Assembly (NCBI RefSeq): GCF_950066645.1
Contig: NZ_CATMFB010000020.1
Coordinates: 1-57,668, forward strand
Source of the DNA: an uncultured Thalassolituus sp.
Lineage (GTDB): Bacteria; Pseudomonadota; Gammaproteobacteria; Pseudomonadales; Oceanobacteraceae
Direction: 5' to 3'
DNA: 57,668 nt
Both the position numbers and the translations under genes were made by a program. This document shows, in pieces, positions 1 through 57,668 of the stretch. The notes beneath the pieces are model-generated. The model saw only the letters and a program-made list of their open reading frames with translations. It searched no databases and was not told the origin of the DNA. Each line of letters starts with the position of its first letter. Within the stretch, counting starts at the first letter, position 1.

Positions 1-54
1 ACCAAGATCTTCGAACAGTTTTTCTGCCAATTCTGCTTTGGTCAGGGCGGTCAT
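1..54 (-). CDS. ihfA: Integration host factor alpha subunit, N-terminal fragment
   Basis: Only the first 18 codons lie in the window (MTALTKAELAEKLFEDLG); the gene runs off the left edge. This start is the characteristic IHF-alpha N-terminus. IHF is a heterodimeric DNA-bending nucleoid protein used in recombination, replication and transcription. The ATG sits one base beyond the pheT stop, so it should be translationally coupled to pheT, as in the classic gammaproteobacterial pheST-ihfA arrangement. Identification is by N-terminal sequence plus position; the DNA-binding arm cannot be seen. Confidence 0.93.
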   Translation of the reverse strand, partial: MTALTKAELAEKLFEDLG

Positions 55-55
55 G

Positions 56-2431
56 TTAACCCCTTAACGTTGCTCCTGTACTTTCAGAGAGTTGAGCGAG
101 TACCGCATTCACGGAATCGTTCACTTCTTCATCAGTCAGAGTGCGTGAAGGATGTTGCCACGTCAAGCCCAAAGCGAGACTTTTTCTATCCGGATCAATG
201 CCTTTGCCCACATATACGTCAAAAAGGTTGAGCTTTTTGAGGTACTCGCCCGCCGCAGAGCGGATGGCATCGAACACCTGATCTACCTGGACCGACTGAT
301 CAACAACCAGTGCCAGATCACGACGCATTTCCGGGAATTTCGACAGTTCGCCGAACGTCGGAACCGCGATATCACGAACGGCGTCCAGATCCATCTCAGC
401 GACCAGAAGCGTTTGCTTGATGCCCAGGGCTTTCTGAGTGCTCGGATGAAGGGCACCAATCCAACCGATTGGCTGACCATTTTTCAGAATACGGGCACTC
501 TGACCAGGATGCAGAGCAGGATGCTGAGCCACTTCAAAGCGGTATGCCGACGCCTGACCACCACGGGCAAACAGTGCTTCTACATCCCCTTTCAGGTCAA
601 AGAAGTCGGCTGCGGATTCGTTTTCAGTCCATGACTGCGGCAGACGGTTACCACAGATCAGCATTGCCAGAGTCGGAATCTGCTGCAGACCATCGTCGGA
701 TGGAATGAAACGTAATCCCGTCTCGAACAGACGTACGCGCGGTTGCTGACGCTTGAGGTTGTAGTCGGCTGCCGTTACCAGCCCTGCCCACAGGGTCGTG
801 CGCATGACCGACATATCCGCTGAAATCGGGTTCAGCAGCGCCAGAGCCTCACGCTCAGGGTCCAGTGCTTTCTGTACTGAAGGCTCAACAAAGCTATAAG
901 TGATAGCTTCCTGATACCCTCGGGCAATCAGCTGGCGACGCAGATCGCGCAAAGGCAGGCGTGATTCCGGAGCCTTAGCGAGCGGCGTTGCGGCTGCTGG
1001 TGTACGCACAGGCAGACGGTTATAACCGTAAATCCGTGCGAGTTCTTCGATCAGATCAGCTTCAATCGCCATGTCGAACCGGTAACCAGGAGCAATGGCT
1101 TTCCAGCCTCCCTCTACCGTTTCAACCTGCATACCCAGACGAACCAGAATGTCTTCTACCTCGGCATCCGGAAGCGTCAGGCTCAGAATCTGTTCAATGC
1201 GACTCTTACGAAGGGTGATCGTCGCAGCCTGCGGCAGGTCCTGCTCGCTGGTCACTTCGCTGACCGGGCCAGGCTGGCCACCACAGATATCAATCACCAG
1301 CTGAGTGGCACGTTCCATCGCGGTGCGCGCCAGGTTGTAATCAACGCCGCGTTCAAAACGGTGAGACGAATCGGTGTGCAGACCATAATTACGGGCACGG
1401 CCGGCGATGGCGATCGGATTGAAGAACGCTGCTTCAAGGAGCAGGTCCTGCGTGTCACCGCTGACGCCTGAGAATTCGCCGCCCATGACACCTGCAAGCG
1501 CAAGTGGCTTTTCGTGGTCAGCAATCAGCAGCGTGTCTGCGTTGAGTTCGATTTCCTGACCATCGAGCAATGTCAGCTTCTCGCCCTGCTCCGCCATACG
1601 GACACGGATACCACCCTGCACGCATTTGAGGTCGAAGGCATGCATTGGCTGACCAAGCTCAAGCAGGACGTAGTTGGTGATATCGACGACGGGGTCGATA
1701 CTACGGATACCACTGCGACGCAGCTTTTCAACCATCCACAAAGGAGTCTCGGCATTCACCTTCACTCCGCGGACAACACGGCCGAGGTAACGAGGACATG
1801 CCTGTGGCGCTGCCACTTCGATGGAAGGAGCGTCTGAAATCACAGGCGCCACGGCCTGAATATCCGGACCAGAAACAGCCACCTTAGATAGCACACCCAC
1901 TTCGCGAGCCAGGCCGGCAATGCTTAGGCAATCTGCACGGTTTGGCGTCAGATCGACCTCTACCACAGTATCGTCAAGGTTGAGATATTCACGGAAATCC
2001 GTACCGACTGGCGCAGAATCCGGCAGTTCCATCAGCCCGTCAGAGCTGTCAGCCATACCAAGTTCTGCCTCGGCACACAGCATCCCGAAAGACTCCACGC
2101 CACGCAGCTTCGCTTTCTTGATTTTAAAGCCGCCCGGAAGCTCGGCACCGATTTTGGCAAACGGAATTTTCAGGCCTTCACGTACATTGGCAGCGCCACA
2201 TACAATCTGAAAACTCTCAGTACCATCAGTCACCTGACAAAGGCTGAGCTTGTCGGCATCCGGGTGCTGTTCACGGCTTACGACCTGACCCACAACAACG
2301 CCGGAAAATTCACCTGCGACGGGCTCTGCGCCGTCGACTTCAAGGCCTGCCAGCGTAAGCTGATCGACCAGTTCCTGAGTAGTAATCTCAGGCTGTACCC
2401 ATTGGCGTAACCACTGTTCGCTGAATTTCAT
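56..2431 (-). CDS. pheT: Phenylalanyl-tRNA synthetase beta subunit
   Basis: At 791 residues this is the normal length for bacterial PheT. Together with PheS it forms the alpha2beta2 enzyme that charges tRNA-Phe in the cytoplasm; the beta subunit supplies tRNA recognition and the B3/B4 editing site. Visible parts are the N-terminal EMAP-like tRNA-binding domain (about residues 40-150, with VVVGQVVSREQHPDADKLSLC), the B3/B4 region, the B5 domain near 400-480 and the C-terminal ferredoxin-fold anticodon-binding domain in the last 90 residues (FPEMRRDLALVVD). It follows pheS by 27 bp and precedes ihfA directly, in the conserved operon order. No irregularity is seen. Confidence 0.98.
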   Translation of the reverse strand: MKFSEQWLRQWVQPEITTQELVDQLTLAGLEVDGAEPVAGEFSGVVVGQVVSREQHPDADKLSLCQVTDGTESFQIVCGAANVREGLKIPFAKIGAELPGGFKIKKAKLRGVESFGMLCAEAELGMADSSDGLMELPDSAPVGTDFREYLNLDDTVVEVDLTPNRADCLSIAGLAREVGVLSKVAVSGPDIQAVAPVISDAPSIEVAAPQACPRYLGRVVRGVKVNAETPLWMVEKLRRSGIRSIDPVVDITNYVLLELGQPMHAFDLKCVQGGIRVRMAEQGEKLTLLDGQEIELNADTLLIADHEKPLALAGVMGGEFSGVSGDTQDLLLEAAFFNPIAIAGRARNYGLHTDSSHRFERGVDYNLARTAMERATQLVIDICGGQPGPVSEVTSEQDLPQAATITLRKSRIEQILSLTLPDAEVEDILVRLGMQVETVEGGWKAIAPGYRFDMAIEADLIEELARIYGYNRLPVRTPAAATPLAKAPESRLPLRDLRRQLIARGYQEAITYSFVEPSVQKALDPEREALALLNPISADMSVMRTTLWAGLVTAADYNLKRQQPRVRLFETGLRFIPSDDGLQQIPTLAMLICGNRLPQSWTENESAADFFDLKGDVEALFARGGQASAYRFEVAQHPALHPGQSARILKNGQPIGWIGALHPSTQKALGIKQTLLVAEMDLDAVRDIAVPTFGELSKFPEMRRDLALVVDQSVQVDQVFDAIRSAAGEYLKKLNLFDVYVGKGIDPDRKSLALGLTWQHPSRTLTDEEVNDSVNAVLAQLSESTGATLRG

Positions 2432-2456
2432 AATCTGTTTACCTTAGCGCTGAGAT

Positions 2457-3488
<1,032 letters not shown>

Positions 3489-3592
3489 TCAGCAAAAAAA
3501 TAGGGGAGGTCTTCCGAAGAAAGCCACTCCCCTATTCCCTGATAATCAGCCGGAGCTGATTATCGGTTCTGGTCACCCCTCAGTGAGAGGTG
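3489..3592 (-). promoter_or_regulatory. Putative pheST attenuator: three hairpins, terminator and Phe-rich mini-ORF
   Basis: The gap between rplT and pheS holds three inverted repeats in transcription order: an imperfect stem (3574-3592), a perfect 10-bp stem (GATAATCAGC at 3541-3550 pairing with 3555-3564) and a 10-bp GC-rich stem (3499-3508 with 3527-3536), the last followed by a run of T on the minus strand at 3494-3498. That last element is a textbook intrinsic terminator just before pheS. A GTG-started mini-ORF overlaps it (3527 to 3489, MAFFGRPPLFFC), with four Phe among twelve residues. E. coli pheST is attenuated through the Phe-rich pheM leader peptide. Here the mini-ORF lies inside the terminator stem, so the exact mechanism is inference and the peptide may be coincidence; the terminator itself is clear. 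Confidence 0.55.
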
Positions 3593-3600
3593 CAGTGAAA

Positions 3601-3954
3601 TCACAGGCTGGACTTGGCTTTTTCAACCAGAGCCGCAAATGCTGCTTTTTCGTTCACTGCCAGATCAGCCAGTACCTTACGGTCAATTTCAACAGCGGCT
3701 TTTTTCAGGCCGTTGATGAACTTGCTGTAAGACAGGCCGTTGATGCGAGCACCAGCGTTGATACGCGCGATCCACAGCTGACGGAACTGACGCTTACGCT
3801 GACGACGGTCACGGTAAGCATACTGACCAGCTTTAATAACTGCCTGCTTAGCTACACGGAATACACGGCTACGAGCACCGTAATAACCTTTAGCCTGCTT
3901 CAGAATTTTTTTGTGACGACGACGAGCGATCACACCACGTTTTACACGAGCCAT
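3601..3954 (-). CDS. rplT: 50S ribosomal protein L20
   Basis: The protein has 117 residues and the standard L20 sequence: a basic N-terminal extension ([23 protein letters not shown]), then the globular 23S rRNA-binding domain ([22 protein letters not shown]). L20 is needed early in 50S assembly and, in enterobacteria, represses translation of its own operon by binding the rpmI leader. It lies 24 bp after rpmI and has an AGGAG-type ribosome site just before the ATG. Length and sequence are normal. Confidence 0.98.
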
Positions 3955-3978
3955 AATTTATCTCCTGAAACAATCCAA

Positions 3979-4173
3979 TCAAAGGTTAGGAAGCATACGC
4001 AGAACGAGCTTCTTGTCTGCAGCGTGCAGCTGAGACATACCACGCAGGTGGCGCTTACGCTTTGTGCTCTTCTTGGTCAGGATGTGGCTGCGGAAAGCAT
4101 TACGGTGTTTGAAGCCGTTCGCAGTCTTTTTGAAGCGCTTAGCTGCGCCACTCTTAGTTTTGATTTTTGGCAT
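3979..4173 (-). CDS. rpmI: 50S ribosomal protein L35
   Basis: This is a 64-residue highly basic protein ([20 protein letters not shown]...) matching L35 from end to end, including the internal [13 protein letters not shown] segment. The frame stays open 25 codons further upstream, but L35 always starts MPKIKT, and an AGTATC/GGAG-like ribosome site stands before the ATG at 4173, so the upstream extension is rejected. L35 is a small late-assembling 50S protein. It lies between infC and rplT as in other gammaproteobacteria. Confidence 0.97.
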
Positions 4174-4276
4174 TTTGATACTCCGAAAGTGATGGAACGT
4201 ACAGAAACTAAGACCCTGTACAATTCCTGCCGTATTAACAGCAGCCATTCTGGCTACTGCAGCGTCTGGCAGAACG

Positions 4277-4306
4277 CAGAGACCCCGACATACATCGGGG
4301 CCTCTG
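4277..4306 (-). promoter_or_regulatory. Stable hairpin between infC and rpmI
   Basis: A strong stem-loop (CAGAG.CCCCGA paired with TCGGGG.CTCTG around a short loop) lies in the 150-bp gap between infC and rpmI. It has no following T-run, so it is probably not a full terminator. In E. coli this region carries the L20 translational operator. A similar role is plausible here but is inferred only from position. Confidence 0.4.
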
Positions 4307-4324
4307 TTTCATTTGAGAACCAGA

Positions 4325-4867
4325 CTACTTCTTTTTGCCGGGCCCGATCACCATCACCATCTGGCGGCCTTCCATCTTCGGACGCTGTTCAACAGTGCCG
4401 AGATCAGTCAGGTCCGCTTCGAGGCGGTTCATCAGGTCCATACCAATATTCTGGTGGGCCATTTCACGACCGCGGAAACGCAGTGTGATCTTGGCTTTAT
4501 CTCCACCCTCCAGGAAGCGACGCAGGTTACGCAGTTTGATCTGGTAATCCCCTTCTTCAGTGCCCGGACGGAATTTAACTTCCTTAATCTGGACCTGGTG
4601 CTGTCGCTTCTTGGCTTCGGCCTTCTGCTTCTTCTCTTCGTAAAGCTTCTTACCGAAATCCATGATCTTGCAGACGATCGGATCGCCGTCTGAGATCTGT
4701 ACCAGATCCAGCTCAGCTTCTCCTGCGGCTTCAAGTGCTTCTGCCAGTGAGACGACGCCTACTTGCTCGCCATCTGCGCCTATCAAACGAACCTCGTTTG
4801 CACGAATCTGGTCGTTGATGGCGGCTCTGTTGTCGCGGCCGCCTCGTTTATTATCGCGTCTGATGAT
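4325..4867 (-). CDS. infC: Translation initiation factor IF-3 (AUC start codon)
   Basis: IF-3 binds the 30S subunit, keeps 50S off and checks the start codon-anticodon pairing. The ATG/GTG/TTG-limited frame begins at 4786 inside the N-terminal domain (at IGADGEQ). The IF-3 sequence clearly continues upstream ([20 protein letters not shown], then ANEVRL) to two ATC codons at 4867 and 4864, behind GGAG. I take ATC at 4867, giving 180 residues, the usual IF-3 length; it overlaps the thrS stop by one base. IF-3 genes classically use AUU so that IF-3 can repress its own synthesis by rejecting non-standard starts; AUC would serve the same way. The C-terminal domain ([18 protein letters not shown]) is normal. 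The choice between the two ATC codons is uncertain. Confidence 0.93.
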
Positions 4868-6798
4868 CAGTTCTCCATTCCAAACCGACCGCGCTGCGAA
4901 ATGCCTTCATTCAGAAGCTGCTTGAATGCTTCCAGGCTCATGGTACCAAGGTCTTCACCTTTCCGTGTACGCACAGCAACGGTGTTTGTTTCTTTCTCTT
5001 TATCCCCTACCACAAGCAGGTATGGGACCTTCTGTAAAGTATGCTCGCGGATTTTAAAGCCGATCTTCTCGTTTCTCAAGTCCGCAGCGGCCCGGAATCC
5101 TTCAGATTTCAGGTTTTTCGCCAGTTCTTCGCAATATTCGCCCTGAGAATCGGTAATATTGAGCACTGACACCTGCTGAGGAGCCAACCATGGCGGCATT
5201 GCACCAGCATAGTGCTCGATCAGAATCCCGACGAAGCGCTCGAAGGAACCAAGGATAGCACGGTGCAGCATCACAGGCGTTTTACGCTCGCCGTCTTCGT
5301 CAACGAACTGGGCGCCCAGGCGCTCTGGCAGCATGAAGTCGAGCTGAATCGTACCGCACTGCCATACACGGCCAATGCAGTCACGCAGAGAGAACTCGAT
5401 CTTAGGACCGTAGAACGCGCCTTCACCCGGCTGCAGTTCCCAGTCGAGACCCGCATCGTTCAGAGCATCTTCAAGTGCCGCTTCTGCTTCATCCCACAGA
5501 GACTCTTCACCAATACGCCCCTCCGGACGGGTAGACAGCTTCATTTCTACCGCATCAAAGCCGAAGTCTTTGTAGACATCCAAAGTCAGCTTGATGAAGT
5601 CAGAGGCTTCCTGACGGATCTGATTCTTGGCGCAGAAGATGTGCGCGTCATCCTGGGTAAACCCACGTACACGCATAATGCCGTGCAGCGCACCGGATGG
5701 CTCGTTACGGTGACAGCAACCAAACTCTGCCAGACGCAGCGGCAGGTCACGGTAGGACTTCAGCCCCTGATTAAACACCTGAATATGACATGGGCAGTTC
5801 ATCGGCTTAACCGCGTAGCTGCGCTTCTCAGATTCGGTGGTGAACATGGCGTCTGAGTAGTGTTCCCAGTGACCTGACTTCTCCCACAGAGTGCGGTCTA
5901 CCACCTGCGGTGTCTTGATCTCGCTGTAGCCGGCATCGTTCTGAACTTTACGCATGTACTGCTCGAGTACCTGATAAATAGTCCAGCCGTTTGGATGCCA
6001 GAACACCATGCCCGGCGCTTCTTCCTGCAAGTGGAACAGATCCAGCTGCTTAGCCAGTTTACGGTGGTCACGCTTTTCAGCTTCTTCCAGGCGCTGCAGA
6101 TACGCCTTCATTTCTTTCTTGTCGTTCCACGCAGTACCGTAGATACGCTGCAGCTGAGCGTTCTGTGAGTCACCGCGCCAGTAGGCACCGGACACACGCT
6201 GCAGCTTGAAGATACGCATGACACGGGTGTTTGGTACGTGCGGGCCACGACACATATCCGTGTATTCTTCGTGGTGGTACAGACCTACCGCTGTCTCACC
6301 CTTCTCGATCAGGTCGTCGATCAGCTCAACTTTGTAGTCTTCACCACGCCCCACAAATACTTCGCGTGCTTCCTGAATCGGAGTCATCTTCTTGATAACT
6401 TCGTAATCTTTCTTGATCAGCTCTTTAACGCGCTTCTCAATGGCTTCGACGTCTTCTGGTGTAAATGGGCGATCGTAATCGATGTCGTAATAGAAGCCGT
6501 TTTCAATGACAGGACCAATGGCCATCTTCGCTGTTGGGTACAGCTGTTTCACCGCGTGGCCCACAAGGTGAGCAAACGAGTGTCGGATAACTTCCAGGCC
6601 TTCTTCATCGCGACCAGTGATCAGAGAGATTTCAGCGTCTTCAGTGATCAGTTCACAGGCATCAACCAGCTCACCATTGATACGACCACACACAGTCGCT
6701 TTGGCAAGGCCCGGGCCGATATCTTCAGCCACTTGCATCAGGGTTACGGGTTGATCGAACTCGCGTTTGGAGCCATCAGGAAGGGTAATAACAGGCAT
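4867..6798 (-). CDS. thrS: Threonyl-tRNA synthetase
   Basis: This 643-residue class II synthetase charges tRNA-Thr. Domains in order are TGS (residues 1-62), the editing domain with HxxxH (H73, H77) and a Cys in DMCRGPH near 183, the catalytic core with zinc-ligand Cys335 in MNCPCH, and a C-terminal HGTP anticodon-binding domain. It is the first gene of the translation operon; infC overlaps its stop codon. The 100-bp leader contains a plausible promoter and a GTGGCC/GGCCAC stem (6817-6837) that could serve as an autoregulatory operator, as known for E. coli ThrRS, though that role is inferred. Start is ATG at 6798 behind AAGGA. Confidence 0.98.
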
Positions 6799-6857
6799 AG
6801 CAGATCCTTGTCAGTGGTGGCCCCCACGACAGGCCACGTGAATAAAAAAGAGCACGT

Positions 6858-6886
6858 ACTCTACAGGCCGTAAATAGGCATGTAAA
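6858..6886 (-). promoter_or_regulatory. Putative sigma70 promoter of the thrS operon
   Basis: On the minus strand a -35 element TTTACA (6886-6881) and a -10 element TAGAGT (6863-6858) are separated by 17 bp, placing the transcription start about 50 bp before the thrS ATG. Nothing else of this quality is seen upstream of the operon. Confidence 0.5.
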
Positions 6887-6899
6887 CCGCCATAAGAGC

Positions 6900-7934
6900 T
6901 CAATGTCCATGGCGTCTCTGCCATTCTCCCGGTGGTACTCCCATGGAGGCTTTGAAGGCCCGGTTAAAAGCGGCCTGCTCGGAATACCCCAACAGCAAGG
7001 CGACCTCACTCAGGGTCAGATGGCGCTCGCGCAGATAGGACTGCGCTAACTCCATCCGGACGGCGGTCTGCAGTGACCGGAAAGAAACCCCACAGCTACT
7101 CAGACGGCGCAACAGAGTACGCTCTGACATCGCCAGCGCCTTTGCCACTTCCTGCTGACTGCCACCGCCCCGCGGCAGCGCCTCCACCAGGATTCGCCTG
7201 ACCGTGGCCAGGACACCGCTCTCATCAGGGAGGCTGTGCAGTGCCTGATCCGCCGCTTGCTGTAATCGTTGCGCAGCGCTCTCATCAGGAGACAGAGGCA
7301 ACATCAGATAGGAAGCTTCAAACCAGAGCGCGTTGTTGGTGGCCCCGCTCTTTAACTCACCTCCGACGTGGTTCAGATAGGCTTGCCGATCAGGAAGATC
7401 CTGCCAGATGATATCTGTACGCCTGAGCATCAGATCTGATCGCCGGGTCATGCGGCGCAGAAACGTCACCAGTCCGCCATGAATGACCTCATCGGAATAT
7501 CGGCTTGAACCACCATACTGACTATCCCAGATGATGCCGGCGAGGCCGTCACGGATCTCAATCCGCGCGCCAGGGCCCTCATACAGAAGGCGCTGATATC
7601 GCTCGAAATGCTGAAAGGCCTCAAGCACTGTCCCGGAAGACAGTGCCAGATAGCCGATGACCCCGAGATGTTCTGGCGCCACTCTTCTGGCCAGCTCGAC
7701 CGCGACCGGCTGACCGGCAAAGTGCATCTGAAGTTCATCCAGCCAGCGCCACCACTCGGCAAACGTCAGGCGCCGGGCCTGCCCTACAAGCCTCAACCGC
7801 TGTGCCAGCAGCGAACCATCAGCGCCCTGCTCACTCAGAAAATCAAGCAAGAGAGAGATGAGATCTCCACTGACGGAGAGGGCCGCCAGACGATCATCAC
7901 GTTCCGGAATCATCATGTTGTCTGAAAATATCAA
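6900..7934 (-). CDS. AraC-family transcriptional regulator (OruR/ArgR-like architecture)
   Basis: This 344-residue protein has an N-terminal arabinose_bd-type sensing domain (about 20-210, with AVELARRVAPEHLGVIGYLA and an F-x-x-F-x-R-Y pattern around FQHFERYQRLLYEG) and a C-terminal AraC double helix-turn-helix (about 240-340; LSEVALLLGYSEQAAFNRAF is the second HTH). Such regulators usually activate neighbouring catabolic or lipid genes in response to a small ligand. It is divergent from the hydroxylase gene at 8010, with a 75-bp shared promoter region, so that gene is the likely target. The true start could also be Met7 or Met8; no ribosome site decides it. The ligand is unknown. Confidence 0.88.
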   Translation of the reverse strand: MIFSDNMMIPERDDRLAALSVSGDLISLLLDFLSEQGADGSLLAQRLRLVGQARRLTFAEWWRWLDELQMHFAGQPVAVELARRVAPEHLGVIGYLALSSGTVLEAFQHFERYQRLLYEGPGARIEIRDGLAGIIWDSQYGGSSRYSDEVIHGGLVTFLRRMTRRSDLMLRRTDIIWQDLPDRQAYLNHVGGELKSGATNNALWFEASYLMLPLSPDESAAQRLQQAADQALHSLPDESGVLATVRRILVEALPRGGGSQQEVAKALAMSERTLLRRLSSCGVSFRSLQTAVRMELAQSYLRERHLTLSEVALLLGYSEQAAFNRAFKASMGVPPGEWQRRHGH

Positions 7935-8009
7935 AACATTGTCTTAAAACATCAATATATCAGATACCGCACGGGCTAGTCTGTCAGGGTGTCACTAACC
8001 GGATAGAGG

Positions 8010-8900
8010 ATGACCACTATGGAAGATATCTTGCGGGCAATCGCTTTTATTGCTCTTTTTTCAGGCGTATTCATCGGTGCTATGGTCGTCGAGAATCTCT
8101 GGGCCCGAAGTCGCGGCAGACTGAACGTCTACCGGTTCCCTGAAACCATCACCAATATTGTTACGGGAGCCTCGTACAAAATTGTCGACGGGATCGCCAT
8201 CGCGCTCTTCATTCAGGTGTTTTACGACTGGGTGTATCAATACGGCTTCCAGTGGAACCCTGACGTTAGTGTGGTCAGCATCATCGCGCTGGTGCTGTTT
8301 ATTGATCTGTGCATGTATGCCGCGCATTTTCTGATGCACAAAATACGCTGGTTCTGGAATGCGCACGTCACCCATCACAGCTCTGAACACATGAACCTCT
8401 CGACCGCATTACGCCAGAACTTCACTTATGCTTTTTCTGGCACCTGGATACTCTGGTGGATTCCTGCGGCACTGATCGGTTTCGATAAAACCTGGACACT
8501 CATCGCCATTGAAGCGAACCTTGTTTATCAGTTTTTTCTTCATACAGAACAGGTGCGGACTCTCGGCTGGGCAGAGAAAATATTCAACACGCCGTCTCAT
8601 CACCGCGTGCATCACGGCAGCAACACCGCCCAGATCGACAAAAACTTCGGCGGAATCCTGATCATCTGGGACAAACTGTTTGGCACCTTTCAGGCAGAAG
8701 AAACCGCTGGCGAAATTATTTATGGGGTAAAACGTATGCCGACCAACCCTAACAACCCATGGCATGCTCAGGTTTACGACTGGCAGAATATGTTCAGAGA
8801 TCTGAAAACCTATCGCGACCCGAGAATTCTCTGGAAACATCCGGACTGGGTAACAGAAAAATATGGCGAGCAACGCCACAACACTGAAAAGGCAACATGA
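8010..8900 (+). CDS. Sterol desaturase / fatty acid hydroxylase superfamily membrane protein
   Basis: This is a 296-residue integral membrane protein with about four hydrophobic segments and the histidine clusters of the di-iron FA_hydroxylase family: HFLMHK, HVTHHS, and HHRVHHGS. Members hydroxylate or desaturate lipids, using oxygen, at the membrane. The substrate cannot be told from sequence. The gene is divergent from the AraC regulator and overlaps the frame of the glycerophosphodiesterase gene that follows, suggesting a two-gene lipid-related unit. ATG at 8010 has GAGG touching it; Met4 at 8019 has better spacing from the same GAGG and may be the real start. Confidence 0.88.
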
Positions 8901-8992
8901 CACGAGACCGTCACGCAAAAGTTGCGAAACTGCAACTCAGACTATTTAGCCTGAACCTCCCTATGCCAACCCAACTGCTATGGAGGTTACTC

Positions 8993-10261
8993 GTGAAATC
9001 CCTGATAACTTATGCGTTCGCTTCACTGATGCTGATCGCAGGCTGCGCTACCCAGGCCAGCCCTGACCATCATAAACACGGCCAGGGCTTTTCAAAACTG
9101 TTTGGAAAGCTCACCGAAACACAGCTTGGCCCCCGACCATTTTTCCTCGTTGCAGACATGGACGAAGGCCCTCTTAAAGAAACACTGGAATCGTGTGAAA
9201 GCGGCCCGTTTTTCAAGAGCAAGTTTTCTATAGGTCACCGCGGCGCGGCCATGCAGTTTCCAGAGCACACAAAAGAGTCTTACGAAGCGGCAGCCAGAAT
9301 GGGCGCCGGTATCGTTGAATGTGACGTGACCTTTACCAAAGATCGCGAACTCGTTTGCCGTCATTCCCAGTGTGATCTGCACACCACGACTAACATCCTG
9401 GCGACACCACTGGCAGAAAAGTGCTCGGTAGCTCCTGAGTTTGACAGCGAAGGGAAGCTCGTCAATGCGCGTGATATCCGTTGCTGTACCAGTGATATTT
9501 CACTGGCAGAATTTAAGTCTTTGCAGGGCAAAATGGACGCTGCAGATACCAGTGCTACCAGCATTGAAGAATACATGAATGCGACACCTGACTGGCGCAC
9601 CGATCTCTACTCCACCAAAGGGACGCTTCTCACTCATGCCGAAAGTATTCAACTGCTCAACGACCTCGGTGTTGATTTCACGCCTGAGCTGAAATCTCCG
9701 TCAGTCGACATGCCTTATGAGGGGGATTACACGCAGGCGATGTACGCGCAGCAGATGATTGATGAGTACCGTGAAGCAGGCATCCATCCTCGTCGCGTAT
9801 GGCCGCAATCGTTTAATTACGAAGACGTAATTTACTGGGTAGAAAACACCCGCTTCGGACGTCAGGCCGTGTATCTGGATGGCGTGTATGACGTGAACGT
9901 ATCGCTGGCAACAATGCAGCAATGGCGCGCAGAAGGTGTACGCGTCCTGGCCCCACCACTATGGATGCTGGTTGAAGCCGATGCAGAAGGGAATATCGTA
10001 CCTTCACAGTACGCCATAAATGCCAAAGAAGCTGGCCTGAAACTGATTGCCTGGTCACTCGAGCGCTCGGGTCTTATCAGCCAGCGTAACGACTGGTACT
10101 ACACCGGCCTTAATGGTGAGACCGGTATGCCTGACGTAATCGACAACGAAGGTGACGTTATGAACCTCCTGCACGTTCTTGCACAGGACGTCGGTGTGAT
10201 AGGTGTGTTCTCTGACTGGCCGGCCACAACGACATACTATGCAAACTGCATGGGGCTCTGA
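8993..10261 (+). CDS. Glycerophosphodiester phosphodiesterase family lipoprotein
   Basis: The GDPD TIM-barrel signature is clear: the metal/catalytic start [13 protein letters not shown], then [12 protein letters not shown] and the catalytic-site RHSQCDL. The enzyme would hydrolyse glycerophosphodiesters to glycerol-3-phosphate and an alcohol. I place the start at GTG 8993 because GGAGG lies seven bases before it and the product then begins with a lipoprotein signal peptide ending in the lipobox IAGC; the open frame back to 8897 lacks both features. It should therefore be an outer-membrane or periplasmic lipoprotein of about 422 residues. It is longer than minimal GDPDs, with insertions around the barrel rich in Cys (SQCD, EKCS, RCCTS). 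Confidence 0.88.
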
Positions 10262-10278
10262 AATTCAATCACACAATT

Positions 10279-10310
10279 AAAAAATCCAGCGCAATGGCGC
10301 TGGATTTTTT
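10279..10310. terminator. Bidirectional intrinsic terminator
   Basis: A perfect stem (ATCCAGCGC / GCGCTGGAT around AATG) is flanked by A-run and T-run, so it can end transcription from both directions. It separates the plus-strand GDPD gene from the minus-strand DJ-1 gene, whose stop codon overlaps its edge. Confidence 0.9.
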
Positions 10311-10866
10311 ACACCAATAAACCATCCGCGACGTCATGAGCTACTTCCTCTCCGGCAAGCTCATTCACTAAAGCCAGGGCAAAGATCATCGCAGTCCCGG
10401 GTCCCTGACTGGTGATAAAGTGCCCGTCCTTTACCAACGCGTCATCACAGATTACGGCTCCGTCTGCGTCCAGCTTTTCACGAAAACCCGGATATGCTGT
10501 CGCCTTGCGTCCATTGAGTAAACCGTGGGCCGACAGAACGACCTGTGGTGCCGCACAGATTGCACCGATACAACGTTCAGCGTCGTTCTGACTCTGCAGT
10601 ATTTCAACCAGAGTGATGGTATCGGAAAGATGCGCAGCGCCGGGCATACCACCCGGACAGATCACAGCGTCCCAACGTTCATTCACACACTCGTCGATCA
10701 GGCGGTCGGCTGTGATCCGCACTCCGCGGGAGCAGATCACTTCGCGGGCGGACATGACAGACGCAACGATGACGTCCAGGCGAGCGCGTCGGAGAATATC
10801 AATAATCGTGACGGCTTCGAGTTCTTCCGTACCATCGGCAACGGCGACCAGTACCTTTTTATTCAT
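10309..10866 (-). CDS. DJ-1/PfpI family protein (YajL-like)
   Basis: The 185-residue protein has the DJ-1 fold hallmarks: a conserved Glu near residue 15 (DGTEELEAV) and the nucleophile-elbow Cys104 in GAICAAPQVV. YajL/DJ-1 proteins have been linked to protection against oxidative and carbonyl stress; their exact chemistry is debated. I start at ATG 10866 (MNKKVLVAVADG), behind GGAG; the longer upstream frame is not protein-like. The EamA gene stop overlaps this ATG (ATGA), so the two are translationally coupled at the end of the selenium operon. Confidence 0.92.
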   Translation of the reverse strand: MNKKVLVAVADGTEELEAVTIIDILRRARLDVIVASVMSAREVICSRGVRITADRLIDECVNERWDAVICPGGMPGAAHLSDTITLVEILQSQNDAERCIGAICAAPQVVLSAHGLLNGRKATAYPGFREKLDADGAVICDDALVKDGHFITSQGPGTAMIFALALVNELAGEEVAHDVADGLLV

Positions 10867-11702
10867 AATGACAACTCCGGTTGAAGAATAACGGGGATAC
10901 CCGTCAGAATCACAAGACACCAAAGAATCTGAGCACGACTTACCTGCTCATTAAATATCAGAGCCCCTGCCAACAGAGCGCCAATAATACCGATACTGCG
11001 TTTGACGGTTTCGATCACGCCGGCATCCAGGTCTGCCAAAGCCTGCCACTGAAAGACAACCGCGCCTACAAAAATCAACAACGCAGGAATCACCCGGATC
11101 ACACGCCCCGTCAATCTCGCCTGCAGGCCAGTCGTGACAGCAAACAGCATGAGAATCACCGAACCGGCCAAAGTCTGCACCAGGCCATGAAAAAAAGGGC
11201 CACTGTGAGCTAACGCCTGCTTATCAAACACGATACCCAGCCCCCAGCCAAAACACACCAGCAGCATCAGAATAAATGGTTTTCCTCTGACGTGATGCAG
11301 CCCGCCCTGCGCTCCTATGATGGCGACAATCGTGACCAGCATCGCCAGCCATTGCAGAAGTGTCATCGACTCGTTAAGTATGACCCCTGCAGCCAGCGTA
11401 GAAATAACGGGCGTTAATGCAAGCACCGGTATGACCCTGGCAATATCACCAAGTTTCAGTGCGGTAATAAATCCAAGCGCAGCAATCGCTGCAAGCACAG
11501 CAGCGATAAAGGAAGGTACCCAGTAATCCGCAGGAGCAACCCCCTCTGAGCTGAAGAACCACGCAGTCGCATAAAGAGGAATGGCTCCCACATTGAATGC
11601 CAGAGTCAGAGCCAGCGGGCTTTCAGAGGATGCCAGTGTTTTCCGGGCCAGATCAAACAGCGTCCAGCACAGGGCAGACGCAAACAGAAATATAAGAGCC
11701 AT
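10863..11702 (-). CDS. EamA/DMT-superfamily transporter
   Basis: This 279-residue protein is almost entirely hydrophobic, with about ten membrane helices in two EamA halves (IFLFASALCWTLFDLARKT opens the first; PFILMLLVCFGWGLGIVFDK opens the second). DMT-family members mostly export small metabolites, but the substrate cannot be told here. The gene lies 14 bp after the ABC permease gene and overlaps the DJ-1 gene by ATGA, so it belongs to the same minus-strand transcript as selD and mnmH. That context hints at, but does not show, a link to selenium or to redox-active metabolites. Confidence 0.85.
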   Translation of the reverse strand: MALIFLFASALCWTLFDLARKTLASSESPLALTLAFNVGAIPLYATAWFFSSEGVAPADYWVPSFIAAVLAAIAALGFITALKLGDIARVIPVLALTPVISTLAAGVILNESMTLLQWLAMLVTIVAIIGAQGGLHHVRGKPFILMLLVCFGWGLGIVFDKQALAHSGPFFHGLVQTLAGSVILMLFAVTTGLQARLTGRVIRVIPALLIFVGAVVFQWQALADLDAGVIETVKRSIGIIGALLAGALIFNEQVSRAQILWCLVILTGIPVILQPELSL

Positions 11703-11716
11703 AGGGTCAGCCTACC

Positions 11717-13204
11717 TTACATAAGCGGTGTGCGCAGCCCCGACCTTCTGCGTAGCCGACGGGAGAGGCTGTCGATGATGATATTCAGCACCGCCGCCAT
11801 CACAATCAGAAAGAAGGCTTTATCAAAGCGGATTTCTTCAAACGCCGAATCGACATAGAAGCCCAGCGTTGCGATACCGAGCACGCCCATCATGGCGCTT
11901 TCGCGCATGATCACTTCCCAGCGGTAAAACAGCAGCGCCAGAAATGCTGGATAACGTTGCGGAAGATCCTGATAGAAGAATCGCATCGCACCTGTTGGTG
12001 AATCCGGACGCTGAACCCTAGCGGCATCTTCGCTGTTGTTGGCCAACAGGAAGGCAATCAGACCGCCATTGTGAATACCCAGCGCCAGAATCGCCGGCAA
12101 GGCCGACGGACCGAAAATCAACATAAATACATAGGCCAGCATCAGCTCAGGCACCGACCGCAGTACCAGCAGCTTAAAGCGCCCCATCGGTCGGAAGCCG
12201 CCCACCAGCCAGCGACTCGCAAACGGGTAATACATAAGCGCCAGCAGCCCGCTCAATACCAGCGCTGCCTGCGTCACGGCCAATGTCTGCCACAACGCGG
12301 GCCAGACGTCTGACATAAAAACATTGCCGTACCACTGCCCTGTGGCGATTAAATCACCCCGCTGCAGAGCCTTTGGCCATAAATCCTCAGTGATAAATTG
12401 CCAGAAAAAGCTGGCATTTACCGGTGGCATTTCTGGTAACACCCAGATCGCAGCGGCAATAAATAACGGAATCAACTTAGGTCGCAGCCACAAGCGCACA
12501 CTGCCAATCAGCAACAGAAACACCCAGAGCACAGCCGCGGCTTCGCTGTACTGACCCTGTTTGAACGCGGTTTCCAGATGAAAACCTAGCGTGGGCAAGC
12601 CGATAAAGCCGAGGATTGCGCTGGAGCGCAAGGCGCACTCAAAGCGATAACGCACGTACGAAATAAGTTCTGGCCAGGCCTTGGGAATCAACCCATACAC
12701 ATAACGGCTGATACGCGGTGCATTACCAAACGTCTGTACGGTTTGTGGTGATTGCTGATGCAGAATATCCGCAAAAACTTTGGTAAAAATTCCAGTAAAA
12801 GGGATCAGGATCGCCAGTAACCCGGTCGTCGCACTTAAGCCCCAGACCTGCATAAACAGCAGCCCCCAGAAGACTTCGTGCACAGAACGGATGGATGCCG
12901 CAAAGACCCGCACGATGCGCCAATGAAACCACATCGCCAGAAATAACCCTAAAACAGCTGAGCCCGCCACAGCCAACAAAGCAAAGGCGACTGTGTGACC
13001 AAGGGCTAACGCAAGCTCGGGAATGTCCGGCCAATACGGAGTAATTAATCCCAGACCAATACGGCCCAGCTCCTGCCAGGGGTCTGGCCGGTAGAAATGA
13101 ATATCTGCAATAAACAGCGAAATAATAGCGACAACGATAAAGCCGCCGCTTAAACGGGCTAAGCGAGAAGCTGTTGAAACTTCACTGGCCAGTTCAGCGC
13201 GCAT
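11717..13204 (-). CDS. PhnE-type ABC transporter permease, duplicated (selenium oxyanion import candidate)
   Basis: This 495-residue inner-membrane permease contains two BPD_transp_1 units in one chain; the second half repeats the EAA-type loop (ESAMMGVLGIATLGFYVDSAF, compare RSSAILGFIGLPTLGFHLETAF). The phosphonate family often has such duplicated PhnE. I start at ATG 13204 (MRAELASEV), which overlaps the 3' end of the ATPase gene; the open frame further up to 13375 lies inside that gene. With the adjoining ATPase and binding protein it forms a complete importer next to mnmH and selD, a context associated with putative selenate/selenite uptake. Confidence 0.87.
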   Translation of the reverse strand: MRAELASEVSTASRLARLSGGFIVVAIISLFIADIHFYRPDPWQELGRIGLGLITPYWPDIPELALALGHTVAFALLAVAGSAVLGLFLAMWFHWRIVRVFAASIRSVHEVFWGLLFMQVWGLSATTGLLAILIPFTGIFTKVFADILHQQSPQTVQTFGNAPRISRYVYGLIPKAWPELISYVRYRFECALRSSAILGFIGLPTLGFHLETAFKQGQYSEAAAVLWVFLLLIGSVRLWLRPKLIPLFIAAAIWVLPEMPPVNASFFWQFITEDLWPKALQRGDLIATGQWYGNVFMSDVWPALWQTLAVTQAALVLSGLLALMYYPFASRWLVGGFRPMGRFKLLVLRSVPELMLAYVFMLIFGPSALPAILALGIHNGGLIAFLLANNSEDAARVQRPDSPTGAMRFFYQDLPQRYPAFLALLFYRWEVIMRESAMMGVLGIATLGFYVDSAFEEIRFDKAFFLIVMAAVLNIIIDSLSRRLRRRSGLRTPLM

Positions 13205-13877
13205 TATCGACCGCTTGAACAGACGGCCCACCGGAGTAGATCGAAGAAACCTGATCCAGAGTGACCGTATCCGCAGGCCAGTCGCCGACAATCCGCCCGT
13301 GCTGTAACGCAATAAGCCGGGTGAAATGCTTAAGCGCCAGTTCCGGGCTGTGAATCGCCACGACGGCTGTGTCATGTTCTCCCAGAACTAAACTCAACAG
13401 TTCATCACCCTGCGCCGGGTCAAGCGATGACACAGGTTCATCACCGAAAAATACCGGCTGTTTTCTGTAGAGCGCCCTGCCCAATGCCACACGCTGACGC
13501 TGACCACCCGAAAGTTTATCCGGCGAGGTTTTCAGCTTCTCTCCGATACCTAAGGCTTCTGCAATCATCGACACTTCACGACGACGATCCGCCCACGGCC
13601 GGATTAAATTCAGCAGGTTATAAATATTGCCATGGCGACTGAGTGCGCCCATGTAGATGTTCTGATACACCGACAGAATATCGACCAGAGCACTGTCCTG
13701 CGGGCAAAGCGCAATGTCTGCTGGACTCTGCTCCCACAAAAGCGAGAGCAGTGACGATTTACCGGCCCCTGACGGGCCGATAAGAGCAACTTTCTCACCG
13801 GCTGCGATATTGACACTGATATCGTGCAATACCCGCTGTTTGCCGTGATCCAGCGATGCGTGAGAAAGTTCAAACAC
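13194..13877 (-). CDS. PhnC-type ABC transporter ATP-binding protein
   Basis: The 227-residue ATPase has Walker A GPSGAGKS (34-41), the signature LSGGQRQR (about 122), Walker B VFFGDEP (about 142) and a switch His in VVAIHSPELA. It powers import through the PhnE-like permease whose start codon lies inside its 3' end. The start is a GTG at 13877, six bases after the stop of the binding-protein gene. It is a little shorter than classical PhnC. Substrate assignment depends on the binding protein and the selD/mnmH context. Confidence 0.88.
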   Translation of the reverse strand: MFELSHASLDHGKQRVLHDISVNIAAGEKVALIGPSGAGKSSLLSLLWEQSPADIALCPQDSALVDILSVYQNIYMGALSRHGNIYNLLNLIRPWADRRREVSMIAEALGIGEKLKTSPDKLSGGQRQRVALGRALYRKQPVFFGDEPVSSLDPAQGDELLSLVLGEHDTAVVAIHSPELALKHFTRLIALQHGRIVGDWPADTVTLDQVSSIYSGGPSVQAVDNAR

Positions 13878-13882
13878 GAAAA

Positions 13883-14740
13883 TTACTCGCCCAGCAGGCC
13901 GATGGCTTCACCGGTTGCCTTAATAGGCGCGTAATCGTCGTTGCTGGCTGGTACAAAGCTTTCACGCGGGAAGCTCGCCAGCAGGTCTTTGTCTTTCATA
14001 TTCAGCAGAGCGTCGGTGACTTTCTGAGTAAAACCTTCGCCATAACGGGCATCAACATCGCCACGGATCGTCCACTGATAATCCGGGTACGTCGGCGTGG
14101 TCCAGATGACTTTTACTTTCTCAGGGTCAGTCGAGCCCTCTGCGACGCGGTTATCGTAAACGCTGTAGTTCACCGCGCCCACTTCAAAGGCACCGCTTTC
14201 AACCTGAGTGACAGTACGGCTGTGATCGCCCGAAAAACCAACACGCGCGAATACGTCTTCTGGCGCGCCCATGTTTTCACGGATATGAAATTCCGGCATC
14301 AGACGGCCAGAGGTCGAACCTTTGGAACCAAAAGTAAAGGTCTTACCTTTAATGCCCTGCGGGAATTCTTCAGACGCTTCCAGGCCGGTCGATACGTTCG
14401 CAATAATGTAAGTTTTAAAGAACTGGTCTTCGTAACCCTGAGCAATCGCGGTAGAACCCGGCACTAATTCACGCGCCTGCACACCTGACAGACCACCAAA
14501 CCACGCCAGCTGAACCTGATCATTACGGAATGCCGTGATCGCCGCAGGGTACGACTTCACAGGAATGTATTTAACGTCGACACCCAACTCCGCTGCCAGA
14601 TAGTCTGCAACCTTACCAAAGCGCTCATTCAGGCGGCTTTCATCTTCATCAGGGATCGCAGTGAAGGTAAAAGTTTCTGCCAGTGCACTTGTTGCCAGTA
14701 AGGTCATCAGACCACCCAGCATCCATTGTCGGATTTTCAT
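13883..14740 (-). CDS. PhnD-like periplasmic binding protein, probable selenate/selenium oxyanion binder
   Basis: The 285-residue protein has a Sec signal peptide (MKIRQWMLGGLMTLLATSALA) and a PhnD-like type 2 periplasmic fold (AIPDEDESRLNERFGKVADYL, AWFGGLSGVQARELVPGS, FGSKGSTSGRLMPEF). Phosphonate binders share this fold. From memory, a TIGRFAM model exists for a subfamily (putative selenate ABC transporter binding protein) that occurs beside selD and ybbB/mnmH, exactly as here. The gene starts 46 bp after mnmH and feeds straight into the ATPase gene. The selenium substrate is therefore context-based; phosphonate or phosphite remain alternatives. Confidence 0.82.
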   Translation of the reverse strand: MKIRQWMLGGLMTLLATSALAETFTFTAIPDEDESRLNERFGKVADYLAAELGVDVKYIPVKSYPAAITAFRNDQVQLAWFGGLSGVQARELVPGSTAIAQGYEDQFFKTYIIANVSTGLEASEEFPQGIKGKTFTFGSKGSTSGRLMPEFHIRENMGAPEDVFARVGFSGDHSRTVTQVESGAFEVGAVNYSVYDNRVAEGSTDPEKVKVIWTTPTYPDYQWTIRGDVDARYGEGFTQKVTDALLNMKDKDLLASFPRESFVPASNDDYAPIKATGEAIGLLGE

Positions 14741-14786
14741 CGAGTTTTCCTGTGTTATTTAGGGGTTAGTCAAAGGTTTAAAAAAG

Positions 14787-15890
14787 TTATCGTTTTACCG
14801 AATCGGAGTTCAGGAAGTCACGGACTTCATCGAATGTGCCGCGAATTAGAATACGGCCAGCCTTTTTACTCAACTGCCAGCGGTACATAGGATCGTAATA
14901 CTCTTCCAGCATGGGCTGAATCCAGTCACGATGCAGGCCTGGGTCGCCCCTTTCGTGCTGAGCCAGGGCCGCTTCTAACGTCTCAGTCATGGCCTTATGG
15001 CGAACGCCGCCAAGACGGCGCTCAACTTTACCCATACTGGTGCGCAGGTCATCAGCGAAGGCAGCAAAACCTTCTTCTTCGCCGACTTCGCTTTGCCATT
15101 CAGCGAGTTTATCCAGAATATAATTATTGAAGCTGTGCTCGACACGTTGCTCCATCGTCGCTTCAACCACAGCCAGAGGTGATTTCGCCATTTCAGCGCG
15201 CAGCCGTTCCGGCAAAGCACAGCGACCAATCAGCAGACTCTCGTCTTCAAGCACAACCGGGCGATCAGGATGCGTGTCTTCGTGGCGCAGAAAATCAACT
15301 GCCACCGCGTTTTCAAAACCGATCTGCGGGGGCTGCGCCGTGGCGCGCTTGCCAAACGTGCTTCCACGATGATTCGCAATGCCTTCCAGATCGACATGCC
15401 CGTTGACCTGTTTAATCAACTCGGTTTTGGCGCAACCGGTTTCACCCGCCACAACAATCAATGGCTGCTCAACCGCGACGCGATCCAGGGTATCAATGAG
15501 GAAACGACGCATGGCTTTGTAGCCACCGGTGATGCGCGGATAGTCACACCCGGCGTCTTTCAGCCATTGCTGGGTGATCTGACTGCGCAGCCCCCCACGA
15601 AAACAATAGAGATAGCCGTCTGGATTCGCTTTGGCGAAGGCCAGCCACTTTTCCAGACGTTCCTGCTTGGTCTCGCCAGAAACCAGCTGATGACCGAGCT
15701 TAATCGCTTCGTCCTGACCCTTCTTTTTATAACAGGTACCGACCTTCGCCCGTTCCTGATCCGTCATTAACGGCAGGCTCACCGTATGTGGAAACGCACC
15801 CTTCTTAAACTCAAGAGGCGCTCGCGTATCCATCATGGGCGTATCTTTCAGAAACAGGGCTTTGAAATCAGCGGTATCTGCACGGCTCAT
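14787..15890 (-). CDS. mnmH: tRNA 2-selenouridine synthase
   Basis: MnmH (SelU, YbbB) replaces sulfur by selenium at the wobble 2-thiouridine of tRNA-Lys, -Glu and -Gln, using selenophosphate made by SelD. At 367 residues it is normal length. It has an N-terminal rhodanese domain with the catalytic Cys96 in YCFRGG, and a P-loop domain starting at [13 protein letters not shown]. The start codon overlaps the selD stop (ATGA), so the two are coupled. No selA or selB is seen in this window, so selenium may be used for tRNA modification rather than selenocysteine. Confidence 0.96.
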
Positions 15891-16954
15891 GCACGAACCT
15901 CGACCCGCACCAGACCATCAGACGCTTCCACCAGTTCACCAATGCAAGTGTTCTGCAGACCTTCAGCCGCAAGAATGGCCTCGACCTCGGCAGCTTGCTC
16001 CGGGCGTACGGCAATCAGCAGACCGCCACTGGTCTGAGGGTCGCAGACGATCGCGCGCTGTTCATCCGTTAACACAGAGAGCTTCTCGCCATAACTATCG
16101 AAGTTACGATCAGTCCCGCCTGGCATCGAACCCTGCGCGATATAGTCTTTGACTGGAGCCATGACAGGCAGTGCGTTGTAGTTGACCACAGCATTCACGC
16201 CACTGCCCTCGCAGATCTCAAGCAAGTGCCCCCCAAGGCCAAAGCCTGTGACGTCAGTCAGAGCCTCTACCCCCGGCAACGCGGAGATCTTCTCCCCGAC
16301 TTTATTCAGGATGCACATCGTATCGCGCGCCAGAAACTCGTGCTCAGGCTTCAGAAGTTTCTTCTTCTGCGCCGTAGTCAGCACACCGACACCTAATGGC
16401 TTAGACAGGTACAGCTTACAGCCAGCCGTCGCGCGGTTGTTCTGCTTAAGCTTGTCGATATCAACGATGCCGGTGACGGCCAGGCCAAAAATCGGTTCAG
16501 GCGAATCGATACTGTGACCACCCGCCAGCGGAATACCCGCATCGGCACAGGCCTGACGACCACCATCAACCACCTTCTGAGCGACCTCTGGTGGCAGAAG
16601 GTTTACCGGCCAGCCCAGAATGGCAATCGCCATTAATGGCTTACCACCCATGGCATAAATGTCTGAGATAGCGTTCGTCGCCGCGATACGGCCAAAATCG
16701 AAGGGATCATCCGCGATGGGCATAAAGAAATCAGTGGTGCTCAGCACCGCCTGACCGTTGCCAATGTCGTAGGCGGCAGCATCATCTTTTGAACTGTTGC
16801 CAACGAGAAGATTCGGGCTATCCGGCAGACTCAGCTGAGATGCCAGAATAGTATCCAACACCTTAGGCGAGATCTTACAGCCACAACCCGCACCGTGACT
16901 GTACTCCGTAAGACGGACAGCAGAAGAATCAGACAAGAGACGCACCTCAGACAC
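15887..16954 (-). CDS. selD: Selenide, water dikinase (selenophosphate synthase)
   Basis: SelD makes selenophosphate from selenide and ATP, the donor for MnmH. The sequence follows E. coli SelD closely: [15 protein letters not shown] with the catalytic first Cys present as Cys (not selenocysteine), [14 protein letters not shown] and [10 protein letters not shown]. The start is uncertain: the frame is open to 17032, but SelD proteins begin close to MSE-RLTQYSHGAG, so GTG 16954 (VSEVRLL) or GTG 16945 is more likely than the ATG at 17032; no strong ribosome site distinguishes them. It is the first gene of the selenium operon. Confidence 0.94.
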
Positions 16955-17046
16955 ACACAAACAAAGCCGGCATGATACCTGAGGAGTACCGTTACGGCGA
17001 ATGGGGGTGTCATCTCCACGCCGACATCTCATTGCCGCGCAGACAT

Positions 17047-17300
17047 GTCATTGCCGCGAACGCGGTAATCCAGCACACACCTTCTTGTCATCGCCGCGAA
17101 CGCGGTAATCAAACGCCCACCTTGTCATTACCGCGAACGCGGTAATCCGGCGCACACCTCGCCATTGCCGCGAACGCGGTAATCCAGCGCACACCTTGTC
17201 AATGCCGCGAACGCGGTAATCCAGCACACACCTTGTCATTGCCGCGAACGCGGTAATCCAGCGCACACCTTGTCATTGCCGCGAACGCGGTAATCCAGCG
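17047..17300. repeat. 37-bp tandem repeat cluster with CGCGAACGCG palindromes (about 7 copies)
   Basis: Copies begin at 17047, 17087, 17124, 17161, 17198, 17235 and 17272; spacing is 40 bp, then 37 bp five times, and the last copy is partial. Each holds ATTGCCGCGAACGCGGTAAT, a near palindrome, followed by a CCAGCGCACACCTTGT-like linker. Linkers are almost identical between copies, so this is a simple tandem array and not a CRISPR. The core belongs to a widespread proteobacterial dispersed palindrome type (CCCGCGAACGCGGG-like). A fragment of the same core (ATTGCCGCG) lies just left at 17031. The stretch 16955-17316 holds no convincing gene besides this. Confidence 0.9.
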
Positions 17301-17316
17301 TCCTGTATATCAACAA

Positions 17317-17706
17317 TCACCAGCTCCGGTTCTGTACTTCTACGCTCAGATTACACAGATGAATCTCGAACCATAGTCGGAACAAACCAGTATCAGCGTC
17401 ACTCTCTGTCGAGTAGTTGTTCACCTGAAAGAGACACTCGGTTGCATCTTCAAGCTCCGCTCGGAAGATCCCAAGTGCCGCAACGATAGATTCGGGCGAG
17501 ACTTTCTTAAGCACCTCGCCATTCACTACAGATTTCGCACCAACCCTGTATATAAGAGGAGTTCTTGATTTTTCTACAGGCGAATACTCCGACGAATACA
17601 CCCTGACCTCTTCATCCTCGGTACTGGCCAGTGAACGATATTCAGAGAACACACCATCTCGTAAAACCTGCTCAATCATTGCTACCGATACATCAGACAC
17701 TTTCAT
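17317..17706 (-). CDS. Hypothetical protein, toxin-immunity neighbourhood
   Basis: This is a 129-residue acidic soluble protein with no signal peptide and no motif I recognise. It overlaps the 3' end of the Imm11-like gene by 14 bp, which argues for translation from the same mRNA as the toxin and immunity genes. Small acidic proteins in such positions are often extra immunity proteins, but that is only an inference. The downstream side runs directly into the 37-bp tandem repeats. Confidence 0.6.
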   Translation of the reverse strand: MKVSDVSVAMIEQVLRDGVFSEYRSLASTEDEEVRVYSSEYSPVEKSRTPLIYRVGAKSVVNGEVLKKVSPESIVAALGIFRAELEDATECLFQVNNYSTESDADTGLFRLWFEIHLCNLSVEVQNRSW

Positions 17707-18292
17707 TAAAAACTCCGTTTACATTTAAAAAATTAAGACCCGTCAGCCCTCCATCCTCGCACAAACGCTTGAATCCATCAGTAGCAAAACTATGAATTAA
17801 TTTCTCTTCCTTCATTTTAAAAATGTCAACGTCACTTAAAAGGTCTTTACAGACCTTCACTCCGGACACGCCCAGGTGAACACCAGAATCTATAACGCTC
17901 ACTGCGCTGCTGCTATCTACCGAATCACTGTTTAGTACCTGCAAAGTATTAAACATGTAATATTTATCACCACCAACCATCACAGGTAAAAACTCACCAG
18001 CATCACGTATATTTTCGAAAAGCAACTCATAAGCCAGTTCATTGATCACAAGATTCCCCAGAGCCCAAATTGAAATATCCGGGATTTTTTCTAAGTCACC
18101 GGTAAACCCTTCCCCCCTATAAAACTGCCCCACAGGTTCAACCCACTCTGACAATCGTGGCTTAGCGCGAAACCTCTGACTATACCCTGGCATCTTTCCA
18201 AGCAAATCATCTATATCAAAATCAAAAGAATAGAAATTCTCAAAGTCAGCTTCTAGTTTATAGATCATTATTAAATATTCTTTTTCAACCAA
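17693..18292 (-). CDS. Imm11/DUF1629-like immunity protein
   Basis: The 199-residue sequence follows the DUF1629 (immunity protein 11) pattern as I recall it: an internal PDISIWALGNLVINELAYELL (the ligand-like iPDi...viNe core), GEFLPVMVGGDKYYMFN, a conserved Asp-Ser run, and a C-terminal DGFKRLCEDGGLTGLNFLNV. Proteins of this family neutralise polymorphic nuclease toxins. The gene follows the AHH nuclease gene, overlapping its 3' end by 22 bp, as expected for a toxin-immunity pair. AT content is visibly higher than in the flanking core genes, consistent with transfer. Confidence 0.75.
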   Translation of the reverse strand: MVEKEYLIMIYKLEADFENFYSFDFDIDDLLGKMPGYSQRFRAKPRLSEWVEPVGQFYRGEGFTGDLEKIPDISIWALGNLVINELAYELLFENIRDAGEFLPVMVGGDKYYMFNTLQVLNSDSVDSSSAVSVIDSGVHLGVSGVKVCKDLLSDVDIFKMKEEKLIHSFATDGFKRLCEDGGLTGLNFLNVNGVFNESV

Positions 18293-18897
18293 TCATAGTA
18301 TTCAGCCTCATCAATCTCTTGCTGAAGCTTAATCTCATCTTTAATATTGCCGTGCAATAGTTGAGTACGGACAGTATTCAGAAAAGCCCTGACTTGAGCA
18401 TCATCCATCAATGCACCTATAGCATGTTCAAGCCAGCGGTAATATCGCTGCCTATGTATTCTGTTGTGACCAATTGCATCAGGGTAAATAGTTGGCCGCG
18501 CATCCAACTTGGTTTTAGGCATCCAGGTACCGTTATCAGGATCATCAATTCTGATCGAAAAGTCATCTTCCGAAATCAACAATCGCACTGCCACAGCCTC
18601 TCGATGCGTTGCCGATACGATGTGGTGAGCCTCCCACCTGGGACCGGGCCGGGAAAAACCAGTTACCCTCAGAAACTTCCCTAGCCTCTCCGACGAATGT
18701 CGCTCCCTGAATAGCTCCGCAGTGGTCATCTGAAACCCACCCCTCCGGTACTCTTCAAGTTTCGAGGCAAGACGGGAACTGTTCATCCTTGCGAACTTTG
18801 ACTCCACCTTCTTGAAGACCCTATAACTATTGTCCTCATGACTCTTCGATTTAGCGTCGTCCATCGTATCTCGCAATACTTCCTTTATAGCACTCAT
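18271..18897 (-). CDS. AHH-type nuclease toxin (HNH/ENDO VII fold), stand-alone
   Basis: About 208 residues from ATG 18897 (MSAIKEVLRD), which I prefer to the open frame up to 18963 because a GGGAT ribosome-site-like stretch precedes it and the upstream residues look like untranslated AT-rich DNA. The C-terminal half has the AHH signature: WEAHHIVSATHREA with paired His, then a WMPKTK segment and the distal HNRIHRQRYYRW with two further His and Tyr. AHH domains act as DNase or RNase tips of polymorphic toxins. No delivery domain (VgrG, PAAR, RHS) is attached, so it may be a detached cargo toxin or an orphan tip. It is followed by an Imm11-like gene. Confidence 0.75.
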   Translation of the reverse strand: MSAIKEVLRDTMDDAKSKSHEDNSYRVFKKVESKFARMNSSRLASKLEEYRRGGFQMTTAELFRERHSSERLGKFLRVTGFSRPGPRWEAHHIVSATHREAVAVRLLISEDDFSIRIDDPDNGTWMPKTKLDARPTIYPDAIGHNRIHRQRYYRWLEHAIGALMDDAQVRAFLNTVRTQLLHGNIKDEIKLQQEIDEAEYYDWLKKNI

Positions 18898-19189
18898 TGT
18901 CTCTATCCCTTGAAAACGAAGAAACCATATACACTCAAACATATAGAATAGTATTACAATCACGTCGATATAAGAACCCTTATCATAGCGACACGGCCAT
19001 ATATTATTGCCTCACCATTGAAAGATAGTAAGATAAAACAGTCACTTCGAAACGACCTACAGAAATTAATACAATTGATATATGCTACACAACATATCAA
19101 CGTATTCCTCAGGAATTCGTTTTCAGTAGCGGTTTTTTTCGATAGACTACACAACCGGTTTATTATAAATAAATCAGGGTGGCTTCGGT

Positions 19190-20445
19190 ATTTCAGTTGC
19201 AGGTTTATTGGGATAGGCTTTGCAACATCGGTATTGACCGCATCGACCGTCACGACGGTACGTTTCAGTTGCAGGTTTATTGGGATAGGCTTTGCAACAA
19301 CGTCGAGGTGCACGATGCGCTTATGCGCTACCGTTTCAGTTGCAGGTTTATTGGGATAGGCTTTGCAACTCGGTCAGGATCAGCAGCTCGTCGAGGCTGT
19401 AAGTTTCAGTTGCAGGTTTATTGGGATAGGCTTTGCAACCCAACCACGCGCGGAAGAAACTCCAGACGTTGATCGTGTTTCAGTTGCAGGTTTATTGGGA
19501 TAGGCTTTGCAACTTGAGTTTGGCGGCGGCGATGGTGGCTTTTAATGTTTCAGTTGCAGGTTTATTGGGATAGGCTTTGCAACAGCCGTGCCCACAGTGA
19601 TTACCGGGCGCACATAGGTTTCAGTTGCGGGTTTATTGGGATAGGCTTTGCAACCAGGTCGTAATATAAACACATACCAACGAGACAGGTTTCAGTTGCA
19701 GGTTTATTGGGATAGGCTTTGCAACTAGGGCGGGTGAATGAAAGGCTCAGCAGAAATGTTGTTTCAGTTGCAGGTTTATTGGGATAGGCTTTGCAACCGC
19801 GCGTGATCATGGTCATGCATGCCACAGGGAGGGTTTCAGTTGCAGGTTTATTGGGATAGGCTTTGCAACCCCATAAGAATAACCTCAGAAGTGGTCTATC
19901 AAACCGTTTCAGTTGCAGGTTTATTGGGATAGGCTTTGCAACTACGATCAGGCAGCCCCATATAATCCCGCATCCAGTTTCAGTTGCAGGTTTATTGGGA
20001 TAGGCTTTGCAACACCAGAAAGCCGGCATAGTCAGACATTCCCTTGTGTTTCAGTTGCAAGTTTATTGGGATAGGCTTTGCAACAGACGCAAAAGGAGCG
20101 CGTAACGCCGCTTCGACGCAGTTTCAGTTGCAGGTTTATTGGGATAGGCTTTGCAACCCATGCAGCAGCAGGCGGCAACGCAGAGTCAGCAGGGTTTCAG
20201 GTGCAGGTTTATTGGGATAGGCTTTGCAACCGGCACTGTGCTTACGGAAGAAAATAACATCAGTAAGTTTCAGTTGCAGGTTTATTGGGATAGGCTTTGC
20301 AACCCGTGCAGGCCGCTGAATCAGAATTGGATGGCACGTTTCAGTTGCAGGTTTATTGGGATAGGCTTTGCAACGGTCGAGAATTTTCTCGATCATCGTC
20401 TGGACGTCGTTTCAGTTGCAGGTTTATTGGGATAGGCTTTGCAAC
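19190..20445 (-). CRISPR. Type II-B CRISPR array: 18 repeats of 37 bp, 17 spacers of 33-37 bp
   Basis: On the plus strand each repeat begins GTTTCAGTTGC and ends GATAGGCTTTGCAAC. Repeats start at 19190, 19262, 19333, 19403, 19477, 19547, 19618, 19689, 19761, 19833, 19906, 19977, 20048, 20121, 20194, 20267, 20338 and 20409. Variants: position 1 G to A in the 19190 copy, 12 A to G in 19618, 13 G to A in 20048, 8 T to G in 20194; the rest are identical. The GTTTCAGTTGC start resembles the Francisella II-B repeat, in which the crRNA strand ends ACTGAAAC. By that analogy the array is transcribed on the minus strand, like cas9, with the leader at the 20446 side and the oldest repeat at 19190, where the terminal base is already degenerate. 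Confidence 0.98.
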
Positions 20446-20464
20446 CCCTCGCCTAACTCTTTGA

Positions 20465-20492
20465 ATTTTAAGAATTTTGCATTGGGGAGCAA
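20465..20492 (-). promoter_or_regulatory. Candidate pre-crRNA promoter in the CRISPR leader
   Basis: On the minus strand TTGCTC (20492-20487) and TAAAAT (20470-20465) are 16 bp apart, which would start transcription about 12 bp before the first repeat. The stretch also overlaps a hairpin (20479-20495), which could instead be the end of the tracrRNA. Both readings are weak without transcript data. Confidence 0.35.
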
Positions 20493-20592
20493 TGCCGGAT
20501 TGTTCGCAAAGGGTGCATTTGCCTCAAAAGGGTTGCTTTTTGCGAAAAATCGGGGATACTGGTCTGACCTATCCCAATAGGCCTGATTGAAG
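20475..20592 (-). ncRNA. Candidate tracrRNA
   Basis: Between the cas4 remnant and the array, the minus strand carries an anti-repeat: TATTGGGATAGG (20579-20568) is a perfect 12-nt complement of the crRNA repeat core, preceded after a 2x2 mismatch by CAGG (20585-20582), giving a 16-bp duplex with an internal loop. More partial pairing (CTTCAAT) lies further 5'. This is the same part of the repeat that pairs in the Francisella tracrRNA, and the same genomic place (between cas4 and array). Downstream are TTCGCAAA with its complement TTTGCGAA, and a GCATTG/CAATGC hairpin (20479-20495) that could end the RNA, though no T-run follows. Ends are approximate and no clear own promoter is seen. Confidence 0.72.
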
Positions 20593-20613
20593 TCGCCCAC
20601 GGGCGAGCTGAAA

Positions 20614-21414
20614 TCATCTAAAATCATGACTGACTCCGGCACCTGCTTCGGCATCCGGGGTTTTTCTTTTTCTGAGCCACTCTAATCGTCCCCCTGCGCA
20701 AAAGTTCAGATATTCACACTGACCACACTGTTCTGCTGACGCCGGAAAGTCTGGCATTGAGGCACCATTCAGTAATGAGCTAACCCTTGTTACCGTGGAT
20801 TCAACTTGCCGGCGAAGCGACGCTGACAGTTGTACTTCAAACGTTTTCCCTTTATCTCCATACAAAATAAATACACCCGCTATCGGTTTATTGAATTGCT
20901 GTTCCGCCGCGATCGCATAAGCAGCCACTTGGAAGATATGTCCTTTTACGGGTTTAGGCTCGGATATTTTAAACTCAATCAGATATAACGATGTCGCCGT
21001 TTCAGGCATCATGTCAGCAATACCGTGACAACCAAGTTTTTGAGAGCAAACATAAACGTCGCTTAGAACCCTGGCATCCTCCGCGATACCAAAACGAGAC
21101 AGGTTGCGGCGACGTGACAACATGGCCTGGCGCTGATACTGCCGGCGCCGGACATTGGCAATCGCATGTTGATGCCTGCCTGTCACTGCGGCCACTGCCA
21201 GACCTTTCCAGTCAAGGAAGAAAAGTCTTATTCCCCTGGCTGCGCAAGCAGTCACCAGGTTACTGGAAAAGCTGACGCCGTCACGAGCGATAGCAACACT
21301 TCACAGGCGAGATAACGGCGTTTCGAGAATTATGCTGGCATCATCCCTGACAACCATCCGCTCTCCAGTTACACCGACAAACTGACCATAATCAGCAATC
21401 GTCAGATGTCGCAT
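20614..21414 (-). pseudogene. Collapsed adaptation module: cas1 N-terminus fused in frame to cas4 C-terminus
   Basis: Translation from ATG 21414 gives a Cas1-like N-terminus (MRHLTIADYGQFVGVTGERM, then ETPLSRL), an in-frame TGA at 21303-21301, then more Cas1 in the same frame (SVAIARDGVSFSSNLVTACAARGIRLFFLDW, up to VTGRHQHAIANVRRRQ). At about 21105-21150 the frame changes identity to Cas4: LGCHGIADMM, LIEFKIS (E-x-K), HIFQVAAYA and CGQCEYLNFC, the nuclease motifs II-QhxxY and the C-terminal iron-sulfur Cys cluster (numbered from GTG 21255: D81, E94, K96, Q109, C177, C180, C186). Missing are the Cas1 catalytic C-terminal domain, all of cas2, the Cas4 N-terminal Cys and its first nuclease motif. 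Type II-B loci normally run cas9-cas1-cas2-cas4, so one deletion of roughly 1.5 kb explains this. The ATG overlaps the cas9 stop by 13 bp. A 213-residue fragment from GTG 21255 could still be made but should be inactive in adaptation. Confidence 0.87.
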
Positions 21415-24400
21415 GGCTCGGTCTCGTTAACTGCTTCGCGCTCTGCCAGGAGTGCCTTGTCGTAATACTGATTAATCACAACAGGACTACTTTCTCTGAT
21501 GTACCAATAGTTAACGACATCCCCGACCTTCGAAATAAACAAATTCGATTTCGGTTTTCCTAGTACGTCAATGCCATGTGCCGACTGGAATTTAGCAGCA
21601 TCCACTTTGACTCTTGAGGGAATTTCGAAAGGCGAATGTAGTTTTATACCACTCTCGGTTAACCATGCCTTAAAATCAGATAGAGTCTGACTGACTGAGA
21701 CATAGCGCCGATCTTTAGTACCAGGAGCCACTGAGACTGACAACACACGCTCATCCGTTATGTCTACGCATTTCCAATCATCGAAGTATACTTGCTGCTC
21801 AGGAACAGGCTGGTAACGTTCACCAACCCCAACGACCGAAGAATCACGCAGCGCAGGGATAGCCACTGGTTGCTTCCAATTTACACCCTTGTCATTTACC
21901 GTAAACCCGCTAGATCCCGTATCTTTGATACTCGTCAGTTGCCAGATCGTTGAACCATCAGGCGCTATTCTTTTAATTCGATAGCCGCCGTCAGGGCTAT
22001 CGACGATAGGTAACGAATATACCCTTCGCGTTTTACTGTGTGGGCGGGACGATCCTTCACCAAAGTATTTTTCACCAATTTGTTGCCAGTTAATGCCTAC
22101 CGCTTTTTCCCCAATGCGTGTCTCTATGTCCGGGATAAGGAATAGTCTTTTCCATTGCTCAATCGCCGGATGAGTGACCTTGCCCTTTAACTTACCCAGG
22201 CCTTTAACGTCAACATCAACCTTCACGTAAATATCTTTAGCCTTTAGCACTTCCTCTGGTTTTTTCAGTGTTTTCTTCTGTACATCAATCAGACGCGAAC
22301 TGATATCCTTTTTCGCGGTGCAATACCTGAGAGCATCAAGAATATCCGCCTGATGCAGATCGACCTCTGAATGCGGCGCTTTGGCCACCATTTCGAAGTG
22401 CTTGAACGCTTTTTCTTTACTAATATCTAGCTGTACAGGGCGAGGGCTTGCCAGGGCGGTATCGACATTTAAATTTTTAGTGGCGAATGGTGCCAGTAAT
22501 TCAAGTAGCCCACGAGTATCCTTACCTTGCCATTGCACCGAATTGCTTCCCAATGAGAAGCCGGATTCAATTCCTTTCTCTGAAATCCAGGTCGTCAGAA
22601 ATGACTCTGCATAAATTCCTTCTTTAAATATTGGCCGAGTACTTAGTTCTGACTTGCGATATAGAGGTAGGCGTTTAACCCAATTCACATCAACGTCAAC
22701 AGGTAACGCCGTTGCAAGCCACTCGGTATCCTCCATGAGTCCCGCGCCTTGAGCGAGCGTTTCGTGCATGCCTTCAGCGGCTGCAACTGAGAATGCACAA
22801 TAGGCATCGATGGCGTGAGATCCTACACCCTGGCGCTCTCCTTTGGTTGTCTCAGGCTTTGTCACTGCAAGCCCGGTGCGAACGAACGATGTTTGCTGAG
22901 CATCTGCTTTACACAGGTTAAAGACGATCGTATTACCCGTTTCAGACAGCCAGGATTTCAACTGGCTTTTCAATACGCTGATCAGTTTTCTGGCCAGCCA
23001 TGCCTGTGTGCCATTCACTCGCGCGCTCTGTTGAGTTGCCAGGCGTCTGAATACCTTCTCAAATGCCTTTGAATCACGTTCCAGGAATAAGGCATGGCGG
23101 ACATCCCTTTGCTGATCACCTTCTAGCTCTGAGAAGAGGAAGTCCTTCTTAATAGACGCCACAGACGCTTCGATAATCCGGGTTATCTCTGCCGAATCTG
23201 ACGTCCCATAGACGGCCTTGAGGTAATTGGGTGCCAAGTCAGAAATGCCGTAACGTTGGTCTTTCTTTTCCTGATTGCCACGGCGGCTGGCGTAAATAAG
23301 ATTGGCTTCGCTATTGAAGATTGTCCCTGATGCATCACGACTGTACGAGCGTGGAATTATGTGATCTAGCTCAGCATCTTTATCCAGAATTGTTCCCTTA
23401 TAAGGGCACAGGCCACTCCCGCCCTGTCTGATGCGTTCATTCTTTTCTTGCCATTTTTCCAGTTGCTTCTCACCCAGCGATAGCAGCTTTTTTCGCTTCG
23501 ATCCATCTTTTTTTACATCTGCAAGGCCAATACTGAAAGTAAAGCGGTTTTCTTCTACCACCACTGGAATGCTTATTTCAGAGTCTCTGACACCGGACTC
23601 TTTTATCTGCCCCGATTTCAGCGTCGCTATTTCATAAGCCTGACGTTCGAGCAAGCGTCTTAACACTCCGTCGAATGGCCGAGAACTGTCTGCTGGCAAG
23701 CGCGAACAACGTGCGGCTTCCTTATCGTCCACCGGTATCATTGTCATACGCCATGCAAGCTCCATGTGTGCAGCAGCACTGACCTTTGAGAATCCGTTCC
23801 GGTCTGTCTCTATCAGGGTGTACAACTGAGCAAGTGAAAAGGTATTACTGAATCTTTGTTTCTGCGTTTCGGTCGCAGAAATTGAACCAGAAATCACATC
23901 TGCTGCTTTCTCTACTTTAACCAGAAGCTGCCAAATTTCTTTATCCAGACCTTTAAATTTCTTCTCTGCACCTGCTTCGACCGACGCTCGATACCGTACA
24001 GACTGGATATACATATTGAAGAGGTTGCCATTCTGTTTTCTCAGGTCTTCGGCAGCTTTGCAGATACTCTTTACCGTTGATGGGCCATGAACTTTCTTCG
24101 TCCATACGTCTGACAGAAAGGTGGTCAGTTCTTCAGCGCTCATTTCAACGCCAAGAATATTCCCTACTAATCGATTCAGAATCTTTCGCTTTGAGGGAGG
24201 GTTAATATCCGCTTTTTCAAGCAGTGATGCCGATTCCTGCTCCCAGATGCCACTTTTTGCGCGTTCCACTTCCTGGTAATACTTCTGAGTGAAGTCCAGA
24301 AACTTTTCTGTATGTTGATCTCCCAGATCCTGCTTCAGGTTCCAGCGGAATTTTTCAAGTTTTTCTGACTTGAAGTTCTTTGATATCGCACGGAGTGCGT

Positions 24401-25649
24401 AGGTATCATGGATCCTGCTGCGATCAAGAAGACGCTGAAGAAAATAGCTGTCTGCATATAAAGACGTATCAGTCAGGCGCTGCTTATTGGTTTTCAAACG
24501 TGAACGGCGGTCAGTGAACTCAAGAACAGGCGCGATTCCCTCTGCCAGCTCCGGATTACGTTTACGGAGATTATTAACCCATACACGCCACTGTGAGCCA
24601 TATTGCTCATTCAGTGACTGGGGGTTAAGCCATAAGGTCTGATCTTTTGGAGGTCGACGGTTATTCTGATTTTCATAGGGTGGAATCGTCAGTTCTGCAT
24701 CAATCGTCATCAACGCCGTGAGAATATCTTCTGAAGGATGAATCACTTTTAATGCATTGTTGCGATTAACTCGCGTTTCTTCGTCCACATGCCAGTTCTG
24801 CAGCCAACGAACATATACCGACTTGAAGCGTTCGCCATCATAGTAATCGGCACTCTTCATCGCGGTATCGTTAAAGTACCATCTTAGCGCTCGCAACTGC
24901 AGGTTGCTGATGTTGCCAATAAGATTCTTGAGGGCGGAAGCCCCGAGCTTAGCCCGCAGCTCTGCTAATCGGGAATCCTTCAAAATCTCTTTACCTACGG
25001 CTTCAAGGTATTTTCGACGATGCTGGTGCCCGAAGTCGATACTGTTAAGCAACTCTGTTACTGATTCCCGAAGAATACCGTAGGCTTTCAGAATATCTGC
25101 TTGTTCGTCTTCTGCGTCTGTAAATAACTGCTTCTTTGCTTCGCGATTATTAAGATTAAACTTCTCATCAGCCGCCAAATCACGAAGTTTGGGAATGTCT
25201 TCCAGTAGTTCTTCTAATTGCTCAGATATAGGACTGCTACTATCGAAAAATTCTGGGAACTCATTGGCAATCCAGGAAGGAGGAACAGTCTCAAGAGGTT
25301 GGCGATCAATATCCGTTTCTACTCTGTTGTACCCCCTACGATTCAGCAAGCCATTCAAGGCCTCAAGTTCTGCATCATTCAGCTTGTAAGACAGCCCTTG
25401 AGTAAAGATCACTTTCAGTAAACGTTTCGCCAGCTTTCTACGTTTGTTTGAACGTATGCGGTGCCGGGTAGCAGTCCGCGCCGCTTGCGACCAGGTCATT
25501 TTGCCGCCCTCTTCTGGCATAACCAGCGTTGTCAGCTTGCCATGATGCTGAGCGAGGCTCTCTCCATACGGATATTGCGCCATATACAGACCGGTATAAA
25601 GACCACCGAGGTCAATCGCGATTGGAGAGATGATTTTAGAGTCAGTCAT
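21402..25649 (-). CDS. cas9: CRISPR-associated endonuclease Cas9, type II-B (Csx12 subfamily)
   Basis: This RNA-guided DNA endonuclease has 1415 residues, within the range of II-B Cas9 (Legionella and Wolinella forms are similar; Francisella's is longer). Visible parts: RuvC-I IAIDLGGLYTG with D13; Arg-rich bridge helix about 55-80; a long alpha-helical recognition lobe (about 90-640); RuvC-II IPVVVEEN with E699; HNH at 761-795 with D762, H763, N783 and N792; RuvC-III GSHAIDAY with H945 and D948; and a C-terminal PAM-interacting region from about 1120. Every catalytic residue of both nuclease domains is present and the frame is unbroken, so the effector looks functional although the adaptation genes behind it are destroyed. 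ATG 25649 has AAAAGGA before it. A WYL regulator gene precedes it by 93 bp. Confidence 0.97.
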   Translation of the reverse strand: MTDSKIISPIAIDLGGLYTGLYMAQYPYGESLAQHHGKLTTLVMPEEGGKMTWSQAARTATRHRIRSNKRRKLAKRLLKVIFTQGLSYKLNDAELEALNGLLNRRGYNRVETDIDRQPLETVPPSWIANEFPEFFDSSSPISEQLEELLEDIPKLRDLAADEKFNLNNREAKKQLFTDAEDEQADILKAYGILRESVTELLNSIDFGHQHRRKYLEAVGKEILKDSRLAELRAKLGASALKNLIGNISNLQLRALRWYFNDTAMKSADYYDGERFKSVYVRWLQNWHVDEETRVNRNNALKVIHPSEDILTALMTIDAELTIPPYENQNNRRPPKDQTLWLNPQSLNEQYGSQWRVWVNNLRKRNPELAEGIAPVLEFTDRRSRLKTNKQRLTDTSLYADSYFLQRLLDRSRIHDTYALRAISKNFKSEKLEKFRWNLKQDLGDQHTEKFLDFTQKYYQEVERAKSGIWEQESASLLEKADINPPSKRKILNRLVGNILGVEMSAEELTTFLSDVWTKKVHGPSTVKSICKAAEDLRKQNGNLFNMYIQSVRYRASVEAGAEKKFKGLDKEIWQLLVKVEKAADVISGSISATETQKQRFSNTFSLAQLYTLIETDRNGFSKVSAAAHMELAWRMTMIPVDDKEAARCSRLPADSSRPFDGVLRRLLERQAYEIATLKSGQIKESGVRDSEISIPVVVEENRFTFSIGLADVKKDGSKRKKLLSLGEKQLEKWQEKNERIRQGGSGLCPYKGTILDKDAELDHIIPRSYSRDASGTIFNSEANLIYASRRGNQEKKDQRYGISDLAPNYLKAVYGTSDSAEITRIIEASVASIKKDFLFSELEGDQQRDVRHALFLERDSKAFEKVFRRLATQQSARVNGTQAWLARKLISVLKSQLKSWLSETGNTIVFNLCKADAQQTSFVRTGLAVTKPETTKGERQGVGSHAIDAYCAFSVAAAEGMHETLAQGAGLMEDTEWLATALPVDVDVNWVKRLPLYRKSELSTRPIFKEGIYAESFLTTWISEKGIESGFSLGSNSVQWQGKDTRGLLELLAPFATKNLNVDTALASPRPVQLDISKEKAFKHFEMVAKAPHSEVDLHQADILDALRYCTAKKDISSRLIDVQKKTLKKPEEVLKAKDIYVKVDVDVKGLGKLKGKVTHPAIEQWKRLFLIPDIETRIGEKAVGINWQQIGEKYFGEGSSRPHSKTRRVYSLPIVDSPDGGYRIKRIAPDGSTIWQLTSIKDTGSSGFTVNDKGVNWKQPVAIPALRDSSVVGVGERYQPVPEQQVYFDDWKCVDITDERVLSVSVAPGTKDRRYVSVSQTLSDFKAWLTESGIKLHSPFEIPSRVKVDAAKFQSAHGIDVLGKPKSNLFISKVGDVVNYWYIRESSPVVINQYYDKALLAEREAVNETEPCDI

Positions 25650-25724
25650 CGTAAGTTCCTTTTCTCAATTTCTGTCATTTTTTGATTAATTCATGGCGTG
25701 TTCAATCACTATACAAACCCACAT

Positions 25725-25739
25725 GCCGGAATTTCCAGC
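25725..25739. promoter_or_regulatory. 15-bp near-palindrome upstream of cas9, candidate WYL operator
   Basis: GCCGGAATTTCCAGC is an inverted repeat with 7-bp arms around a central T and one mismatched pair. It lies at the 3' end of the WYL gene, about 75 bp before the cas9 ATG. A TATAGT -10-like element follows downstream on the minus strand. WYL regulators of the BrxR/CapW type bind such inverted repeats in promoters of defence operons. The pairing of this site with this regulator is inference. Confidence 0.4.
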
Positions 25740-25742
25740 AGG

Positions 25743-26606
25743 TCAACGCCAGTAAGGTTCAACTGCCTCAGCCGACTCCGGCGTTAACATAACTTGCTGA
25801 GCTTCGCTTTTATCGCGTAAACGATCCAACCCCAGATGGCGCATCACATAAATCACGTTGGCTGCCCGTACGGAGTAACTTCGGGTATAGCGCCCTTGTT
25901 GGTCTTGGGTCATGCAGAAGTCGAATGCGAGCGCCGCTTTTTTGTTGTCCTTGAGGCGTATGTCAGGTTCGATGGTTACGTCGACGAAGGTATTCCATTT
26001 GTGGTCTTGCTGGGCTGTTTTGTCCGCTGCGCCTTCGTCGTTGTAGACCTCTTTAATGCGGGAGAGTACGTAGTCGCGATACTCCTGATTCTTTTCGCAC
26101 CAGGCACGGGCATGCCAGCGCATGCCGTTGTGAACAAGGTTGTGTGGGCTGATGATGCGGTCTTCGTAGTCGGTGCTAATTACCGACAGGTACGATATAT
26201 CGAGTCTGCGCTGCTGACGAATGGCACTGAGTACGTGCCGGACAATCTCTGGCTCAGGGTGTCGTCCAAACTGCCGCATGGGAAACATGTCCGACGACTG
26301 CAGGCATGTGGAGTTTTCCGGCATGTCCATGCCCTGAAACCCCATCAGGTATTGTTCAAGGCTACCGTTGGAATATTGGAGGGTAAATTGTCGCGATGGC
26401 TCATAACCTTTGGTGCTGGCGTTGTAGGTGAGGTTGCTGGGGCTGACGTGGTGGTATTTTCTGATCAGGTTGCTGGCGAGATCTCGCCCGATGCCGAATT
26501 CGTGTATCAGGTGGGTAGCGTTAATTTGTCCTTCCCACCGAGCGCGCAGCTCTATGAACCGGAGTATGAGCCGGTGTTGATATGACAGGTGTCTGGTGTC
26601 GTCCAT
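25743..26606 (-). CDS. WYL-domain transcriptional regulator (BrxR/CapW-like)
   Basis: About 287 residues from ATG 26606 (MDDTRHLSYQHR), which follows AGGGAG; the frame extends 25 codons further up but those residues look unconserved. It has an N-terminal winged helix-turn-helix (QHRLILRFIELRARWEGQINATHLIHEFGIGR in outline), a WYL domain around residues 130-215 (YLSVISTDYEDRIISPHNLV and RWHARAWCE, with the Arg/Trp/His ligand-binding pattern) and a C-terminal dimerisation region. This architecture matches BrxR and CapW, ligand-responsive repressors found at the head of phage-defence operons. It sits first in the cas9 transcript direction, 93 bp before cas9, so it likely controls cas9; such pairing with a type II-B system is unusual in my knowledge. 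Confidence 0.85.
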   Translation of the reverse strand: MDDTRHLSYQHRLILRFIELRARWEGQINATHLIHEFGIGRDLASNLIRKYHHVSPSNLTYNASTKGYEPSRQFTLQYSNGSLEQYLMGFQGMDMPENSTCLQSSDMFPMRQFGRHPEPEIVRHVLSAIRQQRRLDISYLSVISTDYEDRIISPHNLVHNGMRWHARAWCEKNQEYRDYVLSRIKEVYNDEGAADKTAQQDHKWNTFVDVTIEPDIRLKDNKKAALAFDFCMTQDQQGRYTRSYSVRAANVIYVMRHLGLDRLRDKSEAQQVMLTPESAEAVEPYWR

Positions 26607-26702
26607 TTGGGCTCCCTGCGCTCTGATAGTGTTTGAGTATATCGACGTATCAGGTAGGTTGCATGTGTCGTATGGCGACATCGTCGGAGAAGCGTTAGTG
26701 GA

Positions 26703-26957
26703 GTGGTTCCCCGCGTTCGCGGGGATGACGATTACATTTTTATTATTGGGATGACGATTACATTTTTATTATTGGGATGATACTTAACGGAAGCCACGGC
26801 GGCATTGGTGGAGCGCTGGGTCCCCGCGTTCGCGGGGATGACGATTACATTTTTGTTATTGGGATGACGACTACATATTCCTATTGGGATGATACTTAAC
26901 GGAAGCCACGGCGGCATTGGTGGAGCGCTGGGTCCCCGCGTTCGCGGGGATGACAGA
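26703..26957. repeat. Nested tandem repeats with CCCCGCGTTCGCGGGG palindromes
   Basis: Three copies of TCCCCGCGTTCGCGGGGATG start near 26708, 26821 and 26933, about 112-113 bp apart. Between them runs a repeated linker (GATACTTAACGGAAGCCACG, then GCGGCATTGGTGGAGCGCTG) plus short direct repeats of GGGATGACGATTACATTTT and TTATT. The palindrome is the same family as the cluster at 17047-17300 but in the opposite orientation (the TGAC end points right here, left there). No gene is seen in 26682-27005. Confidence 0.9.
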
Positions 26958-27005
26958 AGAAGATATAAGCATGACCAATGAAGGTATGGGGATGAAAGTC
27001 ATCCC

Positions 27006-28127
27006 CTACTGCCGGACAAAGACGATGGGAACGTCAACGCTGAGGGTAAGCTCGTCGTCCGACACTAAGGCGGCATAGCTGCGCGATGTTTCGTCTGTCG
27101 CGAATGTGCCCAACACGTCAGTGTCGCCACCAGTACTGGTAAGTGCGAGCTTGCCGCTCTGCATGGTCCAGCTGCCCTGATCAACGCCGCCGCCATCTTC
27201 TTCGCTGGCGCGGGTCAGCTGGTAGCGACCATCCTCAAGCAAGAGGAGTATGTAGCGGTCATTGTTGTCCGCATCGATATATAGCCAGGTGTCCTGAAGG
27301 CCCTGCAGGTTTTGCGTGGTGCGACGATAGTCAGCAGGTATCACGCTGTCTGAAATCATGAGCGTCGTGGTGTTGAGCTGTTCGATACTGATTTCGTTCT
27401 GCGGGCCGACACCGGCATCGCCGTTGTAATCCAGCGTGACGGATAGTGTCACGCTCGCGGCGGCAGAGTCATGGCTGTACTGGCCGTACTCATATCCATG
27501 GTCGTCGATATACAGAAAGGCATTATCTGTAAGAAAACTGAGGGTGGCAGAGTCACTTTGCCAGGTCCCGCGAAGTCCGAGATTACGGTTCAGGTGATCA
27601 ACCACGCTGGTGTATTCCGGCACGCTGCCGCCAAGATAACTCCAGATGAGTTCGTCCACACTTGGGGATGCGATAAAGTCGAAAAACTCCTGATCAAAAT
27701 CAAAGTCGAATGAGGCTCCGTACAGGGTATCTGTAATTTCTATGCCGTTTTCGGGGTTCTGGTCGCTGTCGAGTGCCTGTAAAAGAAACGCGAGATTAAT
27801 CACCCTGCGGTCGTTGATATCGTCGCGGCCCATCAGGTTCAGTGGCGTGATCACTGGTTGAGCAGCCACGGCTGGCAGGGCGTAATTACCGATATAAAAG
27901 CGGATCAGATCGCCTTCTTCGTAAGAGAACTGGCCCTGAAAATTGGTGTACTTCTGCGGGTCACTGCCAATCTGATACGGCATCGAAGATACCGGGCTAT
28001 CGATCAGAGTTCCGGTGAGCATATATTCCGGGAAACTCTGCTCATCGCCTTTATCCAGATAACACCCTGCCAGTGTCAGACAGGAAAAAATAACAGTGGC
28101 TAGCGAGCCTTTTGATGAATATTTCAT
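27006..28127 (-). CDS. Lipoprotein of unknown function
   Basis: This 373-residue protein has a lipoprotein signal peptide (lipobox LAGC, Cys at about 22). The N-terminal 150 residues follow a pattern common in marine gammaproteobacterial lipoproteins: GTLIDSPVSSMPYQ, then an oxygen-sheet repeat with GQFSYEEGDLIRFYIG, NLAFLLQALDSDQNPENGIEI. The C-terminal part is beta-rich with lipocalin-like or META-like short strands (GTWQSDSATLSF, GSWTMQSGKLALTS). No catalytic motif is recognised. It is the last of four minus-strand genes with short gaps (secretin/tectonin operon) and probably sits on the outer membrane. Confidence 0.75.
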   Translation of the reverse strand: MKYSSKGSLATVIFSCLTLAGCYLDKGDEQSFPEYMLTGTLIDSPVSSMPYQIGSDPQKYTNFQGQFSYEEGDLIRFYIGNYALPAVAAQPVITPLNLMGRDDINDRRVINLAFLLQALDSDQNPENGIEITDTLYGASFDFDFDQEFFDFIASPSVDELIWSYLGGSVPEYTSVVDHLNRNLGLRGTWQSDSATLSFLTDNAFLYIDDHGYEYGQYSHDSAAASVTLSVTLDYNGDAGVGPQNEISIEQLNTTTLMISDSVIPADYRRTTQNLQGLQDTWLYIDADNNDRYILLLLEDGRYQLTRASEEDGGGVDQGSWTMQSGKLALTSTGGDTDVLGTFATDETSRSYAALVSDDELTLSVDVPIVFVRQ

Positions 28128-28156
28128 TGCGTCCTCTCTTTATTCTGGCGACCCGA

Positions 28157-30871
28157 TCAGATCTGTTTAAACAGCCGACCATCGTCACTTAACAGCCAAA
28201 GTTTTCCCTGGTGATCCGCAGCGAGACTCTGTACGTCGGGATAACTGCCCTGAACGGTTTCCGGTATTCTGCTGGTGCGGTTAAGCCGGGCAATACGTTT
28301 ATTGATGACCACATAGACCTCGCCCTCAACCGTCGTTACAAGATTGCTCAGGCCATCAGCAACAGGGCCTGACGCCAGACTGTAGTTATCGTTATCTCGG
28401 ACTAAGATCCGATTAGTATTCAGTGCCCACAAACGACCTGAGCTATCAGCCTGAATTTCAGCAAGCAGTGGCGTGTCTTTCTCAATGACAAATTTTTCGC
28501 CAGAGGACGACACTGCCAGGGCTCCCCCGGTATTTAACAGATAGACGGTGTCGCCACCGGAAGTGATATTTTTTGCCTGTGTCCCGTCCGCGGGAGCGGT
28601 TATTTTCCGGTAGCGACCAGAGCTGGCGGATGTTTCTCGCCAGAGGCTTGCATCATCTTTAACGACAACAAGCCGCCCTTCTTCATCGTAGGTATAGGCT
28701 GTCGTTGCGCCGGGAATCCGGACGTCGCGGAAACGCTTCGAAGCGGTGTCGTAACGTTGAACGTCAGAAACGATGTGTTGCTCACTTCCACTGAGGTCGT
28801 TTCCAAACTGAACACAGACGGTATGGGTCTGATTCATAGGGTTGCTGCAATTGACCTGATCTGCCGATCCGGGCTGCCCCATAAAGCTGCACCCCGGGTC
28901 CTGAGGTTGTGCGAGGCAGAAACCATTAATCCAGTCTCCTGAACTCAGCCCCTGATAATTCCCAGAGCCACTGACTTCGGTACAGACAGAACTTCCCTGA
29001 TTCTGAGCGGAATTGCAGGGCTCACAGCCCGGCGTTAACGTGCTGCTACAGGTCTCAGGAAAGCCACAGTACGAGTCGCCCTGATTGTTAATACAATACG
29101 TATTCACCCAGGTGATATCGTCCGCTCCTGCGGTCGCATATCCAGCCATGGATATCACACCGGCTGCAGAGGGAACTAACGAGATATCGCTGCCATTCAT
29201 CGCCGGAAGTGATACCTGACTGAAGCGCATACGCCGGTTTACGGTGATACCAGCAATCTGATCTGTTTCCAGTGTGCTGCCCTGAATCTGTAACGCATAT
29301 TGCCGGTCTTCGGTTTCATCCCGCCCGAACAAGGCGCTGTACCAGACCCGGTCTTTTATGTCGATGATCCATGGATATCCCGCTGGCCCGACACTGACGT
29401 CCGAAACATCGCGCCGGATAAACTGCCACTCGTTATTCTGGTTGCGACGATACAGCTGATCGCGCTGAGTAATAAGAAAGAACGAGCCCTCCGGGCCGGT
29501 TTCAATGGCTTTTGCCAACGGGGCACTCTGAATACTGCAATTATCCTCGGCGCACTTACGCAATTGCCCCCGTGGCGTGAGCAGCCAGACTGCGCCGTCG
29601 GCATCGGTGACAATATCTGTCGCCTGCCAGCCAGTTACTTTCTGAAATCGTTTATGAATGCTGTTATAGCGATATACCGAATCCGCCGCCGACAACAGAA
29701 ATACTTCACCGGTCTGAGCAGCAATCAGATTCTTCGCCATGACGCTGTCGATCTTCTGCCAGCGCTTTTCTTCGAGCCGGAACACCTGCCCCGTCGGATT
29801 TACAACCCAGAGAGCACCGCTTTTATCGACCGTCAGGTGACGTGCGGTGCCCGGAAAATCGGTGAAGTTTTTCTGCTGATTTCGCCACCGCTGAAGATTC
29901 AGGTCGGGCGATACGGCATAAACACTGCCATCGTGACTGATCTCAAGTTCATTCTGGGCTGTCCCACGAATCTGAATAAATTTCAGTTCAGGAAACTGAG
30001 GTCCGGTGTTGTCCGCAACAAGCAGGTCTGCGGCCCGGGCAGCCTGTCCATCGGCGTCCTGTGGTGAATCAGGCGCGGGCTGAACTTCCGCCTTAACGTC
30101 CGGTGCAGTACTGACCAGTGTTGAGGTGGTGTAGATCTCACCTTTCCCGGTGACAAACCAGGGCGTGTCGTCGGCGGCTAGAGAAAACGCGCGTACCGGG
30201 TAAGGGATATCTGCAGGCTGAGCGTTTCGCCCGGGTAACGTCAGGTGACCGTGGGTCGACACCGCGAGCAGCTCACCAGCGGCCGTGCTTGTAATTGCAG
30301 CCGTATTCCGTGCGACCATGGTGCCTTTTCCGGTGCCGGATTTGAGGGTCTGATTGCTATGCAGAACCCAAAGCGTACCCTCCCGGTCAACAACAAAATC
30401 GGTGACGGTGAATGGGTCTGAAACCTCCAGATCTGTTACGACAAACTCTTTATCTTCTGCAACCCAGCGAAGTAGCTTCCCGTTATCAGCAAGTACAAAA
30501 ACATCATCGTCACTCACAGAAGCAGCCACCAGCAAGGGCGTCAGTTCTGAAGGATATACATCCCACCATAAGCCATTGAACCGCCGCAGTGTTCCCTCGG
30601 TATCAATGGCCCATGGCTTGTTCGCGCGATCAATCGTCAACTGCTGGAAAGACCCGGGCAGCACCAGCCAGCCGCGCCCTGCCCGCCAACGATAGATACG
30701 CTGATTTTTCCCCAATGCGTAGATCACATTATCGGCAGTGGCGTGAATATCTACGGCATCACCACGTATCTGTTGCCAGTTCAGATGGCTGATGTGAACG
30801 AGGGGTTCGTCCGCCAGGGCACGGCAGCAAACCGACAGCAACACGAGTGAAAGAAACAGACGCAGGTTCAT
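28157..30871 (-). CDS. Large secreted tectonin-like beta-propeller protein with Cys-rich insert
   Basis: The 904-residue protein has a signal peptide (LFLSLVLLSVCCRALA) and many repeats of the tectonin/TECPR type, in which a short strand pattern of D-x-x-G-x-L/V-W-x-L (VDREGTLWVLHS, VDKSGALWVVNP, TDADGAVWLLTP, ADHQGKLWLLSD) recurs about every 40 residues. Two propeller sections (about 25-510 and 700-904) flank a Cys-rich insert (593-686) with 11 or more Cys, suggesting disulfides outside the cytoplasm. Tectonin folds bind sugars or LPS in known cases; the ligand here is unknown. The gene lies between the secretin lipoprotein gene (13 bp upstream) and the lipoprotein gene (29 bp downstream). 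Confidence 0.78.
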   Translation of the reverse strand: MNLRLFLSLVLLSVCCRALADEPLVHISHLNWQQIRGDAVDIHATADNVIYALGKNQRIYRWRAGRGWLVLPGSFQQLTIDRANKPWAIDTEGTLRRFNGLWWDVYPSELTPLLVAASVSDDDVFVLADNGKLLRWVAEDKEFVVTDLEVSDPFTVTDFVVDREGTLWVLHSNQTLKSGTGKGTMVARNTAAITSTAAGELLAVSTHGHLTLPGRNAQPADIPYPVRAFSLAADDTPWFVTGKGEIYTTSTLVSTAPDVKAEVQPAPDSPQDADGQAARAADLLVADNTGPQFPELKFIQIRGTAQNELEISHDGSVYAVSPDLNLQRWRNQQKNFTDFPGTARHLTVDKSGALWVVNPTGQVFRLEEKRWQKIDSVMAKNLIAAQTGEVFLLSAADSVYRYNSIHKRFQKVTGWQATDIVTDADGAVWLLTPRGQLRKCAEDNCSIQSAPLAKAIETGPEGSFFLITQRDQLYRRNQNNEWQFIRRDVSDVSVGPAGYPWIIDIKDRVWYSALFGRDETEDRQYALQIQGSTLETDQIAGITVNRRMRFSQVSLPAMNGSDISLVPSAAGVISMAGYATAGADDITWVNTYCINNQGDSYCGFPETCSSTLTPGCEPCNSAQNQGSSVCTEVSGSGNYQGLSSGDWINGFCLAQPQDPGCSFMGQPGSADQVNCSNPMNQTHTVCVQFGNDLSGSEQHIVSDVQRYDTASKRFRDVRIPGATTAYTYDEEGRLVVVKDDASLWRETSASSGRYRKITAPADGTQAKNITSGGDTVYLLNTGGALAVSSSGEKFVIEKDTPLLAEIQADSSGRLWALNTNRILVRDNDNYSLASGPVADGLSNLVTTVEGEVYVVINKRIARLNRTSRIPETVQGSYPDVQSLAADHQGKLWLLSDDGRLFKQI

Positions 30872-30884
30872 AGATACCGCCGCT

Positions 30885-32711
30885 TCAGACCGGGTCCCGC
30901 TCCAGAACCCGCAGAATCCGGTCGCTGTTGTTCCGACTGTTCACCCAGGCATTACCGCGCAGGTCGCCACTCTGAAAATTGCGGTAAACCTCACTTTTTT
31001 CTAACACATTCATCACATGACGAATGTTTGGTAATGGCTGAAACCAGTCGTCGTAGCGGTCCTGCAATTGCCCTCGGATGGCATCATCACGGGCGTTTCT
31101 GACAACACCGCTGTGTTCAGGCGGCGAATACATGTATGACGCCGGGCGTGGGGTCAGAAGTACCATGACAGATTTTTTATAATCACGCTGAGTACGGCGC
31201 GAGAAGAACAGGTTGATGATAGGAATATCGCGGAGGATAGGCACACCATCAACATCCTCTTCTGTTTCACGTTCGTTGAGTCCGCCAAGAATCAGAGTCT
31301 GCCCATACTTCAGCGCCACATTGGCATTGACTGTGGTCTTGGTTGTGTCGAGACGGAACTCAAACAGAACCGAGGAACTAGGCGTAGTCAGGAAGGTTCG
31401 TTCAGCTTCCACCTGAAGAATTACCGACCCGTCTGGCGCAAATTCCGGAGTGACTGACAGTTTCACACCGATCTCTTTTTCAATCGAAATGGAATCTCCC
31501 GCACCGCCCGACACAGCGGCGGCAGAAACTTCTACACCGGAAAAGAATTCAGACGTCTGCCCCGCCCTTGCAACCAGCGTCGGCCGCGCAAGGATTTCGT
31601 TGGTGCCATTTTTTGAATTCAGAATATTCAGGTTATAGGTAACGGCCGGTATTGAGATAAAACTGGTGATGGTCTGCTGATTGGTATTGAGGCGAGGATC
31701 AAACACATCGCCCGATGACGTATCCACCGCAGGACGCTCATCCAGTGGGTCGAGTCGATCATTCACACGCACGTTACTGCGCGAGTAAGCCGGCGTACCG
31801 TCAAAGGGGTTCCCGAACTGAAACTGCAGCTGGCTCAATAAATTCACGCCGCGCGCCGTCGAGACATCTTCTTCGGTACGGATAATCACAACATCGACTG
31901 CGACCATCTGGTTGTCGACAAATTCGTTTTCATACGCCATGCTGCTGGCGCTGTCATCCTCGAGAATAAACTCCGTTTTTTCGTAGGTATTCTGCCAGTC
32001 TTCGATGCGGCGGCGCAGGCTGCTGCTGTCACGGGACTCCCCCGCTCTCTGCAGATAATCGCTGAAATAATTTGCGGCTTCCTGATCTTTGCCCGCGGCG
32101 GCCTTAACGATGGTCAGCATACGTAATACGGTTTCTGTTGCCACCGGACTGTTTTCAAGCGTCGCGGTAATATCCCAGAGACGCTCTGCCGCCGCATGGG
32201 CCGTTTCAACATCACCACTGTAATATGACGAATACGCCAGGTAATACAGCCCCTCAACGTCAGTGTCGTCATGCAGAACATAGGCACCGAGCTGTGCTTT
32301 AGCTTCATCAAAACGTTGCATGTCGGAATAAAGAAGACCGAGATAAAACCGAGCTTCCCAGTTGCTGCGATCGGCACGGATAGCTGTGAGATACCCCTGC
32401 TCAGCAAGTTCAAAGAGTGCGGACTCTCCGTTCAGCGCGCGCAGATGGTAGGTAATCGCGTTCAGGGTCTGCAGCGACGAGCTGTTAAAGCGAGACATCA
32501 GGGCTTTACTGAAATAGTCGCCCGCTTTCTCCAGCCGACCTTTGTTCATCGCCTCAATGGCCTTGCTGACATCTTTACTGCGAACCTGATCAGCATCGAC
32601 GTTCAGTGCGATATCTCCGTGATCTGAGCCACCTGCCGGGAGATACGCACAGCCGCTGACGCTGAGCGAGATCGCGAGCACAAGAGTTTTTAATCCATTT
32701 CCCTTATTCAT
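30885..32711 (-). CDS. TPR-containing secretin-family lipoprotein
   Basis: The protein begins with a lipoprotein signal (lipobox VSGC, Cys24 of the longer form), then TPR-like helices (about 48-240; ARFYLGLLYSDMQRFDEAKAQL), and ends with a secretin domain (about 365-530; ILARPTLVARAGQTS, then KYGQTLILGGLNERE and DIPIINLFFSRRTQRDYKKSVMVLLTPR). Secretins form the outer-membrane channel of type II/III secretion, type IV pili and competence systems. No other pilus or T2SS gene is in the window. Start: ATG 32711 has AGGGA nine bases before it; ATG 32720 is the alternative. It is flanked in the same operon by two tectonin-like proteins, which may be its cargo or partners. Confidence 0.88.
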   Translation of the reverse strand: MNKGNGLKTLVLAISLSVSGCAYLPAGGSDHGDIALNVDADQVRSKDVSKAIEAMNKGRLEKAGDYFSKALMSRFNSSSLQTLNAITYHLRALNGESALFELAEQGYLTAIRADRSNWEARFYLGLLYSDMQRFDEAKAQLGAYVLHDDTDVEGLYYLAYSSYYSGDVETAHAAAERLWDITATLENSPVATETVLRMLTIVKAAAGKDQEAANYFSDYLQRAGESRDSSSLRRRIEDWQNTYEKTEFILEDDSASSMAYENEFVDNQMVAVDVVIIRTEEDVSTARGVNLLSQLQFQFGNPFDGTPAYSRSNVRVNDRLDPLDERPAVDTSSGDVFDPRLNTNQQTITSFISIPAVTYNLNILNSKNGTNEILARPTLVARAGQTSEFFSGVEVSAAAVSGGAGDSISIEKEIGVKLSVTPEFAPDGSVILQVEAERTFLTTPSSSVLFEFRLDTTKTTVNANVALKYGQTLILGGLNERETEEDVDGVPILRDIPIINLFFSRRTQRDYKKSVMVLLTPRPASYMYSPPEHSGVVRNARDDAIRGQLQDRYDDWFQPLPNIRHVMNVLEKSEVYRNFQSGDLRGNAWVNSRNNSDRILRVLERDPV

Positions 32712-32726
32712 CGTCTGCATTCCCTG

Positions 32727-34052
32727 TCAGTATTCATACACCGGACAACCGGCCCGCATGGCACTGTCATTGGTGCCGAAGTAGCGGCTTACGCGCTGCC
32801 CTGTGCTCTCGTCGGTGGTCATCATGGCAACGTACCGGCCTTTCGGAAGACGGTAGATATATTCCATCCCACTGCCGGAAACCCAGCACTGATCCTGCGC
32901 ACAGGAAACATCCCCTGTGGTTGCGCCGGTAGCCACTGTTTTTCTGGCCAGAGGGCTGATACGGATCACATCGTCGCCGTTATAGATTCTGAATACCGTG
33001 CTGGAGGGCAGGCAGTTAAGAACCTTCATGCTGCCACTCTGAAAATCAAACGGATAAATACCGGCGCGCCCGTCCTGAACCATAAGCGCAGTGCGCTGAA
33101 CAACTGGCTCTTTCATTTCTGCACCGTAAAATTTATCGCCCTGAACAAACCAGATATCGTGTTCTGATGCCGTCACGTTCCAGGCGCGTAAATACGTCAA
33201 CTGCCCCGAGTTATTGTTGACTGCCTGATAGAGGTATTCCCAGGTCTGCCCCTGATCTGTCGACATACGTACGACGAACCCGAGGTTAGTCGATGCGCCC
33301 TGCAATGCGTAGAGCACGCCACCCGGAGATGTTGAAATGCCCTTTACTCCAGTGAGCGGCAGCTTATCCCAGGTGCGGCCTTTACTCGCCGAGCGCCAGA
33401 GCAGACCACTGGCATTAACAACATAAGCCACGCCCTGCGCGAGTGCGATTGCGGTACCGTTGCCTTTGGTTTTTTCCCAATTATTGCCGGCAAGACGATA
33501 GATATCGTGGTTATTTCCTGCCGTCTTAGCCTGACTCAGATGCCAGACTTCGCCATCCGGGCCCGCGGCTATATCTGATGCTGCTCCCGGAAACTGCCGC
33601 CAGCCAGTTTCATTACCTGCCCAGATTTCTCCTCGGGTATTGATGTGCCAGGCTTCAGATTTTCGGCCGGCCGCTACTTTCGTTCCAGCCCCTGGTGCCT
33701 GACGCAGGCAGGTAAAGCACCCTGGGTTATTGGAGCGGAATATCGCCTTGTCAGAACCATCTGACTTAATCACCCAGATTTCATTGCCAGCCGAGACATC
33801 AAGGTCGTAATTGCTGTGTGCCTTTTCAATGGTGCGGATATTCTGTACGACCCTGCGATTAATCGGAGACTCATTAATCTCCACCAGTTGCGGCTGCGCA
33901 GAGTCAGTGATGATGACTTCGCCTTCAGGGAGGTTGTTGCCAGAGGAGTCGATGGTGATCCCCAGCTCGACTGAGGCTTCTGCGGAGTAAAATGCAGAAC
34001 CGAGCGCTAGCCCGGTCGCGATGAGAAAACTGAAATATCCGTGGTTTTGCAT
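32727..34052 (-). CDS. Secreted tectonin-like beta-propeller protein
   Basis: About 441 residues from ATG 34052 (MQNHGYFSFLIATG, preceded by GGAG), which yields a signal peptide ending near AEAS; the frame to 34106 is not signal-like. The body repeats the tectonin pattern (NEIWVIKSDGSDKAIF, KSEAWHINTRGEIWAG, GEVWHLSQ, GVAYVVNASGLLWRS) with several W-G blades, followed by a C-terminal non-propeller domain with Cys pairs. It is the first gene of the four-gene secretin operon and shares repeat style with the 904-residue protein. Function unknown; extracytoplasmic. Confidence 0.76.
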   Translation of the reverse strand: MQNHGYFSFLIATGLALGSAFYSAEASVELGITIDSSGNNLPEGEVIITDSAQPQLVEINESPINRRVVQNIRTIEKAHSNYDLDVSAGNEIWVIKSDGSDKAIFRSNNPGCFTCLRQAPGAGTKVAAGRKSEAWHINTRGEIWAGNETGWRQFPGAASDIAAGPDGEVWHLSQAKTAGNNHDIYRLAGNNWEKTKGNGTAIALAQGVAYVVNASGLLWRSASKGRTWDKLPLTGVKGISTSPGGVLYALQGASTNLGFVVRMSTDQGQTWEYLYQAVNNNSGQLTYLRAWNVTASEHDIWFVQGDKFYGAEMKEPVVQRTALMVQDGRAGIYPFDFQSGSMKVLNCLPSSTVFRIYNGDDVIRISPLARKTVATGATTGDVSCAQDQCWVSGSGMEYIYRLPKGRYVAMMTTDESTGQRVSRYFGTNDSAMRAGCPVYEY

Positions 34053-34150
34053 GAGGGCACTCCGGCACTGAAAGTCCGGGTCATGGTATAGGCGGGCGAT
34101 GCGCAAAAACCATCATCCAAAAGGTTGGAATCGGCGAATAAGATGCCGCT

Positions 34151-34206
34151 ATTCCTGCCAGACAGCCCTCTTCTGCCAGACAGCCCTCTTCTGCCAGTCA
34201 GTCCCT
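34151..34206. repeat. 18-bp tandem repeat in intergenic DNA
   Basis: Three head-to-tail copies of TCTTCTGCCAGACAGCCC, the first and last diverged, lie between the kinase gene (ends 34233) and the tectonin gene start. Purpose unknown; the stretch 34053-34232 shows no gene. Confidence 0.7.
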
Positions 34207-34232
34207 TCCAGAAAACAGAAGCACAAAAGACC

Positions 34233-35975
34233 TCAGCTTCGCCGGGCCAGAATTCGTTGAATGATCATCCTTAACTGCACTGGCTTAATGGGCTTGTGCA
34301 GATAATCGAACTGACGTTTGCGGAAGTCGCGCACCACGTCTTCACTCGTATCCCCCGTCACGATTAATGCCGGCACAGGCCCGATCAGACTCCGGGCGGC
34401 CTCAACAAATTCACAGCCATCGTAGTCCCCGGGCATTCGATAATCAGCGATGATAAAATCGGCGGAAAACTCATGGTTCTGAAGTTGATCGAGCGCCTCG
34501 CGGGTCGAGACATGAGCAGAGGTTTGAGCCCCCCACGACGTCAGAAGAAAACTCATTGCATCAACAATCGACTCCTCATTGTCGACGATCATGACATGCA
34601 ACCCATCCAGAGGAGATGCCAGCTCGGGGATCTCGAGCTCGGACACTTCGGGCACAGACTGAGCATTCCCCTTATTCAGGGTAAGCGTGAATACTGAGCC
34701 TTTTTCTGGTTGCGATGTGACTTCTATTTTGTGCCCCAGCAGTGCAACAACCCTGCGCACAATGGCGAGGCCCAGCCCTAATCCCTGGCGCTGATCGCGC
34801 TCCTGATTATGGACCTGATAAAACTCGTTAAATATTTCTTCCAGCGCCTCTTCGGGGATGCCTATCCCTGTGTCCTCGATATGAAGCAGCAGTTGTTCCT
34901 GCTGATCAGTAAAGGTCACACGCACACTTCCCGAGGGGGTATAGCGGAAAGCATTGACCAACAGATTGGTGATAACACGCTCAAGCAGCATGGGGTCAGA
35001 ATCGATGATGGCACCTGATCGGCCACAGTGAAAATCCAATCCACGGAGCCGCGCCTCAATCGTAAACTGCTGCTGCAATTTTCCCAGCAGGTCATCCAGA
35101 GGGAAGCTGACGTGACGGGCTGTGACTAACTCAGAATCAAGACGAGACACATCGAACAATGCATCCAGTAACTCGTTCAATGATCCGAGGCCCTGCTGAA
35201 TATTTGCCAGATCGTCACGCTGATCCGGATCACGTACTTTACCGCTCAGAACTTCGGTGAACAGATTCACGGCCTGCAACGGCTGGCGCAGGTCATGACT
35301 CGCCGACGCAAGAAAACGCGATTTATCCTGATTCGCGCGGTTTGCGCGCTCAGTCTCCTGACGCAGGTCTTCGATCAGATCCAGATTCTCGTACCTGAGA
35401 CGCACCGAATTCTCGATCACTTTATGTATGGTTCGGCTGAACCCGAACGTCGCAAGCAGATAAACCACCGCTCCGAAACTTAACCAGTTATACAGCCACT
35501 CATCCTGAATAAACATAAAGTAGATCATCGGCCCCATGACTGGCGTCGAAAAACAGACGTAAGCAACAGGCCGTGACGACAAGGACACCAGACTGCCAGC
35601 AATCATGCTGACAAAGGTAAGCAGAATCAGGAGTACGGTCTGAATATTCTCGACATCAAAAAAAGAATATCCCCCCGCGCCCCAGATACATCCCGTCAGG
35701 AAAATCAGTAACGTCTGGCCGCGGTCAAAACGGAGAAGCTCAGGAAAGGTAAACCGGTTGAGATCCGGAATACGGTTGTAGAGAAAACGCACAAGAAGAA
35801 TAAGATACAGCGACATCAGCCATATCTGTATGTTCTGACGATCTACGCTCCAGAGAACAATCGCCAGAGGGACACTGCCAAGAAGATTGCCCAGCAGAAT
35901 GGTGTTGGAATTCCGACAGACGATCCGGATTTTTTCTGCGGTGACCAGTTGAGTCAGTGTCTGCGGCATCCTCAA
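34233..35975 (-). CDS. Hybrid sensor histidine kinase with C-terminal receiver domain
   Basis: The 580-residue protein has about six membrane helices in its first 190 residues, a short coiled coil, the DHp H-box with H227 in SASHDLRQP, a HATPase domain with N-box (VITNLLVNAFRY), DTGIGIP and GLGLGLAIV, and a C-terminal receiver domain (about 458-580) with phosphorylatable D511 in IIADYRMPG. It would sense a membrane or soluble cue and pass phosphate within itself and to the paired LuxR-type regulator, whose stop codon overlaps its ATG. The signal is unknown. It lies upstream of, and in the same direction as, the secretin/tectonin operon, a possible target. Confidence 0.93.
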   Translation of the reverse strand: MRMPQTLTQLVTAEKIRIVCRNSNTILLGNLLGSVPLAIVLWSVDRQNIQIWLMSLYLILLVRFLYNRIPDLNRFTFPELLRFDRGQTLLIFLTGCIWGAGGYSFFDVENIQTVLLILLTFVSMIAGSLVSLSSRPVAYVCFSTPVMGPMIYFMFIQDEWLYNWLSFGAVVYLLATFGFSRTIHKVIENSVRLRYENLDLIEDLRQETERANRANQDKSRFLASASHDLRQPLQAVNLFTEVLSGKVRDPDQRDDLANIQQGLGSLNELLDALFDVSRLDSELVTARHVSFPLDDLLGKLQQQFTIEARLRGLDFHCGRSGAIIDSDPMLLERVITNLLVNAFRYTPSGSVRVTFTDQQEQLLLHIEDTGIGIPEEALEEIFNEFYQVHNQERDQRQGLGLGLAIVRRVVALLGHKIEVTSQPEKGSVFTLTLNKGNAQSVPEVSELEIPELASPLDGLHVMIVDNEESIVDAMSFLLTSWGAQTSAHVSTREALDQLQNHEFSADFIIADYRMPGDYDGCEFVEAARSLIGPVPALIVTGDTSEDVVRDFRKRQFDYLHKPIKPVQLRMIIQRILARRS

Positions 35976-36601
35976 TCCAGTCCGAGCTGGTGTGCTTTTT
36001 TACTGGATTCCGAGCGACTCTGCGCACCCAGCGCATGAAAAATGGCACTGAGATGAGATTTAACCGTGGCGACACTGAGAAACAGTTCTTCTGCAATCGC
36101 CTGGTTTGACAGCCCTTTACGGACGAGGCGAAGCACCTCAAGCTGGCGCGGCGTAATATTGTGCAGAGCCGCCCATTCTTTGCTCTCGGCGAGAAAATCC
36201 GGGACATCTTTGACAGGCGCACCACTGTCAAACACGGTCTTTCCATCCATGACGTCGATGATGGTCTGAATAATCCGTTGGCCGGAAGAGGATTTAGGAA
36301 TAAAACTCATGGCACCCAGCGCCATGCAGCGGCGGATATCATCCGGATCGCGGGAGGCCGAAACAACAATCACCGGTGTCAGGCTGTTAATGGCCGCCAG
36401 TTCGCTTAATAACGCAAAACCGTCGATCACAGGCAGGCGCAGATCAATCAATGCAATATCAAACGTCCCTTCTGACAGACGGGTAAGCGCATCACGTCCG
36501 TTCGATACGACCTCAACATCCGCTTCAAGCGCAGAACCAGAGAGAATGGCGCTCAGTCCATCAAGAAACATCTGATGATCATCGACCAGTAAGATCTTCA
36601 T
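35972..36601 (-). CDS. LuxR/NarL-family response regulator
   Basis: About 209 residues from ATG 36601 (MKILLVDDHQMF), preceded by a strong GGGAGG. The N-terminal receiver has D7/D8 and phosphorylatable D53 in IALIDLRLP; the C-terminal half is a GerE/LuxR HTH (ITPRQLEVLRLVRKGLSNQ, VATVKSHLSAIF). It overlaps the hybrid kinase gene by ATGA, so the two form a two-component system transcribed together, kinase second. Confidence 0.95.
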   Translation of the reverse strand: MKILLVDDHQMFLDGLSAILSGSALEADVEVVSNGRDALTRLSEGTFDIALIDLRLPVIDGFALLSELAAINSLTPVIVVSASRDPDDIRRCMALGAMSFIPKSSSGQRIIQTIIDVMDGKTVFDSGAPVKDVPDFLAESKEWAALHNITPRQLEVLRLVRKGLSNQAIAEELFLSVATVKSHLSAIFHALGAQSRSESSKKAHQLGLD

Positions 36602-36715
36602 ACCACCTCCCTGCCACACTCCGGGTTAACTGAATCTGGGTCAGGAGCGATAGTAGCTCAGATAGATGGGTGTCGCATCGGCCAAAAGTTGCAAATAGCC
36701 ACGCCAGCAGGCCCA

Positions 36716-36744
36716 AAACGAAAAACGGGAGCCTCAGCTCCCGT
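36716..36744 (-). terminator. Intrinsic terminator after the 5'-nucleotidase gene
   Basis: On the minus strand ACGGGAGC and GCTCCCGT (36744-36725) pair perfectly around TGAG and are followed by TTTTCGTTTT. It stands 27 bp after the 5'-nucleotidase stop codon. Confidence 0.88.
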
Positions 36745-36771
36745 GTTCTCTACTGTCGTTTTTGCTGACAG

Positions 36772-38740
36772 TTACATATCGCAGCCAGCACCAGTACTGT
36801 GATTACAGCCGGTAGCGTCGATAAACACCTGCGTCGAATATTCAGAGTCCGGCAGTTTGTCGACCATCTGCCCTTCTTCTGTCAGGCCTTCCACGTAGTC
36901 GATAAAGCCCTGCGCATATTCGGTAAAAGTGTCCTCATAGTCACCCGCGTTAAAAGGAACGCTGAAGGTGGTGTAACCGTCTTTCCCTGCCGCGATGTAG
37001 TTATTGGTCACCACGCGGTACACGGAGCCCGTGTTGATTGCCGCCCAGCTTCCTGCCACCTGACTGTTGACCTCAACCTGTGAGATACGGCTGCCTTTGG
37101 CCTGGCTGATGTCGACGTTATAACGCAGACCCGCTGCATAAGGGTAGGAACCGCTGGAACCACCGTCATCAAAATGCGCCGCCAGTGCATCTTCCAGTAC
37201 GTCGATGATCTGCTGCCCTGTCATGTCCAGGATAACCAGTGTGTTAGAGAACGGCAGTAAGGTGAAAGCATCGGCAATCGTCACGTCACCTGCAGGCAGA
37301 TCGACACGGACGCCACCGCCATTCTGAATCGCAATATCCGCCGTCGGGCTGACTTTCAGGAAGGCTTTGGCAACGACGTTAGAGATATCCGAACCGCGCT
37401 CATAAGTGGCGGCACTCGGGCAGATACTCGAACGGCTGTCACCAGGAATCCGCGAAAGGCAGAGGTCAGTCGCGTTAGAACCAATGACAGTCTGCTTCAG
37501 CACATCCACATCTTCGTCGTACACAGCGATAATGGCAGTCGTCGTCGCGTCTGGCTGAACAGCAACAATCTCGTCTTCGCTGGTCAGGGCCGTCGTCACG
37601 CGGGTCACGTCTGCCCCTTTAAGAATGCGCTCATCACCCTCGGCGTATTCATACACAAATTCGGTGCTGACAGGCATATAAGGATGACCATCACAGGCCG
37701 TCACTTCACCACTGGCATCGAAAGTGACATCAAGTTTGCCCATCAGGTGTGCGTATTCCCAGGCCTGAACCACACAGACGGTGCTGCCAGCCGCATCTGT
37801 TACTACGGTCGGATAATCTGCAACCGGATTAAAACCGAGATTGGTGAAGGTTTCATCACCCAACAGCGTGTGGGAATCGCCACCTACGATCACATCGACA
37901 CCATCCAATGCGGCGGCCAGCGTCAGGTCATTTGCGTACTGATAGTGGGTCATCAGTACGATTTTATTTACGCCCAACCCTTCCAGCTCATCAATGTATT
38001 GCTGCGCAGTCGTGGTTTCGTCCAGGAACTGAGTGTCGTCATCAGGGCTGGATGAGTTTTTGGTTTTACCCGCGATATCGATACCTATGATGCCGATTTT
38101 CTCGCCAGCGCGCTCAACAATGGTGTAAGGCTGGATATAGCCTTCAGCAATGGCAGAACCTGAACCCGGAACGACGTTGGCAGCCAGGGCTGGTGTTTCA
38201 CACGCCGTAGAGTTCAGCGAGTCGAGGAAGTTAGCAAGGCCACTGTCACCGTCGTCAAATTCGTGGTTGCCCAGCGCAAAAGCATCAAAGCAGATCTGGT
38301 TCATCACATCGGCGTCTGCCCGTCCTTTAAACAGGGAGTAGTAGACAGTACCAGTCACTGCATCACCTGAGTGAAGTTTCAGAACGTTATCCGATTGTGC
38401 GCTGAGAGAATTAAACAGGCTGACCATCATGGGGAAGCCGCCGTAGCTGACTTCCACTTCAGTGATCGCTGCGCCTGCTTCATTCTGAGTCGTCAGATTA
38501 AGCGCTGAGACGTCATACCCCAGGCCTTCTGCTGCAATGTGTGAGTGATGGTCGTTCATATGCAGAACAGACAATGTCATCGGTGACCCTGTCTCTTCCT
38601 GAGCGGGAGCCTGCTGGCCAGTCTCTCCGCGCACCTTGTGGACCCTGGGCCCCTGTGGCACCGTCTTTTCCATCTTCCCCACCACACGCGGTGATACCCG
38701 CAGCCAGAATCGCGATCGTTAACAGTTTCATGCGGTTCAT
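36772..38740 (-). CDS. UshA-like 5'-nucleotidase/metallophosphatase lipoprotein, apparent frameshift near the N-terminus
   Basis: The long frame (38685 to 36772) holds a metallophosphatase domain (VLHMNDHHSH, LHSGDAVTGT, ALGNHEFDDGDSG, ILMTHYQY-like VLMTHYQY, GGDSHT) and a 5_nucleotid_C domain (IAIQNGGGVRVDLPAGDVT, DMTGQQIIDVLE), but no signal peptide. A second frame from ATG 38740 (AGGA before it) gives a lipoprotein signal (LAAGITACGG) and a collagen-like GXY stretch (GKDGATGAQGPQG), and the GXY continues as GETGQQ in the long frame. Switching frame near 38628-38632 restores one protein. The site is GCGCGG; a lost GC pair in a GCGCGC run fits exactly. This may be a mutation, a phase-variable tract or a sequencing error. 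The product would be a surface enzyme releasing phosphate from nucleotides. Confidence 0.82.
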
Positions 38741-38951
38741 ACAGTCATTTCCTGAGGTCACAAAATCATGCGCCTCAGACTAATGAGAGTTATTTGCACT
38801 TATATGACTGATATCTGTCTGCAATGTGACAGGCACCGCGGTCACTGGCAGCTCAACGATTGGATGACCTGAGTCGACAAATGTCTTTTCTTTGACACTC
38901 AGTTCAGTAGAATCAGACACTTCGTTGACACGAGGCTTTCCAGTGACAGGG

Positions 38952-39509
38952 ATGCGCGAACGTAAATTGGCTATCGTTGCCGATTTACACTGGTCTATTG
39001 AGGAAATGCGGGCAAAAGAAACCGGCAAGCGGTTTCTGTTAAACCTCGCCCAGTTTCTGCCGGTATACAGCCCTGCCCTGCGTCAGATTTACAGTGACTA
39101 CGATACTTACTTCACCAAAACAGCGGTGGTCATTCTGCCGGATCAGGCTGATTTTACGACGACCTACTCCCATATCCCTGAAGAGTCGATCAAAGCGACG
39201 GGCATACTGCTTCATCCGACCCCCGACGGTATTGGCGTTAACCTGCGTCTGCGCAACCACCGCTCAGTCACACTGCCGCTTGAAAAAGCATTTAATATCA
39301 TCCGCACACAATTGCGTGGGCCTTTTTTACCCATTATTAAACGCGGAGATTTACGAGATTTTGATCAGCTGACACCCTGTCTGCACCTGAATGCTCTGGT
39401 GCCCGCAGCGGCGGATTCGCTGTCACGATTTGAACGTATGGATATTATGCGCGCATTAGAAGAACGCACGCAGGAACTACAACTATCCGCGCACCTGCTG
39501 GGCGTATAA
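38952..39509 (+). CDS. Hypothetical protein
   Basis: About 185 residues from ATG 38952 (MRERKLAIVADLHW); a TTG at 38892 would add 20 residues and neither has a convincing ribosome site (AGGG touches the ATG). It is a soluble basic protein with alternating charged helices and strands (VYSPALRQIYSDYDTYFTKTAVVIL; GIGVNLRLRNHRSVTLPLEKAF) and no motif I recognise. It is the only plus-strand gene between two minus-strand units and converges one base from the regulator gene at 39511. Function unknown. Confidence 0.62.
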   Translation: MRERKLAIVADLHWSIEEMRAKETGKRFLLNLAQFLPVYSPALRQIYSDYDTYFTKTAVVILPDQADFTTTYSHIPEESIKATGILLHPTPDGIGVNLRLRNHRSVTLPLEKAFNIIRTQLRGPFLPIIKRGDLRDFDQLTPCLHLNALVPAAADSLSRFERMDIMRALEERTQELQLSAHLLGV

Positions 39510-39510
39510 T

Positions 39511-40101
39511 TCAGAACAGACCCAGCTTTTTCAGTTTCACGACCGCTTCAGAGCGATTCCTGACCCCAAGCTTACTGAACAGATTAGAAATATAATTTCT
39601 GACGGTACCCGGTGAAAGATTCTGCGCCGAAGCAATTTCTTTATTGGTTTTTCCTTCAACGAGTGCTTTCGCAATTTCATCTTCGCGCGGTGTTATCGCC
39701 CCGAGCGTATCTTTGCCTTTTTCTGCAAGCAGTGAACCGCCATTGGCGACTTTCAGTACGGATGCAACCAGCTCTTCGAGCCCGACATTTTTATGCAGCA
39801 GGCCCCGCGCTCCGTGCTCGGCGCTTTGCTGTCGCAGATAAGCGTCATCAAAGGTGGTCAGAAACAGTACGGGTATATCCGCAATGTTGCGTATCTGCTT
39901 GAGAGTATCCAGACCTTTGATCCCCGGCATATGCATATCAAGAAGAATGACGTCTGCACGCTCACCGGAATTCAACCAGTCGATACAGGCTTCACCGCTG
40001 TCCAGTGCAGCAACCACCTCAAGCTCCGGAGACACGCTTAATAAGGCCGCCACACCTTGCAGAACAATATTCTGATCATCGACCAGCAACACCCGCTTCA
40101 T
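39511..40101 (-). CDS. NarL/LuxR-family response regulator
   Basis: The 196-residue protein has a receiver domain (VLLVDDQNIVLQG; phosphorylatable Asp in VILLDMHMPGIKGL near residue 56) and a C-terminal LuxR HTH (ITPREDEIAKALVEGKTNK, SPGTVRNYISNLFSKLG). Its ATG overlaps the kinase stop (ATGA), so it is co-translated with the NarX-like kinase. Targets unknown; the neighbouring orphan genes are candidates. Confidence 0.95.
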   Translation of the reverse strand: MKRVLLVDDQNIVLQGVAALLSVSPELEVVAALDSGEACIDWLNSGERADVILLDMHMPGIKGLDTLKQIRNIADIPVLFLTTFDDAYLRQQSAEHGARGLLHKNVGLEELVASVLKVANGGSLLAEKGKDTLGAITPREDEIAKALVEGKTNKEIASAQNLSPGTVRNYISNLFSKLGVRNRSEAVVKLKKLGLF

Positions 40102-41288
40102 ATTAACGCCTCCCTTGGCAGATTCAGAGAGACCAGAAACCCTCCGTTTTCAGCGGCTCCGGTTTCAGCAGAACCCCCTAACATACGCATCCTTCCATCC
40201 ATGCCGGTGAGACCGCTTCCAGCTCTTCGCATCACAGGTACTGTGCCATCGTCGCGGATGGTGACATGTAATTGATTGTCGTCGTAAAAAATATCAACCC
40301 AGGCGTGACGGGCATTACTGTGCTTCAGAATATTGGTGATTCCTTCCTGTATGCAGCAGAGCAGATTGTCTCCTACAACGTCATCAGTAATATTCAGCTC
40401 ACAATTGCAGTTCAGACTCACGTCTAACCCGGGAACCCGATCCAGCATCTGCATCAGCTGATCATAAAAATGTCGGTTGGTCTGGCGACGTAATTCGCCA
40501 ACCACATCCCCGAGCGTGGCGAACAGGCGCTGGCAGGCTTCTTTGGTCTGCTCCAGTGTCGCACGCTCTTTATGAGTTTTGAGTTCCGGAATTCTGTGCT
40601 CAAGGATCTGCAGATTCATATTCATGGCGGCAAGCTCGTGCCCCATTTTATCGTGCAGATCCTGACGGATTTTGCGCCGCTCTTCCTGCCTGCTGGCGTC
40701 GGCCAGACGCGCCTGAGCCAACTCTAAGCGCGCATTCGCAAGTTTCAGCTTGTCTGCTTCAAGCAGTTCACGGAGGACACCCATACCAAGGCCCCAGAGC
40801 ACCAGTTTCTGGTTTGCGATAAAAACAGCGAGATAGAAGCCCGTTTCGCCCCCGGCCTGAATGCCATACAACACCGCTGGCGTAAGTAGCACCACAATAC
40901 TGACCGGCAATGAAAAACGGATGGTGTGAATAGAATGAATTACGAGCATGAAGGACAACAGGAAGAGATCGAGCGTACCAGGCTGCCAAATTCTCTGTAT
41001 CCACAGGACAGCACCATACGACCCCAACAGACTTACCCAACTGAGAATATCGGCGTTGTTGGTAAACCATTTCATGTTGTCGCGCAGCATAGTGCGCAGC
41101 TGACCGGCTGTGTTCACCAGCATCAGAAAACCGTTAAGCAGGCCTAAGCCTGTGATCAGGTAATCATCTGTGTGCCAGTCATCACCGGCCTGCATGATGA
41201 TGCGGCTGAATGCGATTAACCAGGCGCTCATTCCCAGCGTTCCCAGCAGTGCGACTCGCGTAGGCAGGCTGAATCTTTCAATAAACAT
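40098..41288 (-). CDS. NarX/DesK-type sensor histidine kinase
   Basis: About 396 residues from ATG 41288 (MFIERFSLPTRV), which stands eight bases after AAGGA; ATG 41294 and the open frame to 41399 are less likely. Several membrane helices (about 10-190) precede a HisKA_3 domain with the phosphorylation His in RQDLHDKMGHEL and a HATPase domain (IQEGITNILKHSNAR, GSGLTGMDGRM). This kinase type pairs with NarL-like regulators; its partner follows at once. No periplasmic sensing domain of note is visible, so it likely senses within the membrane. Confidence 0.92.
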   Translation of the reverse strand: MFIERFSLPTRVALLGTLGMSAWLIAFSRIIMQAGDDWHTDDYLITGLGLLNGFLMLVNTAGQLRTMLRDNMKWFTNNADILSWVSLLGSYGAVLWIQRIWQPGTLDLFLLSFMLVIHSIHTIRFSLPVSIVVLLTPAVLYGIQAGGETGFYLAVFIANQKLVLWGLGMGVLRELLEADKLKLANARLELAQARLADASRQEERRKIRQDLHDKMGHELAAMNMNLQILEHRIPELKTHKERATLEQTKEACQRLFATLGDVVGELRRQTNRHFYDQLMQMLDRVPGLDVSLNCNCELNITDDVVGDNLLCCIQEGITNILKHSNARHAWVDIFYDDNQLHVTIRDDGTVPVMRRAGSGLTGMDGRMRMLGGSAETGAAENGGFLVSLNLPREALI

Positions 41289-41389
41289 CGCCATCGTCCT
41301 TGTTGTTATTCTAAGCGGACAGAAACAACATACCACCGGGGCACTTATCAGGCCAAGCCTATTGTCTGCGGATGGGTCATCATCCGGAC

Positions 41390-41432
41390 TTGCCGCCATG
41401 TAGCAATCTGCTACAATCTGATCAGATTGTAG
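41390..41432 (+). promoter_or_regulatory. Promoter and perfect 22-bp palindromic operator of the toxin-antitoxin pair
   Basis: A sigma70-like promoter (TTGCCG at 41390-41395, 16-bp gap, TACAAT at 41412-41417) overlaps a perfect 22-bp palindrome at 41411-41432 (CTACAATCTGA and its exact complement). A half copy (TAGCAATCTG) sits directly upstream. Antitoxins of the ribbon-helix-helix type bind such palindromes to repress their own operon; the overlap with the -10 fits repression. Confidence 0.72.
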
Positions 41433-41450
41433 TCAGAATGTGAGGTTTCT

Positions 41451-41855
41451 ATGCCCAAAGCACACTCTCCCGTACGTCTGGACGCCCAATTGATGGAGTC
41501 TGCACGCCTGGCCGGCGATGTTCTGAAGCGCAGCGCGGCTGAACAGGTGGAGTTCTGGGCCCATATCGGGCGCCTGATTGCACCACGTCTTTCCCCCAAA
41601 GAGCTGCTGGAACTTCAGGCAGGTCTGCTGACCATCCGCTTTGAAGAAGTCCAGCCTGCAGAAATCAACAGTGACAGTCTGTTCGATGAACTCGACACCC
41701 GCCGGGCAACAGGCTCTCTCAGCCAGAGTATCGCCGCAGGCAAAATCCGCTATCAGGCATCACGCACTCATCCGGGACACCTGGAACAGGTTCAGCCCGA
41801 TGGCACCATCATCACCGGCAAATTCAGCGGGGGCGAGTTTAAAGCAATCACATGA
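41451..41855 (+). CDS. ParD-like antitoxin
   Basis: The 134-residue protein opens with a ribbon-helix-helix-like segment (PVRLDAQLMESARLAGDVLKRS) and AEQVEFWAHIGRLI, typical of the ParD-like antitoxin family (PF11903 as I recall). The C-terminal part is Gly- and Gln-containing and likely binds and blocks the toxin. ATG 41451 has GAGG seven bases before it and lies 18 bp after the palindromic operator. Its last codons overlap the kinase toxin ATG (ATGA), so the pair is translationally coupled, antitoxin first. Confidence 0.82.
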   Translation: MPKAHSPVRLDAQLMESARLAGDVLKRSAAEQVEFWAHIGRLIAPRLSPKELLELQAGLLTIRFEEVQPAEINSDSLFDELDTRRATGSLSQSIAAGKIRYQASRTHPGHLEQVQPDGTIITGKFSGGEFKAIT

Positions 41856-42430
41856 AACAGTTATGGATGCTGACCGGCGGCAATGGAAGTGGTAAGAGCA
41901 CTTTTTATGAACAGATGCTCAGACCAAAAGGAATGCCCTTTATCAATGCCGACATTATCGCGCGGGAGGTATTTCCCGAAGACCCCGAGAGTAACAGTCG
42001 CAAAGCTTCAATGATCGCTGCGATATTGCGCAATGAGCGACTGCGGGAAGGACAGAGTTTCTGCTTCGAAACCGTCTTCTCACACCCCGAAAAAATCGAC
42101 TTTATCGCTGAGGCCCGGGCACTGGGGTATTACGTGATTCTGATGTTTGTTCACCTGGAGCTGCCCGAACTGAATGAAGCCAGGGTGTCGCAGCGCGTCA
42201 GTGACGGCGGCCACTCAGTCCCACGCGAAAAGATTTATACCCGCATTCCGCGCACCGTGCAGAACGTTATTAAAGCCCTGCCCCTGTGTAATGAAGTGCA
42301 CGTTCTGGATAACAGTGAACTGGATGATCCCTTCCGGCGGGTTCTGGTATTTAAGGACGGGGAAGCGCGGCAGCTTACCGAGACGTTACCCGCGTGGGCG
42401 ACTGAGTTTCTCGGACAGACCGGGCACTGA
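41852..42430 (+). CDS. Zeta-toxin-like P-loop kinase
   Basis: The 192-residue protein has a Walker A GGNGSGKST near its start, NADIIAREV and FCFETVFSHPEK (the substrate-holding Asp/Glu and phosphoacceptor-site region of zeta toxins), SQRVSDGGHSVPREKIYTR (the Arg-rich lid) and VHVLDNSELD. Zeta toxins phosphorylate UDP-N-acetylglucosamine and block cell-wall synthesis; related small kinases may have other targets. The partner antitoxin here is ParD-like rather than an epsilon protein, a combination seen in chromosomal pairs. It ends just before a bidirectional terminator and tRNA-Val. Confidence 0.82.
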   Translation: MKQLWMLTGGNGSGKSTFYEQMLRPKGMPFINADIIAREVFPEDPESNSRKASMIAAILRNERLREGQSFCFETVFSHPEKIDFIAEARALGYYVILMFVHLELPELNEARVSQRVSDGGHSVPREKIYTRIPRTVQNVIKALPLCNEVHVLDNSELDDPFRRVLVFKDGEARQLTETLPAWATEFLGQTGH

Positions 42431-42432
42431 GG

Positions 42433-42473
42433 CAATAAAAAAGCCGCTGCATCTCTGCAGCGGCTTTTTAATG
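42433..42473. terminator. Bidirectional intrinsic terminator
   Basis: A 10-bp stem (AAGCCGCTGC / GCAGCGGCTT around ATCT) with A-run and T-run flanks ends the toxin operon on the plus strand and the tRNA-Val transcript on the minus strand. Confidence 0.92.
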
Positions 42474-42475
42474 TT

Positions 42476-42552
<77 letters not shown>

Positions 42553-42666
42553 GAAGTGCTGCGTATATTACTCATGGGCCTGCATGGGTGCAAGCACTTT
42601 GTTACAGAAACCTTATAGGAATCAGCAGCATAGATGCCCTTTCTCTCCCGGGCAGCAGGTGCCCGC

Positions 42667-45201
42667 TCAGACGCCCAGTATCACCTGCGGCTTGTCGCCT
42701 TTTTTCGGTGAGCAGAGAGTAATCCGGCCCGAAAGCGTGCGATCGTCGCGGTCTTTCACCCCGGCCAGATACGCTTTCACCTCGGCGGCACGCTTATACA
42801 CTTCCGTGCTCCATTGGTCGCCCCAGGCTTCGGTTTCCTGTGGGCCGGCAACCGGGCAGACCTGCAATTCAAGTTCGGTCTTGCTGCTCATCATTCTGGC
42901 GACGGTGTCCAGATATTCCTTATGTTTATCCGTCAGCCCGGTGACCTGAGGATCAAAGTTCAGGTCATTGAGGCGGATAGCAAACAACTGGTCGCTGGCG
43001 AACGATGCGATGCTGATGAACTGGCCATAAGGTACCAGCGACTGGCGCAGGTAATACAGTGTCGCTGTTTTCAACGCTTTGCGGCTGAGCTGATCAATGA
43101 CATCGTTGATACCGACATCCGGATCGCTGATGTCACCCGACAGAGGCACTTCGATACGGATGTTGTTGTTATCATCCTTCAGTACCGAGAGTGCGGTCTC
43201 TACCGGCATACTGATCTGCTTGCTAAGCCGGTTGATCGTGGCTTCGTCTGCAGGTTCAAACTTGCTGTTCTGCAGGCGGATCACCAGTTTGCCGCCAAGC
43301 TGTCCGTCGGTAATGCTGATATCGGAATCGACGCCCAGCATACCTTTACGCACACGATAGCCCATCGCCTGTTCAACGTAGGGATTGAAATCCACCAGGT
43401 TCAGCTGTTCTACGGTCAGGGTCATACTGCCTTCCGGGTAGTCTCCCTTCTGGCCCATGGTGCCACTCACGCGGATGCGGTTATAAGCATCCAGTGCCAT
43501 CACCATGTTCATCTCAACGCCCTTGTCCAGTTCGGCGGTACTGACGGGGCCGGTGTTCAGTTCGAGAATGCGGGCATCCGTGCGCACCACAGGAGAGGTT
43601 GTTTCGTCAGTCCAGTGCACGACGCTGTTGACCTCACCTTCCATCAGCTCGACACCGGCAATTTCAACCAGAAACGCCGGGGCGCTCTCTTCAGGCGCGG
43701 TGACATCCTGACCGTCCGCGACTTCGTCACCTGTCACCGCCGACGCTGAAACACCATCTTCAGCAGCGACCACAGGCACACCTTTTATGTTGCCATCCTG
43801 CTGACGGGTCACATTTGCTACCAGCCCATACAACCTGTGCAGGCCAGAGCTGAAGCTCTGCGGCGTTGCATGAATATCTGTCACTTCGTAATGAGCCAGC
43901 GACGCGAGCGGGACTTCTCCCTCCACCGGCAACACTTCCAGTCGATCGAGAGTCAGTGCCGCAACGTTCTGCTCACCCTCATTTGCCTGGATGCCACTCA
44001 CGGCAAACGCACTCAGCGTCAGTCGTCCGGCCTGAGGATGAACAGCACGCAACTCCTTCAGATCGGCCGTACCGATGTCGGCCTCGGGCCGGACAGACAG
44101 GTCTGAAACGCGGATATCTCTGGCATTAAACTCAGCCAGACCAAGCGATGGGAATCCGGCCAGGGCGCCCGAGAACCCCTGTAAACCGATATCTCCGATA
44201 CTCACGCTGTCGGTTGCCGACTGCCAACGCAGCGAGGTCAGCAACAGCTGATCAAGCTGAGCCTGCTCTTCTGCGGGTAACTGGGCGCGGATATTCTGCA
44301 GGGCCAGAGACGCAAACCCTGCAGTCATGCCATCGTCTGCCATCGCAAAGCGGGCCTGTTGTAACGTCAGGGCTCCGAGCTGAACTTCATCTGTGCCCGG
44401 TACTTTAATCCTGAGTTCTGACAGAGAGATATCACCCGAAACCGCCGGATGTGTCAGCAGAGTTGCAGCTTCGCCTGTCAGGGTCAGGGTCACGGGCTGA
44501 TTAAGGATGATGCGGTCATCCCCCGCATCAACACTTAACTCACGCAGCGTCACATCCAGAGACAGCGGCGTCGCTTTATCGGAGGCGCTGTCAAACAGCC
44601 CGGTGCCAAACTCGGTTAACTCCACCGATAACGACAAGCCCTGCTGCTGCCAGTGAACGAGGTTGTCTTCCAGATCAATATCATCCACGCGCAGACTCCA
44701 GCCTGCTGGCAGTGCTGTGCCCGCCTCGCTGTCGGGCGTTTGCTGTGCAGGTTCAGGCGCCTCATTTTCGGGTAACGAAACACCGGCAAGCGTCAGGCCA
44801 TCATCAGACTGAACTCCGCGGAACCGCAAACCACGGATGCCCACCGACTGAACGTGAATGGTTTTATCGAACAACGCAGAAAGGTTGACGTTAACGCCAA
44901 CAAAGTCTGCGCCGACGCTGGCGCGCCCTTCAGCGGAGGGATACGAAGCTTCTACGTCCCGAAGCTGAATTTCACCCGTGAACGGAGACAGGGTCCAGCC
45001 GTTAATCAACAGCGCGTAGCCTTCGCCCTGCTCTGAATACCACTGCTCGGCATAACGTAGCGAAAAGAACGGCAGCAGAAGAAACATCAGGATATAAATG
45101 CCCAGGAGGCCAGCCGCCAGATAAGACAACCAACGCAGCCCTGAATGACGAGGAGCTGACGTGTTTTTTCGGGTAGTTACTGCAGATTTGCGGGGTGCCA
45201 T
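42667..45201 (-). CDS. DUF748 / AsmA-like envelope protein
   Basis: The 844-residue protein has one N-terminal membrane anchor after a basic stretch (LSYLAAGLLGIYILMFLLLPFF) followed by a long beta-rich periplasmic body with repeated DUF748 units (INGWTLSPFTGEIQLRDVEA; GMLGVDSDISITDGQLGGKLVI; IEVPLSGDISDPDVGINDVI). It is related to AsmA/TamB-type bridge proteins that help move lipids or maintain the envelope. The gene stops at 42667 and begins 9 bp after recD ends, so it may share the recCBD transcript. Specific role unknown. Confidence 0.88.
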   Translation of the reverse strand: MAPRKSAVTTRKNTSAPRHSGLRWLSYLAAGLLGIYILMFLLLPFFSLRYAEQWYSEQGEGYALLINGWTLSPFTGEIQLRDVEASYPSAEGRASVGADFVGVNVNLSALFDKTIHVQSVGIRGLRFRGVQSDDGLTLAGVSLPENEAPEPAQQTPDSEAGTALPAGWSLRVDDIDLEDNLVHWQQQGLSLSVELTEFGTGLFDSASDKATPLSLDVTLRELSVDAGDDRIILNQPVTLTLTGEAATLLTHPAVSGDISLSELRIKVPGTDEVQLGALTLQQARFAMADDGMTAGFASLALQNIRAQLPAEEQAQLDQLLLTSLRWQSATDSVSIGDIGLQGFSGALAGFPSLGLAEFNARDIRVSDLSVRPEADIGTADLKELRAVHPQAGRLTLSAFAVSGIQANEGEQNVAALTLDRLEVLPVEGEVPLASLAHYEVTDIHATPQSFSSGLHRLYGLVANVTRQQDGNIKGVPVVAAEDGVSASAVTGDEVADGQDVTAPEESAPAFLVEIAGVELMEGEVNSVVHWTDETTSPVVRTDARILELNTGPVSTAELDKGVEMNMVMALDAYNRIRVSGTMGQKGDYPEGSMTLTVEQLNLVDFNPYVEQAMGYRVRKGMLGVDSDISITDGQLGGKLVIRLQNSKFEPADEATINRLSKQISMPVETALSVLKDDNNNIRIEVPLSGDISDPDVGINDVIDQLSRKALKTATLYYLRQSLVPYGQFISIASFASDQLFAIRLNDLNFDPQVTGLTDKHKEYLDTVARMMSSKTELELQVCPVAGPQETEAWGDQWSTEVYKRAAEVKAYLAGVKDRDDRTLSGRITLCSPKKGDKPQVILGV

Positions 45202-45209
45202 AAAGTCTC

Positions 45210-47036
45210 TCAGATCTGATCGCCCCAGAGCGCATCGCGTAATCCGCTTGCGCGCTCCGTCCGGCTGTTCAGAGCCATGTTCCAGCAGGCCTCACCGGCC
45301 TGACAATAAAATTGTTTCTTTGCGCGGGTCAGCGCGGTGTATACCAGCTCGCGGGTAATCACCTGCTGCCATTTTGCCGGCAATAACAGAAGCACCTCTG
45401 AAAATTCAGAGCCCTGACTCTTGTGCACTGTCATTGCAAATGCGGTTTCATGACTGGGCAGACGCCCCGGAGACAGAAAACGCAAACCGCCTTCCGTATT
45501 GCGGAACACCACTCTGTCCTGCCCTTCGTGGCGGAGCATGATACCGATATCACCGTTATAAAGCCCGATGTCGTAATCGTTCCGGGTGATCATTACCGCT
45601 CGACCGGGATACCAGTGCTGACTGGTGTCTGACAGCAGACCTGCCCTGTTAAGAAGACGCTCAATCCGACGATTAGTTTCCTCAACACCAAAGGGGCCGT
45701 TCCGCAACGCCACCAGCACCTGGAACTGATCAAAAGCATCCAGTATCCACTCGGGGGCGACGTCTTTCCTGATCAGGTCACAATACTGTCGGTAGCCGTC
45801 AAGCACACGCGCCTGCCACTCTTCTGAGTCAGGGTCGAGACGCACAACATCACTGAATTCTGGCCCCGCAAATACCGCCTGTGTTGCCACGGTGTTCCCC
45901 TGATTCACGGCCCGGGCAAGCGCGCCGATACCGCTGTTTTCATCGAAACGGTGAGATTTTCGCAACTGCATCATTGCATTCTGCATCGGCGAGCACGCCG
46001 GTTCCGTCACCTGACTGAGGTCATAGCCGGTGAGTTCGCTCAGTCGTGCGGCAAAGGCCGGTGTAACACCGTGTTCTGCCCCGGCATCACAGAGATCCGC
46101 GAGCACACTCCCGGCTTCTACCGAGGCCAGCTGATCCCGGTCACCCAGCATGATCAGCCGGGCTTCTGGCGCCAGAGCACTGAGCAGATGAGCCATCATC
46201 GGCAGATCAATCATGGACGCCTCATCGACCACTACACAATCAAAGGGCAGGCAGCGCCCGGCGTGATAGCGAAAACCCCGAGGGCTCCAGCCAAGCAGAC
46301 GATGCAGGGTGAAACTGACCGATGGAATGCCGTCAGCGTTTTCCAGCCCGCCCCGCTCCCGCGCCTGACGGATAGATTCGGTCATCCGCGCCGCGGCCTT
46401 TCCGGTCGGGGCAGCCAGCGCAATCCGCAACCCGGGCTTCTCACTCAATAAAGCGCTCAACAAACGGGTAACCGTGGTCGTCTTACCGGTACCCGGCCCG
46501 CCGGTGATCACGCACAGCGGCTGCAGACACGCGGTCGCTGCGGCCACGGCCTGCCAGTCGATGTCGGCGCTCTGCGCAGGAAATAACTGCTTCAGGGTGT
46601 CGGATAAGCCCGCATTGACTGCCAGCCCTTCGGGCGTAATACGGCTGCGGACCTGCTCAAGTACCTGCTGCTCGTAATTAAAATAACGATGCAGATAAAC
46701 ACGATTGCCCTGCACAATAAACAAGGCCGATGCCTCCGGCTGGCGACCATCGCTGACGCTGTGACACTGGTGTAATTGTGCTGCCTCCGGTGGAGACCGG
46801 TCTGTCAGCGCAAGCGCCGCAGGCCAGCTGTTCAGATCCAGACACACCTGCCCACGCCCCAGCACATAACTCGTCGCGCAGGCGGCCAACATCAATGCAT
46901 CAAGCAACCCGGGTGCAGCTTCCGGCCCTGCGGCATCGCTTTCCCACTGCCTTACCTGCAGCGCCATCTGGTAATCAATAGCGCGGATTCTATCGTCGTC
47001 CAACCAGGATTTAAGCAACGCAGTCACTGGCATCAT
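45210..47036 (-). CDS. recD: Exodeoxyribonuclease V alpha subunit (RecD)
   Basis: RecD is the 5'-to-3' helicase of RecBCD. About 608 residues from ATG 47036, which overlaps the recB stop (ATGATG). Walker A VITGGPGTGKTTTVTR, the Walker B/DEAS motif (DCVVVDEASMIDLP) and the C-terminal TVHKSQGSEFSEVLL and YTALTRAK are all present. The frame to 47075 lies inside recB and is rejected. Gene order recC-recB-recD is that of E. coli and relatives, without ptrA between recC and recB. Confidence 0.96.
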   Translation of the reverse strand: MMPVTALLKSWLDDDRIRAIDYQMALQVRQWESDAAGPEAAPGLLDALMLAACATSYVLGRGQVCLDLNSWPAALALTDRSPPEAAQLHQCHSVSDGRQPEASALFIVQGNRVYLHRYFNYEQQVLEQVRSRITPEGLAVNAGLSDTLKQLFPAQSADIDWQAVAAATACLQPLCVITGGPGTGKTTTVTRLLSALLSEKPGLRIALAAPTGKAAARMTESIRQARERGGLENADGIPSVSFTLHRLLGWSPRGFRYHAGRCLPFDCVVVDEASMIDLPMMAHLLSALAPEARLIMLGDRDQLASVEAGSVLADLCDAGAEHGVTPAFAARLSELTGYDLSQVTEPACSPMQNAMMQLRKSHRFDENSGIGALARAVNQGNTVATQAVFAGPEFSDVVRLDPDSEEWQARVLDGYRQYCDLIRKDVAPEWILDAFDQFQVLVALRNGPFGVEETNRRIERLLNRAGLLSDTSQHWYPGRAVMITRNDYDIGLYNGDIGIMLRHEGQDRVVFRNTEGGLRFLSPGRLPSHETAFAMTVHKSQGSEFSEVLLLLPAKWQQVITRELVYTALTRAKKQFYCQAGEACWNMALNSRTERASGLRDALWGDQI

Positions 47037-50000
47037 GCGCTGACTCCTTTGCCCGGAAGAATCAGATCTCTCCATCGTTTCAGCAGCTCAGGGCTGGCCG
47101 GGGTGAAGCAGACGCCGGCATCCGGGTCAGGGTGCTCTCCTCCATCGGTAAAATGGCTGCCCATCCCTCGAAGATAAAGATACACACTGCCTCCGAGGTG
47201 TTTCTGCGGTTGATAATCCGGCAGGCGCTTACTCAGAAGCTGATCCAGCGCCAGCATATATATCCAGGACTGCAGGTCGTATCTGTGCTCTCGCATCGAC
47301 TCGCGCAGCGCTTCAGGGACATAATTCTGCCATTCATTCCCCAGGTGGTTGGATTTATAGTCAGCAACATAAAAGCGCCCCTGCCATTCAAAAATCAGGT
47401 CGATAAATCCTTTCAGGTAGCCGGTGAGTGGCTCAAAACTGAAACGCGCTTCTCCTCCCATCAGGGTATTAATATCGCCGGCCGATAATTGCCCGACCGG
47501 TAAATAAAACTCCATTTCGTCCAGACGCGCCCCCGCCTGAATATCTTTCAACGCGACACTGGTGTCGTACAACGCCAGTGGCTGTGCGACCACACCCGTT
47601 ATCCAGTCGGCAACCTCTGCTGGGTTCTGATCCTGAATACCGTACAGACTTAACTGGGTATTGCAGATATCGGCCAGTGAATCCTGACACTGAAAATCCC
47701 AGTGCTCAAAAATAGCGTGCAGGCAGGTTCCCGGGTTGGCTCCCTTAGGAAAACGCAGCGCCAGTGGTAACACTTCTGGCGTATCCGCAACGACGGAATT
47801 CAGCCCGGCTTCCCAGTCGAAATAATGCCCAAGGTCAGCGGCAGCAGCCTCTGCCTGATGCGCAGAGTGAGCCGCCAGCTGGCTGTAACTGCCGACGCGC
47901 CAGTGATCACGCCAGCGGGCCTGATTTACGGCAGGGGCAACAGGTGGTGGCGGCACATCCAGTTCCGCTTGTCCGGCGACACTCCAGGCAGGTAATGGCC
48001 CGGCGTACATTCCAGTAATCTGAATATCAGACAGCTCGCGCCCTGCCAGCAGATACCCCAGCGCCGACTCCGGCCAGACCGGTTTTTTGTTCTTGCCGGA
48101 CACCGCGTTTGCCAGCCAGACATAACAGCCGAATTTTGCCCGGGTCAGTGCGACATACAGCAACCGCATCTGTTCGGCTAACACATCGTCGCGTTGCCGC
48201 GCTCTGGCGTTATCGTCGGGGGCTAAATCACGTACGACTTCGCGGCCGTTGTAATAAATCGTCTCGGTACTCTGCTGTCGGGGCCTGGCGCTGTCGGCCC
48301 ACAGGTATGGCAGAAAAACAAATGGATATTCGAGCCCCTTCGATTTATGAATGGTGACAATATTGACGAGGCGGTCGTCTGTCTCGAGACGAAGTTGCGC
48401 TTCTTCTCCCCGGCCCGAGGCTGGGTCTACCCGCTCACTGAACCAGCGGATCAGCGCCTGATGACCACGTACTTTGCGACTCTGCGCCTGCAACATTTCG
48501 CCCAGATGCAGAATATTCGTCAGCACCCGCTCCCCTTCGTCGAGCTTACGTAACCGCACAGCGCGCTCATTGTCTTCCAGCCATTGCATCAGCATGGCCA
48601 TAACACCACGCCGTTGCCAGATCTGATGGTAGGCATGCATAGCAGCTAACTGACCTTCCCACAGGCTTTCTTCTTCCTGCATGCGCACCAGGTCATTGGC
48701 AGTTGCACCCCAGGTCGGCGTAGCAATCGCACGCCGGACTGCGGCTTCATTGCCCGGGTGCGCGATCGCTTCAAGCATCGCCAGCAGATCCCAGGCTTCC
48801 GTGGAATCAAGCACACTGTCGCGGGTCAGGAACACACTGCCGATGCCTTGTGCCGTCAGCGCCTGGCGAATGATTTTTGCCTGAACCCGCGAATACACCA
48901 GCACCGCAACATCGCCCGCTTCGACGAGTTTACCCGTTCTGGCTGAGCGGGATTTTCTGGAAGCAGCAGGATAAACCGCAGCCCCTGCCAGAAGTGAAGC
49001 GATCTGGACTGCACACTCTTCTGCTACACGCTGCATTGAATTTGCTTTGTTATCTTCTTCGTCCGAGATCCACAGCTGCAGTGCCTCATCAGGAATTCCT
49101 GCCTGCCAGACTGGCGCCTTTTTATCATGCTGCCCACCGGCGTTAACCGGATAGAACTGAATAGAATCATCAAATACAAAGGGGGCTTTATGACTCTGCC
49201 AAAGGTTGTTGGTGGCCTGAATCAGACGGCTATCACTGCGGTAATTGGTATCCAGTGTAAAGCGACGCGAAGGAGGAATAGCTTTACTGGCTTGCATGTA
49301 GGTAAAAATATCCGCGCCCCGGAACGCATAAATCGCCTGTTTAGGGTCACCAATCATAATCAGGCCATGACGGGACTCACCTTCCTGTTCAGCCGGATAT
49401 ATCCGGCTGAAAATCCGGTACTGAACAGGGTCTGTATCCTGAAATTCATCAATCATTGCGACCGGATACAGTCGACGGATCTGAGCAGCAAGCTCTTCGC
49501 CACGATCGGAATTCAGCGCTGCATCGAGCAGACGTAACAGATCGTCACTGGTCATCACCGCTGCCTGTTCCAGCAGTTCGATATATCGCCCGTAAATGGT
49601 CTTAAACCACATCAGCTCCAGCGACAATGTCATCGACTGATTCAGTTCAGTCAATTCATCAATTTTTTCAAACAACTTATGCCTGGGTGGCTCACCGGAT
49701 TTCGTTTTCTCGGCCAACATCTGCGAACCAAAACGATAAAGGTTTGCTGGCAACGGCAGCGCACTGCCAGCAGCGAAATAATCGCCCGCCTGATTCATCC
49801 AGTTAGGGAGGTTTTTTGAGGTATAGCTGCGCTTATCTATATCCGCTGAGGTAATGGTTTTTACGATGTTGTCAGAACCGAGGAAAAACCAGAGATTTTT
49901 CGCATCCTCAAAGGCCTGATGAAACTGTGTCCACAGATCATCAAATGCTGTATCCAGATCAGGCTTTATGCGGATAGACGGTTTGCTCATCCAGCTGCGG

Positions 50001-50596
50001 AAATAGCTAAAAAGATGATCCGGACCAGAAAAGCGCGACGTCATAAACTCAAGAACATCGCGACTCTGCGGATAACAGATCTGTCGCCAGACATCTTCAC
50101 AGGCGCGGCGCAGGTATTCTTCACCTTCCACCTCAAGGGCAAGGTTGAAGGCCACACCACTGTCGAACGCATAACGCTTAAGCATCTGCGCACAGAACTT
50201 ATGGATGGTAAAAATGGCCGCTTCATCCATCTGAGCCAGATTCAACTGCAGCCAGGTTTTCAACTCGTCGCGGCTGATACCTTTTTCGCTTTGCAGGCTG
50301 GTCACCCATCGCTGCACATCCGCATCGGGCATGGTATTGCTTTCGGCTTCGCCAGCCAGCAGATTCTCAAATGCATCGCGCAGACCGCCGCGGATACGTC
50401 CGCGTAGTTCTTCGGTTGCCGCTTTGGTAAAAGTCACAACAAGAATATCGGTGCAACCCAGACGGACATCAATCCCATGGCCGAGCGTCAGACGGCGATA
50501 CAGCTGATTAATCGTATAGGTTTTTCCTGTTCCGGCACTGGCTTCAATCAACGACTGGCCATAAAGAGGGAACGTATGAATATCAAGCTTATTCAT
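47033..50596 (-). CDS. recB: Exodeoxyribonuclease V beta subunit (RecB)
   Basis: RecB is the 3'-to-5' helicase and the single nuclease of RecBCD, which processes double-strand ends and degrades foreign linear DNA. About 1187 residues from ATG 50596 (MNKLDIHTFPLYG), with GAGGAG five bases before it. Walker A IEASAGTGKTYT, the UvrD-like core (AMIDEFQDTDPVQYRIF; LIMIGDPKQAIYAFRGAD; VTIHKSKGLEYP), and the C-terminal nuclease with GFIDLIFEW and VADYKSNHLG (the D-x-K active site) are intact. The start codon overlaps the recC stop. Confidence 0.97.
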   Translation of the reverse strand: MNKLDIHTFPLYGQSLIEASAGTGKTYTINQLYRRLTLGHGIDVRLGCTDILVVTFTKAATEELRGRIRGGLRDAFENLLAGEAESNTMPDADVQRWVTSLQSEKGISRDELKTWLQLNLAQMDEAAIFTIHKFCAQMLKRYAFDSGVAFNLALEVEGEEYLRRACEDVWRQICYPQSRDVLEFMTSRFSGPDHLFSYFRSWMSKPSIRIKPDLDTAFDDLWTQFHQAFEDAKNLWFFLGSDNIVKTITSADIDKRSYTSKNLPNWMNQAGDYFAAGSALPLPANLYRFGSQMLAEKTKSGEPPRHKLFEKIDELTELNQSMTLSLELMWFKTIYGRYIELLEQAAVMTSDDLLRLLDAALNSDRGEELAAQIRRLYPVAMIDEFQDTDPVQYRIFSRIYPAEQEGESRHGLIMIGDPKQAIYAFRGADIFTYMQASKAIPPSRRFTLDTNYRSDSRLIQATNNLWQSHKAPFVFDDSIQFYPVNAGGQHDKKAPVWQAGIPDEALQLWISDEEDNKANSMQRVAEECAVQIASLLAGAAVYPAASRKSRSARTGKLVEAGDVAVLVYSRVQAKIIRQALTAQGIGSVFLTRDSVLDSTEAWDLLAMLEAIAHPGNEAAVRRAIATPTWGATANDLVRMQEEESLWEGQLAAMHAYHQIWQRRGVMAMLMQWLEDNERAVRLRKLDEGERVLTNILHLGEMLQAQSRKVRGHQALIRWFSERVDPASGRGEEAQLRLETDDRLVNIVTIHKSKGLEYPFVFLPYLWADSARPRQQSTETIYYNGREVVRDLAPDDNARARQRDDVLAEQMRLLYVALTRAKFGCYVWLANAVSGKNKKPVWPESALGYLLAGRELSDIQITGMYAGPLPAWSVAGQAELDVPPPPVAPAVNQARWRDHWRVGSYSQLAAHSAHQAEAAAADLGHYFDWEAGLNSVVADTPEVLPLALRFPKGANPGTCLHAIFEHWDFQCQDSLADICNTQLSLYGIQDQNPAEVADWITGVVAQPLALYDTSVALKDIQAGARLDEMEFYLPVGQLSAGDINTLMGGEARFSFEPLTGYLKGFIDLIFEWQGRFYVADYKSNHLGNEWQNYVPEALRESMREHRYDLQSWIYMLALDQLLSKRLPDYQPQKHLGGSVYLYLRGMGSHFTDGGEHPDPDAGVCFTPASPELLKRWRDLILPGKGVSA

Positions 50597-53500
50597 GCAT
50601 GCTCCTCTTCGCGCAGACACTGCAGCGGTAACGACCAGATCCAGGAGTGCTGCTCCTGCCAGGTATCCAGATCACCGCCAGTTAACTGTCCGGCAAGCTC
50701 CGGATAACAGCGTTGTGCAGCCGTACGGTTAAGTTCTGAAAATTCATTGTCAGCCTGTTTACTCACGGTCTCCAGTCGCTTCTCTTCGCTGCTGTTTATT
50801 ACTGCCCAGAGCAGCCCGGGAAGTGCCGTCTGTGGTGCCTGCCAACTGCTGAGGTAGTGCTTATAACAACGCTGGATATAACTGATCGCCTGATCTTTGG
50901 TGGGTGCCGTAAACATGACTTCTTCGAGATTTTTTTTGCCGCCAATCATCACAGCTGTGTCTGCACACGTAGCATCGGCCGCCACGGTAAACACAAGGTC
51001 CAGCCAGGCATTAAGCAGATGCTCGCCCCGCAGATCTCCGGCCCGCCAGAACACGAGTTGCTGATTCCAGCACTGGCTGTATTCACCGCTGATTTCCGTC
51101 TGCATTCCGTCATTATCTAATTGCAGCGTGAGTGTTCCGCTGCGCGGCTCTCCTGAAATATAACGGCTTACCGCCTCTGCCAGAGGCTCCAGCTCAGTCT
51201 CAATGCGACTGGCGTAAATTTCACCCAGTGCGTTCACCGGCAGATGTCCAAGGGCCTTCTCCCGCTGCGTAAATTCAGCCGGTTTGCCCGCAGCCTGTGA
51301 CAGCCGGTCCTGCATCCAGCGCTGTTTAATCTGGCTGCCTTCAAGTGCATCAGGGGCAAATGTTTCTTCGTTTCTGGCCTGATTCATATACAGATCAGGT
51401 GACAGACGTAGCCGGCGACGAAGAAAGAAATCCGCCGGTTTCAGCAGGGATTCTTTGATATCTGACCAGAGCACCTGCTGGGTATTTAACGCTTCAGGCA
51501 AAGATACCGGCGACTGATAAAACGGCGTAATCACCTGATCACTGTGGTCTGCATTGGCAACGTCCGCCCATAATTTGTGGAATCCACGCACGGCATGCTG
51601 CGTTTCCGGGTCAAAGCTTTTCCGGTTAAACGGTTGCAGCGGCAGCTCTTCGATCAGCCACTGACGGATGCGCGCCCGGCTTTCTTTCGCCGGCAAATTT
51701 TCATCGCCAGCCAGACAGCAGGCGTCGCCGATGTAATCCAGTAACTCGTTCACCAGTACCGAGGGCTGCAGTTCGTGGTTTTCACGCGCATCGCGCCCCC
51801 GGTAACTGATATAGAATTTCTGCTGCGCGGAACACAGGGCTTCCAGCACAAGATAGCGGTCGTCTTCACGACGGGAGCGGTCGCCACGACGAGCACGCCC
51901 CTGCACCATTAAATCGAAGCCAACAGGCGTGACCTGACGAGGATAATCCTGATCGTTCATGCCCAGCAGGCAAACCGCTTTAAACGGGATTGAACGCATC
52001 GGCATCAGGGTACAGAAATTCACCGGGCCGGCGAGAAAACGCTGCCAGCCACCCTGCTGCCCCAGATGTTCACTGAACCAACTGCGCACAATATGCGGCG
52101 ACAGTTCCCGGTCATACGCGGCATCGGAAAGCTCTTCCGCCCAACGCTGTATTGCATCCCTGACGCGCTGAATCTGCACACCTTCGTCGAGATCGGGCTC
52201 ATAAAAATCATCGATTAGTGCCGGAATGGCTGACATCCATTCACTGACACTATGAGCAGCGGACTGGAACTCCCGCCAATGTTCAAGGCGTTCAATAAAC
52301 CGGATCAACTGCCCAAGCAATCCGGCGCCACCGCCTTCGACTGAGAACACCGGCCAGTCATCACCCCAGTGCACCAGAGGATCAGAAGGCTGCATCAGAC
52401 CGAGTAATAACTGACGTAGCCCCTTACTCCAGCTGTTCTGGCTGAATGCCGGAAAGCCCAGTTGCTGGCGATGTCGATCATCAATGCCCCACCGGATCCC
52501 GGCTTTCTCCAGCCATTCACGAATAACATCGAGATCGCTCTCTTCGATACCAAACCGGCGGCGCACTGCGGCAACATCCAGCCAGTCCAGCACATCCGTT
52601 AACTGCAGACGACTATCAAACAGTCCCATCAGAGCAATAATGCTGTCGAGCAGCGGGTTTTCCTGTACCTGCGACTGATCAGCGATGGCCCAGGGAATAC
52701 GCTGATCTTCCGGAGCGCTGGCAAATACCGCATCAATGTACGGTGCGTACTGGTCGATGTCTGGCACCATCACCACAATGTCGCGCGGTTTCAGATCGGG
52801 GTCTGCGTTAAACCAGTAAAGTAGCTGGTCATGCAGGTGCTGTACTTCTCGCAACGGGCTGTGCCCGGACACGATTCGGAGGCTGCCGTCGGCAGGCGCC
52901 ACCGGAGTTTTAAAGCGGCTGTGGGTTAATGCCTCTGGCTGATATGCGAGCGTCTGACCGTCGTGCAATTCCAGCAGATCGGCCTGCAGTATTTTTAACA
53001 GGCTGGTGCGATCAATATCACTGTAGGCTTCAATATCCTGCAGCTCACCTTCGCTCGAGGTCTCATGAACCAGGGTCAGGAAATCTTTTCCCAGACGCCC
53101 CCAGCTGGCCAGCAGCGGGTTGCCCCGCTCCAGATACGCCGCAGCGTCCGGGTTAGTACGCAGAATCCAGGCTTTCTGGCGGTCACTGACGATATCACCC
53201 CAGAAATTACGACACGGATTCAACAGAAAGAAATGAACATCGATATGCCCGGAGATGGCATTCAGCACATCCCAGTAGCCTCCGGGTAATGCCGCAATAC
53301 CGAACACGAACAGACGCTTCGGCATCGCTCTGAGGCGCTCGCCATGCTGCCCGACAATATCACTCAGCGACGTGGTCAGCCGCGCCCGGTGCTCCAGACT
53401 GTTGCCCAGTGACCGGCTGTCATCAACCAGCGCCCGCCAGACTCTGGGCTGCCATGGGTGAACTGACACATCCGTGTCCGGGACGTCATTTTCACCTTGC

Positions 53501-53946
53501 TCCCAGCTAAGCAACCAGTCTGGACGATAGACCAGATACTGATCGAATACGTCGGCGATTTTGTGTGCCAGCTCGTAGCAGCGCAGGCCGTGAGAGTCAT
53601 TCTGGAGGTAACGGGCAATGGCTTCGCAATCGGGCTCATGCTGAAGCGAAGGCAGCAGGCGCATCAGTTTCCAGGCCATGGCCTGCTTTTCAAAATGCGA
53701 ACGTTCCGGAAGCTCGGGCTTGAGGGTGTTGAATACTTTCCAGACATACGCCGAGGGCAGCGGGAATTCAACCTGCGCCGCCACACCCAGTCCGTCAGCC
53801 AGCTGCAGTTTCAGCCAGTGCGCCATGCCCTGTGACTGCACAAGAATCTGCTCAGACTCAAATACACCAGGTGGATTCTGGCGGATCTCGTTCAGCAGGA
53901 GTTCTTTCAGTACTTCAAGGTCATTGGAGTGATATAAGCGGAACAT
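50593..53946 (-). CDS. recC: Exodeoxyribonuclease V gamma subunit (RecC)
   Basis: RecC splits the DNA strands, recognises Chi and scaffolds RecB and RecD. The 1117-residue protein has the helicase-like but catalytically dead fold: ILVQSQGMAHWLKLQLAD near the N-terminus, PRDIVVMVPDIDQYAPYIDAVF, CLLGMNDQDYPRQVTPVGFDLM and FYISYRGRD in the core. It is the first gene of the recCBD operon; ATG 53946 begins MFRLYHSNDLEVL, the usual RecC start. No rearrangement seen. Confidence 0.97.
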   Translation of the reverse strand: MFRLYHSNDLEVLKELLLNEIRQNPPGVFESEQILVQSQGMAHWLKLQLADGLGVAAQVEFPLPSAYVWKVFNTLKPELPERSHFEKQAMAWKLMRLLPSLQHEPDCEAIARYLQNDSHGLRCYELAHKIADVFDQYLVYRPDWLLSWEQGENDVPDTDVSVHPWQPRVWRALVDDSRSLGNSLEHRARLTTSLSDIVGQHGERLRAMPKRLFVFGIAALPGGYWDVLNAISGHIDVHFFLLNPCRNFWGDIVSDRQKAWILRTNPDAAAYLERGNPLLASWGRLGKDFLTLVHETSSEGELQDIEAYSDIDRTSLLKILQADLLELHDGQTLAYQPEALTHSRFKTPVAPADGSLRIVSGHSPLREVQHLHDQLLYWFNADPDLKPRDIVVMVPDIDQYAPYIDAVFASAPEDQRIPWAIADQSQVQENPLLDSIIALMGLFDSRLQLTDVLDWLDVAAVRRRFGIEESDLDVIREWLEKAGIRWGIDDRHRQQLGFPAFSQNSWSKGLRQLLLGLMQPSDPLVHWGDDWPVFSVEGGGAGLLGQLIRFIERLEHWREFQSAAHSVSEWMSAIPALIDDFYEPDLDEGVQIQRVRDAIQRWAEELSDAAYDRELSPHIVRSWFSEHLGQQGGWQRFLAGPVNFCTLMPMRSIPFKAVCLLGMNDQDYPRQVTPVGFDLMVQGRARRGDRSRREDDRYLVLEALCSAQQKFYISYRGRDARENHELQPSVLVNELLDYIGDACCLAGDENLPAKESRARIRQWLIEELPLQPFNRKSFDPETQHAVRGFHKLWADVANADHSDQVITPFYQSPVSLPEALNTQQVLWSDIKESLLKPADFFLRRRLRLSPDLYMNQARNEETFAPDALEGSQIKQRWMQDRLSQAAGKPAEFTQREKALGHLPVNALGEIYASRIETELEPLAEAVSRYISGEPRSGTLTLQLDNDGMQTEISGEYSQCWNQQLVFWRAGDLRGEHLLNAWLDLVFTVAADATCADTAVMIGGKKNLEEVMFTAPTKDQAISYIQRCYKHYLSSWQAPQTALPGLLWAVINSSEEKRLETVSKQADNEFSELNRTAAQRCYPELAGQLTGGDLDTWQEQHSWIWSLPLQCLREEEHA

Positions 53947-54037
53947 GCTGTCCTTGCGGGTATGGTTACCGGATCAGTGCAGGCATTGTAACAGCGTTTT
54001 CGGGCTGTCTGCCTGCATCAGCTCCCACCATAACAGA

Positions 54038-55315
54038 TCACTGCATACGGGTAACCAGCAACTGCTCTACGCGCACGCCTTCCAGGTCAAGCACTTCAAA
54101 TTTATAACCGCTGTGGAGGCAGAAATCCGTCTTACGGGGGAGACGTTTGAGCTGGAAAATCATGAAGCCCGCCAGAGTTTCATACTGATTGCGCTCAGGA
54201 AACTCGTCGATATCCAGCGCTTTCATGACTTCTCCGATGGGTGTCATCCCGTCCATCAACCAGGATTGATCATCCCGCAGTATGATCTGCTGATCGTCCT
54301 TATGGGTAATCAGCTGGCCGATGAAGCCACTGAGCAGATCTTTCACAGTGACCAGTCCGACAACGGTGGCGTATTCGTTAACCACGACCGCAAATGGCTG
54401 CGTGGCTGTTCTGAATGCATTAAGCCCTTCAGAGAGTGTCAGGGTCTCGGGCAGGTAGAGGACGTCCGGGTTATAGTCGAGCGACTGGATGCCCGTCATT
54501 TCACCACGCAGAACGAGACGCAGAATGGTTTTCGATTCAACAGAGCCGCGGATTTTTTCGAGCGTGCCATCGCATACCAGAAAGTCGTTGTGAGGATGAT
54601 CAACGACCTTTTCTGAAATCATCGCCGCGTCTTCCTCGATATCGAAGTAGACAATCTGATCCCGTGGGGTCATGACGCCACTGATCATGGCGTTATCCAG
54701 ATCAAACACGTTCCCGATCAGATCATATTCCTGCTTCTGCAGACTGCCGTCTTCCGCGCCGGCGTCCATCATGGCAACAATATCTTCGGTAGTGACCTGC
54801 TCTTCCCGCTCGGTGGGCAGTTTCAGCAACCGGAGCACCAGATTCGTTACGCCGTTAAAGAAAAACACCAGCGGCATGACCATAAAGGTCACCCAGCGCA
54901 TTGGCGTCACCATGCGTATTGCCGTCGATTCCGGCAGGATCACCGCGATTCGCTTTGGCAGCAGGTCTGCAAACAGAATAAAGAGTGCCGTAATCGAGAA
55001 GAACGAAAGCGCAAAACTGATCTGATCAAGCATGCTCCCCTGGTACACCAGGCTGATCAGCTCACGGATGTATGGAGTAAGAGCCTGCTCGCCAATGATG
55101 CCGCCAAGAATTGAAATGGCGTTCAGGGCGATCTGAATCATGGCAAAAAACGCCCCGGGATCCTGCTGCAGATCGAGTACGTCCTGAGCCTTACGGTCAC
55201 CTTCACTGGCCATCACCCGCAGCTTGATTTTGCGCGAGGCCGCGATGCCGATCTCTGACATTGCAAACAGGGCGCTGGCCATAATCAGCAGGCCAATCGC
55301 TAACATATCACTCAT
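54038..55315 (-). CDS. CNNM/CorC (HlyC)-family transmembrane protein with CBS domains
   Basis: The 425-residue protein has a DUF21/CNNM membrane domain (about 1-190; MSEIGIAASRKIKL and NAISILGGIIGEQ), two CBS domains (about 205-335; MTPRDQIVYFDIEEDAAMI and VVNEYATVVGLVTVKDLL) and a CorC/HlyC C-terminal domain (LPRKTDFCLHSGYKFEVLD). Such proteins are tied to magnesium or cobalt export/homeostasis. It runs alone between recC and the hydrolase gene. Transported ion is not fixed by sequence. Confidence 0.93.
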   Translation of the reverse strand: MSDMLAIGLLIMASALFAMSEIGIAASRKIKLRVMASEGDRKAQDVLDLQQDPGAFFAMIQIALNAISILGGIIGEQALTPYIRELISLVYQGSMLDQISFALSFFSITALFILFADLLPKRIAVILPESTAIRMVTPMRWVTFMVMPLVFFFNGVTNLVLRLLKLPTEREEQVTTEDIVAMMDAGAEDGSLQKQEYDLIGNVFDLDNAMISGVMTPRDQIVYFDIEEDAAMISEKVVDHPHNDFLVCDGTLEKIRGSVESKTILRLVLRGEMTGIQSLDYNPDVLYLPETLTLSEGLNAFRTATQPFAVVVNEYATVVGLVTVKDLLSGFIGQLITHKDDQQIILRDDQSWLMDGMTPIGEVMKALDIDEFPERNQYETLAGFMIFQLKRLPRKTDFCLHSGYKFEVLDLEGVRVEQLLVTRMQ

Positions 55316-55452
55316 TTCCGGGGTCCGTTCAGTGAATGGAAATTAAGCGGAGTATAGGCCTGTTTTCCTGGGTGGAGAATAAGTTTTTACGCGTTTTATT
55401 CATGCTCGGAACAGGCCCCCGGAAAGCGGACTTCCGGAGGCCTGAACAGCAC

Positions 55453-57321
55453 TTAGCGCAGGTTTTCTTCGACGAAGTCCAGCAGGCGGTCAATCACCGG
55501 ATTAGGGTGGGTAGCACTGGCATTAGCCACCGCAAACATGGGGTCGAGGTGGTTCATTCCTTCAAGCAATACCGGGTCGTCAGTGATCTGCCCACCTAGT
55601 GGCTCTACACCGATACCTTCCTCTGCCACAAACTCTATTTTTGCGATGTCTTCAGCCCCTGCCCGATGAATCAGATTGATGCCGTATTCTGTGGCAAAAT
55701 CATAGGGCGCAGCCATGGACATATCCAGTAACAGACGCGACGGAAAGTACCACTCGGTAAGATTGGTTTCGCCGGCATACAGAGCCTCAACGAAATCGTC
55801 CATATCAGAGGTTTCTGAGCGACGGCTGGTGAACGTCACCTCTCCAGTCGTGTCCTGGTACAGGATATCTGCGTTACTTGCGACTTCATCGAAATTACTC
55901 CAGCCGTAGAGGGGGCCTTTGCCATAGTTCCAACGGTTGCGACCCGCGTCGGTGGCAATATATGGCACTGGCACCACGTCGCCACCTCCGGTTCCAAGCA
56001 CCGGAAGAATACTACCGACCAGATCCGCAATACCTTTGCGCTCTTCCATACCTCCACCATTAAAGAAACCGAGAGACGTGCTGATAAACGGCAGAACGGT
56101 CGAGTTATCGTCAAAAATCAGACCGACCAGCGCTTCATTGGTATAGCGGAAGTCATCAATACTGGGACGGAAAAAGAAATCATTGATGTCGCGACTGTGC
56201 ACCAATGCCAGCAGGGTGCGTAACGTGAGCGAACGGGGCATACGTTGCAATGCCGTGCTTTCGGCTTCAGGATCGATGCCCGCCAATACCGCCATCGCTT
56301 CGGGGAGGGCCAGAATCTCTGCATTAAATGCGCCTTCCACGGCCAGCGTGCGCGGAATGTAATTGTTATGCAGCATCGCCAGAGTCGATTCGTAGCTTTC
56401 CTGTTGATCGGCTTCGTCTTCCTCCTGCTCAATGCCCAGCAAAGCGTTGAGATCGAACCCTGAAGCCTCTTCGGCAATCGCCGGATCGTCGTACACCGGG
56501 CGAAGGGAGGTATCAAATCCAAACGCACCCGCCGTGTTGTTATAACCCGCGTCATCCAGCGTTGCCGGATCGCCGTCGCGGTCCCAGGCCAGAAAGCTGG
56601 AGGTGTGCATACCGCCCAGTGAGTGGCCACCAATAAAGACCTTCTGTTTTCGGGTGGGCTGATCAGGAATCATATATTCAATGACACTGAACATGTCATC
56701 GGTGGCCATGGCCAGACCATAGTTTGCGACTTCATCAAGATCTCTGGAGGTGCGAAAACCTTCGAAGGTACGCCCGTCAATCTCAAGGCCTTCGTAGTAG
56801 TACCCGATCATGGCGTCTTCTGCGTCCTGAGTTGAACCCTGAGCTTCTGCCGCGTTCATGCCCGTCAGGTCCTCAAGACAGTTAGAGCGACGGTCAACCG
56901 CCCAGACTTCCAGACTCAACCCGCGTTGCTCTGCGGCCTTGTAGATCATGTTCCGGGCAATGTAGTGAAATCCGTTCGCCCCCTCGATCACACCAGGCAT
57001 CATCAGGAGCGCAGCGTCTGCATCCGCTGCTTCTGCCGGGCCATTTCTGAGCCGGTGCCGGACAAACTGAATCGTGAGGCAGTTGTCACTCACCCCTACA
57101 TTCACGGCCGGGGTTGTTGAAGGAATCTTCACCAGCTCAGAGATAACGGCCTGCTCTACCTCCTGTCGGCTCCAGTCACGCGCGACGCGCTCCAGAGGTG
57201 CCTCAGGAACAAAACCTTCGGGAGAATACCCGGATGCCGGGTTACTCAGCGCTCCCAGAAACAGCGTCGGGATAAGCGCTGCGATACGGGTCAGCCCGTA
57301 TTCATTGAGTCCTTTTTTCAT
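55453..57321 (-). CDS. Secreted alpha/beta hydrolase (lipase-like)
   Basis: About 622 residues from ATG 57321 (MKKGLNEYGLTRI), behind AAGGA at six bases; the 12 codons to 57357 are not needed. A signal peptide (LIPTLFLGALSNPASG) indicates export. The nucleophile elbow is FIGGHSLGGMHTS, with oxyanion-side DAALLMMPGVIEGANGF before it and a C-terminal GMNHLDPMFA that may supply the catalytic His. Insert length around the elbow is larger than in minimal lipases. Substrate is unknown: a lipid or polyester is plausible. Confidence 0.8.
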   Translation of the reverse strand: MKKGLNEYGLTRIAALIPTLFLGALSNPASGYSPEGFVPEAPLERVARDWSRQEVEQAVISELVKIPSTTPAVNVGVSDNCLTIQFVRHRLRNGPAEAADADAALLMMPGVIEGANGFHYIARNMIYKAAEQRGLSLEVWAVDRRSNCLEDLTGMNAAEAQGSTQDAEDAMIGYYYEGLEIDGRTFEGFRTSRDLDEVANYGLAMATDDMFSVIEYMIPDQPTRKQKVFIGGHSLGGMHTSSFLAWDRDGDPATLDDAGYNNTAGAFGFDTSLRPVYDDPAIAEEASGFDLNALLGIEQEEDEADQQESYESTLAMLHNNYIPRTLAVEGAFNAEILALPEAMAVLAGIDPEAESTALQRMPRSLTLRTLLALVHSRDINDFFFRPSIDDFRYTNEALVGLIFDDNSTVLPFISTSLGFFNGGGMEERKGIADLVGSILPVLGTGGGDVVPVPYIATDAGRNRWNYGKGPLYGWSNFDEVASNADILYQDTTGEVTFTSRRSETSDMDDFVEALYAGETNLTEWYFPSRLLLDMSMAAPYDFATEYGINLIHRAGAEDIAKIEFVAEEGIGVEPLGGQITDDPVLLEGMNHLDPMFAVANASATHPNPVIDRLLDFVEENLR

Positions 57322-57521
57322 CTTGGTTCCTTTCTTATCTTTATTAGTGTGAACCACGGGTTATAAAAGAATCTCCCCCTCCTTTCCGGGAAAATCCGGC
57401 CACTGTGATGAGCCTGGCCTCCAGAGCTCTCCAGATAAAGCCTTCTTAGTGCAAATGTCCCAAACAGGCCAAGGTCACACTTGATACAAAATGACAATAA
57501 TTCGTATTTGCTTATTTTATT

Positions 57522-57540
57522 GATAACGATTATTGTTTGC
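57522..57540 (+). promoter_or_regulatory. Fur-box-like site
   Basis: GATAACGATTATTGTTTGC matches the 19-bp Fur consensus (GATAATGATAATCATTATC) at 13 positions by eye. It lies 29 bp before the ATG of the plus-strand gene at the right edge and among AT-rich promoter-like sequence. If real, the downstream gene is iron-repressed. The 57322-57569 gap has no other gene. Confidence 0.5.
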
Positions 57541-57569
57541 GCAAATTCGCCCCCTATGAGGATTAAGAG

Positions 57570-57668
57570 ATGTTTCCTTTTACCGGATCACTGAGGGTCG
57601 GCAACGATTACTTCATTAAACAGCCAGATGGTCGTTTATTGGTCAGAATCAGATCCTGCGGTTTCAGT
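57570..57668 (+). CDS. Unknown protein, N-terminal fragment (runs off the window)
   Basis: An ATG preceded by GAGGATTAAGAG opens a frame of 33 codons (MFPFTGSLRVGNDYFIKQ...) with no stop before the window edge. It is too short to identify. No signal peptide is evident. The Fur-like box just upstream hints at an iron-responsive gene. Confidence 0.55.
   Translation, partial: MFPFTGSLRVGNDYFIKQPDGRLLVRIRSCGFS

Follow-up and report, generated by a model that had tools for sequence, protein, structure and literature searches.

The window analysed here is the whole 57,668-nucleotide stretch of DNA from an uncultured Thalassolituus sp. (contig NZ_CATMFB010000020.1). Its type II-B CRISPR-Cas locus includes a cas9 gene, a CRISPR array and a candidate tracrRNA gene, and a single disrupted frame lies between cas9 and the array in place of cas1, cas2 and cas4 (Table 1). 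This raises the question of whether such a locus can still act against invading DNA and whether it can still acquire spacers. The reading favoured here, at a probability of about 0.8, is that of an interference-only type II-B locus that arose by a deletion of ~1.1 kb and in which the disrupted frame would be a pseudogene.

Table 1. Features of the CRISPR-Cas locus and their positions in the window.
Feature	Position	Strand	Details
Probable degenerate repeat, cas-distal array end	19119..19155	+	Partial match 19131-19155; extent read from flank
CRISPR array	19190..20445	+	18 repeats of 37 nt, 17 spacers of 33-37 nt
Spacer 3	19370..19402	+	Identical to Mu-like prophage gp36 gene (G031) and one IMG/VR contig, CGG beside both
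Spacer 7	19655..19688	+	Two IMG/VR contigs, each 31/34 with CGG; one Vibrio phage, 28/34 with GGA
tracrRNA candidate, ends approximate	20566..20668	+	Anti-repeat 20568-20594, hairpins, terminator-like stem 20632-20662, T-rich tail
cas1'-'cas4 deletion remnant, whole frame with one internal stop	20614..21414	-	Profile searches
Longest stop-free ORF spanning the junction	20614..21255	-	213 aa, GTG start at 21255
cas4 3' part	20617..21135	-	D, E-x-K, Q...Y, C-x-x-C...C kept; N-terminal Cys lost; tail abnormal past Cys186
cas1 5' part, second piece	21124..21300	-	Cas1 profile 40-97; junction with cas4 at low end, approximate
In-frame TGA (codon 38) within cas1 part	21301..21303	-	
cas1 5' end, codons 1-37	21304..21414	-	Cas1 profile 1-37; overlaps cas9 end
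cas9 (Csx12, type II-B), intact by sequence	21402..25649	-	1415 aa; TIGR03031; conserved and catalytic positions kept
WYL-domain gene, putative link only	25743..26681	-	93 bp upstream of cas9, same strand

The cas1-cas4 remnant

The remnant frame starts with an ATG at 21414 and runs downstream of cas9, on the minus strand, to 20614. A type II Cas1 profile built here matched the piece before the in-frame TGA through positions 1-37 (E 3.9e-07) and the piece past it through positions 40-97 of 320 (E 2e-16), and a type II Cas4 profile, likewise built here, matched the later part of the remnant through positions 60-205 of 207 (E 2.2e-40). The two matches share four residues, and the switch from Cas1 to Cas4 lies at ~21124-21135. 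The remnant also matched positions 2-102 of 283 of Pfam Cas1 (E 2e-12) and positions 56-159 of 160 of Pfam Cas4 (E 5.9e-10). PADLOC assigned Cas1_II to 21106-21300 (E 4.6e-18), and within the 213-residue ORF it found Cas4_II (E 6.4e-40) and, at the ORF start, Cas1_II (E 2.7e-10). A single family spanning the whole ORF was ruled out by the Pfam, NCBIfam and PADLOC results at the curated cut-offs.

The initial annotation had described a frame that starts as the N-terminus of Cas1 and finishes as the C-terminal part of Cas4, with a switch at 21105-21150 and without the Cas1 active-site domain, cas2 and the first part of Cas4. Two profile families matched in series, with coverage that stops and starts accordingly, bear out this description of a fusion, and the E-x-K, Q...Y and C-x-x-C...C motifs claimed for the Cas4 part were found on alignment with relatives. 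The frame had further been held to stay open. This is true of the 213-residue ORF, which crosses the junction, but not of the frame as read from the Cas1 start, which is closed by the TGA. As the TGA is codon 38, the 213-residue ORF begins within Cas1, at ~residue 54. Translation of the TGA as selenocysteine, for which a selD-like gene is present in the window, was rejected by inspection because none of the four Cas1s compared has Cys at this position, the residues there being R, S, A and K.

Absent from the remnant are the C-terminal two thirds of Cas1, cas2 and the N-terminus of Cas4. The active-site residues of Cas1 are located in its C-terminal domain, and all of them would be gone from the remnant. 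An intact cas4 is a hallmark of II-B among type II systems. As compared with the canonical II-B gene set, cas1 is cut to its N-terminal third (profile positions 1-97 of 320) and carries a stop, cas2 is absent from the locus and the genome alike, and cas4 (positions 60-205 of 207) has lost the N-terminal Cys and a C-terminal D-R. The missing DNA amounts to ~1.1 kb, as estimated from the coordinates of the relative L016 (on the same contig as L013). An internal deletion of this size would start inside cas1, remove all of cas2 and end within cas4, and would thereby take away the adaptation module and leave Cas9, the array and the tracrRNA candidate in place. As the surviving Cas4 half is free of stops and frameshifts as far as the last cysteine, the deletion would be recent relative to the divergence from known relatives.

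The genome was also examined for replacement adaptation genes. The assembly (3.7 Mb, listed as 99.99% complete) is a draft of 30 contigs, in which the remnant is the single match to Pfam Cas1 and the sole match to Pfam Cas4. The Pfam Cas2 search of the 30 contigs found nothing, and a search of the assembly with the array found no second array with a similar repeat. Adaptation in trans was rejected on these grounds, in agreement with the earlier view that adaptation is dead at this locus. The same results bear on the possibility that the locus is truly intact and that the assembler skipped ~1.1 kb. While a draft in 30 contigs leaves room for such an error, the junction lies inside a 57.7-kb contig and within coding sequence, only one Cas1 and one Cas4 match and no Cas2 occur anywhere in the assembly, and skipped sequence would not account for the nearby stop, which is a lesion of its own. 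An assembly error is considered very improbable.

The initial annotation had also suggested that a chimeric 213-residue protein might still be made. Nineteen Cas4 columns are shared by 21 or more of the 23 relatives, and 16 of these persist in the Cas4 half, among them D81, E94-x-K96, Q109, Y113 and three cysteines. The N-terminal Cys and the D-R past the last Cys, each present in all 23 relatives, are missing, and the 213-residue ORF therefore lacks one of the four conserved Cas4 cysteines. Nothing in the 23 relatives corresponds to the tail beyond Cys186, the final stretch of which overlaps with the tracrRNA candidate. In an AlphaFold2 model of the ORF (24 aligned sequences; mean pLDDT 74), confidence was high for the core at ~residues 51-160 (block means of 90 or more) and poor for the Cas1 piece, with block means of 35-60, and for the cysteine region, with 46-55. 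A search of the ORF against solved structures returned one meaningless match only.

A working Cas1'-'Cas4 protein, for example a trimmed PD-(D/E)XK nuclease that aids Cas9 or acts on DNA ends, would draw on the kept nuclease motif and other conserved columns, on the confident core, although the aligned Cas4 relatives could by themselves account for that confidence, and on an in-frame GTG at 21195 with a purine-rich stretch upstream. It would have to do so with its natural start cut off by the stop at codon 38, without residues that every relative keeps, with a tail that runs into the tracrRNA candidate and with a Cas1 piece and cysteine region that are not confidently modelled. The suggestion is thus weakened, and a functional chimera seems very improbable. 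Given the premature stop and the abnormal C-terminus, the remnant is best read as a pseudogene.

Cas9, the array and the spacer targets

The Cas9 scored 500.8 bits against TIGR03031 (cut-off 399.4), which assigns it to the Csx12/II-B subtype, and matched PADLOC Cas9b with an E of 2e-150. It was compared by a leave-one-out count with other full-length II-B Cas9s, 26 in total, namely those of the window, L006, L012, L014 and 22 loci between L015 and L038, a set that leaves out the Cas9s of L042 and later. The Cas9 of the window keeps 75 of the 76 near-invariant columns, and the other 25 keep 83-100% by the same count. Residues D13, E699, H763, H945 and D948, which we take to be the RuvC/HNH catalytic residues, are identical in all 26. 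The solved structures closest to it by sequence are 9ko9, 8umf and 9kor. These results are consistent with the claim made earlier that the locus retains an intact type II-B Cas9. The WYL-domain gene upstream has relatives (56-60% identity) in two genomes of the same genus (G028 and G031) and none among the ORFs of the fetched II-B loci, several of which hold <1 kb upstream of cas9.

The array is likewise in good order. Fourteen of its 18 repeats are identical to the consensus and the other four have one change each, and the placing of ~37-nt repeats downstream of cas4 is as in type II-B and matches the layout of the relatives that have an array in view. Because the degenerate repeat probably marks the cas-distal end, the younger end of the array is probably the one next to the cas genes. 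A separate set of tandem repeats, with a 37-base period, lies at 17047-17337 beside the selD-like gene and does not match the CRISPR repeat.

A putative anti-repeat is located between cas4 and the array, as expected for a type II-B tracrRNA. Its predicted duplex with the repeat (-35.3 kcal/mol) was the strongest among 9,380 stretches of 36 nt from the window outside the array, the second-best stretch (34765) being only about 2 kcal/mol weaker. The single-strand fold of the candidate is only modestly above shuffles (z -1.79), a sigma-70 promoter scan listed no site for it, and Rfam at gathering thresholds identified only a tRNA across the window. An anti-repeat-like stretch in the same interval was seen in relatives such as L015, L016, L017, L023, L031, L035 and L050, and none is listed for some others, e.g. 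L006 and L018. In L006, a 16-nt anti-repeat core was observed between cas9 and cas1 (10291-10306). The 18 near-identical repeats and the top-ranking anti-repeat fit the initial view that array and tracrRNA candidate are complete, as judged from the sequence.

All 17 spacers were contained in the array query that was run against phage and plasmid collections and against genomes of the family (44) and the order (390), with a limited number of candidates scored per genome. For IMG/VR, 7 of the 17 spacers were queried by their PAM-side ends; contigs were found for two, and the last 20-25 bases of the other five gave no match. Convincing targets were identified for 2 of the 17 spacers, spacers 3 and 7. 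The target of spacer 3 in G031, a genome of the same genus, is a 33/33 match in a prophage gene with the Pfam domain Phage_Mu_Gp36. For spacer 7, weak matches to ten Vibrio phage records were obtained (E 0.009 to 0.4), and the flank was read in one of these. On the 3' side, four of the five protospacer sites (two 33/33 and two 31/34) are flanked by CGG and the fifth, the diverged Vibrio phage site, by GGA. An NGG PAM on the 3' side of the protospacer is the requirement of Francisella Cas9, and the four CGG sites agree with it. Because the four CGG sites form two pairs that resemble related viruses, they count as about two independent observations.

No sign of self-targeting was obtained, as the best matches in the own genome outside the array cover 24 nt (92% identity) and 19 nt (100%), each with an E of 0.1. 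The only match of the array to the plasmid collection was one of 24 nt (E 0.3), the segment 19100-21500 of the window had no match to plasmids at E 1e-5, and Cas9 had none in the plasmid and phage collections.

Taken with the state of cas9, these targets suggest how the locus might operate. The tracrRNA and the crRNAs from the array would be transcribed, processed and loaded on Cas9, and Cas9 with these guides would still cleave matching phages, Mu-like ones included. Since the integrase part of Cas1 and Cas2 are gone, the locus would be unable to insert new spacers by itself. The Cas9 system thus probably still defends but no longer learns.

Related loci and known systems

A total of 48 other loci were gathered, 35 of which were assessable after removal of duplicates (L011 = L037, L013 = L016), of two loci with only an HNH-level match to the Cas9 profile (L056 and L057) and of nine cut by contig ends (L032, L039, L040, L043-L046, L052, L055). 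In 30 of the 35, the order is cas1-cas2-cas4 and each gene is one ORF that covers most of its profile. Four (L024, L041, L037, L051) have a broken cas1, due to an internal stop in L024 and L041 and to a frameshift in L037. In L051, from a Nitrospira MAG (VYFB01000136.1; 14392-14735), cas1 ends after ~58 residues, and neither cas2 nor cas4 was found at the locus. This locus resembles that of the window in its truncated cas1, its Cas9 in one ORF and its lack of a detectable cas2, but differs in that hardly any sequence separates cas1 from two CRISPR repeats; it represents a separate event, in a metagenome bin. Some of the lesions may be sequencing errors, as L024, L041 and L051 carry metagenome-derived titles. 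The four loci provide a small starting catalogue of II-B loci with a broken cas1. In L006, from a genome of the same family (G015; 11691-12185), cas4 continues without a gap into the first repeat, and its C-terminal cysteines are missing. A mirror case was noted in L050 and L054, in which Cas9 is divided among several ORFs although cas1, cas2 and cas4 are complete.

A match to the Cas9 of the window was found in 2 of the 44 family genomes, the own genome and G015, and the Pfam Csx12 model was found in one of 390 sampled genomes of the order, which is the own genome, and in 5 of 369 in the class sample, own included. Scans of genomes and viral contigs with the single Cas9 protein gave no relative, whereas an alignment query did find relatives.

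The Cas9 subtype, the order cas9-cas1..cas4-tracrRNA-array, the 37-nt repeats and the CGG beside the best protospacers all liken the locus to type II-B. Natural Cas4/Cas1 fusions (NCBIfam NF049935, cas4g_cas1g) also hold Cas1 and Cas4 parts in one frame. However, Cas4 comes first in NF049935 (full-length Cas4 of L013 aligns at 2-189 and Cas1 at 216-469), whereas in the window Cas1 comes first and both parts are truncated. Given the reversed order, the truncation, the internal stop and a score of 36 bits against a cut-off of 560, a natural fusion was rejected.

A parallel is the type II-C system of Campylobacter coli clade 3, which is reported to have Cas9 and repeats without cas1 or cas2 and without other cas genes elsewhere (PMC4607530). 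Cas9 and array are thus kept and cas1 and cas2 gone in both cases; the C. coli system is II-C and has no cas4, whereas the locus in the window is II-B with a visible cas1-cas4 scar. The authors of that study pointed out that spacers might also be exchanged between cells via recombination (PMC4607530), which speaks against the reading favoured here. For II-B, no cas1-cas4 deletion was found in the literature, a weak negative that covers open-licence papers only. The locus is regarded as a degenerate case of type II-B, and, since interference-only type II loci have already been described (PMC4607530), the view of how CRISPR works is unchanged.

The locus provides a clean natural case in which Cas9 immunity appears frozen at its last memories, with a visible deletion scar and an exact phage target in the same genus, and which allows one to ask how long type II systems persist once updating is lost. 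A more elaborate scenario is that the lineage has, under selection, given up learning in exchange for a fixed Cas9 immunity (or a Cas9-based form of regulation) that is passed on vertically, and that the scar may yield a trimmed nuclease core of Cas4 type, which starts inside what is left of cas1 and is expressed together with Cas9; this is considered improbable.

History at the genomic site

Genes matching 11.6-17.0 kb of the window, the selD-like gene and its neighbours, are kept in 8 of 9 genomes of the genus, own included. With the array as query, 12 of the 44 family genomes gave matches with an E of no more than 0.1. Strong matches were confined to the own genome, G030 and G031, and the remaining matches had E values of 0.003 to 0.09. 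In G085, which belongs to the order, a repeat-like match of 85% over 46 bases was put down to chance on inspection of its sequence.

The G030 match (L089:7295-7331, contig C2) is a lone repeat identical to the window consensus in 37 of 37 positions, in the same orientation and ~0.5 kb from the selD-like gene. The stretch that adjoins it has only about 76% DNA identity, the adjoining gene has no Pfam match, and an HsdR-like gene lies ~1.8 kb beyond. The Cas9 search gave no match in G030. Most simply, an ancestor or donor would have had this CRISPR locus at the site, and G030 would have lost all of it except one repeat.

G030 thus shows a possible end state, and the locus in the window could be moribund as a whole, with Cas9 and the array as unexpressed leftovers that have yet to decay. 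The stop and abnormal tail of the remnant and the failure of the promoter scan to list a site for the tracrRNA would fit this. Against it stand the conservation of Cas9, which equals that of other loci, the apparently intact array and tracrRNA candidate, and protospacers with matching PAMs; a moribund locus is accordingly considered unlikely, and the interference-only reading is preferred.

In G028, ~20 kb separate the relative of the WYL-domain gene from the selD-like gene, as against 8.7 kb in the window, with the relative orientation of the two genes unchanged, and the interval therefore has the look of a variable island. The window also contains an AHH-family nuclease gene and an Imm11-like gene (17693-18963), likely a toxin-immunity pair, in the interval from the selD-like gene to the array; relatives are found within the genus, of the Imm11-like gene in G027 and of both genes in G028.
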